Origin: Dictyoglomus thermophilum H-6-12
Lineage (GTDB): Bacteria > Dictyoglomota > Dictyoglomia > Dictyoglomales > Dictyoglomaceae
Length of the DNA stretch: 64,000 nucleotides
Direction of reading: 5' to 3'
NCBI RefSeq assembly: GCF_000020965.1
Contig: NC_011297.1
Span: 758,387-822,386 of the forward strand
The number at the start of each line of letters is the position of its first letter. Within the stretch, counting starts at the first letter, position 1. The position numbers were made by a program, and so were the translations under genes. Shown in pieces: positions 1-64,000 of this stretch. The notes under the pieces were generated by a model, which worked only from the letters and a program-made list of their open reading frames with translations, had not been told where the DNA came from and made no database searches.

Positions 1-302
1 AGTAATATTGAGGCAAGGAAAAATGGAATGTAGAATTTAACTAATAATCTTACATTGAAGTCGTATTCAAAATTTAGGATTATATTCTTATCTACAAAAA
101 CATAAACTAAAGTAGTTACAGTATATAGAAGCATGAAAAAAGGAAGGTAATCTGTAAAGCTTTTTAAAGTTTTTAGAGAGGATTCTTTATCCTTAATTTT
201 TAATAACAAAAGAGTAAAGAATCCAGAGCCTCCTAAGATATAGCATATGGAGACAAAATGTAAAATTATATTAACAAAATATAATAGATCAAAATTCCTC
301 AT
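1..302 (-). CDS. Partial membrane protein, function unknown
   Basis: An open frame on the minus strand starts at the ATG at 300-302 and runs off the left window edge without a stop, giving about 100 codons. The translation begins MRNFDLLYFVNIILHF and is dominated by hydrophobic runs (roughly residues 6-35, 50-70 and 88-100), so it should be an integral membrane protein. Its start overlaps the end of the inositol monophosphatase gene by 14 bases. No clear ribosome binding site is seen, so translation is probably coupled to that gene. I do not recognise the family from this fragment. Confidence 0.6.
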   Translation of the reverse strand, partial: MRNFDLLYFVNIILHFVSICYILGGSGFFTLLLLKIKDKESSLKTLKSFTDYLPFFMLLYTVTTLVYVFVDKNIILNFEYDFNVRLLVKFYIPFFLASIL

Positions 303-1086
303 CTCTAATTAGAATTTTACCCAAATTTAAAATTTTTATCATTTCTTCATGTATTTTACCGTTTGAAAACAAGATATTATCAGTATAAATATTAATCTTA
401 TTTCCAGAAAAATCAGTTACTTTTCCCTTTGCTTCTTCTACTATAATAATACCCGCAGCAATATCCCAGGGTTTTAGTTTTTTAGCCCAAAATCCATCGA
501 GTCTTCCACAACCAACATAGGCTATTTCTAATGCTGCGGATCCTGTTCTTCTTATACCGTGAGTTCTTGAGGAAAAGTTTATGAATGGAAGAAAATTTTT
601 TTCATCAAGGCTTAGCTCATATGGGAATGCAAAGCTAATGAGAGAATCATTTATTTTTTCAGTTTCAGAGACTTTTATCCTTCTTTCATTTAAATATGCA
701 CCCTCATCTTTCATGGCATAGAACAGCTCATCTCTTATTGGATCATAGATTAAGCCTAATAATATTTCTTCATTCCTAATAAGAGCAACACTTATCCCGA
801 AAAAGGGAAAGTTGTGAGCATAATTCGTAGTTCCATCTAATGGATCTACTATCCATATATATTCTGAGTTCTTGTTTATTAGGCCCAATTCTTCAGTTAG
901 TATTGAGTGATCAGGAAAATTATCTTCTATAGATTTTAAGATGTTCTCTTCAGAGAGTTTATCTACTTGGGTTACTAAGTTTGATATTCCTTTAAGTTTT
1001 ATTTCTTTCTCTTTATTTATATACTCTAAAAGTATATGACCAGATTTTTTAATTGTTTTTGTAGCTATATCAAGAATTTCCCTCAT
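289..1086 (-). CDS. suhB: Inositol monophosphatase family protein
   Basis: 265 residues, the usual size for the Mg-dependent inositol monophosphatase/SuhB fold. Both family signatures are present. The first metal-binding run is near residue 81 (DPLDGTTN), preceded by the EELG glutamate. The second is near residue 204 (KPWDIAAG). It should hydrolyse a sugar or inositol phosphate; bacterial members also act on fructose-1,6-bisphosphate or NADP, and the substrate cannot be read from sequence. The ATG has no Shine-Dalgarno, but a perfect TATAAT lies 7 bases upstream (1094-1099, minus strand), so the mRNA is probably leaderless. The downstream membrane-protein gene overlaps its 3' end. Confidence 0.9.
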   Translation of the reverse strand: MREILDIATKTIKKSGHILLEYINKEKEIKLKGISNLVTQVDKLSEENILKSIEDNFPDHSILTEELGLINKNSEYIWIVDPLDGTTNYAHNFPFFGISVALIRNEEILLGLIYDPIRDELFYAMKDEGAYLNERRIKVSETEKINDSLISFAFPYELSLDEKNFLPFINFSSRTHGIRRTGSAALEIAYVGCGRLDGFWAKKLKPWDIAAGIIIVEEAKGKVTDFSGNKINIYTDNILFSNGKIHEEMIKILNLGKILIRDEEF

Positions 1087-1093
1087 AATTTTA

Positions 1094-1099
1094 ATTATA
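1094..1099 (-). promoter_or_regulatory. -10 box of a probable leaderless promoter
   Basis: TATAAT on the minus strand ends 7 bases before the ATG of the inositol monophosphatase gene, with no ribosome binding site between. Transcription would start at or next to the start codon. No good -35 hexamer is visible. Confidence 0.55.
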
Positions 1100-1125
1100 T
1101 ACTTATTTTTTCTTTTTTAAAACTG

Positions 1126-1154
1126 TTGACAAAGGGAAAATAATAGAATAATAT
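1126..1154 (+). promoter_or_regulatory. Promoter of the Clp ATPase gene
   Basis: A perfect TTGACA (1126-1131), a 17-base spacer and TAATAT (1149-1154, four of six matches to the -10 consensus). It leaves a leader of about 80 bases before the ATG at 1244, which has a strong GAGGAGGTGAG ribosome binding site. No CtsR-type heptad repeat is evident. Confidence 0.6.
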
Positions 1155-1243
1155 ATATACAGTTTTAATATATAGCATAAAAGTTTTTATATACCAAACA
1201 AATAAAAGATTAATTATAATAGAATTGAGGAGGTGAGAATATC

Positions 1244-3928
1244 ATGAGTAGAAAATTATGCGATATATGTGGAGTAAACCCTGCAACCATTAGGGTTTAT
1301 ACCATAAAAAATGGCCAAAGACGGATTCTTGATATATGCGAAGAATGTTATGCAAAACAAAGGAGACAAGAAAGATCTTATTCTCCTTTAGAATCTCTCT
1401 TCTTTGGGGATCTTTTTAGAGACTTTTTTGGAGAAGATTTTGGTCTTCCCTTTGAAGGATCCTTAGGAAGAGAGAGAGAATCTATAGATTTGAATGATTA
1501 TTTGAGTAATGTATCAAAGGATCTTTTACAGCAAGCTGCCAAAAAAGCAATTGATTTTGGTAAGAAGCAGGTAGGTACTGAACATTTACTCTATGTTCTC
1601 TTGGATAATGACGTAGTGAATGAGATTTTAAAGCAGTTTAAGATTTCTCCACAAGAGATTAAGGCTTATATAGACAATAATGCTCCTAAGGGTGGATTTA
1701 AGCCTGAGGGAGAGGAGGTAGAAGTAGATATATCTCCAAGACTGAAAAGCGCTTTAGAGAGAGCTTTTATGGCTGCAAGGGATCTGGAGCATAATTATAT
1801 AGGACCAGAGCATCTTTTAATAGGGCTCGCTGAGGAAGAAGAAGGATTTGCTGCTAATGTTCTAAGAAAATATGGTTTGACTCCACAAGCTTTAAGACAA
1901 GCAACTATAAGGGTTGTAGGTAGAGGTAAAGAGGCTGGTAAAGGAGTTAGAAGGTCTAATACTCCAACTCTTGATAAGTTCTCTCGTGATTTAACCGAAT
2001 TGGCAAGACAAGGTAAGTTAGATCCTGTGATAGGAAGAGCAAAGGAAATTGAGACTGTAATTGAAGTTCTTGCAAGAAGAAAGAAGAACAACCCTGTGCT
2101 TATAGGAGAGCCAGGTGTAGGTAAGACAGCAATTGTAGAGGGGCTTGCTCAAAGAATTGTTAAAGGAGAAGTTCCAGAAGTTTTGAGAGATAAAAGATTA
2201 GTCGAATTAAACATAAATACTTTAGTTGCAGGAACAAAGTATAGAGGAGAGTTGGAAGAGAGAGTTAAGCAGATCTTGGATGAGATAATAGCCAACCAAG
2301 ATAGCCTTATAATATTTATCGATGAAATTCATACTATTGTGGGAGCAGGTGCCGCTGGAGAAGGAAGTTTAGATATTGCTAATGCCTTTAAACCTGCATT
2401 AGCAAGGGGAGAACTACACTTGATTGGTGCTACAACATTAAATGAATATCAAAAATATATTGAAAAGGATCCTGCCCTTGAGAGAAGATTTCAACCTATA
2501 TTTGTTTCTGAGCCTACAGTAGAGCAAACAATAATGATATTGAGAGGTTTGAGAGATAGGTTTGAGGCTCATCACAAGGTAAAAATTACTGATGAGGCGA
2601 TAATTGCTGCTGCTGAGCTTTCAGATAAGTATATCACTAACAGATACTTGCCTGATAAGGCTATAGATCTCATAGATCAGGCGGCTGCTAGGGTAAGAAT
2701 TATGATGACTTCAAGACCTGCCGAAATACAGGAACTTGAAGCTAAGATTCAGTCTTTGAAGAGGGAGCAAGAATATGCATCTTCGAGAAAACAGTATGAT
2801 AGAGCAAAGGAGCTTGAAGAACAGATCCAGAAATTAGAGAAGGAATTACAAGAAAAAACTGAGGCTTGGAAAAAAGAAATAGCATCTGATGTTCCAGAGG
2901 TAAGAGCTAAACATATAGCTGAAATAGTTTCTTCACTTACTGGTATTCCTGTAACAGAGCTTACTACCGATGAAAAAGAGAGATTATTAAAGTTAGAGGA
3001 AAAACTTCATGAAAGGGTGGTAGGACAGGATGAAGCTATAAAGGCAGTAAGTGATGCTATAAGGTTGGCAAGAGCAGGTCTTAGGGAAAAGAATAGACCT
3101 ATTGCTACTTTTCTGTTCCTTGGTCCTACTGGAGTAGGTAAGACAGAGCTTGCAAGGGCGCTTGCATGGGCAGTGTTTGGGGATGAAGATGCTATTATTC
3201 GTATTGACATGAGTGAATATATGGAGAGACATACTGTTTCAAGGTTGATTGGTGCACCACCAGGATATGTAGGATATGAAGAGGGAGGACAACTTACTGA
3301 GAAGGTACGTAGAAGACCATATAGTGTCATTCTCTTAGATGAAATAGAGAAAGCGCATCCCGATGTACATAATATATTGTTACAGGTATTTGACGCAGGA
3401 AGACTTACTGATGGAAAAGGAAGGGTTGTGGACTTTACAAATACCATAATTATAATGACAAGTAATATAGGATCTGACATTATTCAGGCCAATTTAACTG
3501 CTACAGGAAGAGATAAGTTAAGCTATGAGCAGCTTAAAGAAAAGCTTATGGATATACTTAAGAGATACTTTAGACCAGAATTTCTTAATAGAATTGATGA
3601 AATAATAGTATTCCATGCGTTAACTAAGGAGCAGGTCAGAGATATTGTCAAGTTACAACTTGAGAGAGTAAGGAGAACGGCTAGGGCTCAAAATATAGAG
3701 CTCGTGTTTGATGAGTCAGTGGTAGATTTCTTTGCTGAGATAGGATATAGCCCTGAATTTGGGGCAAGAGAGCTCAAGAGAAAGATTAGAAATGAACTTG
3801 AGACAAAGCTTGCTAAGGCTATGCTTGAAGGAGCAATTCAAGAAGGAGATAAGATTAGGGTAGTTTATAATAAAGAGAAAAATACAATAGAGTTTGAGAA
3901 GATAACTGAAGAAGCGAAGATAAACTAA
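1244..3928 (+). CDS. Zinc-finger Clp/Hsp100 ATPase (ClpC/ClpB hybrid)
   Basis: 894-residue double-AAA+ unfoldase. Residues 1-36 form a four-cysteine zinc finger (C6, C9, C32, C35) resembling McsA. A Clp_N repeat pair follows (about 85-225), then AAA1 with Walker A GEPGVGKT near 288 and a short coiled middle region with a UVR-like segment (about 480-545) as in ClpC. AAA2 has Walker A GPTGVGKT near 627. The stretch after sensor 1 (MTSNIGSDIIQANL) has no V/L/I-G-F tripeptide, which ClpA, ClpC and ClpX use to dock on ClpP; here and through the C terminus it reads like ClpB. By family it remodels or disaggregates proteins with ATP in the cytoplasm. It is monocistronic, between its own promoter and a strong terminator. 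Calling it plain ClpC would imply a protease partner that the sequence does not support. Confidence 0.93.
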   Translation: MSRKLCDICGVNPATIRVYTIKNGQRRILDICEECYAKQRRQERSYSPLESLFFGDLFRDFFGEDFGLPFEGSLGRERESIDLNDYLSNVSKDLLQQAAKKAIDFGKKQVGTEHLLYVLLDNDVVNEILKQFKISPQEIKAYIDNNAPKGGFKPEGEEVEVDISPRLKSALERAFMAARDLEHNYIGPEHLLIGLAEEEEGFAANVLRKYGLTPQALRQATIRVVGRGKEAGKGVRRSNTPTLDKFSRDLTELARQGKLDPVIGRAKEIETVIEVLARRKKNNPVLIGEPGVGKTAIVEGLAQRIVKGEVPEVLRDKRLVELNINTLVAGTKYRGELEERVKQILDEIIANQDSLIIFIDEIHTIVGAGAAGEGSLDIANAFKPALARGELHLIGATTLNEYQKYIEKDPALERRFQPIFVSEPTVEQTIMILRGLRDRFEAHHKVKITDEAIIAAAELSDKYITNRYLPDKAIDLIDQAAARVRIMMTSRPAEIQELEAKIQSLKREQEYASSRKQYDRAKELEEQIQKLEKELQEKTEAWKKEIASDVPEVRAKHIAEIVSSLTGIPVTELTTDEKERLLKLEEKLHERVVGQDEAIKAVSDAIRLARAGLREKNRPIATFLFLGPTGVGKTELARALAWAVFGDEDAIIRIDMSEYMERHTVSRLIGAPPGYVGYEEGGQLTEKVRRRPYSVILLDEIEKAHPDVHNILLQVFDAGRLTDGKGRVVDFTNTIIIMTSNIGSDIIQANLTATGRDKLSYEQLKEKLMDILKRYFRPEFLNRIDEIIVFHALTKEQVRDIVKLQLERVRRTARAQNIELVFDESVVDFFAEIGYSPEFGARELKRKIRNELETKLAKAMLEGAIQEGDKIRVVYNKEKNTIEFEKITEEAKIN

Positions 3929-3932
3929 GGAT

Positions 3933-3968
3933 AAAAAGATAGGTAGGGTTTTCCCTGCCTATCTTTTT
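3933..3968 (+). terminator. Rho-independent terminator after the Clp gene
   Basis: A long inverted repeat (AAAAAGATAGG then AGGG, loop TTTT, CCCT then CCTATCTTTTT) starts four bases after the stop and ends in a T tract, so the Clp mRNA should end here. Confidence 0.88.
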
Positions 3969-3994
3969 AATAATAATTTTTGGGGGTGAAAAGG

Positions 3995-4477
3995 ATGGAA
4001 ATTCAAATTGTAGAAATTGAGAAGCCTGCTGAGGTAAATGTTATTATTGGGCAGACTCACTTTATTAAATCTGTTGAAGATTTATATGAGGCCATTGTGA
4101 ACACTGTTCCAGGAGCTAAATTTGGTATTGCTTTTTGTGAGGCTTCAGGTCCTGCTCTTATAAGACATGTGGGAACTGATGAAGAGATGGAAAATCTTGC
4201 AGTTAAAAATCTTCAAAAGATTGCAGCAGGGCATAGTTTTATTATTTTTATAAAGAACTTTTATCCTATTAATGTTTTAAACGCTATTAAGCATGTACCT
4301 GAGGTGGTCAATATTTTTGCTGCTACAGCTAATCCTCTAAAGGTTGTTATAGTAGATGATGGAGTTGGACGTGGAATTATTGGAGTTATAGATGGTATAA
4401 AACCTAAAGGTGTAGAAGGAGAAGAAGATATAAAGCATAGAAAGGAATTTTTGAGAAGGATAGGTTATAAGTTCTAA
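3995..4477 (+). CDS. Adenosine-specific kinase family protein
   Basis: 160 residues from the ATG at 3995, chosen because GGGGGTGA lies about 5 bases upstream; an upstream TTG at 3980 would remove that spacing. The protein matches the small family known as adenosine-specific kinase (Pfam Adenosine_kin), found mainly in archaea and thermophilic bacteria. Recognisable segments are GQTHFIKSVEDLYEA near the N terminus, GIAFCEASGPALIR, and the glycine-rich DDGVGRGIIGVIDG near the C terminus. The family is reported to bind adenosine nucleotides, but its physiological role is poorly known. The cytidylate kinase-like gene starts 23 bases after its stop, so the two probably share a transcript. Confidence 0.8.
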   Translation: MEIQIVEIEKPAEVNVIIGQTHFIKSVEDLYEAIVNTVPGAKFGIAFCEASGPALIRHVGTDEEMENLAVKNLQKIAAGHSFIIFIKNFYPINVLNAIKHVPEVVNIFAATANPLKVVIVDDGVGRGIIGVIDGIKPKGVEGEEDIKHRKEFLRRIGYKF

Positions 4478-4500
4478 CTGTATGGGGGGAGGGGTTTTTT

Positions 4501-5145
4501 GTGGCTGTTATCACAATTTCTCGCCAAGTAGGAAGTTTAGGAGATGAGTTGGCAGAGAAGATTGCTAAGGAGCTTGGTTATAGATATTTTGATAAGTTTC
4601 TTATGACAGAGATTGCGGTTTCTTCGGGACTTACAGAAGCAGAAGTTATAGATTTTAATGAAGATAATTACAAAGTGAGGAGTTTCTTTGAACAATTATT
4701 TGGTAGAAAAAGTCCTGTTGGTACCATTACTGTAAGGGATAGAGATGAAAAGGGTAAGGTATTTTTAACAACTAAGGTTTTTGATGAGGAGAGTTCTCTT
4801 ACTTTTGTCCAGGCAGTGATTAAAAAACTTGTCGATTGGGATAATGTGGTAATTTTAGGAAGGGGAGGACAGGTCCTTTTGAGAGGATTTCCTCATGTTT
4901 TACATATAAGAGTGATTGCTCCTCTTGAATTTAGAATTGAAAATATCATGAAACAAAAAGGTTTGACTAGAGAGGATGCTTTAAAATATATTTCTGAGAA
5001 AGACAAAGCAGCTCAAGAATACCTATACAGATTCTATAACGTGGATTGGAATGATCCTGAGTTATATCATATGGTCTTGAATATGGGTATGTTGAAGATG
5101 GATCAGGCAGTTAAAATTGTGAAGGATCTTGTGAGCTTAATATAA
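4501..5145 (+). CDS. Cytidylate kinase-like protein
   Basis: 214 residues beginning at a GTG (MAVITISRQ) preceded by a purine-rich GGGGGGAGGGG. The N terminus is the P-loop of the cytidylate kinase-like family: ISRQVGSLGDELAEKIAKELG, in which the classical GxxGxGK/S is altered as usual for this branch. YRYFDK follows, as in that family. A second conserved stretch is VVILGRGGQVLLRG near residue 117. It is separate from the canonical Cmk of nucleotide biosynthesis, and its substrate is unknown. The 3' end overlaps the end of the convergent ammonia-lyase-like gene by 9 bases. Confidence 0.75.
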   Translation: MAVITISRQVGSLGDELAEKIAKELGYRYFDKFLMTEIAVSSGLTEAEVIDFNEDNYKVRSFFEQLFGRKSPVGTITVRDRDEKGKVFLTTKVFDEESSLTFVQAVIKKLVDWDNVVILGRGGQVLLRGFPHVLHIRVIAPLEFRIENIMKQKGLTREDALKYISEKDKAAQEYLYRFYNVDWNDPELYHMVLNMGMLKMDQAVKIVKDLVSLI

Positions 5146-6282
5146 TTCGTTGATGTTTTCTTCGATAGTTTTCAAGAGATCATTTAGGAAAGGTGTTAGC
5201 TCTATATAGCTTTTTATGTTTTTTTCTAACATAAAAGATCTAAGTATTTTATCTAATGGTTTTTCTGTAGAGCAGGTGAGAGTATAGTTAGTTAGAATAA
5301 GAGCTAAAGCCTTTTTGTAATCTTTAATTTTTTTTCTAAAACTTAGAAGAGGTTCATCACTCTCTCTTAATGCGTTGTAGATTTCATAAATTTTGCTTTT
5401 GTTTTCCTCGGAGAATTTAATTCTTATAAACAAGTCTTTAAATATTTTATCTATTATTAGGAGTAAAGTTTTGAGACTTTCGAGTAAGTATTTTTTTTGA
5501 GTTAGTACTAAGGAATTCTCAATAAAATTGTTTTTTTCAGGTATAAAGATATATGGATAATGGGAAGAATTTAGCTGTATGTTTAAGATTTCATATAGAT
5601 CATCTAAGGTTTTATAAAGGAGAGAGAGCGCTGAATATAAGAGGGGATCTATGGTTTGGTCTTCCTTTTTAGGATTAGAGAATGAATTTATATTTTCAGC
5701 AAGTTTTATGAAGGGTAAATATGGAGTTAAAGCTAGATTATAGGGGTCAATATATGGATAATTAAAGTATAGTATCGCAGAGATTGTTAACAGTTTTTTT
5801 ATTAATTGAAGTTCTTCAAAATAAGAGCAGATAAAACCAGGAATATATGCAGAGGTTTTAAGTAGGATTTTTCTCTCAAGGAGAGTTATATTTTCTAAAT
5901 ACTTTAGAAAATGATAATTGGGAGTGGCTACTTTTAGATTCGTAGATAGGGAGATTTCTGGTATTTTTATATTCTCTCTAAGTAAATTTATTAATTGTTC
6001 TAAAACTTTATAACTTATCCCACAACTACTATTTGCTGATGTGTAAATGGTAGCAAGCAAAATTCCTTTTACTTCTTTATCGCTTAAAAAAGCAGTACTA
6101 TCAATTTCTTCATAGTCTTCAAGGTTTATTTTTTTATCCAGAAACTCATAATAATCTTTCAGTAGATTCGATGATAAAAAGACTTTATTTTTTAGATTTT
6201 CAGATATTTCGATTTCTTGTTCAGAGTTTAAAATTAGGATAAAATCTTCTACTGATAGGGAGTTCTCATTTAATATATACAT
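5137..6282 (-). CDS. Ammonia-lyase-like protein lacking the MIO triad
   Basis: 381 residues against about 500 for histidine or phenylalanine ammonia-lyase. Similarity is seen by eye at three places. The N terminus (MYILNENSLSVEDFILIL) matches the lyase opening. NSSCGISYKVLEQLINLL near residue 85 matches the YSGVR..ALLN segment. IDPLLYSALSLLYKTLDD followed by EILNIQLNSS near 215-240 matches QDxYSLRC..ELNSxxDNP. At the place of the catalytic Ala-Ser-Gly that cyclises into the MIO cofactor, this protein has Val-Ala-Thr within LKVATPNYHFL. The substrate tyrosine and asparagine sites also look altered. I infer a non-catalytic or repurposed lyase fold. It starts 3 bases after phoU and should be co-transcribed with it. 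Confidence 0.55.
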   Translation of the reverse strand: MYILNENSLSVEDFILILNSEQEIEISENLKNKVFLSSNLLKDYYEFLDKKINLEDYEEIDSTAFLSDKEVKGILLATIYTSANSSCGISYKVLEQLINLLRENIKIPEISLSTNLKVATPNYHFLKYLENITLLERKILLKTSAYIPGFICSYFEELQLIKKLLTISAILYFNYPYIDPYNLALTPYLPFIKLAENINSFSNPKKEDQTIDPLLYSALSLLYKTLDDLYEILNIQLNSSHYPYIFIPEKNNFIENSLVLTQKKYLLESLKTLLLIIDKIFKDLFIRIKFSEENKSKIYEIYNALRESDEPLLSFRKKIKDYKKALALILTNYTLTCSTEKPLDKILRSFMLEKNIKSYIELTPFLNDLLKTIEENINELY

Positions 6283-6285
6283 GAT

Positions 6286-6942
6286 TTACTTGTGGAGTTC
6301 TTTTCTTTCACCTGTCTCTATGTAGTAGATAAGTTCTATTATATTAGTTGTGTGATCAGCGATTCTTTCTAAATATCTTGAGATCATGATAAGTTGAATT
6401 ATTTGTTGGGTTAGTATGGGGTTTTTATAAATTTCTTCAAGCAGTTCGTTGGATATCTCTTGATACTTGAGAAAGACAAAATTGTAATATGAGGAGATAT
6501 TTTCTAGTTGTTCTAAATTAGGTTCTGAGTAGGCCCTTATTACATCTTTTACCATTCTTTCTACTAAGGTAGCTAAGGAAATTATGTCTGAAAGGGGGAT
6601 ATCAAAAGAGTATTTCAAAAGACTCGATGCAAATTTAGCTATATCTACAGAGTAATCTCCTATTCTTTCTAAATCTTTGATTATTTTCATGGTAGAGGCT
6701 ACTATTCTTAGTTCTTTTGCTACGGGTTGATGAAGAGATAATATTTTAAGACATTGGTTTTCTATATCCCAGTTATACTCATCTACTAATTTGTCCGTCT
6801 CTATAACTTCTTGAGCTAAATCTAAGTCTCTGGTTTTTATAGAGTCGAGAGTTTTGTGAAGCATCTTTTCCACGATGCTTCCCATTCTAAGAAGTTTTTC
6901 TTTAAGGGATTCAATTTCCTTGATAATTATTGCCCTTTCCAA
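6286..6942 (-). CDS. phoU: PhoU-family phosphate regulator
   Basis: 218 residues with two PhoU helical-bundle repeats. Each carries the metal-binding E/DxxxD pattern: IKDLERIGDYSVDIAKF near residue 88 and SRYLERIADHTTNIIE near 190. By family it binds Fe or Mg clusters and restrains the PstSCAB transporter and the PhoR kinase. No pst or phoBR gene is nearby. The start is a TTG seven bases after GAGAGG. The ammonia-lyase-like gene follows directly in the same operon, an unusual partner. Confidence 0.9.
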   Translation of the reverse strand: MERAIIIKEIESLKEKLLRMGSIVEKMLHKTLDSIKTRDLDLAQEVIETDKLVDEYNWDIENQCLKILSLHQPVAKELRIVASTMKIIKDLERIGDYSVDIAKFASSLLKYSFDIPLSDIISLATLVERMVKDVIRAYSEPNLEQLENISSYYNFVFLKYQEISNELLEEIYKNPILTQQIIQLIMISRYLERIADHTTNIIELIYYIETGERKELHK

Positions 6943-7045
6943 ATTAAACCTCTCTAATATTTTTGTAGGATTTTGTTTCTTAGTGTAAGTATTATATAAC
7001 TACATGGATTCCTATTCAATTAATTTTTTTTTAAAGCTTATATGG

Positions 7046-7051
7046 TATAAT
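7046..7051 (+). promoter_or_regulatory. -10 box of a probable leaderless promoter
   Basis: A perfect TATAAT lies nine bases before the ATG at 7061. There is no purine-rich ribosome binding site in between, so the zinc-binding protein is probably read from a leaderless or nearly leaderless mRNA. Confidence 0.5.
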
Positions 7052-7060
7052 CTAACTGTT

Positions 7061-7669
7061 ATGAGTAAGTGTGTGGTATGCAATAAGAGAAAAGGGAAGA
7101 GAAAGTGTCCTGCTCTTTCGGGACTTATATGCGCTGAATGTTGTGGGACAAAGAGAATGAAAGAAATAAATTGTCCTTTAGACTGTGTTTATCTTAAAGA
7201 AGCTCAATTGTACTCTATTCTAAGAGTTGAAGAAAAACCTGCTGATTTTCAGCCTAAACAATGGGATTTATTTTGGTATTTTGAGAGTTTAATATACAAA
7301 TTCCTTTTAGAATTTACTACTTTTACTGATGAGGAGCTTCTGGATGTGATATCTCTAATGGAGAAGGAATATCAAACTAGGAAAAAGAATCTTTATTTGC
7401 CCTCTCTTCATCCCAAATCAACTCGAGCGATTAAACTAAAATCTATCTTAGAGGAAGAATTTTCTAAGCTTGAGAAACAAATAAATGATTTTGGTTTGCC
7501 TGTGTTTACTCTTGATGATTTTATTAAAGTATTATCTTTTGAGAAAGACAGAATAGAAAACTACATGAAAGAGAATAGAAATGTGGGAGGCAATCTGTTT
7601 TTACAGGTTTTAAAAGGTGAAGTAGAAGTCTTTATAAATCAGAAGAGAAGAGAGAGGGTACATGAGTAG
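7061..7669 (+). CDS. Cysteine-rich putative zinc-binding protein
   Basis: 202 residues from the ATG at 7061 (MSKCVVCNKRKGKRKCPAL). An in-frame ATG at 7004 would add 19 residues across the promoter and is rejected. The first 40 residues hold a cysteine array (C4, C7, C16, C23, C26, C27, C36, C40) of the type CxxC-x8-C-x6-CxxCC-x8-C-x3-C, typical of a conserved but uncharacterised bacterial zinc-binding domain. The remaining 160 residues are mostly helical and charged, without a recognised domain. The ahcY start overlaps its last 8 bases, so the two genes are translationally coupled. Confidence 0.7.
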   Translation: MSKCVVCNKRKGKRKCPALSGLICAECCGTKRMKEINCPLDCVYLKEAQLYSILRVEEKPADFQPKQWDLFWYFESLIYKFLLEFTTFTDEELLDVISLMEKEYQTRKKNLYLPSLHPKSTRAIKLKSILEEEFSKLEKQINDFGLPVFTLDDFIKVLSFEKDRIENYMKENRNVGGNLFLQVLKGEVEVFINQKRRERVHE

Positions 7670-8903
7670 AATTAAAGATATCAATTTGTGGAAATCTGGT
7701 GAAAGGAAAGTTGAATGGGTAAAAAACTTCATGCCTGTAGTTAACACTCTTGAAAATAAATATTCTTCCTCTCAAATCTTTAAAGGTAAAACTATTGGTA
7801 TGTGTATCCATTTAGAGGCAAAAACAGCGAGGCTTGCTCTTGCTTTTAAGAATTGTGGGGCAAAAGTGGTATGTACAGGAAGTAATCCGTTATCTACCCA
7901 AGATGATGTGGCTGCTTATCTTGTTAGAGAAGGTGTTGAGGTTTTTGCCTGGAGGGGAGAAACTTTAAAAGAATACGAAGAAAACTTAGAGGAAGTTTTG
8001 AAAAGAGAACCAGATTTGATAATAGATGATGGCTTTGATTTAACGGTAATGCTTTATAAGAAGTTTCCTCATTTAAAAAATAAGCTTATTGGAGTTGGAG
8101 AAGAGACCACTACTGGAGTTAATAGAGCAAAGGCCTTGCTAAAGGATAGAGGTCTAGATTTTCCTGTTGTCGCTGTTAATGATTCGAGATTGAAGTTTCT
8201 TTTTGACAATCGATATGGTACAGGAGAGTCCTCCATAGCATCTTTTATGCGGAATACTAATCTGCTTGTTTCTGGTAAGAATTTTGTTGTGGCAGGATAC
8301 GGATGGGTAGGAAGAGGTATTGCTCATAAACTTCAAGGTTTAAAAGCAAAGGTCATAATAACAGAAGTAGATCCTATCAAGGCTTTGGAGGCTCATATGG
8401 ATGGTTTTGATGTAATGCCTATGAACGAAGCTGCAAAGATTGGGGATGTATTTATTACCGCTACTGGTAACTTTAAAGTTATAAATGAGCAACATTTTTA
8501 TAACTTAAAGGATGGTGCTATTCTTGCTAATGCTGGGCATTTTAACGTGGAAATAGATATGGAAGCTCTTGAAAAAATTGCTGTTGAGAAGAGAGAGATT
8601 AGAGATAACATACAAGAGTATAAACTCCCAAATGGTAGGAGGATCTTTGTAATTGCTGATGGGAGGCTTTTAAATCTTGCTAGCGGAGATGGACATCCCG
8701 TAGAGATAATGGATCTTTCTTTTGGTCTTCAGTTTCTTGTTATGAAATGGCTTTTGGAAAAAGGAAAAGAACTTCCTAAAAGTGTACTCTCTGTTCCTGA
8801 AGATATGGAAAAGGAATTAGCAATGATAAAATTGAATAGCCTAAATATTAACATTGATTCTCTAACTGAAGAACAGTTAAAATATCTCAAGAGCTGGGAG
8901 TAG
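7662..8903 (+). CDS. ahcY: Adenosylhomocysteinase
   Basis: 413 residues. The enzyme reversibly splits S-adenosylhomocysteine into adenosine and homocysteine with tightly bound NAD, relieving inhibition of methyltransferases. The substrate region begins near residue 45 ([19 protein letters not shown]). DDGFDLT lies near 125, [13 protein letters not shown] near 147, and the NAD-binding [13 protein letters not shown] near 208. The C-terminal region ([15 protein letters not shown]) is intact. At just over 400 residues it is the short form without the 40-residue insert of eukaryotic enzymes. It works with the SAM synthetase and the MTA/SAH deaminase further along the window. Confidence 0.96.
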
Positions 8904-8946
8904 TTATTCAGAGAATAAAAATTTTGAAAAGGGGGTAAAAGAATCA

Positions 8947-9498
8947 ATGATTGGTTTAATTGTTTTAGGTGTAATTATTTTCCTTGTGGCTTTTGTCATA
9001 ATTATCTACAATCGCTTGGTGGTATTAAGAAATAGAGTAGAAAATGCATGGGCGCAGATAGATGTTCAATTGAAAAGAAGGTTTGATTTAATTCCAAATC
9101 TTGTAGAGACAGTTAAGGCTTATGCTTCTCACGAAAAAGAAGTTTTTGATAAGATAGCTATGTATAGAGCTCAGATGGCGGGGGCAAAGACTCCAGGAGA
9201 AGCTGCTCAGGCTAACGAAGGATTAAGTTCTGTTTTGAAGACTCTTTTTGCAATTGCAGAAAATTATCCTGAGCTTAAGGCAAATCAAAACTTTATGATG
9301 CTGCAAGAGGAACTCTCAGGAATAGAGTCAAAAATTGCTTATGCTAGACAATTTTATAACGATACAGTGATGATTTATAATCAATCTTTGCAAGTTTTTC
9401 CTAATTCTATTATTGCTAATATTTTTGGTTTTAAACCTAAGGAATACTTTGAGGTAGAGAACCCTGAAGAGAGAAGAGCTGTAAAAGTGAGCTTCTAA
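8947..9498 (+). CDS. lemA: LemA family membrane protein
   Basis: 183 residues. One N-terminal membrane helix (residues 2-22) is followed by the family core: [25 protein letters not shown] and then [17 protein letters not shown]. The rest is a cytoplasmic or periplasmic helical bundle. Its molecular role is not established, but LemA genes commonly sit beside HtpX-type membrane proteases, as here with a gap of only 6 bases. The start ATG follows GGGGGTAAAAGAATC. Confidence 0.92.
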
Positions 9499-9504
9499 AT
9501 TAAT

Positions 9505-10416
9505 ATGAAGCCCTTTACCTTTTATGAGGCTATAGAAGCTAATAAGAGGAAGACCTGGATTATTATCTTTGTTATCTCTATTCTGCTTTTTTTAGTTTGT
9601 TATGCCATTGTATCTTACTTTGAATTGGGAGAATTTGGAATATTAGTGGCTTTTTTAATGGTATTTTTTGTCAACTACTATGCCTATAAAAATAGTGATG
9701 AGATAATTTTGAAATATAGCGGTGTAAGAGAACCTACTAAAGAGGAATTTCCGTATCTTTTGAATGTGGTAGAAGGGTTAAGTATTGCTGCAGGAATACC
9801 TACTCCTAAAATTTATGTTATGGACGATCCTTCTCCAAATGCCTTTGCTACTGGCAAGGATCCCAAAAGTGGGGTAGTTGTTGTAACTAAAGGACTTTTG
9901 GATCTTCTTGATAGATTAGAACTTGAAGGAGTAATAGCTCATGAAATCTCACATATTAAAAATTATGACGTTAGATTACAAACTGTAGCAGCAGTTATGG
10001 TAGGGTTGATTGTGATATTAGGAGATAGTTTAAAGAGATCTTTTTATTATTCGCGGAGAAGAAGAGATAAAGATGAAAATATCTTAGGAATAGTTTCTTT
10101 AGTGATTGCAATTTTAGCACCCTTTCTTGCCACACTATTAAAATTTGCCCTTTCGAGACAAAGAGAATATATGGCAGATGCTAATGCTGCTATGCTAACA
10201 AGATATCCGGAGGGGCTTGCTTCTGCATTGGAGAAAATATCTAAAAATTTTCAACCAGTGAAAAGAGCAAATACAATGACTGCACCTCTTTACATAGTCA
10301 ATCCTTTAAAGGGTGGGATGTCTAACCTGTTTAGTACTCATCCACCTATTGAGGATAGGATTAGAAGACTTAGAATGATGGGAGAAAGGTGGAAACTTTT
10401 GGATAAGGAGGGGTAA
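9505..10416 (+). CDS. htpX: HtpX-like M48 membrane metalloprotease
   Basis: 303 residues. Two N-terminal membrane helices lie at about 20-55. The zinc site is HEISH near residue 146 with the distal glutamate in REYMADANAA near 218. A second hydrophobic pair lies at about 155-170 and 188-210, the usual HtpX topology with the active site facing the cytoplasm. By family it degrades misfolded membrane proteins as part of envelope quality control. Co-transcription with lemA is likely; the nitroreductase gene begins 6 bases after the stop. Confidence 0.93.
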   Translation: MKPFTFYEAIEANKRKTWIIIFVISILLFLVCYAIVSYFELGEFGILVAFLMVFFVNYYAYKNSDEIILKYSGVREPTKEEFPYLLNVVEGLSIAAGIPTPKIYVMDDPSPNAFATGKDPKSGVVVVTKGLLDLLDRLELEGVIAHEISHIKNYDVRLQTVAAVMVGLIVILGDSLKRSFYYSRRRRDKDENILGIVSLVIAILAPFLATLLKFALSRQREYMADANAAMLTRYPEGLASALEKISKNFQPVKRANTMTAPLYIVNPLKGGMSNLFSTHPPIEDRIRRLRMMGERWKLLDKEG

Positions 10417-10422
10417 AAAAAT

Positions 10423-10929
10423 ATGAATGTGTTTGAGGCTATAAGCAAAAGAAGAAGTATAAGAAAATATCAAGATAGAGATGTGGAGGAAGATAAGCTT
10501 TTGAGAATACTTGAAGCTGCTAGGCTTGCTCCATCTGCAAGAAATCGCCAAGAATGGAGATTTATTGTTGTTAAAGATAAAAAGGTAAAAGAAGAATTGG
10601 TTAGAGAAGCATCTCCGCATCAACCTTTTATGCTTCAGGCTCCTATCATAATTGTAGCCTATGTTTTAGAGAAGGATTATATTATGAGATGTGGTGTTCC
10701 AGCTCATTATATTGATGTGGCTATAGCTCTTACTCATATTCATCTTCAGGCAGTAGAAGAGGGACTTGGAACTTGTTGGATTGGTTCCTTTTATCAAGAT
10801 AAAGTTAAAAAGGTTCTAAATCTACCAGAAGAAGCGGAGGTAATTCAGTTAATGACTTTAGGTTATCCTGCAGAAGATCCTTCTCCAAGACCTAGATTAT
10901 CTTTGGAAGAAATTGTAAAGTTTGTTTAA
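10423..10929 (+). CDS. Nitroreductase family flavoprotein
   Basis: 168 residues, a short member of the FMN-dependent nitroreductase family. The N-terminal FEAISKRRSIRKYQDRDV is the FMN phosphate-binding signature. ARLAPSARNRQEWRFIVV near residue 35 and GLGTCWIGSF near 113 are also typical. It should transfer hydride from NAD(P)H to an unidentified acceptor. It is the last gene of the lemA-htpX run, and its stop overlaps the end of the convergent patatin gene by 4 bases. Confidence 0.88.
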   Translation: MNVFEAISKRRSIRKYQDRDVEEDKLLRILEAARLAPSARNRQEWRFIVVKDKKVKEELVREASPHQPFMLQAPIIIVAYVLEKDYIMRCGVPAHYIDVAIALTHIHLQAVEEGLGTCWIGSFYQDKVKKVLNLPEEAEVIQLMTLGYPAEDPSPRPRLSLEEIVKFV

Positions 10930-11858
10930 AGGAATATAAATCTTTTTCTTTTCTTTTTAATAAGCTTCAAAATTTCAGGGATTTTTTCTCTTGCAGCAAT
11001 TTCGCCTTTTTCTATTAATTCTTTTGCTTTGTCAAAATCAAAAGTTCCATAATTTTGAACATCTGGATTTATTACAATATCTGCTTCTTTTTTATTACTT
11101 TCTTCAAGTTCATAGTTCATTATGTCTATGGTTTGCATTAATACATCAAATAGAGATGGGTTTAATAAGGGATTTAATCTTTTTTGAAACTCTTTGAAAA
11201 TTTTGGTTTGAGATAAAGAATAAGTAATTTTTTCAGTGATAGTACTGGGTTGAAAAGGTATATCAATATTTATGTTTTCTTTTGGGGTCCATTTAGTTTT
11301 TTTGTGAAGACTTACTGCAATTATAATATCAGGTTTATATAACATTTTTAAATCCTTTACAGGAAGAGGAGAAAGAACTCCTCCATCTATTAAGAGTCTA
11401 TTTTTCCACGAAAAAGGTTGAAAAATTACGGGGATAGACATACTGGCTCTTATACCCTCAGCTACTTTCCCTTCTTGGATATAAACTTTTTCTCCTGTGA
11501 TCAAATCTACTGCGATAGGGGTAAAGGGTTTTTTCAATTTGTCAAAGGTGACTCCCTCTAATATGGTGTCTAAATACTCTAAGATCTTATCTCCTTTAAT
11601 TATTCCTTGGAGAGATTTTGAAAAATCAAATAAGTTATAAAATTGTTGTTTATTCTCTGCAATGTTATTGGCTAATTTTTCAATGTCCTTAGGAGAATAA
11701 CCCTTAGCATACAATGCACCTATTATTGCTCCGATACTACTTCCTGTTACAAAGGATATTTCTACATTGTTCTCTTCTAATACCTTAAGAACTCCTATAT
11801 GAGATAGACCTTTTGCTCCACCACTTCCTAATGCTACTCCAATTCTTAACCTTCCCAT
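10926..11858 (-). CDS. Patatin-like phospholipase (RssA type)
   Basis: 310 residues. The oxyanion-hole glycines are at residues 10-16 (ALGSGGAKG), the nucleophile elbow GSSIGA is near 40, and the catalytic aspartate is in LLIDGGVLSP near 156. Together these give the Ser-Asp dyad of bacterial patatins. No signal peptide is seen, so it should be a cytoplasmic lipid acyl hydrolase; the substrate is unknown. The C terminus is Lys/Arg-rich (KKKRKRFIFL), which may help membrane contact. No ribosome binding site precedes the ATG, but TATAAT lies 7 bases upstream on the same strand, suggesting a leaderless mRNA. Confidence 0.92.
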   Translation of the reverse strand: MGRLRIGVALGSGGAKGLSHIGVLKVLEENNVEISFVTGSSIGAIIGALYAKGYSPKDIEKLANNIAENKQQFYNLFDFSKSLQGIIKGDKILEYLDTILEGVTFDKLKKPFTPIAVDLITGEKVYIQEGKVAEGIRASMSIPVIFQPFSWKNRLLIDGGVLSPLPVKDLKMLYKPDIIIAVSLHKKTKWTPKENINIDIPFQPSTITEKITYSLSQTKIFKEFQKRLNPLLNPSLFDVLMQTIDIMNYELEESNKKEADIVINPDVQNYGTFDFDKAKELIEKGEIAAREKIPEILKLIKKKRKRFIFL

Positions 11859-11865
11859 ATTTTTA

Positions 11866-11871
11866 ATTATA
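11866..11871 (-). promoter_or_regulatory. -10 box of a probable leaderless promoter
   Basis: TATAAT on the minus strand ends exactly 7 bases before the patatin ATG, the same spacing as at the inositol monophosphatase gene. There is no Shine-Dalgarno. Confidence 0.55.
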
Positions 11872-11912
11872 GCATTTATTTTTCTTATTTAATACCCATC
11901 AGGAGTATATTA

Positions 11913-11931
11913 TTGTGAAATAATTGAACAA
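11913..11931. promoter_or_regulatory. Imperfect Rex-like operator candidate
   Basis: TTGTGAAATAATTGAACAA is an imperfect inverted repeat whose left half matches the Rex consensus TTGTGAA exactly; the right half differs. It lies 95 bases upstream of the promoter of an NAD(H)-linked operon, the kind of target Rex has in anaerobes. The weak right half and the distance make this only a suggestion. Confidence 0.25.
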
Positions 11932-12025
11932 TTAGGTAGTAAATTGAGAAAAAGTTATCAATTAGTTATTACCCCATATAGGTATACTTAATAAAAATTT
12001 AAAATTATATCATATTTAAGTTTTA

Positions 12026-12055
12026 TTGACAATACAATTATAATTGTGTTTAAAT
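12026..12055 (+). promoter_or_regulatory. Promoter of the hydrogenase-like operon with an internal palindrome
   Basis: TTGACA (12026-12031) is followed, 18 bases on, by TTAAAT (12050-12055). The spacer contains a perfect 14-base palindrome, ACAATTATAATTGT (12034-12047), placed where a repressor would block RNA polymerase. The operon's first ATG is at 12099 after AGGAGAG. The rest of the 11,859-12,025 gap is AT-rich and holds no gene that I can see. Confidence 0.6.
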
Positions 12056-12098
12056 TAAATGAGAAAAAGTAGAGAAAATAATAATTAGGAGAGAAGGT

Positions 12099-12458
12099 AT
12101 GACCTTAGAGAGGGTTAAAGAAGTCTTAAAAGCTCAAGTACTATGCGGGGAGGAACATTTAAACAAAGAGATATCTCTTGTTGGAGCTACTGATCTTATG
12201 AGTGATGCTCTATGTCTATTAGAGGAAGGAGCTTTACTTCTAACAGGTCTTGTAACGGTACAAGTTATAAGGACGGCGGAAATGCTTGATCTTGTAGGAG
12301 TGGTTTTTGTAAGAGGAAAAATTCCTCCTAAGGATGTGATTGAACTTGCTCGCAATTCTAACTTACCTTTGCTTTCGACTAAGTACCCTATGTATGAAGC
12401 TTGTGGATTGTTATACATAGCTGGTTTTAGAGGAAAGAAGGTAGATGTTGATTCTTGA
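12099..12458 (+). CDS. DRTGG domain protein
   Basis: 119 residues covering one DRTGG domain. Typical segments are an N-terminal LKAQVLCGEEHLNKEI, ALLLTGLVTVQVIRTAEML in the middle, and VRGKIPPKDVIELARNSNLPLLST near the end. DRTGG domains of this size are common in gene clusters with iron hydrogenases and CBS proteins in clostridia and Thermotogales; their ligand is unknown. This is the first gene of a ten-gene operon, and its stop overlaps the TTG start of the next gene by 4 bases. Two related proteins occur later in the operon. Confidence 0.8.
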   Translation: MTLERVKEVLKAQVLCGEEHLNKEISLVGATDLMSDALCLLEEGALLLTGLVTVQVIRTAEMLDLVGVVFVRGKIPPKDVIELARNSNLPLLSTKYPMYEACGLLYIAGFRGKKVDVDS

Positions 12459-13327
12459 AGATCCCAAAAGAATATCTTGAAAATATAAAAGTTAAGGATA
12501 TTATGAATACTGATATTGTAAGGTTAAGACCTTACCAGGATATGCGTTCTCTTCAAGAGATAATGCGAATTAAAAGAATTGATGCTATACCCATTGTGGA
12601 TGATTTAGAAAGACTTATTGGTCTCGTAACTGTGGAAAATGTTATCCAAGCTTTAGTAAAAGGTGATCTGAATGTTCCTTGTGAGAGATATATGGTGAGA
12701 GAGCCTAAATGCTTGAAACCTGATGACAATCTTTATGAGGCATTGCTAAAATTTAGACAGTTTAGATTTGGTAGATTTCCAGTAGTTGATGAAGAAGGTA
12801 AAGTTCTTGGAATATTAAGCACTAAAGATATAGTTCTGAATCTTGTAGATATTGAAGATATAGAGGGAATAAAAGAGGAAAAAAAAGAAGAGGCAGTGCT
12901 TGTTCTGGAGTATCCAGTAATGGGAGGAGATTTTGCCTTAGCAGGGATGGCATCAAGTAATGTGAAAAAGACCTTGCAGCAATTGGGTATAAGCCCTGAT
13001 ATTATAAGGAGAGTTGCAGTAGTGACTTATGAGGCTGAAATGAATATTGTAATTCATGCTTATAGAGGAGTTTTGAGAGTAAAGGTAACTCCAGAATATA
13101 TTGATATTGTAGCAGAAGACGAAGGACCAGGAATACCCGATATAGAACTTGCAATGCAGCCAGGTTATTCTACTGCTCCTGATAACATAAGAGAAATGGG
13201 ATTTGGAGCAGGAATGGGGCTTCCCAATATAAAAAATTCTTCCGATGAACTTAAGATCGATTCCATAGTAGGTAGAGGTACGACAGTCCACTCAAGAATT
13301 TATTTGAAGAGGGAAAAGAATGTCTGA
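12455..13327 (+). CDS. CBS-pair protein with a GHKL ATPase domain
   Basis: 290 residues. Two CBS motifs (about 16-70 and 78-135) form a nucleotide-sensing Bateman module. A serine kinase/anti-sigma-like GHKL ATPase domain follows (about 160-288). Its N box is VVTYEAEMNIVIHAYRG near 190, the G1 box is EDEGPGIPD near 223, and the G2 box is MGFGAGMGLPNI near 249. There is no phosphoacceptor histidine domain, so RsbW/SpoIIAB-like serine kinase or nucleotide-gated partner switching is more likely than a two-component role. The TTG start overlaps the upstream stop. The gene sits next to the putative H-cluster sensor, which suggests that it relays the sensor's redox state. Confidence 0.85.
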   Translation: MKIPKEYLENIKVKDIMNTDIVRLRPYQDMRSLQEIMRIKRIDAIPIVDDLERLIGLVTVENVIQALVKGDLNVPCERYMVREPKCLKPDDNLYEALLKFRQFRFGRFPVVDEEGKVLGILSTKDIVLNLVDIEDIEGIKEEKKEEAVLVLEYPVMGGDFALAGMASSNVKKTLQQLGISPDIIRRVAVVTYEAEMNIVIHAYRGVLRVKVTPEYIDIVAEDEGPGIPDIELAMQPGYSTAPDNIREMGFGAGMGLPNIKNSSDELKIDSIVGRGTTVHSRIYLKREKNV

Positions 13328-14651
13328 AAGATATATTCATTCTGTTGCTATAAATCTTCAAAGATGTAGAGGCTGTATTCACTGCATAAGACATTGTCCT
13401 ACCGAGGCGATGAGAGTAAGAAATGGTAAATCTTTAATAATTCCCTATCGTTGTATTGATTGTGGAGAATGTATTAGGGTCTGCCCCTATCATGCTCCCT
13501 TTGGTTTTACGCATACATTGGATAGTATTGCTTATCTCGAAAATGTAGTAGTTATTATTTCTCCTGAGTTTTATTCTCAATTTCCTACTAAGTATTCTAT
13601 TGGGGATATCCAAGAGGCGGTTAGAAAAGCTACTTCTGCAAAAGAGGTATGGGATACTACTTATGCTATCTATTTACTTGAGAGTGCTCTTTTAGATTAT
13701 GTAAATTCTTCTCCTAACTTACCCTTGATTTCTACTTATTGTCCTGCAATAATTGAGCTAATTCAAGTGAGATTTCCTACGCTTATTCCTAACTTAGCTC
13801 CTTTTAAATCTCCAGTGGAGATTATGAGCCAGATTATAAGAGAGCACTGGCAGAAAGATCATCCTGGTGAAGGCCTGAACTTAGTATATATTACTCCTTG
13901 TCCTGCTCTTGCAAGTTATTTAAAGGAGATAAAAGAAGATACAGTTGAATTTATAATAGGTATAGATAATATCTACTTAAAAGTCAAAAAAGAACTTCAA
14001 GAAGCAAATTTAGGTGTACAAAAATTGTTTTATCCTAAAGGCATTCTTACAGGAACATTAGGTGGTGAAGCTCAAATATTTAATGAAGAAGAAGCAATAA
14101 GTGTTGGAGGTATAGACAAAATATTAAGAGTACTTGAAGACTTAGAGAGAAACAAAATTCAGGATGTAAAATTTTTAGAGCTTAGGGCTTGTGAAGAGGG
14201 ATGTGTAGGAGGTGTTTTAAATCCTGAAAGTTATTATTTGGCAAAGAAAAGGATATATTCTATTTACAAGGCTTTAAATAAAGGAAAAATTGAGAATAGT
14301 GATTTATTAAAAGATCTTTCCGAAATGCATATCTCCAGAATAGTTAGAACATCTCCTATCTCGCCGAGACCTGTTTGGAAATTAGACGAAGATATAAGTA
14401 AGGCTCTTAAAAAGATGGATGAAATGAAAAGAATTCTTGAAATTCTTCCTGGTCTTGATTGTGGATCTTGTGGATCGCCGACATGTGCCTCTTTAGCTGA
14501 GGATATTGTAAGAGGTAATGCTCAAATATACGATTGTATCTTCCTTTTAAAAGAAAAATTATGGGAAATGGCTAAAGAAATGGAGGAGCTATCTAGAAGA
14601 TCCTCTTCGGTTATTTTAAAGCGGAGGTCAGAAGATAATGAGGGTCAGTGA
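13320..14651 (+). CDS. Putative sensory [FeFe] hydrogenase-like protein
   Basis: 443 residues. Two [4Fe-4S] ferredoxin motifs open the protein (C16, C19, C22, C26 and C45, C48, C51, C55). A [FeFe]-hydrogenase large-subunit domain follows. Its H-cluster cysteines appear kept: STYCPAI near 141, TPCPAL near 193, and RACEEGC near 290 and 294. The cysteine before the first ligand in catalytic enzymes (TSCCP), used for proton transfer, is a tyrosine here. The final stretch has a cysteine cluster (CGSCGSPTC near 380). This pattern fits the group C/D or HydS type, thought to sense hydrogen or redox state rather than make hydrogen. It overlaps the genes on both sides. Confidence 0.82.
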   Translation: MSERYIHSVAINLQRCRGCIHCIRHCPTEAMRVRNGKSLIIPYRCIDCGECIRVCPYHAPFGFTHTLDSIAYLENVVVIISPEFYSQFPTKYSIGDIQEAVRKATSAKEVWDTTYAIYLLESALLDYVNSSPNLPLISTYCPAIIELIQVRFPTLIPNLAPFKSPVEIMSQIIREHWQKDHPGEGLNLVYITPCPALASYLKEIKEDTVEFIIGIDNIYLKVKKELQEANLGVQKLFYPKGILTGTLGGEAQIFNEEEAISVGGIDKILRVLEDLERNKIQDVKFLELRACEEGCVGGVLNPESYYLAKKRIYSIYKALNKGKIENSDLLKDLSEMHISRIVRTSPISPRPVWKLDEDISKALKKMDEMKRILEILPGLDCGSCGSPTCASLAEDIVRGNAQIYDCIFLLKEKLWEMAKEMEELSRRSSSVILKRRSEDNEGQ

Positions 14652-14985
14652 GTTGATAAATAAGTTAGAGCTTAAATTGATTGTTCCTTATGATGAAGAT
14701 TGTGAGATAGAGAGTGGTATAGTATGTGATTTGCTTTCTTTTGTAATGGCTAATGCTCCAGAGAATTCTGTATGGGTGACTATACAGACCCATGTAAATA
14801 CTATAGCTGTTGCGACTCTTGCGGGTATAAAGATGATAATATTTGTTGCTGGTCAAAAGCCTGATGAGGAAACTATTAAAAAGGCAAGAGAAGAAAAGAT
14901 TATTATTACATGTACTGAGGATACAGCATTCAATATTGTGGGTAAGTTATATGAATTAGGAATAAAAGGGGTAAAGAGGATATAA
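14638..14985 (+). CDS. Small DRTGG-like protein
   Basis: 115 residues starting MRVSELINKLELKLIVPYDED. The gene overlaps the end of the hydrogenase-like gene by 14 bases. The fold resembles DRTGG domains but is more divergent: a central SVWVTIQTHVNTIAVATLAGIKMII aligns by eye with the LLLTGLVTVQVIRTAEML part of the neighbours. Related short proteins are annotated in anaerobes as hydrogenase-associated or serine kinase regulatory. No catalytic residues are recognised. It ends exactly where the next DRTGG gene begins. Confidence 0.65.
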   Translation: MRVSELINKLELKLIVPYDEDCEIESGIVCDLLSFVMANAPENSVWVTIQTHVNTIAVATLAGIKMIIFVAGQKPDEETIKKAREEKIIITCTEDTAFNIVGKLYELGIKGVKRI

Positions 14986-15377
14986 TGAAAGGCATAGAAC
15001 TGGTAAAATTAATTGATGGAAAAGTTTTAACAGGTAAAGAAAAACTTGATGAGATCGAAATCGAAAAAGCTTTTGCTGCAGATCTTATGAGTGATGTTCT
15101 TGCAATGGTCACATCGGATAAGAGAGATGTGGTGCTTATTACTGGAATTACAAATCCACAAATTATAAGGACTGCAGAGATATTAGATATTCCTATGATA
15201 ATAATATGTAGGGGAAAAGTTGTACCTAAGGAAGTTATAGAACTTGCTGAGGAGAAAGGAATAATTTTGGTAAGTACCGAAAAGATAGTTTTTGAGGTAA
15301 GTGGAATTCTGTACTCTCATGGTATTAAAGCTGCAGTTATGAAGGGAAAAGCGAGAGAGGAGAGTAAGGATAGTTGA
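14985..15377 (+). CDS. DRTGG domain protein
   Basis: 130 residues with a complete DRTGG domain. ELVKLIDGKVLTGKEKLDE is at the N terminus, DVVLITGITNPQIIRTAEIL in the middle, and CRGKVVPKEVIELAEEKGI near the end. It is clearly a paralogue of the operon's first gene. The ATG overlaps the previous stop by one base, and the stop overlaps the TTG of the PHP gene. Two such proteins in one operon suggest a hetero-oligomer or two related sensors, which is inference. Confidence 0.8.
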   Translation: MKGIELVKLIDGKVLTGKEKLDEIEIEKAFAADLMSDVLAMVTSDKRDVVLITGITNPQIIRTAEILDIPMIIICRGKVVPKEVIELAEEKGIILVSTEKIVFEVSGILYSHGIKAAVMKGKAREESKDS

Positions 15378-16123
15378 AATGGGTTGGAGTAGATCTTCAT
15401 ATTCATACTATACTTTCTCCTTGTGGAGATTGGGATATGAGTCCTAAGAAGATAGTTGAGAGAGCTAAAGAAGTGGGACTAAGTGTTATGGGAATTACAG
15501 ACCACCATATGGTAGAAAATTTTCCTGCAGTTTCTTACTGGGGAAAGAGGTTGGGAATTTTGGTTATTCCTGGAATGGAAATTCAGACTAAAGAAGAGGT
15601 TCATGTATTAGCATTATTCAAAGATTATGAACTTGCTTACAATTTTCAAAAAAAAATTTGGAATTATCTGCCTGAAGAAACTAATAATGAAGATCTTTTT
15701 GGAGTACAGGTAGTAGTTAATGAAAAAGATGAAGTAGAAAGAATTGAGAATAGATTATTACTAACCTCTATACAACTCTCTTTAGAAGAGGTTGTAAATT
15801 TGATTAAAAAATTTGGGGGAATTGTGATCTTAGCTCATATTGATAAAAATAGTTTTAGTGTACTTTCTAATCTTGGTTTTATACCTGAGGGATTAGATTA
15901 TGATTTACTTGAGCTATCAAAGAATGCGAGGGTTGATAAGTTTCTTGAGAGTAATCCTTACTTAGTGGCAAAGAAGGATAGTTTCATAATTTCCTCTGAC
16001 GCGCATTATATAGGAGATATTGAAAAGCCGAGAACCTTTATAGGCTTAGATAAACTTACAGTTGAAAGTGTTTTTACGAGTCTTAAAAACAAAATTATAA
16101 AAATAGAAAAAGTGGAGGTATAG
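15374..16123 (+). CDS. PHP-domain phosphoesterase
   Basis: 249 residues. Metal-binding PHP motifs are present: DLHIHTILSPCGD at residues 7-19, GITDHH near 40, an HVLAL segment near 77, ILAHID near 155, and SSDAH near 209. It therefore probably keeps the multi-metal site for phosphoester hydrolysis. It lacks polymerase or histidinol-phosphatase additions. The substrate is unknown. Placed among sensor and kinase-like genes, it could act on a phosphoprotein or a small phosphorylated signal, which is inference. The start is a TTG overlapping the DRTGG stop, with AAGGA just upstream. Confidence 0.82.
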   Translation: MKWVGVDLHIHTILSPCGDWDMSPKKIVERAKEVGLSVMGITDHHMVENFPAVSYWGKRLGILVIPGMEIQTKEEVHVLALFKDYELAYNFQKKIWNYLPEETNNEDLFGVQVVVNEKDEVERIENRLLLTSIQLSLEEVVNLIKKFGGIVILAHIDKNSFSVLSNLGFIPEGLDYDLLELSKNARVDKFLESNPYLVAKKDSFIISSDAHYIGDIEKPRTFIGLDKLTVESVFTSLKNKIIKIEKVEV

Positions 16124-16125
16124 CT

Positions 16126-16614
16126 ATGGCTGTAGAATTAAAGTTCTCAGAGTATGCCCAGAAAGAAGTAGAGAGAATCTTAGACAGATTTTCTTCTACC
16201 AAAGGATCTCTAATTATGATTTTACATGCTATTCAGGAGAAATTTGGTTATCTTCCTAAAGAGGCTTTAGAAATGGTATCTGAAAAGTTAAAGATACCAT
16301 TAAGTGAAATTTATGGAGTAGTTACTTTTTATTCTTTCTTCCGATTGGAGCCTCAAGGAAAGCATGTAATCAGACTTTGTATGGGTACTGCCTGTTATGT
16401 TAAGGGGGCAGCAGATTTGTTGACGGCTTTAGAGCAAATGGGTTTGAAGGAAGGAAAAGTAACTGAGGATGGTTATTTCTCTTTGGATCTTGTGAGATGT
16501 ATTGGTGCTTGTAGTATGGCTCCTGCTCTTATGATTGATGAGGAAGTATATGGAAAATTAACTCCTGATAAGCTGAAGAAATTGATAGAAAATTTTAGGA
16601 AAGAGCATCAATGA
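16126..16614 (+). CDS. hndA: NuoE/HndA-type [2Fe-2S] subunit
   Basis: 162 residues with a thioredoxin-like fold and the four cysteines of the NuoE/HndA cluster: CMGTACYVKG near residues 84-89 and RCIGACSMAP near 124-128. The helical N terminus (SSTKGSLIMILHAIQEKFGYLP) is typical. It should pass electrons between the flavin subunit HndC and partner ferredoxin domains in an NAD(P)-linked hydrogenase or dehydrogenase. The GTGGAGG ribosome binding site is strong. The next gene overlaps its stop. Confidence 0.92.
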   Translation: MAVELKFSEYAQKEVERILDRFSSTKGSLIMILHAIQEKFGYLPKEALEMVSEKLKIPLSEIYGVVTFYSFFRLEPQGKHVIRLCMGTACYVKGAADLLTALEQMGLKEGKVTEDGYFSLDLVRCIGACSMAPALMIDEEVYGKLTPDKLKKLIENFRKEHQ

Positions 16615-17147
16615 AAGAATTATCCCTTCATTTGCTTGATTTAGTGCAAAACTCTGTAGAGGCTGGAGCAAAGGATATATATATTGAGATGAAAAAGGAT
16701 CTAATAAATAAGAAGTTGATGTTAAGGATAAAAGATAATGGGAAAGGAATTCCTCCTGAAATGTTGGAGGAATTAAAAAATCCATTTTTTACTACTAGAA
16801 AAACTAGAAAAGTAGGTTTGGGAATTCCCCTGTTCTGGGAATTAATAAGAAATTGTGACGGTAGTCTTGAAATTAAATCAGAAGTAGGGAAAGGAACTGA
16901 GATTATTGCTGAAGTTCCTTACCATTGTATTGATCTTCCACCATTAGGTGATCTTCCGGGTACTATCTTATCCATAATAGCTACAAATCCTGATTTGAAT
17001 TTTAGTTTTAGGTTTGAAAAAAATGGAGATGTTTTTGATTTCTCAACTATAGAGTTGAAGAAGGAGTTAGGTGAAGTTCCTATAAATAGTTTAGAGGTTA
17101 TCTCTTTTCTAAAAAAATATCTTTATGAGCATTTAGGAGGTTGGTAA
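16611..17147 (+). CDS. Stand-alone GHKL ATPase domain protein
   Basis: 178 residues with a single histidine-kinase-type ATPase domain. The N box is LHLLDLVQNSVEAGAKDI near residue 6, the G1 box KDNGKGIPPE near 44, the F box NPFFTTRKTR near 60, and the G2 box VGLGIPLFWEL near 71. There is no dimerisation/phosphoacceptor domain or sensor, and about 70 unassigned residues follow. Such proteins occur between the hndA- and hndB-like genes in several anaerobes. It may be a serine kinase or conformational regulator of the complex. The short LGIP in place of LGLG is family-like. Confidence 0.8.
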   Translation: MKELSLHLLDLVQNSVEAGAKDIYIEMKKDLINKKLMLRIKDNGKGIPPEMLEELKNPFFTTRKTRKVGLGIPLFWELIRNCDGSLEIKSEVGKGTEIIAEVPYHCIDLPPLGDLPGTILSIIATNPDLNFSFRFEKNGDVFDFSTIELKKELGEVPINSLEVISFLKKYLYEHLGGW

Positions 17148-17149
17148 AT

Positions 17150-17521
17150 ATGACTAAGAAGCTTACCATTGAGGATCTCAAGAAAATTAAAGAAAAAGCT
17201 CAGGCTGAGCTTGAGACAAGGAGTGCTGAGGGGAAGGACAAAATAGTAGTACACATGGGTACATGTGGAATTGCGGCTGGAGCAAGAGAGACATTACTTG
17301 CAATTCTTGATGAGATAGAAAAAAGAAATTTGAAAAATGTTATAGTAACTCAAGCAGGATGTATTGGGCTTTGTGAGTATGAACCTTTAATATCTGTGGA
17401 AAAAGTAGGAGGTCCTAAGGTTTTGTATAAGCATGTTACTCCAGAGAAAGCAAGAAAAATTATTGCTCAACATATTGTTAATGGACAAGTTGTTGCTGAA
17501 GATGTTCTTTCTACAGAATAA
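17150..17521 (+). CDS. hndB: HndB-type thioredoxin-like [2Fe-2S] protein
   Basis: 123 residues from the ATG at 17150, chosen because AGGAGG lies nine bases upstream; an upstream TTG would overlap the previous gene. Cysteines sit in HMGTCGIAAG near residue 36 and in QAGCIGLCEYEPL near 73-77, the pattern of the thioredoxin-like [2Fe-2S] ferredoxins typified by HndB of Desulfovibrio. It should be an electron-transfer subunit between HndA and HndC. Confidence 0.9.
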   Translation: MTKKLTIEDLKKIKEKAQAELETRSAEGKDKIVVHMGTCGIAAGARETLLAILDEIEKRNLKNVIVTQAGCIGLCEYEPLISVEKVGGPKVLYKHVTPEKARKIIAQHIVNGQVVAEDVLSTE

Positions 17522-17555
17522 ATATAGAAACATTATAGGATAAGGAGGTTTAGAA

Positions 17556-19346
17556 ATGCCAGAAAGAGCACACATCTTAATATGCGCAGGAGCAGCATGT
17601 ATTTCAGCAGGAGAAGAAAGTTTCAAATCCGCCCTTGAGAGAGAGCTTAAAGAGGCAGGAATTTATGACGAGGTAAAGGTAATTGAGACAGGTTGTTTTG
17701 GAACCTGTGACTTAGGCCCTGTTATGGCTATTTATCCTGAAGGTACTTTTTATATTCGCTTGAAACCACAGGATGCTAAAGACATTGTGCACGAACATCT
17801 CCTTAAAGGTAGAGTAGTAGAAAGACTTCTTGTTAAGGAACCAGAACTAAAGAAATCAATTCCTACTATTGATGAATTACCATTCTTTAAGAATCAGGTA
17901 AGAATAGCACTAAGGAATGTGGGTTTTATCGATCCGTTAAATATTGAAGAGTACATTGCAAGAGATGGTTACTCCGCGCTTGCAAAAGTTCTTACGGAGA
18001 TGACACCTGAGGAAGTAATAGAAGAGGTAAAAAAATCTGGTCTTAGAGGTAGAGGTGGAGCAGGTTTTCCAACAGGTTTAAAGTGGGAGCTTGGAAAAAA
18101 AGCAAAAGGGGAAGAAAAGTATATTGTTTGTAATGCAGATGAAGGAGATCCTGGAGCCTTCATGGACAGAAGTATTATGGAGGGGGATCCTCATTCGGTA
18201 ATTGAGGGAATGCTAATTGGAGGATATGCTATTGGAGCTAAAAAGGGTTTTGTTTATATAAGAGCAGAGTATCCTCTTGCCATTAAAAGACTTACAGCAG
18301 CATTGGAACAAGCAAGAGAATATGGACTTTTAGGTGAAAATATTCTTGGAACTAATTTTTCTTTTGATATTGAGATAAGAATAGGAGCAGGAGCATTTGT
18401 ATGTGGTGAAGAGACCGCACTAATTGCCTCTATTGAAGGTAAAAGAGGAATGCCAAGGCCAAGACCTCCTTTTCCCGTTAACTCAGGGCTTTGGGGTAAG
18501 CCTACAGTGATAAACAATGTGGAGACTTGGGCAAATATCCCTCCAATAATTTTGAATGGCTCAGAGTGGTTTAGTAAATTTGGAACCGAAAAGAGTAAGG
18601 GTACAAAAGTCTTTGCCCTTGCTGGGAAAATCAACATGACTGGTCTTATCGAAGTTCCTATGGGTATCACTTTAAGAGAGGTTGTATATGATATTGGAGG
18701 AGGAATTCCTGGGGGCAAGAAATTTAAAGCAGTACAAATAGGAGGTCCAGCAGGAGGCTGTATTCCAGCGGAATATCTTGATACTCCCATTGACTATGAA
18801 TCTATTACTGCTCTTGGGGCTATAATGGGTTCGGGTGGTCTTATTGTAATGGACGAGGACAATTGTATGGTAGATGTGGCTAAGTTCTTCTTGTCCTTCA
18901 CCCAGGATGAGTCTTGTGGAAAGTGTGTACCTTGTAGGGTAGGTACAAAAAGGATGTTGGAGATTCTTGACAAGATTACTAAAGGTGAAGGGACAGAAGA
19001 GGATCTTGTAGAATTAGAACAGCTTGCATATACTGTTAGAAATACATCTTTGTGTGGTCTTGGTAAAGGAGCACCAAATCCTGTGCTTACTACTCTCAAA
19101 TACTTCAGAGATGAATATTTAGCTCATATTAGGGATAAAAAATGTCCTGCTAAAGTATGCACTGCGTTAATACATTACGAAGTAATAAGAGAAGAGTGTA
19201 GAAAGTGTTCTATTTGTTTTAGAAATTGTCCTGTTGGAGCAATCTATAAAGATGAAGATGGGACTTACGTAATAGATCAATCTAAATGTACAAAGTGTGG
19301 AATCTGTTTCCAGGTATGTCCTTTCAAAGTTATTAAGAAAGAATAA
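17556..19346 (+). CDS. hndC: NuoF/HndC-type NAD(P)H-binding flavoprotein subunit
   Basis: 596 residues, the usual length of HndC/HydB. An N-terminal thioredoxin-like [2Fe-2S] domain (about 1-85, CAGAAC and ETGCFGTCDLG) is followed by the FMN and NAD(P)H site (GRGGAGFPTG near 165, CNADEGDPGAF near 191). An SLBB region follows, then a [4Fe-4S] site (ESCGKCVPCRVGT near 453 and a cysteine near 500). Two C-terminal ferredoxin motifs close the protein (CRKCSICFRNCP near 549, CTKCGICFQVCP near 578). It oxidises or reduces NAD(P)(H) and feeds electrons to iron-sulfur partners. It is the last gene before a terminator, and no HndD/HydA catalytic subunit follows. Confidence 0.95.
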   Translation: MPERAHILICAGAACISAGEESFKSALERELKEAGIYDEVKVIETGCFGTCDLGPVMAIYPEGTFYIRLKPQDAKDIVHEHLLKGRVVERLLVKEPELKKSIPTIDELPFFKNQVRIALRNVGFIDPLNIEEYIARDGYSALAKVLTEMTPEEVIEEVKKSGLRGRGGAGFPTGLKWELGKKAKGEEKYIVCNADEGDPGAFMDRSIMEGDPHSVIEGMLIGGYAIGAKKGFVYIRAEYPLAIKRLTAALEQAREYGLLGENILGTNFSFDIEIRIGAGAFVCGEETALIASIEGKRGMPRPRPPFPVNSGLWGKPTVINNVETWANIPPIILNGSEWFSKFGTEKSKGTKVFALAGKINMTGLIEVPMGITLREVVYDIGGGIPGGKKFKAVQIGGPAGGCIPAEYLDTPIDYESITALGAIMGSGGLIVMDEDNCMVDVAKFFLSFTQDESCGKCVPCRVGTKRMLEILDKITKGEGTEEDLVELEQLAYTVRNTSLCGLGKGAPNPVLTTLKYFRDEYLAHIRDKKCPAKVCTALIHYEVIREECRKCSICFRNCPVGAIYKDEDGTYVIDQSKCTKCGICFQVCPFKVIKKE

Positions 19347-19348
19347 AT

Positions 19349-19379
19349 AGGGGGATGGCATTCCCCCCCCCTACTTTTT
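19349..19379 (+). terminator. Terminator of the hydrogenase-like operon
   Basis: GGGGGA, a short loop and TCCCCC followed by CTACTTTTTA lie just after the hndC stop. The C run is nine bases long, so the exact pairing can slide. Confidence 0.7.
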
Positions 19380-19507
19380 ATTCAAATTTTTACTTCTTTA
19401 AATTTCTAAATTTTTTAGGGATATGATCTTTTAAAAGGGGGTTAAAGATTTTCTTACATAAGGAAAAAGATTAGCTTTAGAAATTTTCTGCTAAGGGGGG
19501 ACATCTT

Positions 19508-19840
19508 ATGGAAAAAGTTAATGAGAAGGAAAAAGAATTTAGGTTTGGAGATTGGGGACCTAAGTATTTGATGAGAGGTCCTAAGCTTGAATGGGGAATT
19601 GTAAAGATTATCCCTGGTAAGGAATTGGGAGCTCATTATCATAAAGAGGTAGAGGAAATTTTTTATGTCCTTTCAGGAAAAGCAGAGATGGTAGTTGACG
19701 ATAAAATATTGGAATTAAATGTAGGAGATGCGGTAAGAATAGAACCAGGAGAAGAGCATAATATTATAAACTCTTCCGAGGATTTTTTAGCGGTCTTTAT
19801 CAAGGTCCCTTACATTCCAGAAGATAAATATACAAGGTAG
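19508..19840 (+). CDS. Small cupin-domain protein
   Basis: 110 residues forming a single cupin barrel. Motif 1 is GAHYHKEVEEIFYVLSG near residues 38-54, with two histidines and a glutamate as metal ligands. Motif 2 is GDAVRIEPGEEHNIIN near 75-90 with the fourth ligand histidine. A metal-bound sugar-binding, isomerase or dioxygenase role is possible but cannot be assigned. It stands alone after the terminator, preceded by AAGGGGGG. Xylulokinase follows but has its own promoter. Confidence 0.85.
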   Translation: MEKVNEKEKEFRFGDWGPKYLMRGPKLEWGIVKIIPGKELGAHYHKEVEEIFYVLSGKAEMVVDDKILELNVGDAVRIEPGEEHNIINSSEDFLAVFIKVPYIPEDKYTR

Positions 19841-19902
19841 GATTTAAAACTCTTAAAATTTGCCCTCTATTAAATTTTAGTTTTCTAAAAGATAATAAAA
19901 TA

Positions 19903-19930
19903 TTGACAAATAGAAAAACGTTTTTATAAA
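19903..19930 (+). promoter_or_regulatory. Xylulokinase promoter with an embedded palindrome
   Basis: TTGACA (19903-19908), a 16-base spacer and TATAAA (19925-19930). The spacer holds AAAAACGTTTTT (19914-19925), a perfect palindrome with a central CG that overlaps the -10 box. This is the style of a LacI-family or ROK sugar repressor site. Confidence 0.7.
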
Positions 19931-19968
19931 CTAAATAAAAAATCATATTGAAAAGTGGGGTGAATAAT

Positions 19969-21519
19969 TTGCTTTTAGGAGTTGATATTGGTACATCTGG
20001 CACTAAAGCTTTACTTATTGATGATGATGGAAAGGTAATTGGAAGTTCCACAGTGGAGTATCCTCTTTATACTCCTTTTCCTTCCTGGTCAGAACAAGAG
20101 CCAGAGGATTGGTGGAGGGCAACAAAAGAAGCAATACTTAATGTAATAAGCAAAACAGGTGTTTCTCCTAAATTGATTAAGGGTATAGGACTGTCTGGAC
20201 AGATGCATGGTTCGGTGTTTTTAGATGCAAAAGGAAACGTGATAAGAAGAGCAATATTATGGAATGATCAAAGAACAGCTAAACAATGCGATGAGATTGT
20301 GGAGAGAGTTGGAGGAGTAAAGAGACTTTTAGAACTAACATTAAATCTTGCTCTTACTGGATTTACAGCTCCGAAGATATTATGGCTTAGAGAGAATGAG
20401 CCAGAAAATTACTCCAAGGTCCATAAAGTATTACTTCCAAAGGACTATGTGAGATTCAGATTAACGGGAGAATATGCTTCGGATGTTTCTGACTCTTCTG
20501 GAACTTTGCTTTTTGATGTAAAGAATAGAAGATGGTCTAAAGAGATGTTGAATTTATTGGAGATTCCAGAGGAATGGATGCCTAAGGTTTATGAGTCTCC
20601 GGAAATTACTGGTACTTTATTACCTAATGTTGCTGAGGAATTAGGGCTTCCTTCTGGGATTCCTGTGGTTGGTGGTGGAGGTGACAATGCTTCTCAGGCT
20701 GTAGGTAGTGGTATTGTTAAGAGTGGTATTCTCTTTGTAAGTTTAGGAACCTCTGGGGTCATATTTGCTCATCTTGATACCCCTGAAGGAGATCCTGAGG
20801 GAAGGCTTCATACTTTTTGTCACGCTGTACCTGGTAAGTGGCATACTATGGGAGTGATGCTTTCTGCAGGTGGATCCTTTAGGTGGTTCAGAGATTCCTT
20901 TGGAGATGTAGAAATAGAACTTTCAAAGTGGACTGGGAGAGATCCTTATGAGTTTTTGACTATGGAAGCTGAAAATGTGCCTCCTGGTTCTGAAGGTTTA
21001 ATTTTCCTTCCATATCTTACGGGTGAGAGAACTCCTCATGCGGATCCTCTTGCAAAAGGAGTATTTGCTGGTATTAGTTTAAGACATAAGAAGCCATATT
21101 TTGTAAGAGCAGTCCTTGAAGGAGTTGCTTTTGGACTGAGGGACTCTTTAGAGCTTATGAAAAATCTTGGAATAGAGATGAAAGAGATAAGAGCAATTGC
21201 TGGTGGAGCAAGAAGTAAGTTGTGGAGGCAAATTCTGGCAGATGTATTTAATACTCCTATAACTACTATAAATGTAACTGAGGGTGCTGCATATGGTGCT
21301 GCCCTTCTTGCAGGAGTGGGTGTGGGAATTTACAAGAATGTAGAAGAGGCTTGTGATAGAGTTGTTAAAGTTATGAGTTTAGAGGAGCCTAATCCAGAAA
21401 GAGCAAAAATGTATGAGGAGATGTATGGATTATATAGAGAGCTTTATCCTCTTTTGAAGGATTATTATAGGAAGCTCTCTAATTTTGTTGAAAAGTATTA
21501 TTCGAACAATAAAAAATAG
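19969..21519 (+). CDS. xylB: Xylulokinase
   Basis: 516 residues of the FGGY carbohydrate kinase family. It begins at the TTG at 19969 (MLLGVDIGTSGTKAL), because GTGGGGTGA lies about 7 bases upstream and the family starts directly with this strand. SGQMHGSVFLD near residue 75 and GGGGDNASQAVG near 233 (catalytic aspartate) fit xylulokinase. The C-terminal FGGY region includes GGARSKLWRQILADV near 410. It phosphorylates D-xylulose with ATP for the pentose phosphate pathway. No xylose isomerase gene lies next to it. A hairpin terminator follows. Confidence 0.92.
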   Translation: MLLGVDIGTSGTKALLIDDDGKVIGSSTVEYPLYTPFPSWSEQEPEDWWRATKEAILNVISKTGVSPKLIKGIGLSGQMHGSVFLDAKGNVIRRAILWNDQRTAKQCDEIVERVGGVKRLLELTLNLALTGFTAPKILWLRENEPENYSKVHKVLLPKDYVRFRLTGEYASDVSDSSGTLLFDVKNRRWSKEMLNLLEIPEEWMPKVYESPEITGTLLPNVAEELGLPSGIPVVGGGGDNASQAVGSGIVKSGILFVSLGTSGVIFAHLDTPEGDPEGRLHTFCHAVPGKWHTMGVMLSAGGSFRWFRDSFGDVEIELSKWTGRDPYEFLTMEAENVPPGSEGLIFLPYLTGERTPHADPLAKGVFAGISLRHKKPYFVRAVLEGVAFGLRDSLELMKNLGIEMKEIRAIAGGARSKLWRQILADVFNTPITTINVTEGAAYGAALLAGVGVGIYKNVEEACDRVVKVMSLEEPNPERAKMYEEMYGLYRELYPLLKDYYRKLSNFVEKYYSNNKK

Positions 21520-21547
21520 TTAAAAATTTTTGATATAATTTATTCTA

Positions 21548-21581
21548 AAGGGGAGAAGATGAAAAATCTTCTCCCTTTTTT
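21548..21581 (+). terminator. Terminator after xylulokinase
   Basis: GGGAGAAGAT (21551-21560), loop, ATCTTCTCCC (21566-21575) and a run of six T. The 10-base stem is perfect. Confidence 0.85.
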
Positions 21582-21603
21582 GTTGAAAAATTTATTAATT
21601 TTA

Positions 21604-21632
21604 TTGTAATCTTTATTAGCTTGTGGTATTAT
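21604..21632 (+). promoter_or_regulatory. Promoter of the SAM synthetase-lysS operon
   Basis: TTGTAA (21604-21609), a 17-base spacer and TATTAT (21627-21632), about 40 bases before the ATG. No SAM riboswitch can be recognised in so short a leader. Confidence 0.5.
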
Positions 21633-21674
21633 TTTTTTGCTTGTTTTATTAAAAAAAGAAGGAGGATAGGAGAG

Positions 21675-22889
21675 ATGAGAAACATTGTAGTAGAAAAACT
21701 AAATTCTTTGCCAGTAGAAGAACATGGTGTGGAGCTTGTGGAAAGAAAGGGTATAGGACATCCTGATTCTATCTGCGATGCTATTATGGATCAAATTTCT
21801 GTAAATTTATCGCAAGAATATATAAGGCGTGTAGGAAATATTCTACACCATAACATTGATAAAAGTTTACTTGTAGCAGGAGAGGTTGAGAGAAAGCTTG
21901 GTGTAGGTGGCGAAGTTAAAAAACCTATGCTTCTTGTTATAGGGGACAGAGCAACTTTTGAAGTAGACGGTATAAGAATTCCTGTCGAAGAAATAGCTAT
22001 TGAGACAGCTAAGGAATGGTTTAGAAAGAATTTAAGGTTTGTTGATCCTGAAAAACATGTAAAATTCCAAGTTGAGCTCTATCCTGGCTCTCCAGAACTT
22101 ACAGATATTTTTAGAAGAAGAAAGGGCTTGCTTCCTGCTAATGATACCTCGGCTGCAGTTGGATATGCTCCTTTGACATCTACTGAAAAAATAGTATTAG
22201 AACTTGAGAGATATTTAAATTCTAAAGAATTTAAAGCTATTCATCCAGAGGTAGGAGAAGACATAAAAATAATGGCATTTAGACAGAAGAAAAATTTGCA
22301 GCTAACTATAGCAATGCCTCTAATTGATAGGTATGTAACCAGTGTGAAGGATTATTTTGAGAAAAAAGAAGTTGTAAAAGGTATTGTTGAAGATTTTGTA
22401 AGAGAAAGGGCTCAGAATTTTGAGAGCATTACTATTGATATAAATACTTTAGATGATCCAGAGAGAGGTATGGATGGTATTTATGTAAGCGTGCTTGGGA
22501 CTTCAGCAGAGGATGCAGATTCAGGGCAGGTAGGAAGAGGTAATAGAGTAAATGGGGTTATTGCTTTAAATAGACCTATGGGAACAGAGGCTGCTGCTGG
22601 GAAAAATCCTGTAAGCCATGTAGGAAAAATTTACAATATTCTTACTCATAAGATTGCCAATGAAATTTATCAAAATGTACCAGGTATTAAAGAGGTTTAT
22701 GTATGGCTTTGTAGCCAAATTGGAAAACCTATTGATCAGCCTAAGATCGCTACAGCTCAGCTTATTTTAGAAAATGGAGTTTCTATCTATGATGTAGCAA
22801 AGCCAGTAGAAGATATAATTGATCAGGAATTGGCTAACATTGAGAAGTTCTGTAACGAGCTTGCTGAGGGGAAGTATTCCGTATGGTAG
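21675..22889 (+). CDS. Archaeal-type S-adenosylmethionine synthetase
   Basis: 404 residues from the ATG at 21675, preceded by GGAGGATAGGAGAG. Longer upstream frames cross the promoter. This is the archaeal MAT family (methionine adenosyltransferase 2), not the bacterial MetK family. Diagnostic segments are [20 protein letters not shown] near residue 20, [29 protein letters not shown] near 156, and [16 protein letters not shown] near 310. It makes SAM from methionine and ATP. The lysS start overlaps its stop by 7 bases. No bacterial metK is visible in the window, so this is probably the working SAM synthetase. Confidence 0.95.
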
Positions 22890-24457
22890 AGAAGGTGCCT
22901 CATTGGGCTGATTTAGCTGCTGAGGAGATACTACGTCTTAAAGGTAATAAAAATGTAGTAGCAACAGGAATTACTCCCTCAGGTCCCATACATCTTGGGA
23001 ACCTGAGGGAGATCCTTACTGGTGATGCTCTTTATAGAGCTCTTAAAGAAAAGGGTTCAGAGGTAGAATTTATTTATATAGCCGATACTTTTGATCCATT
23101 AAGAAAGGTATATCCATTTCTTCCTGAATCTTATGCAGAACATGTAGGAAAGCCTATATGCGAAATACCTGATCCTGAAGGTTGTCATGAAAACTATGCT
23201 GAACATTTTTTAGAGCCTTTCTTGGATGCTATTAAAGTACTGGGAATAGAACCAAAGGTAATAAAAGCTCACGAAAGCTATAAGAATGGACTGTACACAG
23301 AGATAATTGACTTGACTTTGGAAAATAATGAAAAAATAACGGAGATTCTTAATGAAATCGCAGGGAGAAATCTTGAAAAGAATTTTGTTCCTCTTCTTCC
23401 CAAATGTGAAAAATGTGGTAGGTTGAATACTACAAGCATAATTTCTTTTGATACCAGTAAACATCAGGTAGAGTATCAGTGTAAGTGTGGCCATACTGGG
23501 ATTGCCGATTACAGCAAGGGAGAAGCAAAGCTTCCCTGGAGACTTGATTGGCCTGGAAGATGGAAGATTTTTGGGGTTACAGTAGAGCCTTTTGGAAAGG
23601 ATCATGCTACTACTGGTGGGTCTTATGATACAGGTAAAGTAATTACTAAGGAGATATTTGGCTATGAGCCTCCTTATCCATTTGTATATGAATGGATATA
23701 TCTAAAAGGAAAGGGAGCAATGTCAAGTTCAAAGGGTATTGCGATTTCTATAAATGAGATATTAGAAATTCTTCCTCCCTCTTGGGTTAGGTATTTGATA
23801 TTAAGATACAAACCAGACAAACACATAGATTTTGATCCAGTAAATGGCTATATTTTATTAGCAGAAGATTATGAAAGATTAGAAAGAATTTACTATCGTT
23901 TAGAGGGTACGGAAGAAGAATGGGCTGAGCTTGCAAGAGTCTATGAGTTATCACAGGTTAAGGAAGTACCTAAGGAACCTGGTCCTCAGGTACCCTTAAG
24001 ACATCTAATCACATTGGCTCAAATTTCGCTAGGAAACAGCGAACTTCTAAAAGAAATGCTTGTGAGGAGTGGTTATGAGAAGGAACTCAGTAAATTTGAT
24101 GAAATATTGAAGAGGGTAGAATATGTTAATAACTGGCTCCAAAAATTCGCACCGTCTCAAGTAAAATTTAAGCTTCAAGAAGAAGTTCCGGAGATTGTAA
24201 AAAGTTTTTCTCCTAAAGAAAAGGAGTTTTTGAAAAAATTGTCGGAAAAAATAAAAGAAAGAGATTGGCAAGGAGACGAACTTCAAAATTTTATTTATAC
24301 TTTAGCTCAAGAATATGAAATAGAAGGAAAGAGAGCTTTTCAGTTAATATATTTGGCCTTCTTAAATCAAACATCAGGACCAAGGGCAGGTTATTTCTTA
24401 GTTTCCTTGCCCAAGGATTTTGTAGTAAAAAGGTTAGAAGAAGCAGGAACCTTATAA
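22883..24457 (+). CDS. lysS: Class I lysyl-tRNA synthetase
   Basis: 524 residues. The Rossmann signature is GITPSGPIHLGNLRE near residue 28 (the HIGH motif) and the KMSKS-like loop is GAMSSSKG near 278, so this is the class I enzyme typical of archaea and a minority of bacteria. A zinc-binding CEKC...CKCG cluster lies near 175-200. It charges tRNA-Lys. It overlaps the SAM synthetase gene and forms an operon with it. Its last codons lie inside an inverted repeat shared with the convergent pyrE gene. Confidence 0.96.
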   Translation: MVEKVPHWADLAAEEILRLKGNKNVVATGITPSGPIHLGNLREILTGDALYRALKEKGSEVEFIYIADTFDPLRKVYPFLPESYAEHVGKPICEIPDPEGCHENYAEHFLEPFLDAIKVLGIEPKVIKAHESYKNGLYTEIIDLTLENNEKITEILNEIAGRNLEKNFVPLLPKCEKCGRLNTTSIISFDTSKHQVEYQCKCGHTGIADYSKGEAKLPWRLDWPGRWKIFGVTVEPFGKDHATTGGSYDTGKVITKEIFGYEPPYPFVYEWIYLKGKGAMSSSKGIAISINEILEILPPSWVRYLILRYKPDKHIDFDPVNGYILLAEDYERLERIYYRLEGTEEEWAELARVYELSQVKEVPKEPGPQVPLRHLITLAQISLGNSELLKEMLVRSGYEKELSKFDEILKRVEYVNNWLQKFAPSQVKFKLQEEVPEIVKSFSPKEKEFLKKLSEKIKERDWQGDELQNFIYTLAQEYEIEGKRAFQLIYLAFLNQTSGPRAGYFLVSLPKDFVVKRLEEAGTL

Positions 24458-24480
24458 GCGTTATTTAAGGTTCCTGCTTC
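24440..24480. repeat. Inverted repeat spanning the ends of lysS and pyrE
   Basis: Two perfect 15-base arms (24440-24454 and 24466-24480; GAAGCAGGAACCTTA and its complement) flank an 11-base loop. One arm encodes the last residues of LysRS, the other those of PyrE, and both stop codons fall within the hairpin. There is no strong T tract on either side, so it may be a bidirectional terminator or an RNA 3'-end stabiliser. Confidence 0.8.
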
Positions 24481-25030
24481 CTGGTTTCACTAAGGGTATA
24501 CCCTCCTTACATAGAGGACATTCTTCAGGCTGGTAAGTTTCTAAGTTTAATTGAATTAGAGAGTATAAAGGTTTATCAAAGATAGGTTTACCACCACTTC
24601 TATCTACAATACAAGAAAAGGCTACCACGTCACCCCCATACTCTTTTATTAAACTAGCCACTTCTAAAGCAGATCCACCTGTGGTTACTACATCTTCACA
24701 TACCATAACCTTTTCTCCAGGTTTTACTGTAAATCCTCTTCTTAACTTCATTTTTCCTTCTTCTCTTTCTGCAAAAATCCCTCTTACTTTTAGAGCTCTT
24801 GCAAGCTCATAAGCGATAATTATCCCTCCTAAAGCAGGACCTACCACTAGATCTATTTTTAGATCTTTAGGGATTTTATTTGCTATTTCTTTTGCTATTT
24901 CTTCAGAAAGATCAGGATATTGAAGAATAAGGGCACATTGAAGATAGTTAGGACTATGAAGACCAGAGGAAAGCAGGAAGTGTCCCTCTAAAAAAGCTCC
25001 TTTTTCTTTAAATACTTCAAGCCAGTTCAT
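24461..25030 (-). CDS. pyrE: Orotate phosphoribosyltransferase
   Basis: 189 residues from the ATG at 25030 (MNWLEVFKEKGAFLEGHFLL), chosen because AAGGAG lies nine bases upstream; an in-frame TTG abuts that site. The PRPP-binding motif VMVCEDVVTTGGSALEVA lies near residue 113. HFLLSSGLHSPNYLQCA near 17 and the GPALGGIIIAYELAR loop near 65 are typical of PyrE. It makes OMP from orotate and PRPP. A cysteine-rich CPLCKEG lies near the C terminus, as in several thermophile PyrE proteins. It is monocistronic and convergent with lysS. Confidence 0.94.
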   Translation of the reverse strand: MNWLEVFKEKGAFLEGHFLLSSGLHSPNYLQCALILQYPDLSEEIAKEIANKIPKDLKIDLVVGPALGGIIIAYELARALKVRGIFAEREEGKMKLRRGFTVKPGEKVMVCEDVVTTGGSALEVASLIKEYGGDVVAFSCIVDRSGGKPIFDKPLYSLIQLNLETYQPEECPLCKEGIPLVKPGSRNLK

Positions 25031-25108
25031 AAATAACAACTCCTTTTTTGTCTTTAAAATATCACAATATCTTTTAATGGGTCAAGAAAACTTTTAATAT
25101 GTTTGATT

Positions 25109-26131
25109 TTAAAACAAAAAACGATAGAAGTCTTTAGGATTTAATTCTTGAGAGTAAGGAAAAACATCATTCAAGAATTTTCTTACATCTACACATAGAT
25201 GACATTTACCTACATACCCATCTTTAGATTCCTTAAATCCTAATTTTTGAGCATACTTTGACAATCCATAAGGGCCTTCCTCTACGAGAATCTTTATAAA
25301 GGGAAGTTTTTCTAGATCAAAATTTTTATAAAATTCCTCTAAATCTTCAATTTTTCCCAAAGAAACTCCTCCGCAAAAATAGGGAATATAATTTCCATAT
25401 AAATCAAAATGGGCATGTTGGGACTCTAAAATCTCGAACTTACAATTTTCTTCCCTAAAAACCTCTGCAGGGTATCTAGGAAATAGATGTCCTAAATGAA
25501 AGCCTGATCTTCCTCCAGGGATTAGTGCATAGCCTTCCCAGAAGATATAGCCAGCCGCTTTTTCACCATAAATCTCTATCCATTTTTCTAAGGGTATAGG
25601 ATTTTCTATATCTATTTTTGCAATTTTGGGTAAAAAATGCTCCATATAAACAATAACGTTTTCTTTCCCAAATACTTCTAATGCAACTTCAATGGCAAGA
25701 AGAGTTCTTTTTAAAGGAATTCTTTCTGTATGAAAGGGGGAACAACTAATAAATATTTTAGAAAGGCCTGCTGATTTTAAAAGATAGAACTTTTCATGTA
25801 CATCTTCTCTATTTATACACCAGCTAGCGTTAGTTTCCACATAGCCAATGTATAGGTCAAGTTCTTTTGCTCTCTTTACTGCATGGAGAAGAAGTGGAAA
25901 GTTTAAGAATGGTTCTCCTCCAGCAAAATGAATTCCGTGAAATAAGATATTTTTATTACGAGGAGGATGATAGTTTTTCCAGACTTTTTTAATTTCCTTT
26001 AGTAATGAGTCTAAGTATTCTTGGTTCATAAAATCATTCCATTCAGGCCCTGATGCATATAAGCAGTGCCTGCATCTTGATGAACACTTATATGTAAGTA
26101 TGATCCCTAAAGAGTCGATAGGAATAAGCAT
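25109..26131 (-). CDS. Radical SAM protein, function unknown
   Basis: 340 residues. The radical SAM cluster motif CxxxCxxC is at C16, C20 and C23, followed by the glycine-rich AGGEPF near residue 70 that contacts SAM. A further cysteine group occurs towards the C terminus (ENCKFEI, PYFCGG, and KCHLCVDV near 315), which may bind an auxiliary [4Fe-4S] cluster as in SPASM/twitch proteins. The substrate is not predictable. No ribosome binding site is present, and a TATTAT box ends six bases before the ATG, so the mRNA is probably leaderless. It is divergent from the cyclase gene. Confidence 0.85.
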   Translation of the reverse strand: MLIPIDSLGIILTYKCSSRCRHCLYASGPEWNDFMNQEYLDSLLKEIKKVWKNYHPPRNKNILFHGIHFAGGEPFLNFPLLLHAVKRAKELDLYIGYVETNASWCINREDVHEKFYLLKSAGLSKIFISCSPFHTERIPLKRTLLAIEVALEVFGKENVIVYMEHFLPKIAKIDIENPIPLEKWIEIYGEKAAGYIFWEGYALIPGGRSGFHLGHLFPRYPAEVFREENCKFEILESQHAHFDLYGNYIPYFCGGVSLGKIEDLEEFYKNFDLEKLPFIKILVEEGPYGLSKYAQKLGFKESKDGYVGKCHLCVDVRKFLNDVFPYSQELNPKDFYRFLF

Positions 26132-26137
26132 AGTTTA

Positions 26138-26143
26138 ATAATA
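26138..26143 (-). promoter_or_regulatory. -10 box of a probable leaderless promoter
   Basis: TATTAT on the minus strand ends six bases before the ATG of the radical SAM gene, with no Shine-Dalgarno between. It overlaps an inverted repeat (ATAACA at 26141-26146, TGTTAT at 26154-26159) in the divergent promoter region. Confidence 0.5.
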
Positions 26144-26164
26144 ACATAATTTTTGTTATGATTA

Positions 26165-26170
26165 TATAAT
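26165..26170 (+). promoter_or_regulatory. -10 box for the cyclase operon
   Basis: A perfect TATAAT lies 35 bases before the cyclase ATG, which has a good ATAGGAGGG ribosome binding site. No convincing -35 is seen. Confidence 0.45.
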
Positions 26171-26205
26171 ATGATCCTCAATAAAAATAGGAGGGACTTC
26201 ATAAG

Positions 26206-26853
26206 ATGAAAATTCTTTGGGATAAACCTATAGATGTAAGTCTTTTAATTCGTGAAGATATGCTCTTTTGGCCTAACGATCCAAAGTTTCAAAGAGAATG
26301 GGTGGCAAGGATATCTGAAGGTAAGAATGCGAATCTTTCCAAATTAATTTTAGGATCTCATACAGGTACTCATATAGATGCACCCTATCATTTTCTCGAT
26401 AATGGGAAAACTCTTGAAAAAATTGATATATTTAGATTCTATGGTTTTGCTAAGGTTTTTGAGATCAAAAATTCCGTTAAGATTCTTTTACAAGATATAG
26501 AGTCTCTGCCTATCGAAGAGGGGGATATTGTTCTTTTTAAAACTAAAAATTCTTCGCTCTTAAGAGAAAATGTCTTCCATGAGGATTACGTAGGTTTATC
26601 CTTAGAGGCTGCAAAATATTTGGTAGGTAAAAGGGTCAAAACTGTTGGAATAGATTATCTCTCCATAGGTCCAAGAGGAGATGAAGGAAGAGAGGTACAT
26701 AGAACGCTCTTAAGGGAAGAAATAGGTATTATTGAGGGTTTAGATCTTTTAGAAGTAGAAGAGGGAAAATATTTTATGATAGCGCTTCCTTTAAAAGTGA
26801 AAGGGGGAGAAGGTTCTCCTGTAAGGGCGATTCTATTTCCTATAGAAGGATAG
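26206..26853 (+). CDS. Cyclase family protein (kynurenine formamidase-like)
   Basis: 215 residues. The family signature HTGTHIDAPYHFLDNGKT near residue 51 supplies the metal-binding histidines and aspartate (HxGTHxDxPxH). SLLIREDMLFWPND near the N terminus and a late glutamate region (VHRTLLREEIGIIEGL) also fit. Members hydrolyse amides such as N-formylkynurenine or isatin. No tryptophan degradation genes are nearby, so the substrate is open. The glycosyltransferase gene starts 10 bases after its stop. Confidence 0.85.
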   Translation: MKILWDKPIDVSLLIREDMLFWPNDPKFQREWVARISEGKNANLSKLILGSHTGTHIDAPYHFLDNGKTLEKIDIFRFYGFAKVFEIKNSVKILLQDIESLPIEEGDIVLFKTKNSSLLRENVFHEDYVGLSLEAAKYLVGKRVKTVGIDYLSIGPRGDEGREVHRTLLREEIGIIEGLDLLEVEEGKYFMIALPLKVKGGEGSPVRAILFPIEG

Positions 26854-26863
26854 GTTGATACTT

Positions 26864-27958
26864 ATGAAAGTGGCGGTTGTTCATGACTGGATTGTTAATA
26901 TTGGTGGGGCAGAAAAAGTTCTAAAGGCAATTTTAGAGATTTTTCCTGATGCCGATGTTTATACTCTTGTATACCTGAAGAATACAGTTAAAAAGTTAGG
27001 AATAGAAAGCAAAATTTATCCCTCATTCATTAATGGACTTCCTTTTGCAAAAGAAAAATACTCATATTATTTACCTTTGATGCCTCTTGCTGTAGAACAA
27101 TTTGATTTATCCCAATATGATCTTGTTATATCTAGCAGTCATTGTGTAGCAAAGGGAATATTGACTAAATCTTACCAGATTCATGTGTGTTATTGCCATA
27201 CACCTATGAGATATATTTGGGATCTTTATTTTTCATATTTAAAGGATCAGAAATTAGAAAAAGGTATTAAAAATATTTTTGTTCGATTAGTATTCCATTA
27301 TTTAAGAATGTGGGATGTTTTAAGCGCTAATAGGGTAGACTATTTTATCGCAAATTCTCAAAATGTGGCAGATAGAATTAAAAAGATATACCGGAGAGAC
27401 CCTGTAGTCATATATCCTCCAGTAGATGTTGAGCTTTTTAGTCCTTCGGATAAGAAGGAAGATTATTTTATTGTGCTTTCACGTCTTGTTCCTTACAAGA
27501 AGGTGGATTTAGTAGTAGAGGTTTTTAATGATTTAAAGCTTCCTCTTTTGGTGATTGGAGATGGAGAAGATATGCAAAAGATTAAGAAGATGGCAAGAGA
27601 AAATATAAAGATTTTGGGATGGCAGGAGGATAGTGTAGTAAGAGAATATCTGTCTAAGGCTCAGGCTTTAATTTTTGCTTCTGAGGAGGATTTTGGTATT
27701 GTACCTGTAGAGGCGCAGGCTTGTGGTACTCCTGTTATAGCTTATAAAAGGGGTGGTGCCAAGGAAACAGTAATTGAAGGAGAGACTGGCATATTTTTTG
27801 AAGAACAGAATGGGGAAAGTTTGAAAGAGGCTGTTTTGAGATTTTTAAGAGAGAAAGATAGTTTCAAAAAAGAGAAACTTATTGAGAATGCTAAAAGATT
27901 CTCTAAGGAACGTTTTAAGATCGAGTTTAAATCCTATATAGAAGGGATAATAAAGTGA
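26864..27958 (+). CDS. GT4-family glycosyltransferase
   Basis: 364 residues from the ATG at 26864 (MKVAVVHDWIVNIGGAEKVL). The short upstream TTG extension is not needed. The GT-B fold is recognisable: an N-terminal acceptor domain, then IVLSRLVPYKKVDLVVEVF near residue 205 opening the nucleotide-sugar domain. The retaining GT4 donor site is near 270-285 (FASEEDFGIVPVEAQACGTPVIAY, with the EX7E glutamates). The sugar and acceptor are unknown; a cell-surface polysaccharide or glycolipid role is usual. Confidence 0.9.
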   Translation: MKVAVVHDWIVNIGGAEKVLKAILEIFPDADVYTLVYLKNTVKKLGIESKIYPSFINGLPFAKEKYSYYLPLMPLAVEQFDLSQYDLVISSSHCVAKGILTKSYQIHVCYCHTPMRYIWDLYFSYLKDQKLEKGIKNIFVRLVFHYLRMWDVLSANRVDYFIANSQNVADRIKKIYRRDPVVIYPPVDVELFSPSDKKEDYFIVLSRLVPYKKVDLVVEVFNDLKLPLLVIGDGEDMQKIKKMARENIKILGWQEDSVVREYLSKAQALIFASEEDFGIVPVEAQACGTPVIAYKRGGAKETVIEGETGIFFEEQNGESLKEAVLRFLREKDSFKKEKLIENAKRFSKERFKIEFKSYIEGIIK

Positions 27959-27986
27959 GAAAATTTATGATAAAATAACTAATGCT

Positions 27987-28739
27987 ATGAGAGGGAAATT
28001 AACAATTCAAAAAAGAAATTTTATAATATTCTTTCTTGTTTTAGTACTGTTTTTTAATCCTATATTGGGATGGTCCGCTAAAACTCATCAAAAAATTGCC
28101 AAAGAAGCCCTATATTCTTTACCAAAGGAATATCAAAGAAAGCTTTCTCCTTACTTAGATGAACTTCTAGAGGGCAGTGTTGCTCCAGATAGGATATATA
28201 AAGATTTCAATAATCACGTATTTCATGTGCATGGGGATAAGGGTAAGGGCCCAGAAGAAGTGAGGGAGAAATATTTAGAGATAATTAGTTTGATTCAGGA
28301 AGGAAAATCTTGGAGGCTCGTTGCTTTTCAATTGGGAGTTCTTTCTCATTATATTGCTGATTTGAATAATCCACTCCACACTGATTCCAGTAAGAGAGAG
28401 GACGAGTTTCATAGTAAGTATGAAAAAGATGCTGACGTTATAAATCCTAAGATTAAATCAGAATTGATTTACATTAAATATCCTGCAAGTTATATTCTAG
28501 ACTCTATATTTAGTGCAAATCGCTTTTATAAGGATATAGAGAAGGCTTATTTAAGTGGAGATAAATTTAGAGACGTATCAAAAATAACTCAAGAACAGAT
28601 AGACAAGGCAGCTTTAGATACTGCTTCATATTTTTATAGTGCCCTCACAAGAGGTAGTAGGGGTACAAGTTTGATAGATTTGATTTATGATTTAATTGAC
28701 TACTTTCTCTATATTATAAAGGTTAGTCTTAAAATTTAA
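27987..28739 (+). CDS. Secreted zinc-dependent phospholipase C-like protein
   Basis: 250 residues. A signal peptide (about 1-30: KRN, a hydrophobic core, then NPILGWS) would expose a tryptophan near the mature N terminus (GWSAKTHQKI), as in the zinc phospholipase C / S1-P1 nuclease fold, where that residue is a metal ligand. Further histidine and aspartate ligands are plausible in SVAPDRI, NHVFHVHGD, LGVLSHYIADLNNPLH and EFHSKY. It should be an exported phosphoesterase, but the substrate is unknown. The last 25 residues are hydrophobic and may anchor it. No Shine-Dalgarno is seen; TAAAAT lies ten bases upstream. Confidence 0.78.
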   Translation: MRGKLTIQKRNFIIFFLVLVLFFNPILGWSAKTHQKIAKEALYSLPKEYQRKLSPYLDELLEGSVAPDRIYKDFNNHVFHVHGDKGKGPEEVREKYLEIISLIQEGKSWRLVAFQLGVLSHYIADLNNPLHTDSSKREDEFHSKYEKDADVINPKIKSELIYIKYPASYILDSIFSANRFYKDIEKAYLSGDKFRDVSKITQEQIDKAALDTASYFYSALTRGSRGTSLIDLIYDLIDYFLYIIKVSLKI

Positions 28740-28757
28740 GATTAGGAGGAGATCTCT

Positions 28758-29549
28758 ATGAGAATTGCCATAATTGGTGGGACAGGAGTTTATGATCCTA
28801 AATTTTTAGAAAATCCTGAAGAAATAAAAGTTTCAACTCCTTACGGAGAAGTAAAGCTTTTGAAAGGAATATATCAAGGAGAAGAAGTTGGCTTCTTGGC
28901 GAGACATGGATCAGGTCATACGGTGCCACCTCATAGAATAAACTATAAGGCGAATATGTGGGCTCTGAAAAGTCTTGGGGTAGAAAGGATATTATCAACT
29001 ACTGCAGTGGGAAGTCTAAAACTTAATTTGGCTCCTGGTGATTTGGTAATTCTTGATCAGTTTATTGACTTTACAAAGGGTAGAATTCACACATTTTATG
29101 ATGGTGACGATGATAAGGTGGTACATATAGATTTCACAACTCCTTATTGTCCTGAATTGAGAAGCATTTTATATGAAACCTCAAAAGAGCTTGGTATTAA
29201 GGTTCATCCTTTTGGTACTTATATATGTACCGAAGGTCCTCGTTTTGAAACACCTGCAGAGATCAAAATGTATTCTTTTTTTGGTGACGTAGTGGGTATG
29301 ACTAAAGTGCCCGAGGTAGTTCTTGCAAGAGAGCTTGAGATGTGTTATGCTTCTGTTTCTATTGTGACTAATTATGCTGCTGGTATATCGCAGGCACCTT
29401 TGACTTATAGTGAAGTACTAGAAGTTATGGCACAAAATATTGAAAAGGTAAGAAAACTATTTGCCATGGTTATTCCTCGGATTCCTAAAGAGCGAAGATG
29501 TACATGTAAAGATGCACTAAAAGAATATAGAGATAAGGGAGTATTATGA
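28758..29549 (+). CDS. mtnP: S-methyl-5'-thioadenosine phosphorylase
   Basis: 263 residues of the MTAP/PNP trimeric family. The N-terminal IIGGTGVYDPKFL, FLARHGSGHTVPPHRINYKANM near residue 54 and TEGPRFETPAEIKMY near 165 are hallmark segments. It cleaves methylthioadenosine with phosphate into adenine and methylthioribose-1-phosphate, the substrate of the next gene product. The AGGAGGAG ribosome binding site is strong, and the mtnA start overlaps its stop by 4 bases. Confidence 0.95.
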   Translation: MRIAIIGGTGVYDPKFLENPEEIKVSTPYGEVKLLKGIYQGEEVGFLARHGSGHTVPPHRINYKANMWALKSLGVERILSTTAVGSLKLNLAPGDLVILDQFIDFTKGRIHTFYDGDDDKVVHIDFTTPYCPELRSILYETSKELGIKVHPFGTYICTEGPRFETPAEIKMYSFFGDVVGMTKVPEVVLARELEMCYASVSIVTNYAAGISQAPLTYSEVLEVMAQNIEKVRKLFAMVIPRIPKERRCTCKDALKEYRDKGVL

Positions 29550-30580
29550 GACCAATTGAGTGGAAAAATAATATTTTATATATCTTAGATCAAACAAAAC
29601 TTCCTTGGAAGGAAGACTATGTTCTCTGTTTTAAGTATCAACAAGTTATAGATGCAATTAAAAAGATGAAGGTTAGGGGTGCTCCAATAATTGGAGTTGT
29701 GGCAGCTTATGGTATTGCATTGGCTGCTATAAAATACACTGGTTCGAATTTAGTAGATTATGTTCATGAAGTAATGGGAGAATTTGCAGTATCAAGACCT
29801 ACAGCAGTAAATCTTTTCTTTGCTATTGAGAGAATGGCAAATGTGGTTAATACTAATAGAAATTTGTCTCCCTCTGAGTTGAAAATCTTACTTTTAGAAG
29901 AGGCTAAAAAGATAGAGGAAGAAGAAAGAGAAAAATCCATAGCAATCTCAAATTTTGGGATTGAGATATTACCAGACAATGCAAAAGTTCTTACTCATTG
30001 TAATACGGGAAGTCTTGCAACAATTGGACCTGGTACAGCTCTTGGAGTTATTAAAGAAGGGTGGAGAAAGGGTAAGATATCTCATGTATATTTCACTGAG
30101 ACAAGACCTCTTCTTCAAGGTGCAAGACTTACAGGTTGGGAGCTTGCTAAAGAAAATATTCCTGCGACAATGATAACTGATAATATGGTAGGTTATGTTT
30201 TATCTAAAAAGCTTGTGGATTTGGTAATTGTAGGAGCTGATAGAATTACCTTAAGGGGAGATGTGGCGAATAAAATAGGGACCTACTCTATTGCTATTCT
30301 TGCTCACTATCATAATATTCCCTTCTACGTTGCTGCACCGGTTTCTAGTTTTGATTTCAATCTTGAAGAAGGGATGGAAATCCCCATTGAAGAAAGAGAT
30401 TCAGAAGAAGTTTTGTCTTTTGCAAATAAGAAAATAACTGCTGAAGGCATTTTAGCCTTAAATCCTGCCTTTGATGTTACACCAGCCGAATTAATTTCAG
30501 GTATTATTACTGATAAAGGTATAATTTATCCTCCACTAAAAGAGAATATTAAAAAATTGAAGGAGGAACTTAGATTATGA
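29546..30580 (+). CDS. mtnA: Methylthioribose-1-phosphate isomerase
   Basis: 344 residues, eIF2B-alpha-like fold. MKVRGAPIIGVVAAYGIALA near residue 35, LTHCNTGSLATIGPGTALGV near 150 with the catalytic cysteine, and VGADRITLRGDVANKIGTY near 230 with the catalytic aspartate are all intact. It converts MTR-1-phosphate to methylthioribulose-1-phosphate. The later steps of the classical pathway (mtnB, mtnC, mtnD) are not in the window. Confidence 0.96.
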   Translation: MRPIEWKNNILYILDQTKLPWKEDYVLCFKYQQVIDAIKKMKVRGAPIIGVVAAYGIALAAIKYTGSNLVDYVHEVMGEFAVSRPTAVNLFFAIERMANVVNTNRNLSPSELKILLLEEAKKIEEEEREKSIAISNFGIEILPDNAKVLTHCNTGSLATIGPGTALGVIKEGWRKGKISHVYFTETRPLLQGARLTGWELAKENIPATMITDNMVGYVLSKKLVDLVIVGADRITLRGDVANKIGTYSIAILAHYHNIPFYVAAPVSSFDFNLEEGMEIPIEERDSEEVLSFANKKITAEGILALNPAFDVTPAELISGIITDKGIIYPPLKENIKKLKEELRL

Positions 30581-31857
30581 GAATTTTGATTGAGGATGTT
30601 AATATCCTGATAGATGATAAAATTGTTGAAAATAAAAATATTCTCATTGAAAATGACATTATAAAACAGATTTCAGATAGCAAAAGTTTTGAAAGAATAG
30701 ATTACATTATTGATGGAAAGAATAAAATAGCTTTACCTGGACTTGTTAATACTCATACTCATCTTGCTATGACCCTTTTTAGAGGATTTGCAGATGATCT
30801 TCCCCTTGAAGAATGGCTTGAGGAGAAAATTTGGCCTCAAGAGGCAAAGCTCACTGCCGATGATGTATACTGGGGTAGCCTTTTAGGTATATGTGAAATG
30901 ATTAGGGGAGGGACTATTGCTTTTTCAGATATGTATTTCTTTATGGATGAGATGGCAAAAGCTGTAGCTGAAAGTGGAATAAAGGCCTCTTTGTCTGTTG
31001 GTATGATAGGTATAGCAGGTGATGAAAATGAAACATTGAATAGAGGGGTAAGTTTTGCTAAAAATTGGCATAATGCTGAAGATGGTAGGATTAGAGTAAT
31101 GCTTGGACCGCACGCTCCTTATACTTGTCCTCCTTCTTTCTTGGAAAAAGTTATAGATAAAGCTATTGAGATGAGTTTAGGTATTCATACTCATCTTTCG
31201 GAGACTTATCTTGAGGTAGAAAATATAAAAAACATGTATGGATTAACTCCTATAAGACTTATGGATAGGGTTGGACTTTTTAATGTTCCTGTCCTTGCAG
31301 CTCATTGTGTCTTTGTGGATGATGAGGAAATAGAAATACTTTCTGAGAAAGGAGTAGGGGTGGCTCATAATCCTCAAAGTAATCTGAAGCTTGCATCAGG
31401 GGTTGCTCCTGTAAAAAAAATGTTGGAAAAAGGAGTAAAAGTAGGTCTTGGAACTGATGGGCCTGCTAGTAATAATAATTTAGATATGTGGGAAGAAATC
31501 AGATTAGTTGCTACGTTGCATAAAGGAGTAGAGAGAGATCCTATTTGTGTTCCTGCAAGGGATGCTTTAATTATGGCCACCAAAAATGGTATGGAGATTT
31601 TGGGGTTTGAGAATTCTGGGATTATTAAGGAAGGATATAAGGCGGATTTAATCCTTGTAGATGTTAATAAACCCCATTTTTATCCCAGGCATAATCTTGT
31701 TTCTCATTTAGTTTATTCTGCTTCTTCTTCGGATGTGGATACTGTAATAGTAGATGGTAGAATTTTGATGGAGAAAAGAGAATTAAAAACTCTCGATGAA
31801 GAGAAGATTATGTATGAGGCAGAAAAGAGAGCTTTTGAATTAATAAAAAAAAGTTAG
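30577..31857 (+). CDS. mtaD: MTA/SAH deaminase
   Basis: 426 residues of the amidohydrolase family. The metal-binding NTHTHLAMTLFRG near residue 58, a histidine in GIHTHLSE near 205, HCVFVDDEEI near 235, and the catalytic aspartate in GLGTDGPASNNN near 284 are present. It deaminates methylthioadenosine and S-adenosylhomocysteine to their inosyl forms. Encoded in one overlapping operon with mtnP and mtnA, it gives the cell a second route for both SAM by-products besides MtnP and AhcY. Confidence 0.93.
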   Translation: MRILIEDVNILIDDKIVENKNILIENDIIKQISDSKSFERIDYIIDGKNKIALPGLVNTHTHLAMTLFRGFADDLPLEEWLEEKIWPQEAKLTADDVYWGSLLGICEMIRGGTIAFSDMYFFMDEMAKAVAESGIKASLSVGMIGIAGDENETLNRGVSFAKNWHNAEDGRIRVMLGPHAPYTCPPSFLEKVIDKAIEMSLGIHTHLSETYLEVENIKNMYGLTPIRLMDRVGLFNVPVLAAHCVFVDDEEIEILSEKGVGVAHNPQSNLKLASGVAPVKKMLEKGVKVGLGTDGPASNNNLDMWEEIRLVATLHKGVERDPICVPARDALIMATKNGMEILGFENSGIIKEGYKADLILVDVNKPHFYPRHNLVSHLVYSASSSDVDTVIVDGRILMEKRELKTLDEEKIMYEAEKRAFELIKKS

Positions 31858-31869
31858 GAGGATAGAGCT

Positions 31870-33171
31870 ATGTCAGCTCCTTGGGTTTATATTGAGGATA
31901 TACCAAAGATTCAAGAGGGAGAAATTGAGGTAAGAGGTTGGCTTTTCAACAAAAGATCTAGTGGCAAAATTGTTTTTCTTATAATAAGAGATGGTACAGG
32001 TTATATTCAAGGTGTGGCTACTTTAGACAATTTTACTCAGGACCAGTTAGAGAGTTTAGAAAAAATACCTATTGAATCTTCCTTGATTGTGGTTGGAGAT
32101 TTGAAGAAAGAGCCTAGAGCTCCTGGTGGATATGAATTATTGCTTAAGAGTGTTAATGTGGTTTCTTATTCCGAGGAGTATCCTATTCAAAAAAAGGATC
32201 ATTCTATAGATTTTCTTCTTGAAAGAAGACATCTTTGGATTAGGTCTCGTAAGCAGAATGCTATTTTAAGAATAAGGAGCGAAGTAGTTAAGGCTATTAG
32301 AGATTTTTTAGATGAAAAAGGATTTGTTTTAATAGATGCTCCCATACTTACTCCCTCTGCTTGTGAGGGTACTACTACTTTGTTTGAACTTGACTATTTT
32401 GATCTTGGTAAGGCATATCTTTCTCAAAGTGGGCAGTTATATATGGAAGCAGCTTGTATGGCCTTTGGAAAAGTATACTGCTTTGGGCCTGCTTTCAGGG
32501 CTGAGAAATCAAAGACAAGAAGACATTTGACTGAGTTTTGGATGGTAGAACCTGAAATGGCTTTTTGGGATTGGCAAGATAATATGAGACTTCAAGAAGA
32601 ATTGGTAAGTTATATAGTGCAAAGAGTTTTAGAAAAAAGAAAAAGAGAACTAGAGATTTTAGAGAGGGATACGAAACCTCTTGAAAAAGTTGTCCCTCCT
32701 TTCCCAAGAATAACCTATAGAGAAGCTATAGAAATTCTTAAGCGGAATGGACAAAATGTAGAGTATGGGGATGATTTTGGAGGTGATGAAGAAACCATAA
32801 TATCAAGCCAATTTGATAGGCCTGTATTTATTCATCATTATCCTGCTAAGATAAAGCCCTTTTATATGCAACCAGATCCAGAGAATCCTGAGGAAGTTTT
32901 GAATAACGACTTATTAGCTCCTGAGGGTTATGGAGAAATAATTGGAGGTAGTCAGAGAATTCATGACTTAAAACTTTTGGAGAAAAAATTGGAAGAATAT
33001 AACTTGCCCAAAGAAGCTTTTGAATGGTATTTAGATTTAAGGAGATACGGTAGTGTTCCTCATTCAGGATTTGGTCTTGGAATTGAGAGAACTGTAGCTT
33101 GGATATGTGGGTTAAAACATGTAAGAGAAGCAATTCCTTTCCCACGAATGATATACAGAATCTATCCTTAA
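31870..33171 (+). CDS. asnS: Asparaginyl-tRNA synthetase
   Basis: 433 residues, class IIb. An OB-fold anticodon domain occupies about 1-100 (EVRGWLFNKRSSGKIVFLIIRDG). The catalytic core carries motif 2 near 215 (FRAEKSKTRRHLTEFWMVEPE) and motif 3 near 405 (GFGLGIERTVAWICG). The histidine and neighbouring residues in RRHLTEFWMVEPE support AsnRS rather than AspRS. It charges tRNA-Asn. It follows mtaD after 12 bases with an AGGAGGATAG ribosome binding site and is probably the last gene of the methionine-salvage operon. Confidence 0.95.
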   Translation: MSAPWVYIEDIPKIQEGEIEVRGWLFNKRSSGKIVFLIIRDGTGYIQGVATLDNFTQDQLESLEKIPIESSLIVVGDLKKEPRAPGGYELLLKSVNVVSYSEEYPIQKKDHSIDFLLERRHLWIRSRKQNAILRIRSEVVKAIRDFLDEKGFVLIDAPILTPSACEGTTTLFELDYFDLGKAYLSQSGQLYMEAACMAFGKVYCFGPAFRAEKSKTRRHLTEFWMVEPEMAFWDWQDNMRLQEELVSYIVQRVLEKRKRELEILERDTKPLEKVVPPFPRITYREAIEILKRNGQNVEYGDDFGGDEETIISSQFDRPVFIHHYPAKIKPFYMQPDPENPEEVLNNDLLAPEGYGEIIGGSQRIHDLKLLEKKLEEYNLPKEAFEWYLDLRRYGSVPHSGFGLGIERTVAWICGLKHVREAIPFPRMIYRIYP

Positions 33172-33194
33172 AGGTTTAAGAGAGTTTATTTAAG

Positions 33195-33223
33195 TTGACA
33201 TTATTAAACATTATAGTTATACT
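33195..33223 (+). promoter_or_regulatory. Strong promoter upstream of the branched-chain transporter
   Basis: TTGACA (33195-33200), a 17-base spacer and TATACT (33218-33223). The predicted start, near 33230, falls just before a terminator-type hairpin. Confidence 0.7.
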
Positions 33224-33235
33224 TGAATTACTAAG

Positions 33236-33272
33236 AACAGGGATGTTCTCAAGGAGAGCATCCCTGTTTTTT
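33236..33272 (+). terminator. Hairpin terminator or attenuator in the livK leader
   Basis: AACAGGGATG (33236-33245) pairs with CATCCCTGTT (33259-33268). An inner stem TCTC/GAGA supports it and six T follow. It could terminate asnS transcription, but it lies after the livK promoter, so it may also attenuate the transporter mRNA. Confidence 0.8.
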
Positions 33273-33302
33273 ATTAAATACATACTTTAGGGAGGTGAAG
33301 GG

Positions 33303-34433
33303 ATGAAGCGTTTTGTTAAAATTTTGATCATAGCTCTGGTAATCTTTTCTCTTTTTGTTCTTCCACTACAAGCTGCAGGTACAATTAAGATCGGAGGAAT
33401 ATTCCCAATTACAGGACCAGTTGCAACTTTTGGCATTTCCTGTGCTAATGGAGCTAAAATGGCTGTAGAGGAGGCAAACGCTAAAGGAGGAGTATTAGGA
33501 AGCAAGATAGAACTTATTATTGAAGACGATCAGTATAAGCTTGAAGAAGCAGCAAACGCAGCAAGGAAGTTAATAGAGAGAGATAAAGTTGTGGCTATCG
33601 TTGGTGGTGTCACAAGTTCTGAGGCTCTCACTATTGGTCCAATAGCTCAAAGTTCTAAGGTTGTGCTTGTAACAGGTACTGCTACAAACCCTAAGGTTAC
33701 TCAGGTAGGAGATTTTATTTTCAGAGTCTGCTTCTTAGATGATTTCCAAGGTGAAGTAATGGCTAATTTTGCTTATAAAAACTTAAAGGCAAAAACAGCA
33801 GCAGTACTTACTGCTGTAACTAGTGACTATAGTAAAGGACTTGCTGATGCTTTTAAGAAAAAATTTACTGCTATTGGTGGAAAGATTGTAGCAGATGAAT
33901 CTTATTCTGAAGGAGATACTGATTTTAGGGCTCAGCTTACCAAGATTAAAGCTTTGAAACCTGATTTTGTTTTTGTGCCGGGATATTATTCTGATGTGGC
34001 TCCTATTTTGAACCAGGCAAGAGAGCTCGGTATTACAGTACCCTTTGGTGGTGGTGATGGTTGGGATTCTCCAGAGCTTTTAAAACAAGCAGCAAAAGCA
34101 GCTGAAGGATGTTTCTATTCTAACCATTTCACTCCTGATGCAAAAGATCTTTTGGTTCAAACTTTTGTGAAGAATTACACCAAAAAGTACGGAATGGCTC
34201 CAGATGCTCTTGCAGCACTGAAGTATGATGCTATGAAGTTCTTATTGGAAGGTATCAAGAAGGCAGGAAGTGCTGATCCTGTAAAGATTAAAGAAGCTTT
34301 AGCCTCTATGAAGACTTTCAGAGGCGTAACTGGAAGTATGACCTTTGATGCTAATAGGAATCCTATTAAGAGTGCATTTATACTCCAGATTAAGGATGGG
34401 AAGGTAGTCTACTACACTACTGTGAAACCTTAG
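33303..34433 (+). CDS. livK: Branched-chain amino-acid ABC transporter, binding protein
   Basis: 376 residues. A signal peptide of about 22 residues (MKRF, hydrophobic core, LPLQAAG) has no lipobox cysteine, so cleavage by signal peptidase I is likely. The mature part is a type I periplasmic-binding fold: TIKIGGIFPITGPVATFG at the start, VVAIVGGVTSSEAL near residue 98, and FVFVPGYYSDVAPIL near 222. It should deliver leucine, isoleucine, valine or a related amino acid to the LivHMGF complex. A T-tailed hairpin follows, which usually lets more binding protein than permease be made. Confidence 0.92.
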   Translation: MKRFVKILIIALVIFSLFVLPLQAAGTIKIGGIFPITGPVATFGISCANGAKMAVEEANAKGGVLGSKIELIIEDDQYKLEEAANAARKLIERDKVVAIVGGVTSSEALTIGPIAQSSKVVLVTGTATNPKVTQVGDFIFRVCFLDDFQGEVMANFAYKNLKAKTAAVLTAVTSDYSKGLADAFKKKFTAIGGKIVADESYSEGDTDFRAQLTKIKALKPDFVFVPGYYSDVAPILNQARELGITVPFGGGDGWDSPELLKQAAKAAEGCFYSNHFTPDAKDLLVQTFVKNYTKKYGMAPDALAALKYDAMKFLLEGIKKAGSADPVKIKEALASMKTFRGVTGSMTFDANRNPIKSAFILQIKDGKVVYYTTVKP

Positions 34434-34448
34434 TATATATTTTCTCTA

Positions 34449-34477
34449 GGGGGGATGGAAATATCCCCCCTCTTTTT
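34449..34477 (+). terminator. Hairpin between livK and livH
   Basis: GGGGGGAT (34449-34456), a short loop, ATCCCCCC (34463-34470) and TCTTTTT. It probably acts as a partial terminator that lowers expression of the downstream permease genes. Confidence 0.85.
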
Positions 34478-34513
34478 GTATAATTTTTGGATATAAGAAG
34501 GGCTGAATATATT

Positions 34514-35395
34514 ATGCTTGAGAACATATTACAACAAATTATAAATGGTATATCTTTGGGTAGTATATATGCTCTAATAGCCTTAGGTTACACTATGGTA
34601 TATGGAATACTAAGGCTGATAAATTTTGCTCATGGAGATATCTATATGCTTGGGGCTTTTATTGGGTTCTTTGCCCTTGGAAGCTGGGATATGCCTTTTG
34701 CTATTGGTTTGATTGTTGCTATGTTGTTAACTGCGATCATTGGTATTTTAGTAGAAAAATTAGCTTATAAACCTTTAAGAAATGCACCAAGAATTTCTCT
34801 TTTGATAACTGCAATAGGAGTATCTTTTCTGCTCGAAAACATTATGGTTCTTTTAGTAGGAGCAACACCAAGGGCTTTTCCTCAGAAAATTCCCACAGAA
34901 GTTTATCTTATAGGCAATATTATCGTTACAAATAAGCAGATCATTATTCTTTCTGTCTCTATTTTTCTTATGCTATTTTTACAGTTTGTTGTTAACAAGA
35001 CTAAAATTGGTAGAGCTATGAGGGCTGTTTCTCAAGATAAGGAAATGGCGCAAATGCTTGGTGTAAACATAGATAATGTGATAAGTTTTACCTTTGCTTT
35101 AGGGTCTGCTCTTGCTGCTGCAGGTGGGGTTTTGGTAGGAATGTATTTTAATAAGATTGAACCTTATATGGGGATTATGCCAGGATTAAAGGCTTTTGTG
35201 GCTGCGGTTTTAGGTGGTATTGGAATTATTCCAGGGGCTATGCTTGGAGGATTTATAATGGGAATTGCTGAGGTTTTGGTGTCAGCTTTTATATCTTCTA
35301 CCATAAGAGATGCAATTGCTTTTATAATATTGATTGTTATACTTTTAGTTAAGCCTACAGGAATATTAGGAAAGTATATGAGGGAAAAAGTATAA
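34514..35395 (+). CDS. livH: Branched-chain amino-acid ABC permease LivH
   Basis: 293 residues from the ATG at 34514 (MLENILQQIINGISLGSIYALIALGYTM). An upstream TTG would add nine residues and overlap the likely ribosome binding site GAAGGG. Around eight membrane helices and the family segments YGILRLINFAHGDIYMLGAF near residue 38 and GRAMRAVSQDKEMAQMLGVN near 170 (the cytoplasmic coupling loop) identify LivH. It forms the membrane channel together with LivM, whose ATG overlaps its stop. Confidence 0.93.
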   Translation: MLENILQQIINGISLGSIYALIALGYTMVYGILRLINFAHGDIYMLGAFIGFFALGSWDMPFAIGLIVAMLLTAIIGILVEKLAYKPLRNAPRISLLITAIGVSFLLENIMVLLVGATPRAFPQKIPTEVYLIGNIIVTNKQIIILSVSIFLMLFLQFVVNKTKIGRAMRAVSQDKEMAQMLGVNIDNVISFTFALGSALAAAGGVLVGMYFNKIEPYMGIMPGLKAFVAAVLGGIGIIPGAMLGGFIMGIAEVLVSAFISSTIRDAIAFIILIVILLVKPTGILGKYMREKV

Positions 35396-36387
35396 TGAGA
35401 AAGAATGTTTTTATCATAATTGTACTTATATTATTGCTTATCCTTGCTAAGTTTAGTCAAGGACTTAACCCTTATTTTTATCAAGTACTCATTTTTTGGG
35501 GAATTAATTCTATACTCGCTATGAGCTTGAACCTTATTAATGGTTTTACGGGACAGTTCTCCATAGGACATGCAGGTTTTATGGCAGCAGGTGGATATTT
35601 ATCGGCTGCCTTAACGGTTTATCATGGGGATAAGATTATAAAACTTCTGAGTTTTATGCCAGAAAGTATTAGTAAAAATATAGTTTTCTTTATTTTTCTT
35701 ATTATCGGGGGGCTTTTTTCGGCATTATTAGGAGTAATAATTGGAATTCCTACTTTAAGATTAAAAGGAGATTATCTTGCTATTGCGACTTTAGGATTTG
35801 GAGAGATAATAAGGGTAATAATCTATAATATGGATGTGGTGGGAGGAGCAAGAGGATTTCCAGGTATTCCTCAGCTTACTAATAGTGTTTGGGTGATGTT
35901 TTGGGCTTTTATTTGCTTTATTACTCTATATAGGATTATAAATTCCTCTCATGGTCGTGCCATAATCTCTATTAGAGAGGATGAAACTGCATCTGAAGCA
36001 ATGGGAGTAAATACAACATATTATAAGGTTCTTGCCTTTTCTATAGGTGCATTTTTTGCTGGCATAGCAGGAGGACTTTTTGGACATTATTTAATGCTTC
36101 TTCATCCTGCGAGTTTTACCTTTATGAGGTCAGTAGAGGTTTTACTCATGATAGTTCTTGGAGGCCTTGGAAGTTTAACAGGCTCTATTATAGGAGCCTT
36201 TGTTTTGACCGTTCTTCCCGAAGCTCTAAGAGGTTTTTCTGGACTAAGACTGGTTATCTATTCTTTGACTTTGATCATCTTGATGCTTATTAGACCAACG
36301 GGTCTTATGGGAAATAGAGAAATATCTTTTGGAAATATTATGAGTATTGTAAAAAAACTGAATAGAAGGACAGGGAATATAAAATGA
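35395..36387 (+). CDS. livM: Branched-chain amino-acid ABC permease LivM
   Basis: 330 residues with 8-10 membrane helices. NLINGFTGQFSIGHAGFMAAGGYLSA near residue 45 and GRAIISIREDETASEAMGVN near 190 (coupling loop) are LivM hallmarks. It is the second permease of the transporter. The start overlaps the livH stop by one base and the livG start overlaps its own stop, so translation is coupled. Confidence 0.94.
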   Translation: MRKNVFIIIVLILLLILAKFSQGLNPYFYQVLIFWGINSILAMSLNLINGFTGQFSIGHAGFMAAGGYLSAALTVYHGDKIIKLLSFMPESISKNIVFFIFLIIGGLFSALLGVIIGIPTLRLKGDYLAIATLGFGEIIRVIIYNMDVVGGARGFPGIPQLTNSVWVMFWAFICFITLYRIINSSHGRAIISIREDETASEAMGVNTTYYKVLAFSIGAFFAGIAGGLFGHYLMLLHPASFTFMRSVEVLLMIVLGGLGSLTGSIIGAFVLTVLPEALRGFSGLRLVIYSLTLIILMLIRPTGLMGNREISFGNIMSIVKKLNRRTGNIK

Positions 36388-37163
36388 AGGTTCTTGAGGT
36401 AAAAAATCTTTCTTGTGCCTTTGGTGGATTAATGGCAGTATCAGATTTATCTTTTGATCTTTATAAGAATGAGATATTAGGAATCATAGGCCCAAATGGT
36501 GCGGGAAAGACCACAGTTTTTAACTTGATAACTGGTTTTTATCTTCCTCTAAAAGGAGAGATAATATTTAACGGCAAAAATATAGTTGGTTTGAAACCTT
36601 ATCAGATTACTAGGTTAGGTATTGCAAGAACTTTCCAAAATCCTAGATTGTTTAAGAAACTCTCTGTGATAGAGAATGTAATGATAGCTATGCATAAAGT
36701 GTATAATGCTCATCTTTCCGATGCTCTCTTTCTAAATAAAAGGTATTATAAGGAAGAAAGTCTTCAGAGAGAGAAAGCAGAGGAAATTCTTGACTTTTTT
36801 GGACTATATAGAAGAAAGGATGACTTTGCAGAAAATCTGCCCTATGGCGAGCAGAGAAAACTGGAAATTGCAAGGGCATTAGCGACAAATCCTTCCCTTC
36901 TCCTTCTCGATGAGCCTGCTGCAGGGATGAATTTAAATGAGTCTTTAGAGTTGGTAGATTTGATAGCAACTATTAGAGATAAATTTGGAGTGACTATTTT
37001 GTTGATAGAGCATCATATGGAAGTGGTTATGAATATATGTAAAAGGATTATTGTTTTAGACTTTGGTATGAAGATAGCAGAGGGAGATCCTGAAAAAGTA
37101 AGAAATGATCCTCGTGTAATTGAGGCTTATTTAGGTAAGGAGGTAAAAGGTGTTATCCATTAG
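36384..37163 (+). CDS. livG: ABC transporter ATPase LivG
   Basis: 259 residues. Walker A is GPNGAGKTT near residue 36. In the signature position it has LPYGEQRKLEIARAL near 157 (LivG commonly has YGxQR instead of LSGGQ). Walker B is LLLLDEPAAGMN near 177 and the switch histidine is in LLIEHHMEVV. It is one of two ATPases that drive branched-chain amino-acid uptake. Confidence 0.95.
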   Translation: MKVLEVKNLSCAFGGLMAVSDLSFDLYKNEILGIIGPNGAGKTTVFNLITGFYLPLKGEIIFNGKNIVGLKPYQITRLGIARTFQNPRLFKKLSVIENVMIAMHKVYNAHLSDALFLNKRYYKEESLQREKAEEILDFFGLYRRKDDFAENLPYGEQRKLEIARALATNPSLLLLDEPAAGMNLNESLELVDLIATIRDKFGVTILLIEHHMEVVMNICKRIIVLDFGMKIAEGDPEKVRNDPRVIEAYLGKEVKGVIH

Positions 37164-37854
37164 AGATCTTCATGTTTATTATGGTGGGATAAAAGCTCTT
37201 CAGGGAATAGATATCGATGTAAAAGAGGGAGAGGTTGTAGCTCTTATAGGAGCAAATGGTGCAGGAAAAACTACAACCTTGAGATCTATATTTCGCCTTA
37301 CCCCCATTGTAAAGGGAGATATTTTCTTTTATGAGATAAATTTAACTAAAATTCCAACTCATAGGATAGCATCTCTTGGAATAGCTCATGTACCTGAAGG
37401 AAGAAGAGTTTTTCCTGATATGACCGTTAAGGAAAATTTGGAAATGGGTGCTTTTTTGGTAAAGGATAAAACTACGATAAAAAATAATTTTGACTTTGTA
37501 TATTCCTTATTTCCAAGGCTTAAAGAAAGAGAAAAGCAACTTGCTGGGACATTGAGTGGTGGCGAGCAACAGATGCTTGCTATAGGAAGGGCATTGATGT
37601 CTAACGCAAGGCTTTTACTTTTAGATGAGCCTTCGATGGGACTTGCTCCTCTTCTTGTTCAAGAAATCTTTTCGGTTTTAAGGAAAATAAATGAGGAAAA
37701 AAGAACTTTACTTTTAGTTGAGCAAAATGCTAATATGGCTTTTTCAATAGCTCATAGGGTTTATGTTATGGAAACTGGTAGAATAGTGCTTTCTGGTACT
37801 ACGCAAGAAGTTGCTAGTAATGATGCTATTAAGAAGGCTTATTTAGGAGGTTGA
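37150..37854 (+). CDS. livF: ABC transporter ATPase LivF
   Basis: 234 residues starting at a GTG inside the end of livG, with AAGGAGG upstream. Walker A is GANGAGKTT near residue 34, the signature LSGGEQQMLAIGRAL near 138, and Walker B LLLLDEPSMGL near 157. VPEGRRVFPDMTVKENLEMG near 88 is a typical LivF stretch. It pairs with LivG. Confidence 0.95.
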   Translation: MLSIRDLHVYYGGIKALQGIDIDVKEGEVVALIGANGAGKTTTLRSIFRLTPIVKGDIFFYEINLTKIPTHRIASLGIAHVPEGRRVFPDMTVKENLEMGAFLVKDKTTIKNNFDFVYSLFPRLKEREKQLAGTLSGGEQQMLAIGRALMSNARLLLLDEPSMGLAPLLVQEIFSVLRKINEEKRTLLLVEQNANMAFSIAHRVYVMETGRIVLSGTTQEVASNDAIKKAYLGG

Positions 37855-37860
37855 TTTAAA

Positions 37861-38505
37861 ATGCTTGTTAGAATGAGAATGACGAGGAATCCTATAAGTG
37901 TTTCTCCAGATACCTCTATATTAGAAGCTTGGAAAATTATGCAAAATTCTCAGATAAGAAGATTACTTGTTAGGGATAAAGGAAAGCTTGTAGGCATTGT
38001 GACAGAAAGAGATTTAAGGTCGGTTTCTCCATCTCAAGCTACGTCTTTAAGTATTTTTGAGATAAATTACCTTTTAGAAAAATTGAAAGTAAAAGATGCC
38101 ATGACTCCCAATCCCATCACTGTAGATGCTGATGCTCCTATTGAAGAGGCAGCTTTAATAATGAGAGATAACAAGATAAGTGCTTTACCTGTTATTGAAA
38201 ATGGGGAAGTGGTTGGAATAATAACTGAAAGCGATATTTTCAGGGCTTTTATTGAAATGTTAGGTGATGGGAAGAAGGGATTAAGATACACTTTAAGAAT
38301 AAAAAATACTCCTGGAGAGATTGCCCATATTGTGGATCTTATAGCAAAGGAAAACATAAATATAATGAGTATGGCAACTTTTCCTGCAGAAGATACGGAA
38401 GAGTATGGCTATTTGGTGCTTCGTTTAGAAACAGAGAATCTTACCTTTGTAAATGAGATATTCAGAAAAAATAATATAACAGTAGTACATATACGCAAAA
38501 TTTAA
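37861..38505 (+). CDS. CBS-pair protein with a C-terminal ACT-like domain
   Basis: 214 residues. Two CBS repeats occupy about 1-60 and 75-135 (VRMRMTRNPISVSPDTSI and VKDAMTPNPITVDADAPIEEA). An ACT-like segment closes the protein (RYTLRIKNTPGEIAHIVDLIAKENINIMSM, about 140-214). This is the AcuB-like architecture; CBS binds adenosine nucleotides and ACT binds amino acids. Lying 6 bases after livF with a GGAGG ribosome binding site, it may link amino-acid or energy state to the transporter, which is inference. Confidence 0.88.
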   Translation: MLVRMRMTRNPISVSPDTSILEAWKIMQNSQIRRLLVRDKGKLVGIVTERDLRSVSPSQATSLSIFEINYLLEKLKVKDAMTPNPITVDADAPIEEAALIMRDNKISALPVIENGEVVGIITESDIFRAFIEMLGDGKKGLRYTLRIKNTPGEIAHIVDLIAKENINIMSMATFPAEDTEEYGYLVLRLETENLTFVNEIFRKNNITVVHIRKI

Positions 38506-38532
38506 TAAATTTTTAAACCTTATCTGTAAATA

Positions 38533-38561
38533 TTGTGGAAAAAAACTCACTATAGTATAAT
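38533..38561 (+). promoter_or_regulatory. Promoter of the ackA-fab operon
   Basis: TTGTGG (38533-38538), a 17-base spacer and a perfect TATAAT (38556-38561), 38 bases before the ackA ATG. It is a candidate origin of the long growth-gene transcript. Confidence 0.65.
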
Positions 38562-38599
38562 TACGTGGAGAATTTTCTAAGGTAGAAAAGGAGGTAGCT

Positions 38600-39799
38600 A
38601 TGAAGGTACTTGTTTTGAACTGTGGAAGTTCATCGGTTAAATATCAAGTTTTTGATATGAAAGATGAAAAAGTGTTAGCAAAGGGGCTTGCAGAAAGAAT
38701 AGGGCTTGATGGATCAAGGATAGTTTATCAAAGGGGGGTAGAATCTAAAAAAGTTTTTGAAATTCCTTTACCTACTCACAAAAAGGCGATAGAAGAGATT
38801 TTTAGATTATTAGTGGATAAGAATGATGGAATCTTAAGTTCTTTGAATGAAATTGATGCAGTAGGACATAGGGTAGTACATGGTGGGGATAAATTCATAG
38901 AGTCGGTTCTTGTGAATGATGAAGTATATAATACTTTTAAAGGAATACTTGATCTTGCACCATTACATAATCCCTATAATCTTCAAGGAGTTGATGCTTG
39001 CTTGGAGTTAATGCCAGGAGTCCCACAGGTTTTAGTATTTGATACGTCTTTTCATCAAACTATGCCTGAAGAAGCCTATATTTATGCTCTTCCTTATGAA
39101 TGGTATGAGAAGTATAAGATAAGAAGGTATGGTTTCCACGGCACCTCTCATTATTATGTTTCAAGAAGGGTGGCAGAATTAATAGGAAGACCTGTAGAAG
39201 AATTAAAAATCATTTCTTGCCACTTAGGAAATGGTGCAAGTATAACTGCAATTAAGAATGGAAAATCCATTGATACTAGTATGGGATATACCCCTTTAGA
39301 GGGACTTGTAATGGGAACAAGATGTGGAGATATTGATCCTGCCATACCAATTTTATTAATGGAGAAAGAGAATTTAAGTCCAAAGCAGATAGATGAAATC
39401 CTTAATAAAAAAAGTGGTATTCTTGGAATATCTGGAGTAAGTAGTGATTTTAGAGATGTGGGGGAGGCTGCAGAGAAAGGGAATAAAAGGGCAGAGCTAG
39501 CCTTAAAAGTTTTTGCTTATAGAGTTAAAAAATACATTGGAGCTTACCATGCAATCCTTGGAGGCCTTGATGTTCTCGTATTTACTGCTGGAGTTGGAGA
39601 GAGGGGTCCATTAGAAAGAAGCCTTATATGTAGCGGGTTGGAGCATCTTGGTATTAAGCTTGATCCTGAGAAAAATAAGGTTAAAGGTGAAGAATTAAAA
39701 ATTAGTACTCCTGACTCTAAAGTAGAAGTATGGGTTATACCTACAAATGAGGAGTTAATGATTGCAAGAGAAACAGTAAGAGTTGTGGGCAAAAAATAA
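38600..39799 (+). CDS. ackA: Acetate kinase
   Basis: 399 residues. The ASKHA signatures are intact: VLNCGSSSVKYQVFD at the N terminus, VGHRVVHGGDKF near residue 88, YGFHGTSHYYVS near 175, CHLGNGASITAI near 204, and FTAGVGERGP near 325. It makes ATP from acetyl phosphate in fermentation. No pta gene is adjacent. The yceD gene follows after 15 bases. Confidence 0.96.
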   Translation: MKVLVLNCGSSSVKYQVFDMKDEKVLAKGLAERIGLDGSRIVYQRGVESKKVFEIPLPTHKKAIEEIFRLLVDKNDGILSSLNEIDAVGHRVVHGGDKFIESVLVNDEVYNTFKGILDLAPLHNPYNLQGVDACLELMPGVPQVLVFDTSFHQTMPEEAYIYALPYEWYEKYKIRRYGFHGTSHYYVSRRVAELIGRPVEELKIISCHLGNGASITAIKNGKSIDTSMGYTPLEGLVMGTRCGDIDPAIPILLMEKENLSPKQIDEILNKKSGILGISGVSSDFRDVGEAAEKGNKRAELALKVFAYRVKKYIGAYHAILGGLDVLVFTAGVGERGPLERSLICSGLEHLGIKLDPEKNKVKGEELKISTPDSKVEVWVIPTNEELMIARETVRVVGKK

Positions 39800-39814
39800 T
39801 AAGAAGGTGATATA

Positions 39815-40354
39815 TTGGAGATCTATCTTGCAGATTTGCATTCAGAAGTAGGAAAGGTTTTTAGTTTTGAAGAGGAGTTTATTCCTAACTATAGGGATAT
39901 TTCTTTTATAGAACCTGTCCACATTAAGCTAAAATTAGTAAATTTAGGAAGAGAAGTTTTAGTAAAGGGATCTTTAAAGACAAAGATTAAGTTAGTGTGT
40001 AGTAGATGTTTGAAAGAATTTCCTTATGATCTTGAGGCAAAAATTCAAGAAATATACTTATGGGATGTTCCTATTCAAAAAAATATAAGTCCTGGAGAGA
40101 TTATTGAACTTAAAGACGAAGATTTTAAGTTTGTTCTTGAGAAAGAAAGTTTATTTTTGGATCCTTTAGTGGAGGACGTTATAAGGTTAAATCTTCCTGT
40201 AAAACCTCTCTGCCGTCCCGATTGCAAAGGATTATGTCCTGTTTGTGGTCAAGATTTAAATATGGGGGAGTGTGAGTGCTCAAAGAAAAGACAATATGAT
40301 CCCAGATGGGAACCATTAATGAAGTTTATAGACAAAAAGGAGGGAAATAAGTAA
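39815..40354 (+). CDS. yceD: YceD/DUF177 family protein
   Basis: 179 residues starting at a TTG. The YceD family (DUF177) precedes rpmF in most bacteria and has been linked to ribosome assembly and rRNA accumulation. Conserved cysteines occur in VCSRCLKEFPYDL near residue 67 and in CRPDCKGLCPVCGQDLN near 130, a probable metal site common in the family. Its stop overlaps the rpmF start by one base, so expression is coupled. Confidence 0.88.
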   Translation: MEIYLADLHSEVGKVFSFEEEFIPNYRDISFIEPVHIKLKLVNLGREVLVKGSLKTKIKLVCSRCLKEFPYDLEAKIQEIYLWDVPIQKNISPGEIIELKDEDFKFVLEKESLFLDPLVEDVIRLNLPVKPLCRPDCKGLCPVCGQDLNMGECECSKKRQYDPRWEPLMKFIDKKEGNK

Positions 40355-40545
40355 TGGGACTTCCGAAGAAAAAACTCTCGACTACAAGAAGAGATAGAAG
40401 ATGGGTAAGGTATAAACTTGAAGGAATAGCTCTTGTTGAGTGTCCTCATTGTCATAAAAAAATAAGACCTCATAGAGTGTGTCCCTTCTGTGGGTACTAT
40501 GAGGGTAGAGAAGTTATAGCTGTAAAGACTGAGGAAAAAGAATAA
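40354..40545 (+). CDS. rpmF: Ribosomal protein bL32
   Basis: 63 residues. MGLPKKKLSTTRRDRRW is the usual L32 N terminus, followed by the four-cysteine zinc ribbon (CPHCHKKIRPHRVCPFCG). It is a component of the large ribosomal subunit. fabH follows after 25 bases, whereas plsX normally stands between them. Confidence 0.95.
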   Translation: MGLPKKKLSTTRRDRRWVRYKLEGIALVECPHCHKKIRPHRVCPFCGYYEGREVIAVKTEEKE

Positions 40546-40570
40546 TAAAAGAAGTTTAAGGAGTTCTAAA

Positions 40571-41557
40571 ATGGGTGTAGGAATAGTTGGAATTGGGACG
40601 GCAGTCCCCCCTCGAATTTTAACTAATTTTGACCTTGAGAAAATGGTTGACACATCTGACGAATGGATTACCACAAGAACTGGAATTAAAGAAAGACGTA
40701 TAGCAGATAAAGATACAAATCCGTCAGACTTGGGAGCAGAGGCTGCTTTAAAAGCGATAGAAATGGCAAAAATATCTCCAGAAGATATAGATTTAATCAT
40801 TGTTACTTCCGCCTCTCTTGAGATGGTCTTTCCATCTATGGCTGCAATAATTCAAAATAAAATAGGGGCGAAGAATGCTGGTGGATTTGACTTATTAAGT
40901 GCATGTACAGGATTTGTTTCTTCCCTGATAACTGGAGCTCAGTTTATAAGAACGGGAGATGTTAAGACTGTATTAGTAATAGGAACCGAAGTTCTTTCGC
41001 GATTTATTGATTGGGAGGATAGGAATACTTGTGTCCTTTTTGGAGATGGTGCGGGAGCTGTAGTCTTGAGAGAGGTTGGAGATAATTATGGATTACTTTC
41101 TTGGAGTCTACATTTGGATGGTTCTGGTGCTGATCTTTTAGCTATTCCTGGAGGTTGTGCTAGGAACCCTTGTTCTGAGGAGGTTTTAAAAAATAAGCTT
41201 CATTATATAAAGATGAATGGTAGAGAAGTATTCAAGTTTTCTGTAAAAGTAATAGGAGAAGTTACGGAAGAGGCGCTTTCAAAGGCAAGTTTGACTTCAA
41301 AAGATTTAGATTGGCTTGTGCCTCACCAGGCAAATGTAAGAATAATTGAGGCAGGAGCAGAAAGATTAGGTATACCTCTTGATAAAGTTGCTATCAACTT
41401 ACAAAAGTATGGTAATACCTCTACAGCTTCGATTCCTCTTGCTTTAGAGGAATTGATAAGAGATAAGAAACTAAAAGATGGAGATATAGTTGCTCTGGTT
41501 GGTTTTGGCGCTGGTTTGTCTTGGGGCTCGGCTATAATGAGATGGAAAGAAATCTAA
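40571..41557 (+). CDS. fabH: 3-oxoacyl-ACP synthase III
   Basis: 328 residues. The catalytic triad is in place: cysteine in SACTGFVS near residue 112, histidine in LVPHQANVR near 251, and asparagine in YGNTSTAS near 281. It starts fatty-acid synthesis by condensing acetyl-CoA (or a branched acyl-CoA) with malonyl-ACP. The N-terminal GIGTAVPPRILTN and EWITTRTGIKERR are typical. Confidence 0.96.
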   Translation: MGVGIVGIGTAVPPRILTNFDLEKMVDTSDEWITTRTGIKERRIADKDTNPSDLGAEAALKAIEMAKISPEDIDLIIVTSASLEMVFPSMAAIIQNKIGAKNAGGFDLLSACTGFVSSLITGAQFIRTGDVKTVLVIGTEVLSRFIDWEDRNTCVLFGDGAGAVVLREVGDNYGLLSWSLHLDGSGADLLAIPGGCARNPCSEEVLKNKLHYIKMNGREVFKFSVKVIGEVTEEALSKASLTSKDLDWLVPHQANVRIIEAGAERLGIPLDKVAINLQKYGNTSTASIPLALEELIRDKKLKDGDIVALVGFGAGLSWGSAIMRWKEI

Positions 41558-41579
41558 TAATTTATTGGGGGTTAGATTT

Positions 41580-42500
41580 ATGAGTGTGTTTGTTTTTCCA
41601 GGGCAGGGTTCTCAATATGTAGGTATGTTTTCTGATTTTTTAAATAGGAAAGAGTTTGCTGTGTATTTTGATATAGTAAGAGAGTTATTAGGTGATGAAT
41701 TTATTAGGAAAGTACAGGATGGTCCTGAGGATGTACTTAAAGATACAAAGATATCTCAGCCAGCAATTTTTATTGTTAGTGCTATTTTATCGGATTATGT
41801 CATGGGAAATGGTATTATACCTAATTATCTTGCTGGTCATAGTTTGGGAGAGTATTCAGCATTTTATGCTGGAAAAGTTTTTGATTTTGGGACTGGATTA
41901 AATCTTATAAAAAGAAGAGCTGAAGTTATGAGTGATGTGGCCGAGAAGATAGCAGGTGGTATGTGGGCAGTAATAGGAGGAGAGTTGGCCGAAATAGAAG
42001 AGAGTCTTAAAGAACTGCAGAAAGATGGAAAATCTTTATGGGCTGCAAATTACAATGCTCCCTCCCAGATTGTTCTCTCAGGGGAAAAAGAGGCTTTTGA
42101 AGAATGGTATTCGAAGATGAAAGATAGAATAAAAAGGGTAGTTCCCCTTTCCGTAAGTGGGCCTTTTCATTCTCCGTTAATGAAAGAGGCAGAGGAAATC
42201 TTTAGTAGTTATCTGCAAAAGATAGATTTTAACGATCCTAAAGTGCTCATAGTAAGTAGTACTTCAGGAGATATAGTCAAAGATAAAGAGGAAGTAAAAG
42301 CTATACTTGTAAAGCAGTTTACTTCCTCAGTAAAATGGGTGGATACTATAAATAAACTAATTAGTTTGGGAGAGAAGGTTTTTATAGAAATTGGTCCTGG
42401 AAAAGTTCTTCAAGGACTTATAAAAAAGATAGATCCTAATGTGAAAGTTTTTGGTATAGAGAAGGTGACAGATTTTGAAAACATAAGGGGGGAATTATAG
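41580..42500 (+). CDS. fabD: Malonyl-CoA:ACP transacylase
   Basis: 306 residues from the ATG at 41580 (MSVFVFPGQGSQYVGMF). An upstream TTG would lie on the GGGGG ribosome binding site. The active-site serine is in AGHSLGEYSAFY near residue 89 and the histidine in SGPFHSPLM near 197. It loads malonyl groups onto ACP. fabG begins one base after its stop. Confidence 0.95.
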   Translation: MSVFVFPGQGSQYVGMFSDFLNRKEFAVYFDIVRELLGDEFIRKVQDGPEDVLKDTKISQPAIFIVSAILSDYVMGNGIIPNYLAGHSLGEYSAFYAGKVFDFGTGLNLIKRRAEVMSDVAEKIAGGMWAVIGGELAEIEESLKELQKDGKSLWAANYNAPSQIVLSGEKEAFEEWYSKMKDRIKRVVPLSVSGPFHSPLMKEAEEIFSSYLQKIDFNDPKVLIVSSTSGDIVKDKEEVKAILVKQFTSSVKWVDTINKLISLGEKVFIEIGPGKVLQGLIKKIDPNVKVFGIEKVTDFENIRGEL

Positions 42501-42501
42501 T

Positions 42502-43242
42502 ATGTTTAGAGATAAGGTAGCCTTAGTTACAGGGGGTAGTAGAGGTATAGGTAGAGCTATAGTGCTTTCTCTCGCAAAGGAGGGAGCAAAGGTCCTGATA
42601 AATTATAAAGGAAACGAAAAAGCAGCTATGGAGACTTTAGAAGAAGTAAAAAAGATAGGGGCGGAAGGAGAAATTTTTAGGGCGGATGTAAGTGTGGAAG
42701 AAGGGGTTGAAAAGATGTTTAATTTTATACTTGAAAAATGGGGAAGATTGGATATATTAGTGAACAATGCAGGTATAACTAAAGATAACTTGCTAATAAG
42801 AATGAAAAACGAAGAATGGGAACAAGTTATTAATACGAATTTAAAAGGTGTTTTTTACTGTACAAGAGCAGCTGTAAAAATTATGCTTAAACAAAGATAT
42901 GGGAGAATAATAAATGTCTCATCAGTAATAGGTTTAAGGGGAAATATAGGGCAAGCTAATTATGCAGCAGCAAAGGCAGGGATAATAGGTTTTACAAAGG
43001 CAGTAGCAAGAGAGGTGGCTTCAAGAGGAATTACTGTAAATGCTGTTGCTCCAGGATTTATCTTGACCGATATGACAGAGGTTTTGTCAGAAGAAATGAA
43101 GAAAAAAGTACTTGAGGAAATACCTATGGGTAGATTTGGAAACCCTGAGGATGTAGCAAATGTAGTAAAATTCCTTGCCTCTGATGAGGCTAGCTATATT
43201 ACTGGGGTGGTTTTAAGTATTGACGGAGGACTTTCTATTTAG
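42502..43242 (+). CDS. fabG: 3-oxoacyl-ACP reductase
   Basis: 246 residues, short-chain dehydrogenase fold. The cofactor loop is VTGGSRGIGRAI near residue 9, followed by NNAGIT near 88. The catalytic Ser-Tyr-Lys are in NVSSVIG and NYAAAKAG near 139-156. It performs the first reduction step of the elongation cycle, with NADPH likely. Confidence 0.95.
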   Translation: MFRDKVALVTGGSRGIGRAIVLSLAKEGAKVLINYKGNEKAAMETLEEVKKIGAEGEIFRADVSVEEGVEKMFNFILEKWGRLDILVNNAGITKDNLLIRMKNEEWEQVINTNLKGVFYCTRAAVKIMLKQRYGRIINVSSVIGLRGNIGQANYAAAKAGIIGFTKAVAREVASRGITVNAVAPGFILTDMTEVLSEEMKKKVLEEIPMGRFGNPEDVANVVKFLASDEASYITGVVLSIDGGLSI

Positions 43243-43285
43243 TATTTTTTATAAAGTCAACATTAAGAAGGAGGTGAATGTGTAA

Positions 43286-43525
43286 ATGGATGAGAGCACC
43301 ATTTTTGAAAAAGTCAAAAAAATAATTGTAGATCAGCTCAGGGTAGATGAGAGTCTTGTTACCATGGACTCAAACATTCAAGAGGATTTAGGGGCTGATT
43401 CCTTGGATGCAGTAGAGTTAATTATGGCACTAGAAGAAGAATTTGGTATTGATGTTCAAGATGAAGAGGCAGAGAACTTCAAAACTGTCGGAGACGTAGT
43501 AAGGTATATAGAAAAGAAACTTTAA
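43286..43525 (+). CDS. acpP: Acyl carrier protein
   Basis: 79 residues, acidic. The phosphopantetheine serine is in [18 protein letters not shown] near residue 39. The GGAGGTGA ribosome binding site is strong. It carries the growing acyl chains. A 9-base-pair hairpin with a T tract follows, probably setting the high ACP to FabF ratio. Confidence 0.97.
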
Positions 43526-43534
43526 TTTTTAGCA

Positions 43535-43571
43535 AAGGGTACTGGTAGGAGAGTCCAGTACCCTTATTTTT
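43535..43571 (+). terminator. Hairpin between acpP and fabF
   Basis: GGGTACTGG (43537-43545) pairs with CCAGTACCC (43555-43563), followed by TTATTTTT. It lies inside an otherwise continuous operon, so partial termination is likely. Confidence 0.8.
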
Positions 43572-43590
43572 AAAGGGGGTATTTGATTTA

Positions 43591-44844
43591 ATGAGGAGAA
43601 GGGTTGTAATCACGGGTCTTGGGGTTATTTCTCCAGTAGGGATTGGAAAAGACATTTTCTGGGAAAATATTAAAAAAGGTAAATCAGGAATTTCTCGTAT
43701 TTCAAAGTTTTCGGTTGACGATTTTCCAACAAAGATTGCGGGCGAAGTAAAGGACTTTAATCCTGAGGATTTTATAGATAAAAGAGAGGCAAGAAGGCTT
43801 GATAGATTTTCACAGTTTGCTATTGCAGCTACAAAACTTGCCCTCGAAGACTCAGGTTGGAATCCTACTGAGGAGGAAAAAGAGAATACAGCTGTCATTG
43901 TTACCTCTGGCATAGGAGGTTTTGAAACCTTAGAAAACCAATTTAGGACTTTGTTTGAAAAGGGACCAAATAGGATTAGTCCCTTTTTGATTCCTATGGT
44001 TATTATAAATATAGCTTCTGGGAATATCTCAATATTCTTTGGATTTAAAGGACCAAATTATTCTCCTGTTTCTGCTTGTGCTTCTTCTGCTCATGCTATT
44101 GGAATCGGTTATAGATTGGTTTCCTCGGGTGAAGCAGATTTTGCTATAGTTGGAGGTAGCGAGGCTTCTATAACCCCTATGGGGATTGCTGGATTTTGTG
44201 CTTTACAAGCCTTGTCTACGAGAAATGATGAGCCGGAAAAGGCAAGTAGGCCTTTTGATGCAAAAAGAGACGGTTTTGTGATGGGAGAAGGAGCAGGAAT
44301 TCTTATTCTTGAGGAACTTAATCATGCATTGGATAGAGGAGCAAGAATATACGCTGAAATTGTAGGGTTTGGCGCATCTGATGATGCATATCATATTACT
44401 GCTCCAGATCCTGAAGGAAATGGTGCAGTTTTATCTATGAAAAGGGCAATTAAAGATGCAAATATAAGGCCAGAGGAAATTAATTATATCAATGCTCATG
44501 GAACTTCCACTAAGCTGAATGATAAAATTGAAACTCTTGCTATTAAGAAGGTTTTTGGAGAATATGCATACAAAATTCCTGTTAGTTCTACTAAGTCGAT
44601 GATTGGGCATCTTCTTGGTGCAGCAGCATCTGTAGAATCTATAGCTACAGTTCTTTCTATATATGAAGGAATACTTCATCCTACTATAAATTATGAGGAA
44701 AAAGATCCAGAATGTGATCTGGACTACGTACCTAATGTGGCACGCAAGTGGGATGTAAAATATGCTTTAAAGAATTCCTTTGGGTTTGGAGGGCAAAACG
44801 CTACTTTGATATTCAAAAAATACGAGGATGGAAAAAAAGAGTAA
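43591..44844 (+). CDS. fabF: 3-oxoacyl-ACP synthase II
   Basis: 417 residues. The Cys-His-His set is present: SACASSAHAIG near residue 163, NAHGTSTKLND near 302 and KSMIGHLLGAA near 338. It elongates acyl-ACP with malonyl-ACP. The rnc start lies within its last 17 bases. Confidence 0.96.
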   Translation: MRRRVVITGLGVISPVGIGKDIFWENIKKGKSGISRISKFSVDDFPTKIAGEVKDFNPEDFIDKREARRLDRFSQFAIAATKLALEDSGWNPTEEEKENTAVIVTSGIGGFETLENQFRTLFEKGPNRISPFLIPMVIINIASGNISIFFGFKGPNYSPVSACASSAHAIGIGYRLVSSGEADFAIVGGSEASITPMGIAGFCALQALSTRNDEPEKASRPFDAKRDGFVMGEGAGILILEELNHALDRGARIYAEIVGFGASDDAYHITAPDPEGNGAVLSMKRAIKDANIRPEEINYINAHGTSTKLNDKIETLAIKKVFGEYAYKIPVSSTKSMIGHLLGAAASVESIATVLSIYEGILHPTINYEEKDPECDLDYVPNVARKWDVKYALKNSFGFGGQNATLIFKKYEDGKKE

Positions 44845-45541
44845 CAAACTAAGAAATATAGATCTGGATGAGATATTATCTAAGGTAAAAGAAAAAACGG
44901 GAATTTCTTTTGATAACAAGAATCTAATAATAGAGGCTTTAACTCATCCTTCTTTTAAGCATGAAAATCCTCATTTTGAGTATGATAATCAAAGATTAGA
45001 GTTTCTTGGTGATGCAGTATTGAATATGATAATCACTGAAATACTATTTCAAAGATATAAAGAGGCTTCAGAAGGTATTTTAACCCAAAAAAGGATCTAT
45101 ATGGTAAAGGAAGAAACTTTGTATAAAAAAGCCAAAAGTCTCAATTTAGGTGATTTGATTTTATTAGGAAAAGGAGAGGAAAAACAGGGTGGTAGGGAGA
45201 AGATCTCCATTCTAAGTGATCTTTTTGAGGCTTTTATTGGTGCTCTTTATTTGGATAAAGGATACGAATTTACAAAGAATTTTGTGGAAAGAATCTTTAG
45301 AGAAGAAATAGAAAGTGTAGAAATGGAAATTGACTGGAAGAATCTTTTACAATCCCAACTTATGAAAGAGGGAAAGAAACCCTCATATATTGTTACCCGT
45401 GAAGAAGGTCCGGAACATAACAAGATTTTTTATGTGGAGTTATGGATCGATAATAATAAAATAGCAGAAGGCGAAGGTAAAACTAAAAGGGAGGCTGAAA
45501 TCAAAGCAGCTAAGATAGCTTTGGAGAAGATGAGAAGATGA
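44828..45541 (+). CDS. rnc: Ribonuclease III
   Basis: 237 residues. The catalytic domain has the signature NQRLEFLGDAVLN near residue 56 and the downstream acidic site SDLFEAFIGALYLD near 130. A dsRNA-binding domain follows (about 160-235, ending KREAEIKAAKIALEKM). It processes rRNA and structured mRNAs. It overlaps both fabF and smc. Confidence 0.95.
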   Translation: MEKKSNKLRNIDLDEILSKVKEKTGISFDNKNLIIEALTHPSFKHENPHFEYDNQRLEFLGDAVLNMIITEILFQRYKEASEGILTQKRIYMVKEETLYKKAKSLNLGDLILLGKGEEKQGGREKISILSDLFEAFIGALYLDKGYEFTKNFVERIFREEIESVEMEIDWKNLLQSQLMKEGKKPSYIVTREEGPEHNKIFYVELWIDNNKIAEGEGKTKREAEIKAAKIALEKMRR

Positions 45542-48500
45542 TTTATCTAAAGAGTTTAGAGCTTACCAATTTTAAGTCATTTATTGGGAATAATAAAATT
45601 CCTTTTTCTCAAAATTTTACTGTCATCACAGGCCCTAATGGAAGTGGTAAAAGTAATATATTGGATGCTATTCGTTGGGTGCTTGGTGAGCAAAGAGTAA
45701 AAACTTTGAGGGCTGAAAAAACTGATGAAGTTATATTTGGTGGAAACAAATTTTATTCCCAAGCTAATTATGCGAAAGTAGAACTTTGTTTGAATATTTT
45801 TGGCGAAGATTATTTCATTACTCGCAAAATATATAGGGATGAAGATAGCGAATATTATATAAATGGCAAAATGGTTAGACTGAAAGATATTCAGCTATTT
45901 CTTAATAATTTTGGATTAGGTAGGTATGGCTTTGCTTTTTTAGGACAAGGAGAGATTGAAGATCTGATTTTGAAAGAAAATGGAAGAATAAGGGAGTTGA
46001 TAGAGAATATTGCTGGCATCTCAGGATATCATGAGAAAGTAAAGGAATTGATGTTAAAATTAGAGGTAATTGAGAGTAAGTGGAATGAGCTTGAGGAGAA
46101 AAGGAGGGATCTTTTCACAGTTGTTGAAGGATTAAGAAAGGAAGTAAGGATTGCTGAAAGATATGATGTATTGAAAAGTAAGTTGGAAGATGTTAGAACT
46201 ACATTGGCTTTTATCAGTCTTAAAAAATTAAGAGAAAACATTGATAGATATTTAGAGGAAGAAGAAAAGATCGAAAAGAGAATCTTAGAATTAAATGAGT
46301 TGATTAATGTAAACTCGGTAAAGCGTGAAGAACTCAGTGATGAATACAGAAAAATCGAGAAGGATTTATTGAAACTAAGAGAGATTCTAGAGAATATAGA
46401 TAAAAAGGTTTATGAGGTAACTCTAAAAGAAAATGTTTACCGAGAGAAGGAAAGGCTTATTGGAGATAGTTTAAGAAAGATTGAGAAGGAAAAGATTCTT
46501 TTAAAGGAAAAAATTCTTGATCTAGAAACAAAAGAAAAGGAAATTGTCGAACTTCTTAAAAATTTTGATTATGATGATTTTTCAAAAATTGAGGCAGAGC
46601 TTAAAGAGAAAGAAAACAGACTCCAAGAACTTATCTTAAATAAGGGAAAACTAGAGGATAAAATAAGAGCTTTTGAACCTATTTTAAAAGAACAGACAAG
46701 TATTGAAGACATAAAAATTAAAAGAGAAAGTTTGGAAGGTTTTATTACAAAATATAGAAGGAAAATTGAAATCTTACAGAAAGTAAAAGAAGAAATCGAA
46801 GTTAAACTTACAGAAGAAAACAGAATTTTAAGAAGAAAAAAAGATGTTTATGAGAATAACAAATTGGAAATACTGAAACTTAACAATATTCTTGCAGAAT
46901 TAAAGGAGGCTACTTTTGAAAATCTTCCTCGTGGGGTTAGAGAATTATTATTACATAAAAAAGATAGAGTTCATGATATTGTTAAAAATATTATCAATGT
47001 GCCAAAGGAATATCTTGTTGCTATATATAATCTTTTAGGTAATACCATATATGACATTGTTGTGGATAATGAGGATGTTGCAAAGGAACTTATAGGTTAT
47101 TTAAAAGATAAAAAACTTGGGTGGGCTACTTTTAGACCTCTTACATTATGTAGAGATGAAAGAATAAAGGAAATACCTAAAGATATTTTGGAGAATGCTG
47201 TAAGAGCAATAGATGTGGTAAGTTATGATCTGAAATATGATAAGTTAGTCAAAAACGTACTAGGTAATGTTCTAATTTTCACAGATTTCCAAACAGCCTC
47301 AATGCACAAAAATTTGCTATGGGACGGCTGGAGGATTGTGACCCTTCAAGGAGAGGTTTTTCATCCCTCGGGTACTATAAGTGGGGGTGTAAGGTTTGGT
47401 GTTGAGGCAACGCTTAACACCGAGAGAGCAATATTTGAAACTGAGGAAAAAATAAAGGATTATAGTGAGGCAAATGTGTTTCTAAAAAGAGATATAGAAG
47501 ATTTAGAGAATAGTATTAATAAAAATAGAAAGTTGAGACAAAAATTAGAGAATTTGATTACAAAAATAGAGTCTAAAATAAATGAAAAGGAAAAAGAGAT
47601 AAGAGAGATTGAAAGTAAGCTTAGATTGTATGAAGATTACTTGAAAGAGGGAAAGAACATTTTAGAAGAATTTGAAAGATTGTCAAATGAAGTTGAAAGA
47701 ACAAAGTTAGAATTTGAGAATCTTAGAAAGAGTTATGATGATAAAAGATTTAAGAAGATTGAGACAGAGAAGGATTTAGTTGTAGTTAAAAAAGATTTAA
47801 AAGAACTAAATGGGCGCCTATTTAATTTAGAGGAAGAGGAAAAAAGATTTAAGGAAGAGTTGAAGCTTTTGGAAAAGGCTTTAGAAGATTTTAAAGTTGA
47901 ATATGAGAATATAAGAAGGGAAAAAGAAATTTTTATGGATGAAAATAAAAAGGTTCTTGAAGAAGGAGAAAGAATTAAAAATGAGATAAAAAAGCTTGAG
48001 AGAGAATGGCAAAAATTGAGAGAGGAATTTGTAGTACTGGAAGAAAGAAAAAAAGATATTAAAGAAAGAATAAAAGATCTAGAATTTGAATATCAGAGAA
48101 ATTATCGGGAAGGTTTAGAGATTAAAATGGATCTTCCAGAAGAGGATTTAAAGAGATTAGAAATTGAGATATTACAGGAGATGGAATCATTAGGTCCAAT
48201 TAATTTTCTTGCTAAAGCTAAGTTGGAAGAGGAGGAAGCCAAATATAATTCTCTTGTTTTCCAGATAGAAGATATTGAAGGGTCTATTAATTCCTTAAAA
48301 AAGATTATAAAAGATACAAGGGAAGAGGCAGAAAGAAGATTTTTAAAGGCTTTTGAAGAGTTTAAAATTAAGGCTAAAAATAATTGGAAATTATTCTTCC
48401 CTAATGCAGAACTTGATTTGTTAGTTGAAAGCGAAGAAGATATTCTTGATTCAGATATAAGTTTGAGGATTTACTCTCAGAAGAAGAATTGGAGAAATTT

Positions 48501-48792
48501 ATTAATGCTTTCTGGGGGAGAAAAAAGTATAGTAGGAATTGTGCTTCTTTTGTCAGCAGTGGAACTTGCTTCTGTAAATTTCTGTTTTTGGGATGAGATA
48601 GATGCAGCTTTAGATAATCAGAATGCTCAAATTTTAGGTAAGAAGATAAAGGAATTAAGTGAGAGAAATCAATTTATTCTAATTAGTCATAATCCAGTAT
48701 TAATGCAATATGCAGATGTAATATATGGAGTAACTTTGAATGAAAAGGGATCTTCTCAAGTTTTATCTTGGAAAGTAAAAGAGGAGGTATAG
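45538..48792 (+). CDS. smc: Chromosome segregation protein SMC
   Basis: 1084 residues, somewhat shorter than the usual 1150-1190. The N-terminal ATPase half has Walker A GPNGSGKSNILDAIRW near residue 32. Two long coiled-coil arms (about 165-480 and 640-890) flank a hinge with a glycine-rich SGGVRFG near 617. The C-terminal half has the signature LSGGEKS near 993 and Walker B FCFWDEIDAALD near 1017. It compacts and segregates the chromosome together with ScpA/ScpB, which are not in this window. Its Glu/Lys-rich arms explain the short shadow frames on the other strand. Confidence 0.95.
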   Translation: MIYLKSLELTNFKSFIGNNKIPFSQNFTVITGPNGSGKSNILDAIRWVLGEQRVKTLRAEKTDEVIFGGNKFYSQANYAKVELCLNIFGEDYFITRKIYRDEDSEYYINGKMVRLKDIQLFLNNFGLGRYGFAFLGQGEIEDLILKENGRIRELIENIAGISGYHEKVKELMLKLEVIESKWNELEEKRRDLFTVVEGLRKEVRIAERYDVLKSKLEDVRTTLAFISLKKLRENIDRYLEEEEKIEKRILELNELINVNSVKREELSDEYRKIEKDLLKLREILENIDKKVYEVTLKENVYREKERLIGDSLRKIEKEKILLKEKILDLETKEKEIVELLKNFDYDDFSKIEAELKEKENRLQELILNKGKLEDKIRAFEPILKEQTSIEDIKIKRESLEGFITKYRRKIEILQKVKEEIEVKLTEENRILRRKKDVYENNKLEILKLNNILAELKEATFENLPRGVRELLLHKKDRVHDIVKNIINVPKEYLVAIYNLLGNTIYDIVVDNEDVAKELIGYLKDKKLGWATFRPLTLCRDERIKEIPKDILENAVRAIDVVSYDLKYDKLVKNVLGNVLIFTDFQTASMHKNLLWDGWRIVTLQGEVFHPSGTISGGVRFGVEATLNTERAIFETEEKIKDYSEANVFLKRDIEDLENSINKNRKLRQKLENLITKIESKINEKEKEIREIESKLRLYEDYLKEGKNILEEFERLSNEVERTKLEFENLRKSYDDKRFKKIETEKDLVVVKKDLKELNGRLFNLEEEEKRFKEELKLLEKALEDFKVEYENIRREKEIFMDENKKVLEEGERIKNEIKKLEREWQKLREEFVVLEERKKDIKERIKDLEFEYQRNYREGLEIKMDLPEEDLKRLEIEILQEMESLGPINFLAKAKLEEEEAKYNSLVFQIEDIEGSINSLKKIIKDTREEAERRFLKAFEEFKIKAKNNWKLFFPNAELDLLVESEEDILDSDISLRIYSQKKNWRNLLMLSGGEKSIVGIVLLLSAVELASVNFCFWDEIDAALDNQNAQILGKKIKELSERNQFILISHNPVLMQYADVIYGVTLNEKGSSQVLSWKVKEEV

Positions 48793-48794
48793 AA

Positions 48795-49688
48795 TTGAGT
48801 TTTTGGGACAGATTGCCTAAAATAAAAGGATTTGCTGAGAGATTACAAAATATTCTTAAGTTCTCAAGAGTTGACGATAATCTTTTAGATGAACTTGAGA
48901 TGGAATTTATACAAAGCGATTTAGGGCTTGAGCTTACTAACGAGATCATAAGTGAAATAAGAAAAAGAAAAATAACAAATACCCCGGAATTAAGAGACTT
49001 TTTATTTAATTATCTAAAAGCTATTTTGGAGAACTTAGATTACAGACTTGATCTTCTTGAGGATAGATTAAATGTGGTTGTTTTTATAGGCGTAAATGGT
49101 ACAGGAAAAACAAGTACTGTGGGTAAATTTGCATATTACCTTAAAGGTTTAGGATATTCTCCTATTATAGCTGCTGCAGATACTTTTAGAGCTGCAGCTA
49201 TTGATCAGGTCAAGATATGGGGAGAGAGAGTAGGAGTTGAGGTGATAGCTCAAAAAGAAGGAGCAGACCCGGGTGCAGTTGTGTTCAACGCTATTGAGGC
49301 TGCAAGAGCGAGAAATAAGAATGTTCTTCTTGTAGATACTGCTGGTAGAATGCATACTAAAAGTAATTTAATTGAGGAGCTCAAAAAAATAAATAGAGTA
49401 GTAGAAAGAACTTTAGGATATGGACCTTCAGAAAATCTTATAGTTATAGATGCTACCTTAGGCCAGAATGTAATAAGGCAGGTAGAAACTTTTCATAATG
49501 CAGTGAATTTAACCGGAGCTGTTTTAACAAAGCTGGATGGAACTGCAAAGGGAGGAGTAATATTTAATGTGGTGAGAAGATTCAATATACCAGTAAAACT
49601 TGTGACTATAGGAGAAGGGGTAGAGGATTTGAAGGTTTTTGACCCTAACGAGTTCATTGAGTCATTTATACCGGAGGTTAAGGTATGA
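48795..49688 (+). CDS. ftsY: Signal recognition particle receptor FtsY
   Basis: 297 residues from the TTG at 48795 (MSFWDRLPKIKGFAERL), six bases after GAGGAGGT; an upstream ATG would overlap smc and this site. The NG domain has GVNGTGKTSTVGKFA near residue 96, DTFRAAAIDQVKIWGERV near 126, DTAGRMHTKSNLIEEL near 178 and TKLDGTAKGG near 245. It is the short form without an acidic A domain. It delivers ribosome-SRP complexes to the translocon. Confidence 0.96.
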   Translation: MSFWDRLPKIKGFAERLQNILKFSRVDDNLLDELEMEFIQSDLGLELTNEIISEIRKRKITNTPELRDFLFNYLKAILENLDYRLDLLEDRLNVVVFIGVNGTGKTSTVGKFAYYLKGLGYSPIIAAADTFRAAAIDQVKIWGERVGVEVIAQKEGADPGAVVFNAIEAARARNKNVLLVDTAGRMHTKSNLIEELKKINRVVERTLGYGPSENLIVIDATLGQNVIRQVETFHNAVNLTGAVLTKLDGTAKGGVIFNVVRRFNIPVKLVTIGEGVEDLKVFDPNEFIESFIPEVKV

Positions 49689-50134
49689 TAAGGAAGGCTA
49701 AGGTAGAAGATATTCCTGAGATTCATAAATTGATTAATGAGTTTGCAGAAAAAGGTTTGCTTCTTCCCAGATCTTTAAGTGATCTTTATGAAAATATTAG
49801 AGATTTTTACATCCTTGTTATTGATGGAAAGGTAGTAGGAACATCAGCTTTGCATATAATATGGGAAGATTTAGGCGAGGTTAGGTCAGTGATTGTTAGG
49901 GATGAGTATAGGGGTAAGGGATATGGTAAGAAGCTTGTAGATACATGTTTGAGAGAGGCCAAATTCTTAGGATTAAAACGAGTACTTGCACTGACATATA
50001 TACCAGAGTATTTCAAGAAGCTTGGCTTTGTAGAGATAGACAAAAGGACATTACCTTTTAAGGTTTGGAGCGATTGTGTTAAGTGTCCAAAATTTCCAGA
50101 TTGTGGAGAAATAGCTCTTCTATATTACTTATGA
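49685..50134 (+). CDS. GNAT acetyltransferase (ArgA-like)
   Basis: 149 residues. The acetyl-CoA loop is RDEYRGKGYGKKLVD near residue 72 and the C-terminal part of the GNAT fold is IPEYFKKLGFVEIDK near 105. The cysteine-containing tail (VWSDCVKCPKFPDCGEIAL) matches single-domain N-acetylglutamate synthases that start arginine synthesis. No arg genes lie nearby, so the substrate is a family-level guess. It overlaps ftsY by 4 bases and lspA by 4 bases. Confidence 0.8.
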   Translation: MIRKAKVEDIPEIHKLINEFAEKGLLLPRSLSDLYENIRDFYILVIDGKVVGTSALHIIWEDLGEVRSVIVRDEYRGKGYGKKLVDTCLREAKFLGLKRVLALTYIPEYFKKLGFVEIDKRTLPFKVWSDCVKCPKFPDCGEIALLYYL

Positions 50135-50523
50135 AGTATTTAGTAGTTCTTATAATTTTTATCTTAGATAGGATTACCAAAGAACTTGCTGAAAGGGGCT
50201 ACTTCAGTAAGATTAATGTGGATTTTTTTCTAAGTTTTTTTCTTACTCACAATTATGGAATTGCTTTTGGAATTGAGTTTACAAGAAAGATCATCCTATT
50301 TTTTAATTTAATAGCTTTAATTGTCCTTATTATCTTATATAAGAGGTATGAATTTTTAGGTTTAGCTTTCATTTTGGGTGGGCTTCTTGGCAATTTATAT
50401 GATAGAGTTTTTTATGGATATGTGATAGACTTTATTCATCTGAAGAACTTTTTCGTTTTTAATTTGGCAGATCTGTTTATTACTTTAGGAGGGGTTTTGG
50501 TGTTTTTTAAACTAATAAAATAA
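50131..50523 (+). CDS. lspA: Lipoprotein signal peptidase
   Basis: 130 residues from the ATG at 50131, which overlaps the acetyltransferase stop. A longer frame upstream is only read-through of that gene. Four membrane helices are visible. The aspartyl protease motifs are GGLLGNLYDRVFYGYVIDFIH near residue 85 and FNLADLFI near 110. It cleaves prolipoproteins after Lgt has modified them, and lgt is the next gene. Confidence 0.93.
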   Translation: MKYLVVLIIFILDRITKELAERGYFSKINVDFFLSFFLTHNYGIAFGIEFTRKIILFFNLIALIVLIILYKRYEFLGLAFILGGLLGNLYDRVFYGYVIDFIHLKNFFVFNLADLFITLGGVLVFFKLIK

Positions 50524-50544
50524 AGAAGGAGGTCGAGAGGAAGG

Positions 50545-51375
50545 ATGTATCCAAAATTACTTACGATTCCACAATTCCAGTTTTTGAAGTATAAAATAGG
50601 ACCAATTGTTATCTATTCATGGGGAACTTTTGTGGCTCTTGGTTTTCTTATTGGTATTCTTCTTGCTATGAGATGGGCTAAGAAAGAAAATATTGATCCA
50701 GATCACGTTCTTAATGTAGCAGTATGGAGCATAATCTCTTCTATAATAGGTGCAAGGGCAGTTTATGTTATTAAATATTGGAATGCTTATAAAACTAACC
50801 CAATCACAATTCTTCATTTATGGGACGGCGGATTAATATTTTTTGGTGGCTTTTTCGTAGCACTAATAGTAGTTTTGCTTTATATTAGAAAATACAAGAT
50901 TGATTATTGGAAGTTCTTAGATATATTAGCTCCTGCCGTTACCATAGGAAGTGCTATTGGCAGAATTGGTTGTTTTCTTAATGGGTGTTGTTATGGATAT
51001 GAAACTCCACTTCTTTGGGGAGTGAAGTTTCCAAATGTCTATGGTTATAGGCATGCTACGGAGCTTTATTATACAGTTGCTTTCCTTATCGTATTTATAT
51101 ATCTTTTGAGGGTTAAAAGTAGGAAGACTTTTGATGGAGAAGTAGCAACTAATTTCTTCATTTACTATTCCTTTGCCTTTTTTATAGTAGAAATCTTTAG
51201 AGACAATCCACGTAATTTCCTATATTTAACAGGATCTCAAACAGTTTCTTTACTCCTAATTGCTTTTGGCATCTATGCTTATAGAAGAAGAAAGGCTGGT
51301 CGTCCTATAATTCCCGAGCAGTGTCTCTTTTGGAAAGTTATGACCACAAAACCTAAAGTTAGCAAAAAGAGATAA
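50545..51375 (+). CDS. lgt: Prolipoprotein diacylglyceryl transferase
   Basis: 276 residues with about seven membrane helices. The signature GSAIGRIGCFLNGCCYG lies near residue 134. The N-terminal YSWGTFVALGFLIGILLA and HLWDGGLIFFGGFF segments are typical. It transfers diacylglycerol to the lipobox cysteine and works directly before LspA. No terminator follows in the 1-base gap to the convergent ddl; a T-tailed hairpin lies inside ddl instead. Confidence 0.94.
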   Translation: MYPKLLTIPQFQFLKYKIGPIVIYSWGTFVALGFLIGILLAMRWAKKENIDPDHVLNVAVWSIISSIIGARAVYVIKYWNAYKTNPITILHLWDGGLIFFGGFFVALIVVLLYIRKYKIDYWKFLDILAPAVTIGSAIGRIGCFLNGCCYGYETPLLWGVKFPNVYGYRHATELYYTVAFLIVFIYLLRVKSRKTFDGEVATNFFIYYSFAFFIVEIFRDNPRNFLYLTGSQTVSLLLIAFGIYAYRRRKAGRPIIPEQCLFWKVMTTKPKVSKKR

Positions 51376-51376
51376 G

Positions 51377-52312
51377 TTATATGTTTTTAAGGGTTGCTTT
51401 TATAAAACTATCTATAAGTTCAGGAAAGTCTATACCAAAGGCTTTTGCGGCTTCTGGATATAGACTTGTCTCGGTCATTCCAGGAATAGTGTTAACTTCT
51501 AATACATAGATATGGTTTGTATTTTCCTCTACGATCATATCAACTCTTGATAGATGTCTGCACCCAAGGGCTTGGTGAGCTAAAATACCAAGCCCTTGGG
51601 CTTTTTCGTATACTTCTTTGGGAAGTCTCGCAGGAATAATATGATCTGAGAGTCCTGGAGTATATTTAGTTTCATAATCATAAAAGCCTGTTTTAGGTAT
51701 AATCTCTATAAGGGGTAAACATACAGGATTATTAATATCGTAGATTCCTGCTGTAATCTCTTTTCCCTTTATATATTCCTCGATGATTATATTTTCATCA
51801 TATTTAAAAGCCAATTCTATACCTTTTAATAGTTCTTCTTCTGTGCTTGCTAATGAAAGCCCAATAGTAGATCCTTGAGTTGCAGGCTTTATGATCCAAG
51901 GTTTTTTTAATTTTGATACATTTTTTACAATATTATTTAAATCTTTTGTTTCAAGCTCCTTTTTAGATAATTCTATCCATTTAGGAGTTGGAATATTGTG
52001 AAAGGTAAATATTTTTTTTGCCATTGTTTTGTCAAGGGCAAGGGCACTTGCAAGGACTCCAGATCCTACATATGGAATACCAAGAAGCTCGAGTAATCCT
52101 TGAATGGTTCCATCTTCTCCATATTTTCCATGGGCAGATATAATGGCTACATTTATATTTGCTTTTTTAATGTTCTCTACTACATTTTCATCAATGGGAA
52201 TCTCAATGTAATCGTAACCTTTTAACTTTAAAGCATTTACAATGTTTCGAGCTGTTTTAAAAGCAATCTCTTTTTCACTTGATTTTACACCGATAAGAAC
52301 ACCAATTTTCAT
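51377..52312 (-). CDS. ddl: D-alanine--D-alanine ligase
   Basis: 311 residues from the ATG at 52312 (MKIGVLIGVKSSEKEIAFKT), preceded by AAAGGAG. A longer frame upstream crosses the intergenic region. ATP-grasp signatures are present: AISAHGKYGEDGTIQGLLELLGIPYVGSG near residue 60, PWIIKPATQGSTIGL near 138, EEYIKGKEITAGI near 180, and EVNTIPGMTETSLYP near 272. It makes the D-Ala-D-Ala unit of peptidoglycan. It stands alone, divergent from the S4 protein gene. Confidence 0.94.
   Translation of the reverse strand: MKIGVLIGVKSSEKEIAFKTARNIVNALKLKGYDYIEIPIDENVVENIKKANINVAIISAHGKYGEDGTIQGLLELLGIPYVGSGVLASALALDKTMAKKIFTFHNIPTPKWIELSKKELETKDLNNIVKNVSKLKKPWIIKPATQGSTIGLSLASTEEELLKGIELAFKYDENIIIEEYIKGKEITAGIYDINNPVCLPLIEIIPKTGFYDYETKYTPGLSDHIIPARLPKEVYEKAQGLGILAHQALGCRHLSRVDMIVEENTNHIYVLEVNTIPGMTETSLYPEAAKAFGIDFPELIDSFIKATLKNI
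51563..51606 (+). terminator. Terminator-like hairpin inside ddl, facing lgt
   Basis: A perfect 13-base inverted repeat (CCCAAGGGCTTGG at 51563-51575, its complement at 51588-51600) is followed on the plus strand by CTTTTT. It lies in the ddl coding region and could stop read-through from the lspA-lgt operon about 200 bases after the lgt stop. Confidence 0.6.
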
Positions 52313-52427
52313 AAAGTAAAGATTCTCCTTTCTTTTCCTAAGGTCTATTAGAAAAATTTTACACTTAATTTTTGTTTTTATAAAGATGAATCTTGTTATA
52401 ATAGAAATCAAAAAAGGAGGAAGTTTA

Positions 52428-53207
52428 ATGACCCAAAAAATTGAGGATATTTTTTTGGAGATAAAAGATGAAAAATTGAAGGGAAAAATTAAAGACTTAT
52501 ATGAAATATTTCAGAGGGTAGCCCAAAGGGGTGGACTCTATATTACTGATTTCTTAGATTTGACAGAACAGTATTATTTTCAGAAAATAAGTAGCTATTT
52601 TGTTAATGAATTATATACATCGCTTTATGGCGGCGTAGATGGAGCGGAAAGAAAGATGGGATTTATATCAGATAAGATAGAGTTGATTGAGTATATAGAC
52701 TACAGTAAATATTTAGTGGGATTAAGCATAAGATCTAAGGATAAAATTTCTATTTCATTTTTAAAGGAGATTTTTGAAAAAAATAACTTAATAAATAAAT
52801 TAGGGGATATTTGGTATTCAGATGGGATAAAATTAGTTTTGGCAAGCGAAATTTTATCTGATGTTGAGAAACTATTTAATGAATATCAAATTGATTTTGA
52901 ACTTTTAACCCTTGAACAACTTAAAGCTTATTCTAAAATTACAAGAGTTATACGTACTACAGAGAGTTCTAAGAGATTAGACTCTGTTGGTAGTGCTGCA
53001 TTAGGGATCTCAAGAAGTAAGATGCAAAGCTATATAAAAGCTGGGGTGGTAACAGTTAACGGGAAAAAAGTATACGATGCTCATTATGAATTGGAAGAGG
53101 GAGACATAGTAATAGTTCAGGGGCTTGGAAATTTTAAAATCAATAAAATTAATGTTACTCAAAAGGGTAAATTTTACATGGAAATTGAAAGAAGTCTAAG
53201 GAGATAG
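52428..53207 (+). CDS. S4-domain RNA-binding protein (YlmH-like)
   Basis: 259 residues from the ATG at 52428, chosen for its AAAGGAGGAAG ribosome binding site; a longer frame overlaps the promoter (TATAAT at 52397-52402). The C-terminal S4 domain (about 180-240) reads SKRLDSVGSAALGISRSKMQSYIKAGVVTVNGK. The N-terminal 170 residues resemble the YlmH family, which binds stalled ribosomes or rRNA. prmA begins 1 base after its stop, consistent with a translation role. Confidence 0.85.
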   Translation: MTQKIEDIFLEIKDEKLKGKIKDLYEIFQRVAQRGGLYITDFLDLTEQYYFQKISSYFVNELYTSLYGGVDGAERKMGFISDKIELIEYIDYSKYLVGLSIRSKDKISISFLKEIFEKNNLINKLGDIWYSDGIKLVLASEILSDVEKLFNEYQIDFELLTLEQLKAYSKITRVIRTTESSKRLDSVGSAALGISRSKMQSYIKAGVVTVNGKKVYDAHYELEEGDIVIVQGLGNFKINKINVTQKGKFYMEIERSLRR

Positions 53208-53208
53208 C

Positions 53209-54114
53209 ATGGAGTATTTTGAATTAATATTAAAAACTAAGAAAGACTTAGAAGAACCTATAATTGCCATATTAGAGATTTTGGGTTCAAAGGGTACAGC
53301 TATAGAAGATAATTTCTTTGATAACTCTGTTCTCTGGGATTATGTAGATGAGGAGTTTGCAGAGAGAGACTATGTGCTTATAAGATCCTATTTTGACAAA
53401 GATACAGACATGGAAGAGATAATAAATAGATTGAAGGCAAGAATTAAAGAAAATTTTGAAGGGTTAGGGGATGTAGAAGATGTAGAGTATAGAGTTGTTA
53501 AAGAAGAAGATTGGGCTAATGAATGGAAAAAGTATGCAAAACCAATATATGTTGGAAGAATTTTAATTTTGCCTTCCTGGGAAAAAGTAGATACTACCGA
53601 AGATAAGATTTTAGTTATAATGGATCCGGGAATGGCTTTTGGATCAGGTAGTCATCCTACTACTATTATGTGTATTGAAATGCTTCAGAAATATTTGAAA
53701 GAAGGAATGGATGTTTTAGATGTAGGAACTGGTTCTGGAATTCTTTCTATTGTGGCTAAAAAACTTGGTGCAGGTAAGGTTAAAGGCATTGATATTGACA
53801 AAAAAGCTGTAGAGGTTGCAAAAGAAAATGCAAAGAGAAACAATGTAGAGTTAGAGTTTCAACAGGCTAATCTTACTATTGGCATAGAGGACAAGTATGA
53901 TATAGTTGTGGCAAATTTAATTGCAGAGATTATTTTAAAACTAAATTCTGAAGTTAAAAGAGTTTTGAAAGAAAGTGGAGTATACATTACTTCTGGCATC
54001 ATAGGAGAGAAATTAGATATGGTTTTGAAATCTTTTGAGGAAAATAACATAAAAATCTTGGAGATAAGGGAGAAAGAAGGTTGGTTTACTGTGGTAGGTA
54101 AAAATGAAGATTAG
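53209..54114 (+). CDS. prmA: Ribosomal protein L11 methyltransferase
   Basis: 301 residues. The PrmA-specific DPGMAFGSGSHPTTIMCIEML near residue 141 precedes the SAM-binding VLDVGTGSGILSIVAKKLG near 166 and the catalytic-region NLIAEI near 233. It trimethylates ribosomal protein L11 using SAM. It overlaps the DUF1284 gene by 11 bases. Confidence 0.95.
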   Translation: MEYFELILKTKKDLEEPIIAILEILGSKGTAIEDNFFDNSVLWDYVDEEFAERDYVLIRSYFDKDTDMEEIINRLKARIKENFEGLGDVEDVEYRVVKEEDWANEWKKYAKPIYVGRILILPSWEKVDTTEDKILVIMDPGMAFGSGSHPTTIMCIEMLQKYLKEGMDVLDVGTGSGILSIVAKKLGAGKVKGIDIDKKAVEVAKENAKRNNVELEFQQANLTIGIEDKYDIVVANLIAEIILKLNSEVKRVLKESGVYITSGIIGEKLDMVLKSFEENNIKILEIREKEGWFTVVGKNED

Positions 54115-54487
54115 AGGGCATCATTTGTTTTGTCTTTTACATTTTGAGGGTAAAGGATATTCTCAAGATTTTGTAGAGAACATGTATAAGGTTAAAGAAG
54201 CTCTTGAGAATAGGGGAAAATTCTCTTTAGTTTTGTATTGTGATGATATATGCAAAAAGTGTCCTTATATGGAGAATAACGAATGTAGAAAAGATGTTGA
54301 TAATAAGCTAATGTATAAAGACAGTGAGATTGTTTCAAGGCTTGGATTAAGTTTAGAGGGAGAACTATATGATTTTGCTTATGTCAAATCACTAATTTTT
54401 AAAAATTTTAATAGGAAGGATTTTGAGGATTTGTGTAAGGATTGTTCTTGGTTTTCTTTGTGTAGTGAAAAGGGTGTCTTTGGATAA
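54104..54487 (+). CDS. DUF1284 family protein
   Basis: 127 residues beginning MKIRGHHLFCLLHFEGKGYS, the conserved opening of DUF1284. Cysteine pairs follow: CDDICKKCPYMENNEC near residue 46 and DLCKDCSWFSLC near 109, suggesting a metal or Fe-S site. The family has no settled function. It is translationally coupled to prmA and followed closely by the arginase-like gene. Confidence 0.85.
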   Translation: MKIRGHHLFCLLHFEGKGYSQDFVENMYKVKEALENRGKFSLVLYCDDICKKCPYMENNECRKDVDNKLMYKDSEIVSRLGLSLEGELYDFAYVKSLIFKNFNRKDFEDLCKDCSWFSLCSEKGVFG

Positions 54488-54502
54488 AGGATGGGATGGA
54501 TT

Positions 54503-55213
54503 ATGTATAAAAAAGAAAAATCTCATATATACCTATTTTGTTTTGACGATACATATTTTAATCAAAGAAATCTTGTGAGATTTGGAAAAGTAATAGATTT
54601 AAGAGGATTTAAACAGGTAAGGTATCTCTGTTCTTATGACAGATTGAAGGAGCTTGAGAAATTTGTTAATTCAATAAGTGGAATTAAGTTCTTAGGTAAA
54701 AGTGATTTTCATTACTTTACTTATCTGTTTGTAAAAAGCATTAATATTAAATTTAATCTTGTGGTTATAGATCATCATGTGGATCTAAAAAGCACTTTTG
54801 AGGGGTACATTAGCTGTGGATCATGGTTGAGAGATGTTATGAAAATTTCATCTTTAAATAAAATTTTTTTATTTACTTCCGATAATAATACTGGAGAAAA
54901 TAATAACAAGTTAGTTGTAATAAGCAAGAATTTTAAACCTTTAAAAACCATGATAGGAGATTTGCCTATTTATGTGAGTATAGATAAGGACATTCTTGAT
55001 AAAAAGTACCTAAATACTAATTGGGAGCAAGGTAATATGGATATTAAAGAATTTTTTAACTTACTTAATTTTCTCTCCCAATTTAATGTGATTGGAGTTG
55101 ATGTTTGTGGAGAGCCTGATTTTAATTTGGCTGAATATGAAAAAAGTGAGAAATTAAACCTGATGATTTGCAATATATTTTCTAAAAATGAATACTTTAG
55201 AAATTCTGCTTAA
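54503..55213 (+). CDS. Divergent arginase/deacetylase-fold protein
   Basis: 236 residues from the ATG at 54503; another ATG at 54491 would add four residues but touches the AAAGG. Two metal-binding signatures of the ureohydrolase fold can be seen: VVIDHHVDLK near residue 92 (in place of DAHxD) and VSIDKDILDKKYLN near 157 (SxDxD). FNVIGVDVCGEPDF near 198 then follows, as in the fold. The N-terminal GGDHS-type motif is not obvious and the whole protein is short, so a hydrolase with a new substrate, or a binding protein, is likely. Confidence in the fold is moderate. Confidence 0.55.
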   Translation: MYKKEKSHIYLFCFDDTYFNQRNLVRFGKVIDLRGFKQVRYLCSYDRLKELEKFVNSISGIKFLGKSDFHYFTYLFVKSINIKFNLVVIDHHVDLKSTFEGYISCGSWLRDVMKISSLNKIFLFTSDNNTGENNNKLVVISKNFKPLKTMIGDLPIYVSIDKDILDKKYLNTNWEQGNMDIKEFFNLLNFLSQFNVIGVDVCGEPDFNLAEYEKSEKLNLMICNIFSKNEYFRNSA

Positions 55214-55307
55214 GGTGTTAGTATAGGATTTAAGTTATGAGATAAATGTTTCTTTGGGTATAATAGAACAAAAGCAATTTTAAAAAATCTTTTAGGGGGA
55301 CAAATAA

Positions 55308-57146
55308 ATGGAAAAAATAAGCGCAAAAGAAAAGAGTATAAGAGAACTTCTTAAGGATAAAAGATATCTTATTGATTACTATCAGAGGGAATATAAATGG
55401 CAGACTAAGCAGGTCAAGGAGTTAATTGAGGATTTAGTTGAGTGTTTTCTAGAAGATTACGATCCCGAAGATTCTAGAGAGAAGATAGCAAATTATAGTA
55501 AATATTATCTTGGAGCTATTATTATTTGTGAGAAGGATGCTCAGAAATATATTATTGATGGACAGCAACGTCTTACAACTTTAACACTGCTACTTATTTA
55601 TCTGAGAAATATATTAAAGGATGAAGACCAGAAAGCTAAGTTGTATAGTCTTGTATTCTCAGATGTTTTTGGCAAAAAGACTTACAATATTGATGTGGAG
55701 GAAAGAAAACCTTACCTTGATGAGCTTGTTAAAGGAAATGTTCCTGATATAAACGGTGTTTCCGAGTCTATCGAGAATCTTATTGAAAGCTATAAAGAAA
55801 TACCTACATTCTTTCCTGATGATTTTGATGATAAAGCATTTCTTTACTTTAGCGATTGGTTGATAGAAAATGTCTATCTTGTAGAGATAACAACTCACGT
55901 AGAGGAGGATGCTTATAAGATATTTGAAACGATGAATGATCGAGGTCTTTCATTGACTCCCATTGAAATGTTGAAAAGCTATCTTTTATCAAGAATTAGC
56001 GATACTAATAAAAGAAATGAGGCTGCAAAGGTTTGGAGAGAGAAAGTAGAGGCTTTGAGGCGTTTAGGAAAAAATGAAGATAGCGAAGCTTTTAAAGCGT
56101 GGATGAGAGGAAAATTTGCAAATAGTATTCGTGAGAAGAAAAAGGATTCTAAACCTCTTGATTTTGATAGAATAGGAACAGAAATGCATCGATGGGTTAA
56201 GGAGAATGAAATAATTATTGGTTTAAAAGATTCTGATGACTTTTATAAATTTATAACTAAGGATGTGAAATTTTATTCAGAAAGGTATAAAGAATTAAAG
56301 GAATATTCTCAGAAACTAACAAGGGGGTTAGAGTCTATCTATTATCTAAGTTATTTAGGATTTACTCTCCAGTATCCAGTACTTCTCGCTTCGATTAATA
56401 TCGAAGATGATGACAAAAACATTAAGAAGAAATATCAAATTGTGGGGGATTTCCTTGATATTGTTTTTGTGCGTAGACTTTGGAATTATAAAGGTATAGA
56501 TTATAAGAACATGCAATACATATGCTTCAATATAATAAAGGAGATTAGAGATAAATCCTTATACGACTTAGGTGAGATATTATTAAGAAAGTTAGCAGAA
56601 GATAAATTTAACTTTGCTAAGAACAAAAACTTTAAATTAATATCTTTTAGAAGGTTTTATGTGCATTATATTCTAGCAAGGATGACTGATTTTGTTGAGG
56701 TAGAATCAGGCCTGAAAAGCCGATTTGAGGAGTATATAGCTAAGGGTCCAAATAGATATGAAATTGAGCATATATGGTCAAAAAATGCCTTTAATGAGTT
56801 AAAGGGTGAATTTTCAAGCTTATCAGATTTTGAAGAACATAGAAATAAAATTGGAGGACTTTTGATATTGCCTAAGAGTTTCAATGCATCCTATGGTGAT
56901 CTTCTTTATACGGAAAAGCTAAAACATTATTTTGGTCAAAATTTACTTGCAAAATCTTTGCACGAAGATTGCTATAATCACAATCCTGGATTCCTTAATT
57001 TCATTGAAAAGACAGGTCTTCCTTTTAAGCCCTATTCTAAATTTGGGAAAAAAGAACTTGAAGAGAGACAAGAACTTTATTGTCAACTTGCCGATATAAT
57101 ATGGTCACCTAAAAGGATAGAAAAGATTTTGAAAGAGAGCTTCTAA
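55308..57146 (+). CDS. DUF262/DUF1524 GmrSD-like nuclease
   Basis: 612 residues. The N-terminal DUF262 domain has RYLIDYYQREYKW near residue 25 and the nucleotide-binding IIDGQQRLTTL near 84. The C-terminal DUF1524 domain has an HNH-type core: RYEIEHIWSKNAFN near 486 and a later HRNKIGGLLILPKSFNAS near 510. This is the fused form of the GmrS-GmrD architecture known from type IV restriction of modified phage DNA and related phage-defence proteins. It stands alone with a TATAAT at 55259-55264 and an AGGGGGA ribosome binding site. The neighbouring broken DUF3800 gene suggests a small defence locus. Confidence 0.85.
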   Translation: MEKISAKEKSIRELLKDKRYLIDYYQREYKWQTKQVKELIEDLVECFLEDYDPEDSREKIANYSKYYLGAIIICEKDAQKYIIDGQQRLTTLTLLLIYLRNILKDEDQKAKLYSLVFSDVFGKKTYNIDVEERKPYLDELVKGNVPDINGVSESIENLIESYKEIPTFFPDDFDDKAFLYFSDWLIENVYLVEITTHVEEDAYKIFETMNDRGLSLTPIEMLKSYLLSRISDTNKRNEAAKVWREKVEALRRLGKNEDSEAFKAWMRGKFANSIREKKKDSKPLDFDRIGTEMHRWVKENEIIIGLKDSDDFYKFITKDVKFYSERYKELKEYSQKLTRGLESIYYLSYLGFTLQYPVLLASINIEDDDKNIKKKYQIVGDFLDIVFVRRLWNYKGIDYKNMQYICFNIIKEIRDKSLYDLGEILLRKLAEDKFNFAKNKNFKLISFRRFYVHYILARMTDFVEVESGLKSRFEEYIAKGPNRYEIEHIWSKNAFNELKGEFSSLSDFEEHRNKIGGLLILPKSFNASYGDLLYTEKLKHYFGQNLLAKSLHEDCYNHNPGFLNFIEKTGLPFKPYSKFGKKELEERQELYCQLADIIWSPKRIEKILKESF

Positions 57147-57192
57147 AGATAATAATTTTATTAGACATTTAAAGTTGTTTTAAGGTACTTAA

Positions 57193-58126
57193 AGAGATGT
57201 AAAGACTGAGTTAAATGAATTTTGTAATATTGTGGCGAAGCAAAGAACTGAGGCTATGGAGGAGAAGATTGAGAGATATCCTCAAACATATCTTCTAGTT
57301 TTGGATGAGGTTGGAGATTGGCACAAAAATCTCTTTATGATGGGTGGTTGTGTTTTTGATTTATCTTGTTTATGGAAAATTATTTTATATTTAAGAGAAA
57401 TTAAGAGGGATATATTGAAATTTGAAGATACAGACAAAGAATTTAAATGGAGTAATTTTACTTGTAAAATTAAGAAAATAAAAAAATCAAACTCTCCTAC
57501 ATTGGAGTCTGAATTAAAAAAAATATAAAGAATATTTAGAAAAAATTGTTTATTTAGGCGAAAAAGAAATTTTTTCATTCTTTTGTTCTGTTGTAGAACT
57601 TCCTCTAGTTACTCTCTGGAGAGAATGGAAAGATCACAAAAACAAAGAGGATAGGAAAAGATGTGAGATATGGGTTAGAGAAAAATCAATTCAAGATATT
57701 GTTCAACGGTATTTCAAATGGTTAGAGGAAAAAGACGGGCTAGGACTTATATTAATAGATCGAACTAATAATAGAATTGATGAGCTATATTTTAAAAAGT
57801 AAGAGAATTGATAATTAGTGGAGATATTTTTTACCACAGATTTGATAGAATAATACCACCTTTTTTTTGATATAAATGATATATTTTTTGGGGCATTTAG
57901 TTATGTTTTACGGAATTTATATGGAGATTCTAAAGGGAAAATTCATCCTATAACATGTATGTTGTATTCAGTTATTCTAAGAAAAATTAATAAAAGTAAA
58001 GATGGAAAAATTTGGGGATTTGGCTTATTTGATATTCCTAAAGAATCAAAAATAAGAAATTGTTTAAATGAGGAAGCTTTAAACTCTATATCAAAAAACT
58101 GTGATGAAATGAGTATTTTAGATTAA
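57193..58126 (+). pseudogene. Broken DUF3800-like gene
   Basis: An about 310-codon frame interrupted by three single-base indels, each in or next to a homopolymer: an A8 run (57516-57523), an A5 run (57794-57798) and a T8 run (57861-57868). Removing one A, adding one A and removing one T joins four pieces. The joined protein starts near YLLVLDEVGD (the DESGD-like opening of DUF3800), continues through WREWKDH and GLGLILIDRTNN, and reaches DINDIFFGAFSYVLRNL, which resembles the ADxxAG end of that RNase H-like family. No other stop interrupts it. The only in-frame starts are weak (GTG at 57232). Recent decay, slippage-based expression or sequencing error are all possible. Confidence 0.65.
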
Positions 58127-58238
58127 GAATGACGTTGTGGAGATTTTAAATATTGCGGGAGCAACCATAAGCGAACTTTTGCGTCCTATAAAAAAATTTT
58201 TGTATCCCAAGTTATTTCGTCTAATTAAAAATGAGTAA
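58122..58238 (+). pseudogene. Short C-terminal gene remnant
   Basis: After a stop at 58119-58121 a 38-codon open stretch runs to a stop at 58236-58238. It reads IKNDVVEILNIAGATISELL and then RPIKKFLYPKLFRLIKNE. It has no start codon or ribosome binding site and looks like the tail of a protein. It could be the displaced end of the DUF3800-like gene or a remnant of another gene. The 127 bases from here to the tRNAs hold nothing I can identify. Confidence 0.35.
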
Positions 58239-58365
58239 ACAAGTTGGATAAAAATATTTTTATTAAGTCAAGTATATTTTTCTAAAAAGAATTCTCAAAG
58301 TGTGTTTAAATTTTCGTGACAACCCTAATACTTTCTAAAAGCATAATGTTACAAAAATTTATATT

Positions 58366-58441
58366 TGGTGGCCCTACGGGGATTCGAACCCCGGTTTTTG
58401 GGTTGAGAACCCAACGTCCTAGTCCACTAGACGATAGGGCC
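58366..58441 (-). tRNA. tRNA-Glu (CTC anticodon)
   Basis: The minus strand folds into a full cloverleaf. The acceptor GGCCCTA pairs with TAGGGCC, and the anticodon stem TTGGG/CCCAA surrounds the loop TTCTCAA (anticodon CTC). The T arm is GGGGT-TCGAATC-CCCG, and the 3' CCA is encoded. It lies ten bases after the Gln tRNA and is probably co-transcribed with it. Confidence 0.93.
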
Positions 58442-58451
58442 ACTTTTTTTC

Positions 58452-58526
58452 TGGCTGGGGAGGATGGATTCGAACCATCCCTACCTGATCCAGAGTCAGG
58501 CGTCCTACCAGCTAGACGACTCCCCA
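58452..58526 (-). tRNA. tRNA-Gln (CTG anticodon)
   Basis: Cloverleaf on the minus strand. The acceptor TGGGGAG pairs with CTCCCCA, and the anticodon stem CCTGA/TCAGG surrounds CTCTGGA (anticodon CTG). The T arm is GATGG-TTCGAAT-CCATC, and the 3' CCA is encoded. The discriminator is G, usual for Gln tRNAs. Confidence 0.93.
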
Positions 58527-58541
58527 GTTTTTTACAAGATT

Positions 58542-58570
58542 ATGTTAATATATAACGCCGATTTTGTCAA
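58542..58570 (-). promoter_or_regulatory. Promoter of the tRNA pair
   Basis: On the minus strand TTGACA (58565-58570), a 17-base spacer and TAACAT (58542-58547) lie just upstream of the tRNA-Gln gene. The rest of the gap up to the groEL terminator (58571-58743) is AT-rich with no feature that I can see. Confidence 0.55.
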
Positions 58571-58743
58571 TATAATCGAGCTTTCTCCTAAAATCAGTAG
58601 TTCTTTAGTGAGTCCTTTTTCCCTCCTTTCTTTTTAAAATTGTCTACTTTTGAATTACATAAATAGTAGTTTTGGTTTTTTTCTTTATTTAAGACTTGCA
58701 AAAAATAAATGATCTAAATCTAAGTATTTACCACATAAAAAAT

Positions 58744-58774
58744 AAAAACCCCCAGGAGTTTTTCCTGGGGGTTT
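58744..58774 (-). terminator. Terminator of groESL
   Basis: A 12-base stem (AAACCCCCAGGA with TCCTGGGGGTTT) and a 5-base loop, followed on the minus strand by TTTTTATT. It lies 9 bases after the groEL stop. Confidence 0.9.
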
Positions 58775-58782
58775 AATTCTTA

Positions 58783-60399
<1,617 letters not shown>

Positions 60400-60429
60400 A
60401 TTCCATCCCTCCTTTTTCCTAAAAGTTTT

Positions 60430-60720
60430 TTACTCCTCAATAACAGCTAAAATATCTCTTTCGCTGAGAATAAGATATTCTTCACCTTCAATTTTGACTT
60501 CAGTCCCTGCGTACTTAGCAAATATTACTCTGTCTCCCTCTTTGATTTCTAATGGCACTTTTTGACCATTATCAAGAATTCTACCAGTTCCTACTGCGAT
60601 GACTTTTCCTTGTTGGGGCTTTTCTTTTGCAGTATCGGGTAAAACAATACCACTTTTTGTTTTCTCCTCTTGCTCAATAACCTTCACTACTACACGATCA
60701 CCAATAGGACGTAATTTCAC
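60430..60720 (-). CDS. groES: Co-chaperonin GroES
   Basis: 96 residues. [21 protein letters not shown], the mobile loop [19 protein letters not shown] near residue 20, and the closing dome segment are standard. It caps the GroEL cylinder. The GAAAGGAGG ribosome binding site is strong. It is the first gene of the operon. Confidence 0.97.
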
Positions 60721-60750
60721 TTTTCCCAGCCTCCTTTCTTAAAATTTTTG

Positions 60751-60777
60751 TTAGCAATCTCATTTGGTGAGTGCTAA
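60751..60777 (-). promoter_or_regulatory. CIRCE operator (HrcA site)
   Basis: On the minus strand TTAGCACTC, nine bases, then GATTGCTAA. This matches the CIRCE consensus TTAGCACTC-N9-GAGTGCTAA with one mismatch. It lies between the groES promoter and start codon, so heat-shock control by HrcA is expected; hrcA itself is not in the window. Confidence 0.93.
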
Positions 60778-60790
60778 AACCAAAAAATAA

Positions 60791-60818
60791 TATATATTAA
60801 TTCTTAACTGTGGTTCAA
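60791..60818 (-). promoter_or_regulatory. groESL promoter
   Basis: Minus strand TTGAAC (60813-60818), a 16-base spacer and TATATA (60791-60796), immediately upstream of CIRCE so that a bound repressor would cover the start site. Confidence 0.65.
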
Positions 60819-60881
60819 TAAATAAAATCAACAAAAAATAGTAAAAAAATCCTAAAAAATCAAATTTATCAGAAAATATTG

Positions 60882-62045
60882 CTATTTTTCTTTGTTTTTT
60901 ATCAATTCTCTGTATAATTCTTCTAATTTTATAGCGCTCCTATCTATGGAAAACTCTTGTGCTTTGATTTTTGCGTTCTTTTGCATCATCTTTAAAAGTT
61001 CAGGATTATTCAGTAAAAGTTCTACCTTATTGGAAAATTCTTCCAGATCCTCTTCTACAAGAAAGCCTTCTTTTCCATCTTCTATTAGGCTCATAGAGCC
61101 TGGAGCTCTTATTGCTACTACTGCACATTCACCAGCCATGGCTTCTAGGGTTACTAGCCCCTGGGTTTCAGTAGTGGAGGCAAACACAAAAATTTCAGCT
61201 ATTTTGTAGAAATTTACTAGTTCTTCTCTTGGGTACCAGCCCATTAGTATAATTTTATCTTCTAAATTTAGTTTTTTTATTAGGTTTTCTAGGTTCTTTT
61301 TTTCTTCACCATCTCCAACTACAAGAAAAATGGTGTCATCCCTGTTTTTAAGTAGTTTTTCTAAAGAGTAGAATAGAAATGGGATATTCTTTTCTTTTGC
61401 AAGTCTTCCTGCATAAAGTAATATTCTCTTATCTTTCCATGGAAAATTTTTAAGAAATTCTTCTGAAATATCCTTTTCCCATAGAGAAAAATCTATTCCT
61501 GTAGGTAATATTTCGATTCGGGTTTTTACGCCAAAATTTATTATCATTTCTTTTATTTCCTTAGTAGGGGCTATAACTAAATCTACTTGATTAGCATACT
61601 TAACGCTTTCCTGAATAGCAAACTTTGCAGAAATTTTTTCTGGAATTAGAGGTATATAGTGTACATATTTGTGGTATTGGGTATGATGGGTAAAAACAAT
61701 AGGTATGCGATACTTCTTTGCAAGTTTTAGAGCTGTTTTTCCTATCACAAAAGGATGATGAGAATGCACAATGTCGAAGTTTTGTTTTTTAAAAAAATCC
61801 TCTACGAAAAAAGAAAAGTATAAAGGTATGGGCTGAGGGGTAATAAATTTTAGAGCAAAGGATGGGAATCTCCAAACCTTTTTGTTAGAATCATCTTTAT
61901 ATCTGGGAAACCAGGGTGGATATTTGGGAGCAAAGACAAAAACCTCATGTCCTAGCTTTTCTAAAGCTTCTCTATAGCTCTCAACTGCTATAGCTGCTCC
62001 TCCAGTATTAGGGAGGTAATTATTTGTAAAAAAGGCTATTTTCAT
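60882..62045 (-). CDS. GT4-family glycosyltransferase
   Basis: 387 residues. The N-terminal MKIAFFTNNYLPNTGGAAIAVESY is typical of GT4 enzymes acting on lipid or diacylglycerol acceptors. DIVHSHHPFVIGKTAL lies near residue 92. The donor site is near 200-300: LLYAGRLAKEKNIPFL and FASTTETQGLVTLEAMAGECAVVA, with the EX7E-type glutamates. It may transfer a sugar to a membrane lipid. It overlaps the next glycosyltransferase by 4 bases, and both lie with a flippase-like membrane protein. Confidence 0.9.
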   Translation of the reverse strand: MKIAFFTNNYLPNTGGAAIAVESYREALEKLGHEVFVFAPKYPPWFPRYKDDSNKKVWRFPSFALKFITPQPIPLYFSFFVEDFFKKQNFDIVHSHHPFVIGKTALKLAKKYRIPIVFTHHTQYHKYVHYIPLIPEKISAKFAIQESVKYANQVDLVIAPTKEIKEMIINFGVKTRIEILPTGIDFSLWEKDISEEFLKNFPWKDKRILLYAGRLAKEKNIPFLFYSLEKLLKNRDDTIFLVVGDGEEKKNLENLIKKLNLEDKIILMGWYPREELVNFYKIAEIFVFASTTETQGLVTLEAMAGECAVVAIRAPGSMSLIEDGKEGFLVEEDLEEFSNKVELLLNNPELLKMMQKNAKIKAQEFSIDRSAIKLEELYRELIKNKEK

Positions 62046-63079
62046 AGTATTCCTAGTAGTTTTTTATATAAATTTACTGTAGCTTCGGTAGTTTTTTCTA
62101 TATTATAGGTTTTAGCTATTTCCGTAGCTCTTTTTGAGTATTCTTCTCTCAAACTTTTATCTTCTGCAAGTTGAATTATTTTTTGAATCACATCATTCTC
62201 ATTCCATGGTATATAATGGGGGGATAGAGGAGCTTTGTACTCTTCAATATCTCTTAAAAGTAGAGGAAGTCCAACTGCAGAAGCTTCTAATACAGCTATG
62301 CTAAAGTTTTCTTGCCTTGAGGGGAAAAAGAATATATCTGCCATGTTATAAAATTTATTGAGTTCTTCATGGGGAATAGGTCCAGGTAATATTAAATTAG
62401 GTGGTGGATCTTTTAGAATCTTTTTAATTTCTCCATATCCTCCACTGAAGAAGGAGAATGGTATACCTCCAACCCATACGAATTTATATTGAGGAAGGGC
62501 TTCTGCCACTTTAGCAAAGGTATCAAACCCTTTTCTTTTTATTATATGTCCTACACTTAATAACACGATTTCATTATCAGATATGCTAAAGGCTTTTCTC
62601 ATTTCTTTTCTAAGTTTTTCGTCTTTTTTGAATAAACTTAGATCTATACCATTTGGAATAAATATAATTTCGCTTTTAACTCCCATCTCTTTTAGTTTCT
62701 CAACTTCTAAGGGGGAAACTGCAATGACAGCATCTGCTTGGTTGTAAAATAATAAAAGATATTGGGCGAAGAGTGACTTCCATCTCTCAGCAAGAATTGC
62801 GCTACCAAGCATTGTGTCGGCTATTACGTGAGCTGTAAAGACTATCTTACTATCAGAGCTTTGTTTTGCATACTTAAAAAAGACATCTCCTAAGGAATGG
62901 AAATGAAGTATATCATATGGTCCTTCTTTTAATGTTCCGTTATAATAAACTTCCACATCATTTCTCTTTTTTAGTGCTTCATATAACATCTTACAAGCTG
63001 TTTGGTCCCCACCACCTTTTTTTCTTGCCGATGGTATACCTGGTTTAAAGAGCAGGTTAACTTTTATTTTCTTATTCAT
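62042..63079 (-). CDS. GT4-family glycosyltransferase
   Basis: 345 residues, GT-B fold. VNLLFKPGIPSARKKGGGDQTACKM opens the acceptor domain. VLLSVGHIIKRKGFDTFAKV near residue 175 and FFPSRQENFSIAVLEASAVGLPLLL near 255 form the nucleotide-sugar domain. It is distinct from its neighbour, so the pair probably adds two successive sugars. It begins 18 bases after the membrane protein gene and shares its transcript. Confidence 0.88.
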   Translation of the reverse strand: MNKKIKVNLLFKPGIPSARKKGGGDQTACKMLYEALKKRNDVEVYYNGTLKEGPYDILHFHSLGDVFFKYAKQSSDSKIVFTAHVIADTMLGSAILAERWKSLFAQYLLLFYNQADAVIAVSPLEVEKLKEMGVKSEIIFIPNGIDLSLFKKDEKLRKEMRKAFSISDNEIVLLSVGHIIKRKGFDTFAKVAEALPQYKFVWVGGIPFSFFSGGYGEIKKILKDPPPNLILPGPIPHEELNKFYNMADIFFFPSRQENFSIAVLEASAVGLPLLLRDIEEYKAPLSPHYIPWNENDVIQKIIQLAEDKSLREEYSKRATEIAKTYNIEKTTEATVNLYKKLLGIL

Positions 63080-63097
63080 AATTCACCTCGAGTCTCT

Positions 63098-64000
63098 TTA
63101 CCAATTTTTAATACCCAATATATATACTAACACAATTGCTCCAACAAGCAATGTTAAATAGTGAGTAAGAGTTCTCCAGAGGATTATAAATATTCCTAAA
63201 ATATATTTAGGTACAAATGGGGCAAAAGCAAGAGAAAGGAGAATTTCTATGGCTCCACTGCCTCCAGGGGAGGGCACATAAAACATCATGAAAAAGATTG
63301 GTACTTGTACCAAAACTACAGATATATAGTTAACTTGTAAATTAAATGCACTCATAAGTACAGGAGCAATAAGAAAATAAGTGATCCAGGAAAGAAGGTT
63401 AAAGAGGAAAAATCCTAAAATTGTAAGTTTTTTTTCTTTTAAGAAAGACCACAAAGTGTTGTGAAAATCTCTTACAGTTTTGTTTACTACTCTTAGTATT
63501 TTGAATGGATGGATTTTTCTTAAGAAAGGGATTTTTCTTAGTTTTATTAATACATAAGATAGTAATCGGATTATTGGTCTTGGTTTAAATAAAGCAAAGA
63601 GAAAAAGCCCTACTACCATTAGAAAGAGTATGGCACTATATTGCACCAATTTTCTAATTATATTTTGAGGGAAGAGATAAGAATAGAAATATATTATTAA
63701 AGGGGAAGCAAGAGCAAAAGTAAGTGTGTTTATCACATATCTAAAAAGACTTAAAGCCGTAGCTTGTCCGACTTTAATATTCTTTTTGGACAGAAGATAG
63801 ATTTCCAAGGGTTCTCCACCTGCAGAGGTAGGGGTAATACTCGCTGCGAAGTAATACGACAAATGAATCTGTAATGCTTCTAAAAGATTCAGTTTAGCTC
63901 CCTCTATGCCCTGGATTAAGATACTATATCTAATTCCAGACCATATCCAGCTTAATATGTTTAATAAGATAACATATACTAGATATTTTCCGTTTATAGA
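63098..64000 (-). CDS. Flippase-like integral membrane protein, partial
   Basis: 301 codons, open to the right window edge, so the N terminus is missing. The visible part has about seven hydrophobic helices and the family landmarks IHLSYYFAASITPTSAGGEPLEIYLL near the start and VPSPGGSGAIEILL near residue 260. These fit the lysylphosphatidylglycerol synthase transmembrane/UPF0104 family, several members of which work with glycosyltransferases in lipid-linked sugar export. An internal TTG at 63860-63862 could be mistaken for the start, but the frame continues to 64000 with clear membrane-helix sequence. Confidence 0.8.
   Translation of the reverse strand, partial: SINGKYLVYVILLNILSWIWSGIRYSILIQGIEGAKLNLLEALQIHLSYYFAASITPTSAGGEPLEIYLLSKKNIKVGQATALSLFRYVINTLTFALASPLIIYFYSYLFPQNIIRKLVQYSAILFLMVVGLFLFALFKPRPIIRLLSYVLIKLRKIPFLRKIHPFKILRVVNKTVRDFHNTLWSFLKEKKLTILGFFLFNLLSWITYFLIAPVLMSAFNLQVNYISVVLVQVPIFFMMFYVPSPGGSGAIEILLSLAFAPFVPKYILGIFIILWRTLTHYLTLLVGAIVLVYILGIKNW

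Follow-up and report, generated by a model that had tools for sequence, protein, structure and literature searches.

The gene directly behind phoU on the minus strand of the analysed window, a stretch of 64,000 nucleotides from the Dictyoglomus thermophilum H-6-12 genome (a single contig of 1,959,987 bases), very probably encodes a lineage-specific, non-catalytic descendant of an ammonia-lyase that has been kept by selection, a degree of confidence that applies to the non-catalytic, selected descendant and not to its link with PhoU. The 381-codon reading frame noticed in the first-pass annotation is real: it follows the phoU stop codon after 3 nt and overlaps, at its 3' end, a convergent cytidylate kinase-like gene by 9 nt. 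The protein had also been correctly described as about 120 residues short, with 381 amino acids against about 500–520 in intact lyases. A promoter scan of the region gave sites in numbers that did not exceed those of shuffled sequences. The features of the locus are:

5137..6282, minus strand: MIO-lyase-like probable pseudoenzyme gene, 381 aa, ATG start (open reading frame; profile comparison, predicted fold, orthologues).
6286..6942, minus strand: phoU, 218 aa, upstream gene in the same presumed operon (PF01895, E 3.8e-45; TIGR02135 above cut-off).
4501-5145: cytidylate kinase-like gene, convergent to the pseudoenzyme gene.
5968..6093, minus strand: residues 64-105, remnant of the lyase segment VRAxxxxRxNxLAxGYSGVR (partial PF00221 and NCBIfam matches, alignments).
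5932..5940, minus strand: codons 115-117, Asn-Leu-Lys, opposite the MIO-forming Ala-Ser-Gly of intact lyases (two alignments).
5686..5724, minus strand: residues 187-199, PYLPFIKLAENIN, remnant of the RPHPGQ segment (RPHPGQIxxAxxLR in lyases; alignments).
5512..5649, minus strand: residues 212-257, core helix and IQLNSSHYP, remnant of EINSxTDNP (alignments).

Searched alone, the 381-residue protein gave weak and partial matches to PF00221 in Pfam (12.5 bits, E 0.056, short of the curated cut-off of 27.3 bits) and to TIGR04475 in NCBIfam (E 0.0069), and its best PDB sequence match was EcoRI, which is spurious and as weak as the PF00221 match. The Pfam E value and the EcoRI match are what an unrelated all-alpha protein, such as a PhoU-partner domain with a chance likeness to lyases, might give; this explanation is contradicted by the profile comparison, the chain of orthologues and the fold searches, and we regard it as exceedingly improbable. 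The orthologue from the same genus (G001, 384 aa, 60% identical) matched PF00221 with 23.2 bits (E 3.4e-5), and those found at the same place in the sister genus reached 61.6 bits (G004, 380 aa, E 7.5e-17) and 192.7 and 203.1 bits (G005 and G006, 457-458 aa, E 1.3e-56 and 9e-60). A profile built only from the two short forms, the 381-residue protein and its 60% identical G001 orthologue, without any intermediate, aligned by hhalign with 12 intact lyases over 251 columns (probability 96.8%, E 2.9e-10); the same short forms aligned with the G004-G006 forms over the full length (E 3.7e-16), and these longer relatives with intact lyases at E 3.4e-49. Since the orthologues bridge the gap to PF00221, the homology is settled: the protein shares common descent and, by prediction, the same fold with the histidine/phenylalanine ammonia-lyases. 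The three stretches previously aligned by eye with these enzymes (residues 64-105, 187-199 and 212-257) thus hold above chance in the short-form profile comparison. The five Dictyoglomota family members group together in a tree (100/100), which gave no clear answer as to which intact lyase stands closest to them.

The predicted structures agree with this relationship. AlphaFold produced a model of moderate quality from the alignment of the family itself (pTM 0.70, pLDDT 62.9) and a better one when intact lyases were added (pTM 0.88, pLDDT 86.8), rows which could steer the predicted fold. For each model, the best 50 Foldseek matches in the PDB were all enzymes of the MIO-lyase fold, and the best match was the ergothionase 6s7j. 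The E values started at 1e-3 with the family-only model and at 5e-10 with the one that included intact lyases, for which the best HAL-like entries had TM scores, normalised to the query, of 0.73-0.76. The ammonia-lyase fold proposed from the letters alone is therefore given by hhalign and by AlphaFold with Foldseek, and neither of the outcomes named beforehand as refuting it, a lack of structural match to lyases or an all-alpha fold of another family, occurred.

The MIO-dependent ammonia-lyases and aminomutases are homotetramers whose active sites are shared by three subunits. In these lyases, the catalytic Tyr on the inner loop is essential (PMC9002059). We compared the catalytic positions with 20 proteins of the lyase family, in which each position is retained in 19-20 of 20 when MIO-competent triad variants are counted. 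A MIO triad variant (Ala-Ser-Gly or its Ser/Thr/Val/Cys forms) is present in 19 of the 20 comparison proteins and in none of the orthologues. The first-pass annotation had the triad replaced by Val-Ala-Thr; the absence of Ala-Ser-Gly stands and the replacing residues do not, as two alignments place N115-L116-K117 at the triad and V118-A119-T120 opposite Asp-Leu-Ala. In addition, the loop with the catalytic Tyr (YGxxTGxG) and the SHA His are deleted, the NGT Asn position is occupied by Lys142 and the QDxYxxR positions by Glu207, Thr210 and Pro213, and both the NFHG Phe and the QED Glu fall in gaps, the alignment being uncertain in the gapped regions around these motifs. The sole motif residue retained is Asn238 of EIN, which is kept family-wide. 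The MIO loop of the long forms is SLKRNLNPL or FSNKNLNPL, compared with SVGASGDLAPL in lyases, with the triad lost and two residues deleted. The relatives show scattered single matches to catalytic residues, such as Gln248 and Tyr251 in G006, and the residues common to all five orthologues include no set that matches the old active site. Judged by its residues, the protein would not belong among MIO-dependent lyases or aminomutases, as the triad, Tyr, Asn, QDxYxxR, Phe and Glu by which these are recognised are missing.

Histidine ammonia-lyase (HutH; PF00221, TIGR01225; e.g. P. putida 1b8f and T. acidophilum 7tqr) has the fold and the order of core segments in common with the pseudoenzyme, which is homologous to it over most of its length. 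The pseudoenzyme differs in having no MIO triad, catalytic Tyr loop or other active-site residue, in being about 120-125 residues shorter, and in lying behind phoU in Dictyoglomota genomes without urocanase. Ergothionase is an active enzyme that works by acid/base chemistry, and in 6s7j, from Treponema denticola, the loop reads SSIG-EGDI, without Ala-Ser-Gly. This precedent for activity after loss of MIO, together with the rank of 6s7j as top fold match, speaks for a MIO-independent enzyme with a new chemistry. We consider such an enzyme improbable: 6s7j and the ergothionase-like protein L055 share the fold of the pseudoenzyme and likewise have loops without Ala-Ser-Gly, but L055 is of full length and still has the Tyr loop and the SH(C)GG-type His, features that are all missing from the 381-residue protein, and the residues kept in the five orthologues do not match the old active site. 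The ergothionase pattern combines a MIO-less loop with retention of the remaining catalytic residues, and the pseudoenzyme shares only the first of these traits. Loss of MIO was already known in an active enzyme, and what differs here is the dismantling of the entire active site. The earlier remark that the fold has no known role of this kind holds as regards a PhoU partner, but in ergothionase 6s7j a MIO-less member of the fold was already known. A literature search turned up no account of a MIO-lyase pseudoenzyme, which does not prove that none exists, and a search for Dictyoglomus together with PhoU returned nothing relevant.

A survey of 386 genomes detected PF00221 in 155 of them. We searched for MIO-less proteins by reading about 20 full-length members among these positive genomes, examining the weakest-scoring ones, and all but L055 keep the triad. 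L055 (1414-3036 of its locus, plus strand; GSMGEADITILGH) has a signal-peptide-like start and adjoins a porin-like gene, and is possibly an exported ergothionase. Two divergent lyases (L062, 1432-2802, and L063, 1309-2805, both on the minus strand) keep ASG and lack the GEGEVxYKG segment; they are flanked by a galT-like gene on one side and a HAD phosphatase-like gene on the other. In two related genomes (L020, 1420-2844, and L056, 1411-2847, both minus strand) a HAL-family gene lies directly behind a gene like the beta subunit of sodium-pumping decarboxylases. A scan of named genomes recovered one member of the pseudoenzyme family and a pair of intact lyases, of which one is from Caldisericota (L052, 5971-7494, plus strand). 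The C-terminus of this Caldisericota lyase reads EVEKEIGELF, compared with VEEEIGELF in the Dictyoglomota pseudoenzymes, and the enzyme may stand near the ancestral form. A tblastn search for phoU beside the intact lyases fetched gave no match, with only about 1.5 kb of flanking sequence available for most of them.

The ratio dN/dS (Nei-Gojobori) of the pseudoenzyme gene was 0.19 between the 381-residue form and G001 and 0.31 between G005 and G006, and that of the adjacent phoU was 0.035 and 0.07 for the same two pairs, ratios that are rough because synonymous sites are near saturation. A neutral simulation run at the observed synonymous distance predicted about 29-36 in-frame stops, with a minimum of 13 in 500 runs, and none was seen. 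The 7 Dictyoglomota genomes yielded no intact lyase, and urocanase was not found in the 6 searched for it; there is therefore no sign of a histidine-degradation pathway. The absence of urocanase and the stepwise loss of segments between species would suit a decaying hutH pseudogene, but the dN/dS of 0.19-0.31 and frames that stay open across two genera argue for purifying selection and make decay very unlikely. This explanation and that of an unrelated all-alpha protein are thus both already contradicted by the evidence above. Because the loss extends beyond the triad to every catalytic position, in a gene under purifying selection, the proposal of a pseudoenzyme is strongly supported.

Homologues with a phoU neighbour were found: the pseudoenzyme gene lies behind phoU in all six Dictyoglomota genomes with sequence beyond phoU (G000, G001, G002, where the gene is cut by the contig end, G004, G005 and G006), a count outside which G003 falls, as its contig ends inside phoU. 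The five complete cases have a start codon that overlaps the phoU stop or is no more than about 10 nt away from it, and translational coupling is therefore likely. The convergent kinase-like gene and a divergent Cys-rich gene also keep their position at the locus in the related genomes. The latter (7004-7669, plus strand) encodes 221 aa with a Cys-rich N-terminus, is kept in the Dictyoglomota loci read and had no significant match in Pfam or NCBIfam. Position directly behind phoU is a trait that the pseudoenzyme has in common with PhoU/Pst accessory proteins; the pst locus here has its own phoU, a second copy adjoining pstC-pstA-pstB, so that the phoU of the pseudoenzyme is not the pst-linked paralogue. 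The genome also encodes a third PhoU-like domain, within a 549-aa frame at another place. The pst-linked phoU has no pseudoenzyme-like neighbour, and any role with PhoU would therefore be specific to the other paralogue. To our knowledge, no known PhoU partner has an ammonia-lyase fold.

A link between the pseudoenzyme and PhoU, suggested by gene order, is tentative, with a probability clearly short of even. A selected, non-catalytic bystander, whose function is unrelated to PhoU and which merely shares its transcript, departs from our preferred explanation only in the PhoU step and comes close to an even chance. The pseudoenzyme evolves much faster than phoU (60% vs 93% identity), which argues against a tight, obligate interface; orthologue lengths of 380-458 aa are likewise loose for an obligate partner. 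No interface with PhoU is known, and other neighbours also stay put, so that a conserved order across six related genomes need not have a functional meaning. What speaks against the bystander is that every species has the start codon coupled to the phoU stop. Mere sharing of an operon is at least as likely as PhoU binding or control of phosphate physiology.

Elsewhere in the window, a ClpC-type AAA+ ATPase (1244-3928, plus strand) carries an extra N-terminal segment with two CxxC motifs (MSRKLCDICGVNPATIRVYTIKNGQRRILDICEECY) before the Clp_N repeats, which recalls a McsA-like zinc finger fused to ClpC. This protein aligned from residue 1 with the disaggregase ClpG of NCBIfam, below the cut-off.

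We propose the following course for the non-catalytic descendant. A HAL-type ammonia-lyase would have been acquired by, or present in, the Dictyoglomota ancestor, and its gene would have come to sit directly behind a phoU. All segments forming the active site (the catalytic-Tyr loop, the MIO loop, NGT, QDxYxxR, NFHG and QED) would then have been lost and the helical core retained. The product is probably made together with the adjacent PhoU by translational coupling, and would do non-catalytic work, with the role of a helical scaffold or partner protein as the likeliest; it may have a ligand-sensing pocket, though no retained residue speaks for one. The pseudoenzyme might modulate, or be regulated with, the non-pst PhoU paralogue. 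That the lyase scaffold became a dedicated non-catalytic partner of this PhoU, regulating phosphate physiology in Dictyoglomota, is put forward as a conjecture that is less likely than not.

The family offers a clean conversion from enzyme to pseudoenzyme within the textbook MIO-lyase family, in which the whole site appears to have been stripped while the core remained under selection. Its intermediate stages are visible in related genomes, from the 458-aa form (E 9e-60) through the 380-aa form (8e-17) to the 381-aa form, which is below significance against PF00221. These data suggest that the scaffold of a former enzyme was taken over for a non-catalytic function, and they single out the pseudoenzyme as a candidate PhoU-linked component that can be tested.

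Follow-up and report, generated by a model that had tools for sequence, protein, structure and literature searches.

TamHydS from Thermoanaerobacter mathranii is a putative sensory [FeFe]-hydrogenase of group D (M2e) that contains two N-terminal [4Fe-4S] motifs, a four-cysteine H-domain and a C-terminal Cx2Cx4Cx16C motif, has no PAS domain, and is flanked by a histidine-kinase-like ATPase (PMC8163306, PMC13104023). The placement of a group D HydS together with a histidine-kinase-like ATPase before bifurcating hydrogenases was already noted in Thermoanaerobacter (PMC8163306). That group C and group D hydrogenases act in signalling has been inferred from their gene neighbours, and no transduction path is known. 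Related subunits have been described in HydABCD of Acetobacterium woodii, which includes the subunit HydD (PMC6288185), in HndABCD of Desulfovibrio, and in the NiFe-HydABCSL (NiFe-Bfu) complex of Acetomicrobium mobile, whose operon also carries HydD and HisK, both reported outside the holoenzyme (PMC8880783, PMC9304861).

We analysed a 64,000-nucleotide stretch (the window) of the genome of the thermophile Dictyoglomus thermophilum H-6-12, in which ten genes on the + strand form an operon at positions 12099–19346. All ten ORFs are present in the ORF list of the window, and neighbouring genes either overlap by 1–14 bases, in agreement with the overlapping stops and starts described in an earlier sequence-only reading of this DNA, or are separated by gaps of at most 34 bases. 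The operon opens with DRTGG-domain protein 1, a possible nucleotide-binding input (12099–12458; Pfam DRTGG 31.1 bits, above cut-off), followed by a SpoIIAB/RsbW-like CBS-CBS-GHKL ATPase (12455–13327; Pfam CBS 89.7 bits and HATPase_c_2; NCBIfam SpoIIAB 60.7 bits, below cut-off) and by HydS, a group D (M2e)-type sensory [FeFe]-hydrogenase homologue with an altered H-cluster pocket (13320–14651; Pfam Fe_hyd_lg_C, FeS and Fer4). DRTGG-like protein 2 (14638–14985) is an extra copy of the Dictyoglomota that scores 17.6 bits against a Pfam DRTGG cut-off of 25.2 and falls with the DRT family HMM; it precedes DRTGG-domain protein 3 (14985–15377; Pfam DRTGG 30.8 bits) and a predicted PHP-domain phosphoesterase (15374–16123; Pfam PHP). 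The distal genes encode the NuoE-like [2Fe-2S] protein HndA/HydC (16126–16614; Pfam 2Fe-2S_thioredx 172 bits), a second GHKL ATPase without a phosphoacceptor domain (16611–17147; Pfam HATPase_c 62.4 bits), an HndB/HydD-like protein (17141–17521; Pfam HndB-like; NCBIfam 2Fe-2S ferredoxin 40.8 bits, below cut-off) whose position is shared with most relatives, and HndC/HydB, a NuoF protein with an N-terminal [2Fe-2S] domain and a C-terminal 2x[4Fe-4S] domain (17556–19346; Pfam Complex1_51K, NADH_4Fe-4S and Fer4). This is the composition proposed earlier, namely HndABC, a sensor, two GHKL ATPases, three DRTGG-like proteins (that at 14638 sub-threshold) and a PHP protein. In the D. turgidum genome paper, NADH oxidoreductase genes are listed among those that produce a proton gradient, and the operon is not treated.

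No hydrogenase catalytic subunit follows HndC, the downstream genes encoding a cupin and a xylulokinase, and neither the ORFs nor the comparison of related loci revealed an HndD/HydA within the operon, which in this respect differs from A. woodii HydABCD and Desulfovibrio HndABCD. A putative hairpin terminator, GC-rich and followed by T-rich DNA, lies directly past the last stop (19349–19380, + strand). The operon was earlier said to end at a terminator without a catalytic hydrogenase; the latter part stands, and the terminator is plausible from the hairpin sequence, the scanner having scored a match on the minus strand only. The order HndA – ATPase – HndB – HndC is presumably the same as in the A. 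woodii cluster, with the second GHKL ATPase at what we take to be the place of hydE; this ATPase can also be likened to A. mobile hisK.

In a comparison of 85 related loci, the sensory genes stay together as a conserved module, mostly adjoining HndABC and a catalytic subunit. Chance does not explain this grouping, as dozens of unrelated genomes share the order of the genes. HydA comes after HndC in most relatives (40 same-strand and 17 divergent cases; in one case, L037, the subunit is of [NiFe] type), and in 24 loci the sensory genes have no hndC nearby, some merely through contig ends. The catalytic-subunit gene is absent from all five complete Dictyoglomota copies of the operon, in each of which the ten frames are open. 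The operon is also kept in the Dictyoglomota genome G006, which has no HydA. In this genome a synteny check found that the ABC-transporter gene flanking the HydABC block is missing too, so that a deletion of HydABC and an assembly gap are inseparable.

The catalytic and ligand residues of the sensory proteins are essentially invariant among relatives. In the CBS-GHKL ATPase, the N-box residues E193 and N197 and the motif D222xG224xG226 are identical in 79 of 79; the PHP metal ligands H9, H11, D43, H44, E69, H155, D209 and H211 are identical in 67 of 67; and D10, N14, D42, G44, G46, G69 and G71 of the second GHKL ATPase, whose model (pLDDT 90.4) has its matches in the ATPase domains of MutL and of histidine kinases, are found in 61 of 61. 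Gene fusions join DRTGG protein 1 to the ATPase domain (L026, L038, L070), the ATPase to HydS (L064, L092), and HydS to a DRTGG domain at its C-terminus (L037). These fusions support one physical sensing module and give it a concrete wiring, DRTGG/CBS – GHKL ATPase – HydS – DRTGG. Together with the conserved residues and the sensory genes that occur without hndABC, they uphold the signalling module of the sequence-only reading as a multi-gene sensing unit, though not its sensing of H2 through a normal H-cluster.

The Dictyoglomus HydS shares the cluster motifs of TamHydS. Its N-terminal [4Fe-4S] cysteines (C16, C19, C22, C26, C45, C48, C51, C55) are invariant in the 64 sequences compared, as are all four H-cluster cysteines (C141, C194, C291, C295), and the C-terminal motif consists of C381, C384, C389 and C406; the 16 cluster cysteines (4 of the H-cluster and 12 others) are all kept, and the loss of sensor cysteines in close relatives, envisaged earlier, was not seen. 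Its Pfam matches include neither a PAS domain nor an N-terminal [2Fe-2S] domain, and its AlphaFold model (pLDDT 92.4) matches [FeFe] hydrogenases (E 1.6e-19). In contrast to TamHydS, K358 is lost, C299 is replaced by Tyr and M497 by Arg, the latter two changes being present in 5 of 5 Dictyoglomota HydS; the altered residues in the window protein are Y140, T192, L197 and R289. At the K358 position, where lysine is not a formal criterion for group D (M2e), the Dictyoglomota have L, L, Q, E and E, compared with K in 77 and R in 3 of 80 relatives. The M353 position is T in the window protein and G003 and A in G004–G006, whereas all 80 others carry S or T. HydS is 36.6% identical to relatives compared with a norm of 47.8%, whereas the operon ATPase (51.3% against 49.3%) is not divergent; among the operon proteins compared, sharp divergence is confined to HydS, whose tree has a stem branch of 2.23, compared with 0.33 for the median tip. 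The Tyr and Arg pocket also occurs in L029 and L042, both from HydF-containing genomes. A strict rule by which this pocket marks a [NiFe] partner was rejected, since both residues are found in L029, where an intact group A HydA is present, as is HydF.

In profile searches, HydE, HydF and HydG were below cut-off in 7 of 7 Dictyoglomota genomes, with T. maritima positive; a HydG-like match at 1,488,911 was rejected as a maturase, being ThiH within the thi (thiamine) operon. A search of the available literature returned no paper linking Dictyoglomus with HydEFG. Among 14 genomes with other HydS, HydF exceeded the cut-off in 12; it was lacking in L037 and in L064, the latter retaining K358 and an intact HydA. 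The D. thermophilum setting differs from that of TamHydS in a genome without HydEFG and in having no group A trimer downstream. Given the absence of HydEFG from this sample of the phylum and the loss from HydS of pocket residues that its relatives retain, it appears unlikely that H2 is sensed through a standard, normally loaded H-cluster, as earlier proposed, and Dictyoglomota HydS probably has no working [2Fe] H-cluster. Absence of HydEFG may nonetheless not mean absence of the H-cluster: group A HydA and group C HydS are found in 6 of 7 Dictyoglomota genomes (all but G006), and those examined keep their pocket motifs though no maturase was found. HydS itself could by the same token be an ordinary H2 sensor of the kind suggested for other group D proteins, its H-cluster being built through a maturation route that escapes recognition. 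The 16 kept cysteines and the conserved pockets of HydA and group C HydS fit such a sensor, but the lysine at the K358 position is lost, marked divergence affects HydS only, and HydS persists in G006 without other [FeFe] proteins; we consider it rather unlikely. A HydS-bearing phylum without HydEFG is a natural experiment on whether such sensors need an H-cluster, and the conserved HydA raises the question of HydEFG-free H-cluster assembly in bacteria.

HndA, HndB and HndC are all present with their cluster ligands, the four Cys ligands of HndA being found in 64 of 64 sequences. The best solved relative of HndC is subunit B of the A. mobile NiFe-hydrogenase (7t2r_B, 956 bits, residues 4–595; next 882); HndA matches NfnC (170.6 bits), T. 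kivui HydC (156.5) and [NiFe] HydC (154.6), so that [NiFe] HydC is not its closest match. The genome search for HydA/HndD advised earlier returned a group A HydA, located at 407 kb and accompanied by a HydB and a HydC of its own. At 1,746 kb the genome also encodes a [NiFe] hydrogenase with HydA-, S- and L-type subunits. The HydA-like subunit of the [NiFe] locus (7t2r_A 232 bits, next 164) is without an H-cluster domain, its large subunit matches 7t2r_D (604 bits, next 435), and the cluster contains no NuoE/NuoF (C/B subunits). A. mobile NiFe-Bfu (PMC8880783, PMC9304861) is thus the best solved match both for HndC and for the distant HydA-like and L subunits. Unlike in A. mobile, the five NiFe-HydABCSL subunit types are not in one operon, being split over two loci about 970 kb apart; the B and C subunits of this predicted complex accompany a group D HydS module. 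In the bacterial relative L037, whose genome has no HydF, the operon ends in [NiFe] genes.

These matches make the [NiFe] enzyme the more likely partner of the window HndABC; the earlier proposal that HndABC serves a distant catalytic subunit is thus likely in itself, with the [NiFe] enzyme a better candidate than HydA. HndABC might instead provide an additional diaphorase to the [FeFe] HydA of group A at 407 kb, which has complete pocket motifs and whose counterparts follow HndC in most relatives. That HydA, however, already has its own HydC and a T. maritima-like HydB (1087 bits), the operon is present in G006 without HydA, and HydEFG were not found; such a pairing strikes us as distinctly doubtful. 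An orphan NuoEF pair, located at 1,519 kb, was rejected as the [NiFe] partner: its NuoF has neither the C-terminal ferredoxin domain nor the four N-terminal cysteines, and therefore cannot supply the bifurcating clusters. This pair may have a simple diaphorase role.

We propose, with about even confidence, that the operon is a regulator and diaphorase cassette of an electron-bifurcating [NiFe] hydrogenase whose catalytic half is encoded elsewhere, with the HydS module as redox sensor. HndA and HndC, which correspond to subunits C and B of the Bfu core, would together with HndB most likely complete the [NiFe] enzyme of the genome, which would then couple NADH and reduced ferredoxin to H2. On this view the products of two operons far apart in the genome would combine into one bifurcating [NiFe] hydrogenase. 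The remaining products would form a sensing module built on HydS. Since its FeS clusters are kept and a working [2Fe] H-cluster is probably absent, HydS may read the redox state of the ferredoxin/FeS pool rather than H2 itself, and this state would gate the SpoIIAB-like ATPase. An adenine-nucleotide input may reach the same ATPase by way of CBS and DRTGG domains, and a phosphate or nucleotide mark would be taken off by the PHP enzyme, which is metal-dependent. The direction and chemistry of this signalling are inferred, and the DRTGG phosphorylation and PHP reset proposed earlier are hypothetical. More tentatively, and with somewhat less than even confidence, the Dictyoglomota [FeFe]-family proteins as a whole may run without HydEFG, an H-cluster-free HydS controlling the split bifurcating [NiFe] hydrogenase via the CBS/DRTGG-gated GHKL ATPase, and HydA and group C HydS either obtaining an H-cluster by an unrecognised route or working without one.

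Another role for HydS would be that of the catalytic subunit of HndABC, a slow group D hydrogenase replacing HndD. No other [FeFe]-type protein is encoded in the operon or was found in G006, and slow H2 turnover has been reported for a related group D enzyme (PMC8163306); yet relatives hold HydS plus a separate HydA, HydS is without the N-terminal [2Fe-2S] domain used by HydA-type subunits of Bfu complexes, its pocket residues are lost and maturases were not found, and we regard such a role as highly improbable. That the operon is a decaying, drifting remnant of a clostridial HndABCD operon which lost HndD would fit the missing HndD and the fast evolution of HydS (stem 2.23 against median tip 0.33), but the open frames in five complete copies, the intact catalytic residues and the normal conservation of the kinase and HndC make it extremely improbable.

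As for the ATPase that HydS would gate in the regulator and diaphorase reading, the CBS-GHKL protein has the GHKL fold and the catalytic Glu and Asn in common with the SpoIIAB/RsbW anti-sigma kinases. In contrast to these kinases and SpoIIE, it has no STAS antagonist or sigma factor as a target within the operon, and is fused, here or in relatives, to CBS, DRTGG or HydS. Elsewhere in the D. thermophilum genome a SpoIIE-type phosphatase adjoins the group C HydS, and one is also located near the operon in Lacrimispora (L060, L075).

The ten genes at 12099-19346 on the + strand each overlap or almost abut the next in the ORF map of the window, and a hairpin with T-rich DNA lies downstream of the operon. 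HMM annotation recovered the order DRTGG1, CBS-GHKL ATPase, HydS, DRTGG2, DRTGG3, PHP, HndA, GHKL ATPase 2, HndB, HndC. The sequence-only reading was right both in its gene inventory and in noting the missing HndD; neither a STAS protein nor a sigma factor is encoded in the operon. HydS is of the group D (M2e) type, with eight N-terminal cluster cysteines, four H-cluster cysteines and a C-terminal Cx2Cx4Cx16C motif, the same cysteine sets as in TamHydS (PMC8163306), and all of its cluster cysteines are invariant across 64 aligned relatives. A Pfam search found no PAS domain in HydS, and its AlphaFold model (pLDDT 92.4) matches [FeFe] hydrogenases structurally.

Scanning 84,980 species genomes turned up at least 588 encoded relatives, and the best 80 loci were annotated with HMMs built from the window genes; these are the loci nearest the query and thus a non-random sample. 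The order DRTGG-ATPase-HydS-DRTGG-PHP recurs among these best 80 of at least 588, and in many of them the sensory genes are followed by HndA-ATPase-HndB-HndC and then HydA, or these genes lie divergently alongside. A HydA-type gene follows HndC near HydS on the same strand in 40 cases and divergently in 17, and is missing at eight loci (five Dictyoglomota, L072, L088 and L091). At two loci the contig stops after HndC, and 24 have no HndC nearby, for some solely owing to a contig end. In L088 (11850-19100), a Lutispora MAG, an Rnf operon directly follows HndC in place of the hydrogenase.

This gene set and neighbourhood are of an already known kind; the fusions that wire the module are new. They join DRTGG to ATPase (L026, L038, L070), ATPase to HydS (L064, L092), HydS to DRTGG (L037) and, in Dictyoglomota, CBS to ATPase. 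Glu193 and Asn197 of ATPase 1 are identical in 79/79 relatives, the expected catalytic residues of ATPase 2 in 61/61 and the PHP metal ligands in 67/67. Recurrent order, fusions across several lineages and invariant catalytic residues support the earlier proposal of a joint sensing device; what it senses, and the roles of its ATPases and PHP enzyme, we infer.

Also new is the maturase-free setting, with a HydS diverged specifically in the pocket. In none of seven Dictyoglomota genomes, of which the window's own is complete (1,959,987 bases), did whole-genome searches find HydE, HydF or HydG above curated cut-offs; the Thermotoga maritima control was positive. A HydG-like match was rejected as a maturase, being ThiH inside a thiamine operon. 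HydF was above cut-off in 12 of 14 genomes that carry other HydS loci. The Fermentithermobacillaceae MAG with the L064 fusion has an intact HydA, yet no HydF above cut-off. Rhodospirillum rubrum and some protists are already on record as carrying HydA-like genes but no maturases (PMC4967309). The K358 position (CpI numbering) is Lys in 77 of 80 relatives and Arg in the other three, whereas the five Dictyoglomota have Leu, Leu, Gln, Glu and Glu, with Tyr at C299 and Arg at M497 in all five. The stem of their clade in the HydS tree measures 2.23 changes per column, against a median tip of 0.33, and their HydS shares 36.6% identity with other group D proteins, which share 47.8% among themselves (minimum 37.7%). 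For ATPase 1 the same comparison gives 51.3% against 49.3%, which indicates that constraints changed in the sensor alone and not in this partner. The Dictyoglomota HydS has probably lost its [2Fe] cluster.

Counting against this, and hard to square with an absence of maturases, the same species have a group A HydA and a group C HydS that both keep their pocket motifs. A second locus (L004:12595-14595 and 7384-9087; genome 401-409 kb) encodes a complete HydABC cluster together with a group C HydS, a SpoIIE-type phosphatase and Rex, and its HydA keeps every H-cluster pocket motif despite the lack of HydE, HydF and HydG in the phylum sample. One genome (G006, 99% complete) has the operon and neither group A HydA nor group C HydS, possibly through an assembly gap.

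A [NiFe] large subunit is encoded in 7/7 Dictyoglomota genomes. In one of them (G000) the cluster comprises hypA, an Mrp-like ATPase, a HydA/NuoG-like subunit, small and large subunits, an endopeptidase, hypF, hypD and hypE, with no NuoE or NuoF. The best solved relatives of the HydA-like subunit, the large subunit and the window's HndC are, respectively, chains A, D and B of Acetomicrobium mobile NiFe-HydABCSL (for HndC 956 bits, next 882); HndA is less specific in its matches. The A. mobile operon also includes HydD and HisK genes, with assumed roles in maturation or regulation (PMC8880783). Three further NuoF-family proteins are encoded in the genome: a T. maritima-like HydB adjoining HydA, an RnfC and, from an orphan NuoE-NuoF pair (L012:6631-8726), a NuoF devoid of both N-terminal [2Fe-2S] cysteines and the C-terminal ferredoxin-like domain. 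A similar NuoF is present in the other good genomes, and G004, also of Dictyoglomota, has a pair near its HydABC cluster. Elimination of these three leaves HndABC as the best candidate for the B and C subunits of the [NiFe] enzyme, with which it would form a complex, a predicted split [NiFe] bifurcating hydrogenase that would be new. Independent support for this pairing comes from L037, the one case in which the HydA-type gene after HndC encodes a [NiFe]-type subunit: at this locus the last genes of the same operon encode [NiFe] HydA-like, S and L subunits. Tyr, Arg and Arg occupy the three pocket positions of its HydS, and HydF is absent from its genome.

SpoIIE-type phosphatases are the usual opponents of SpoIIAB-like kinases. 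One adjoins the group C HydS in the window's genome, and in Lacrimispora (L060 and L075, 1-11400) one lies, with further hydrogenase-family proteins, no more than 10 kb from the kinase operon of the group D HydS. The Lacrimispora phosphatase and the operon's kinase are a possible kinase-phosphatase pair, and given both placements one partner switch could be common to the group C and group D systems. Elsewhere in the window (21621-24457), a PF01941-type S-adenosylmethionine synthetase, the archaeal type of this enzyme, adjoins a class I lysyl-tRNA synthetase.
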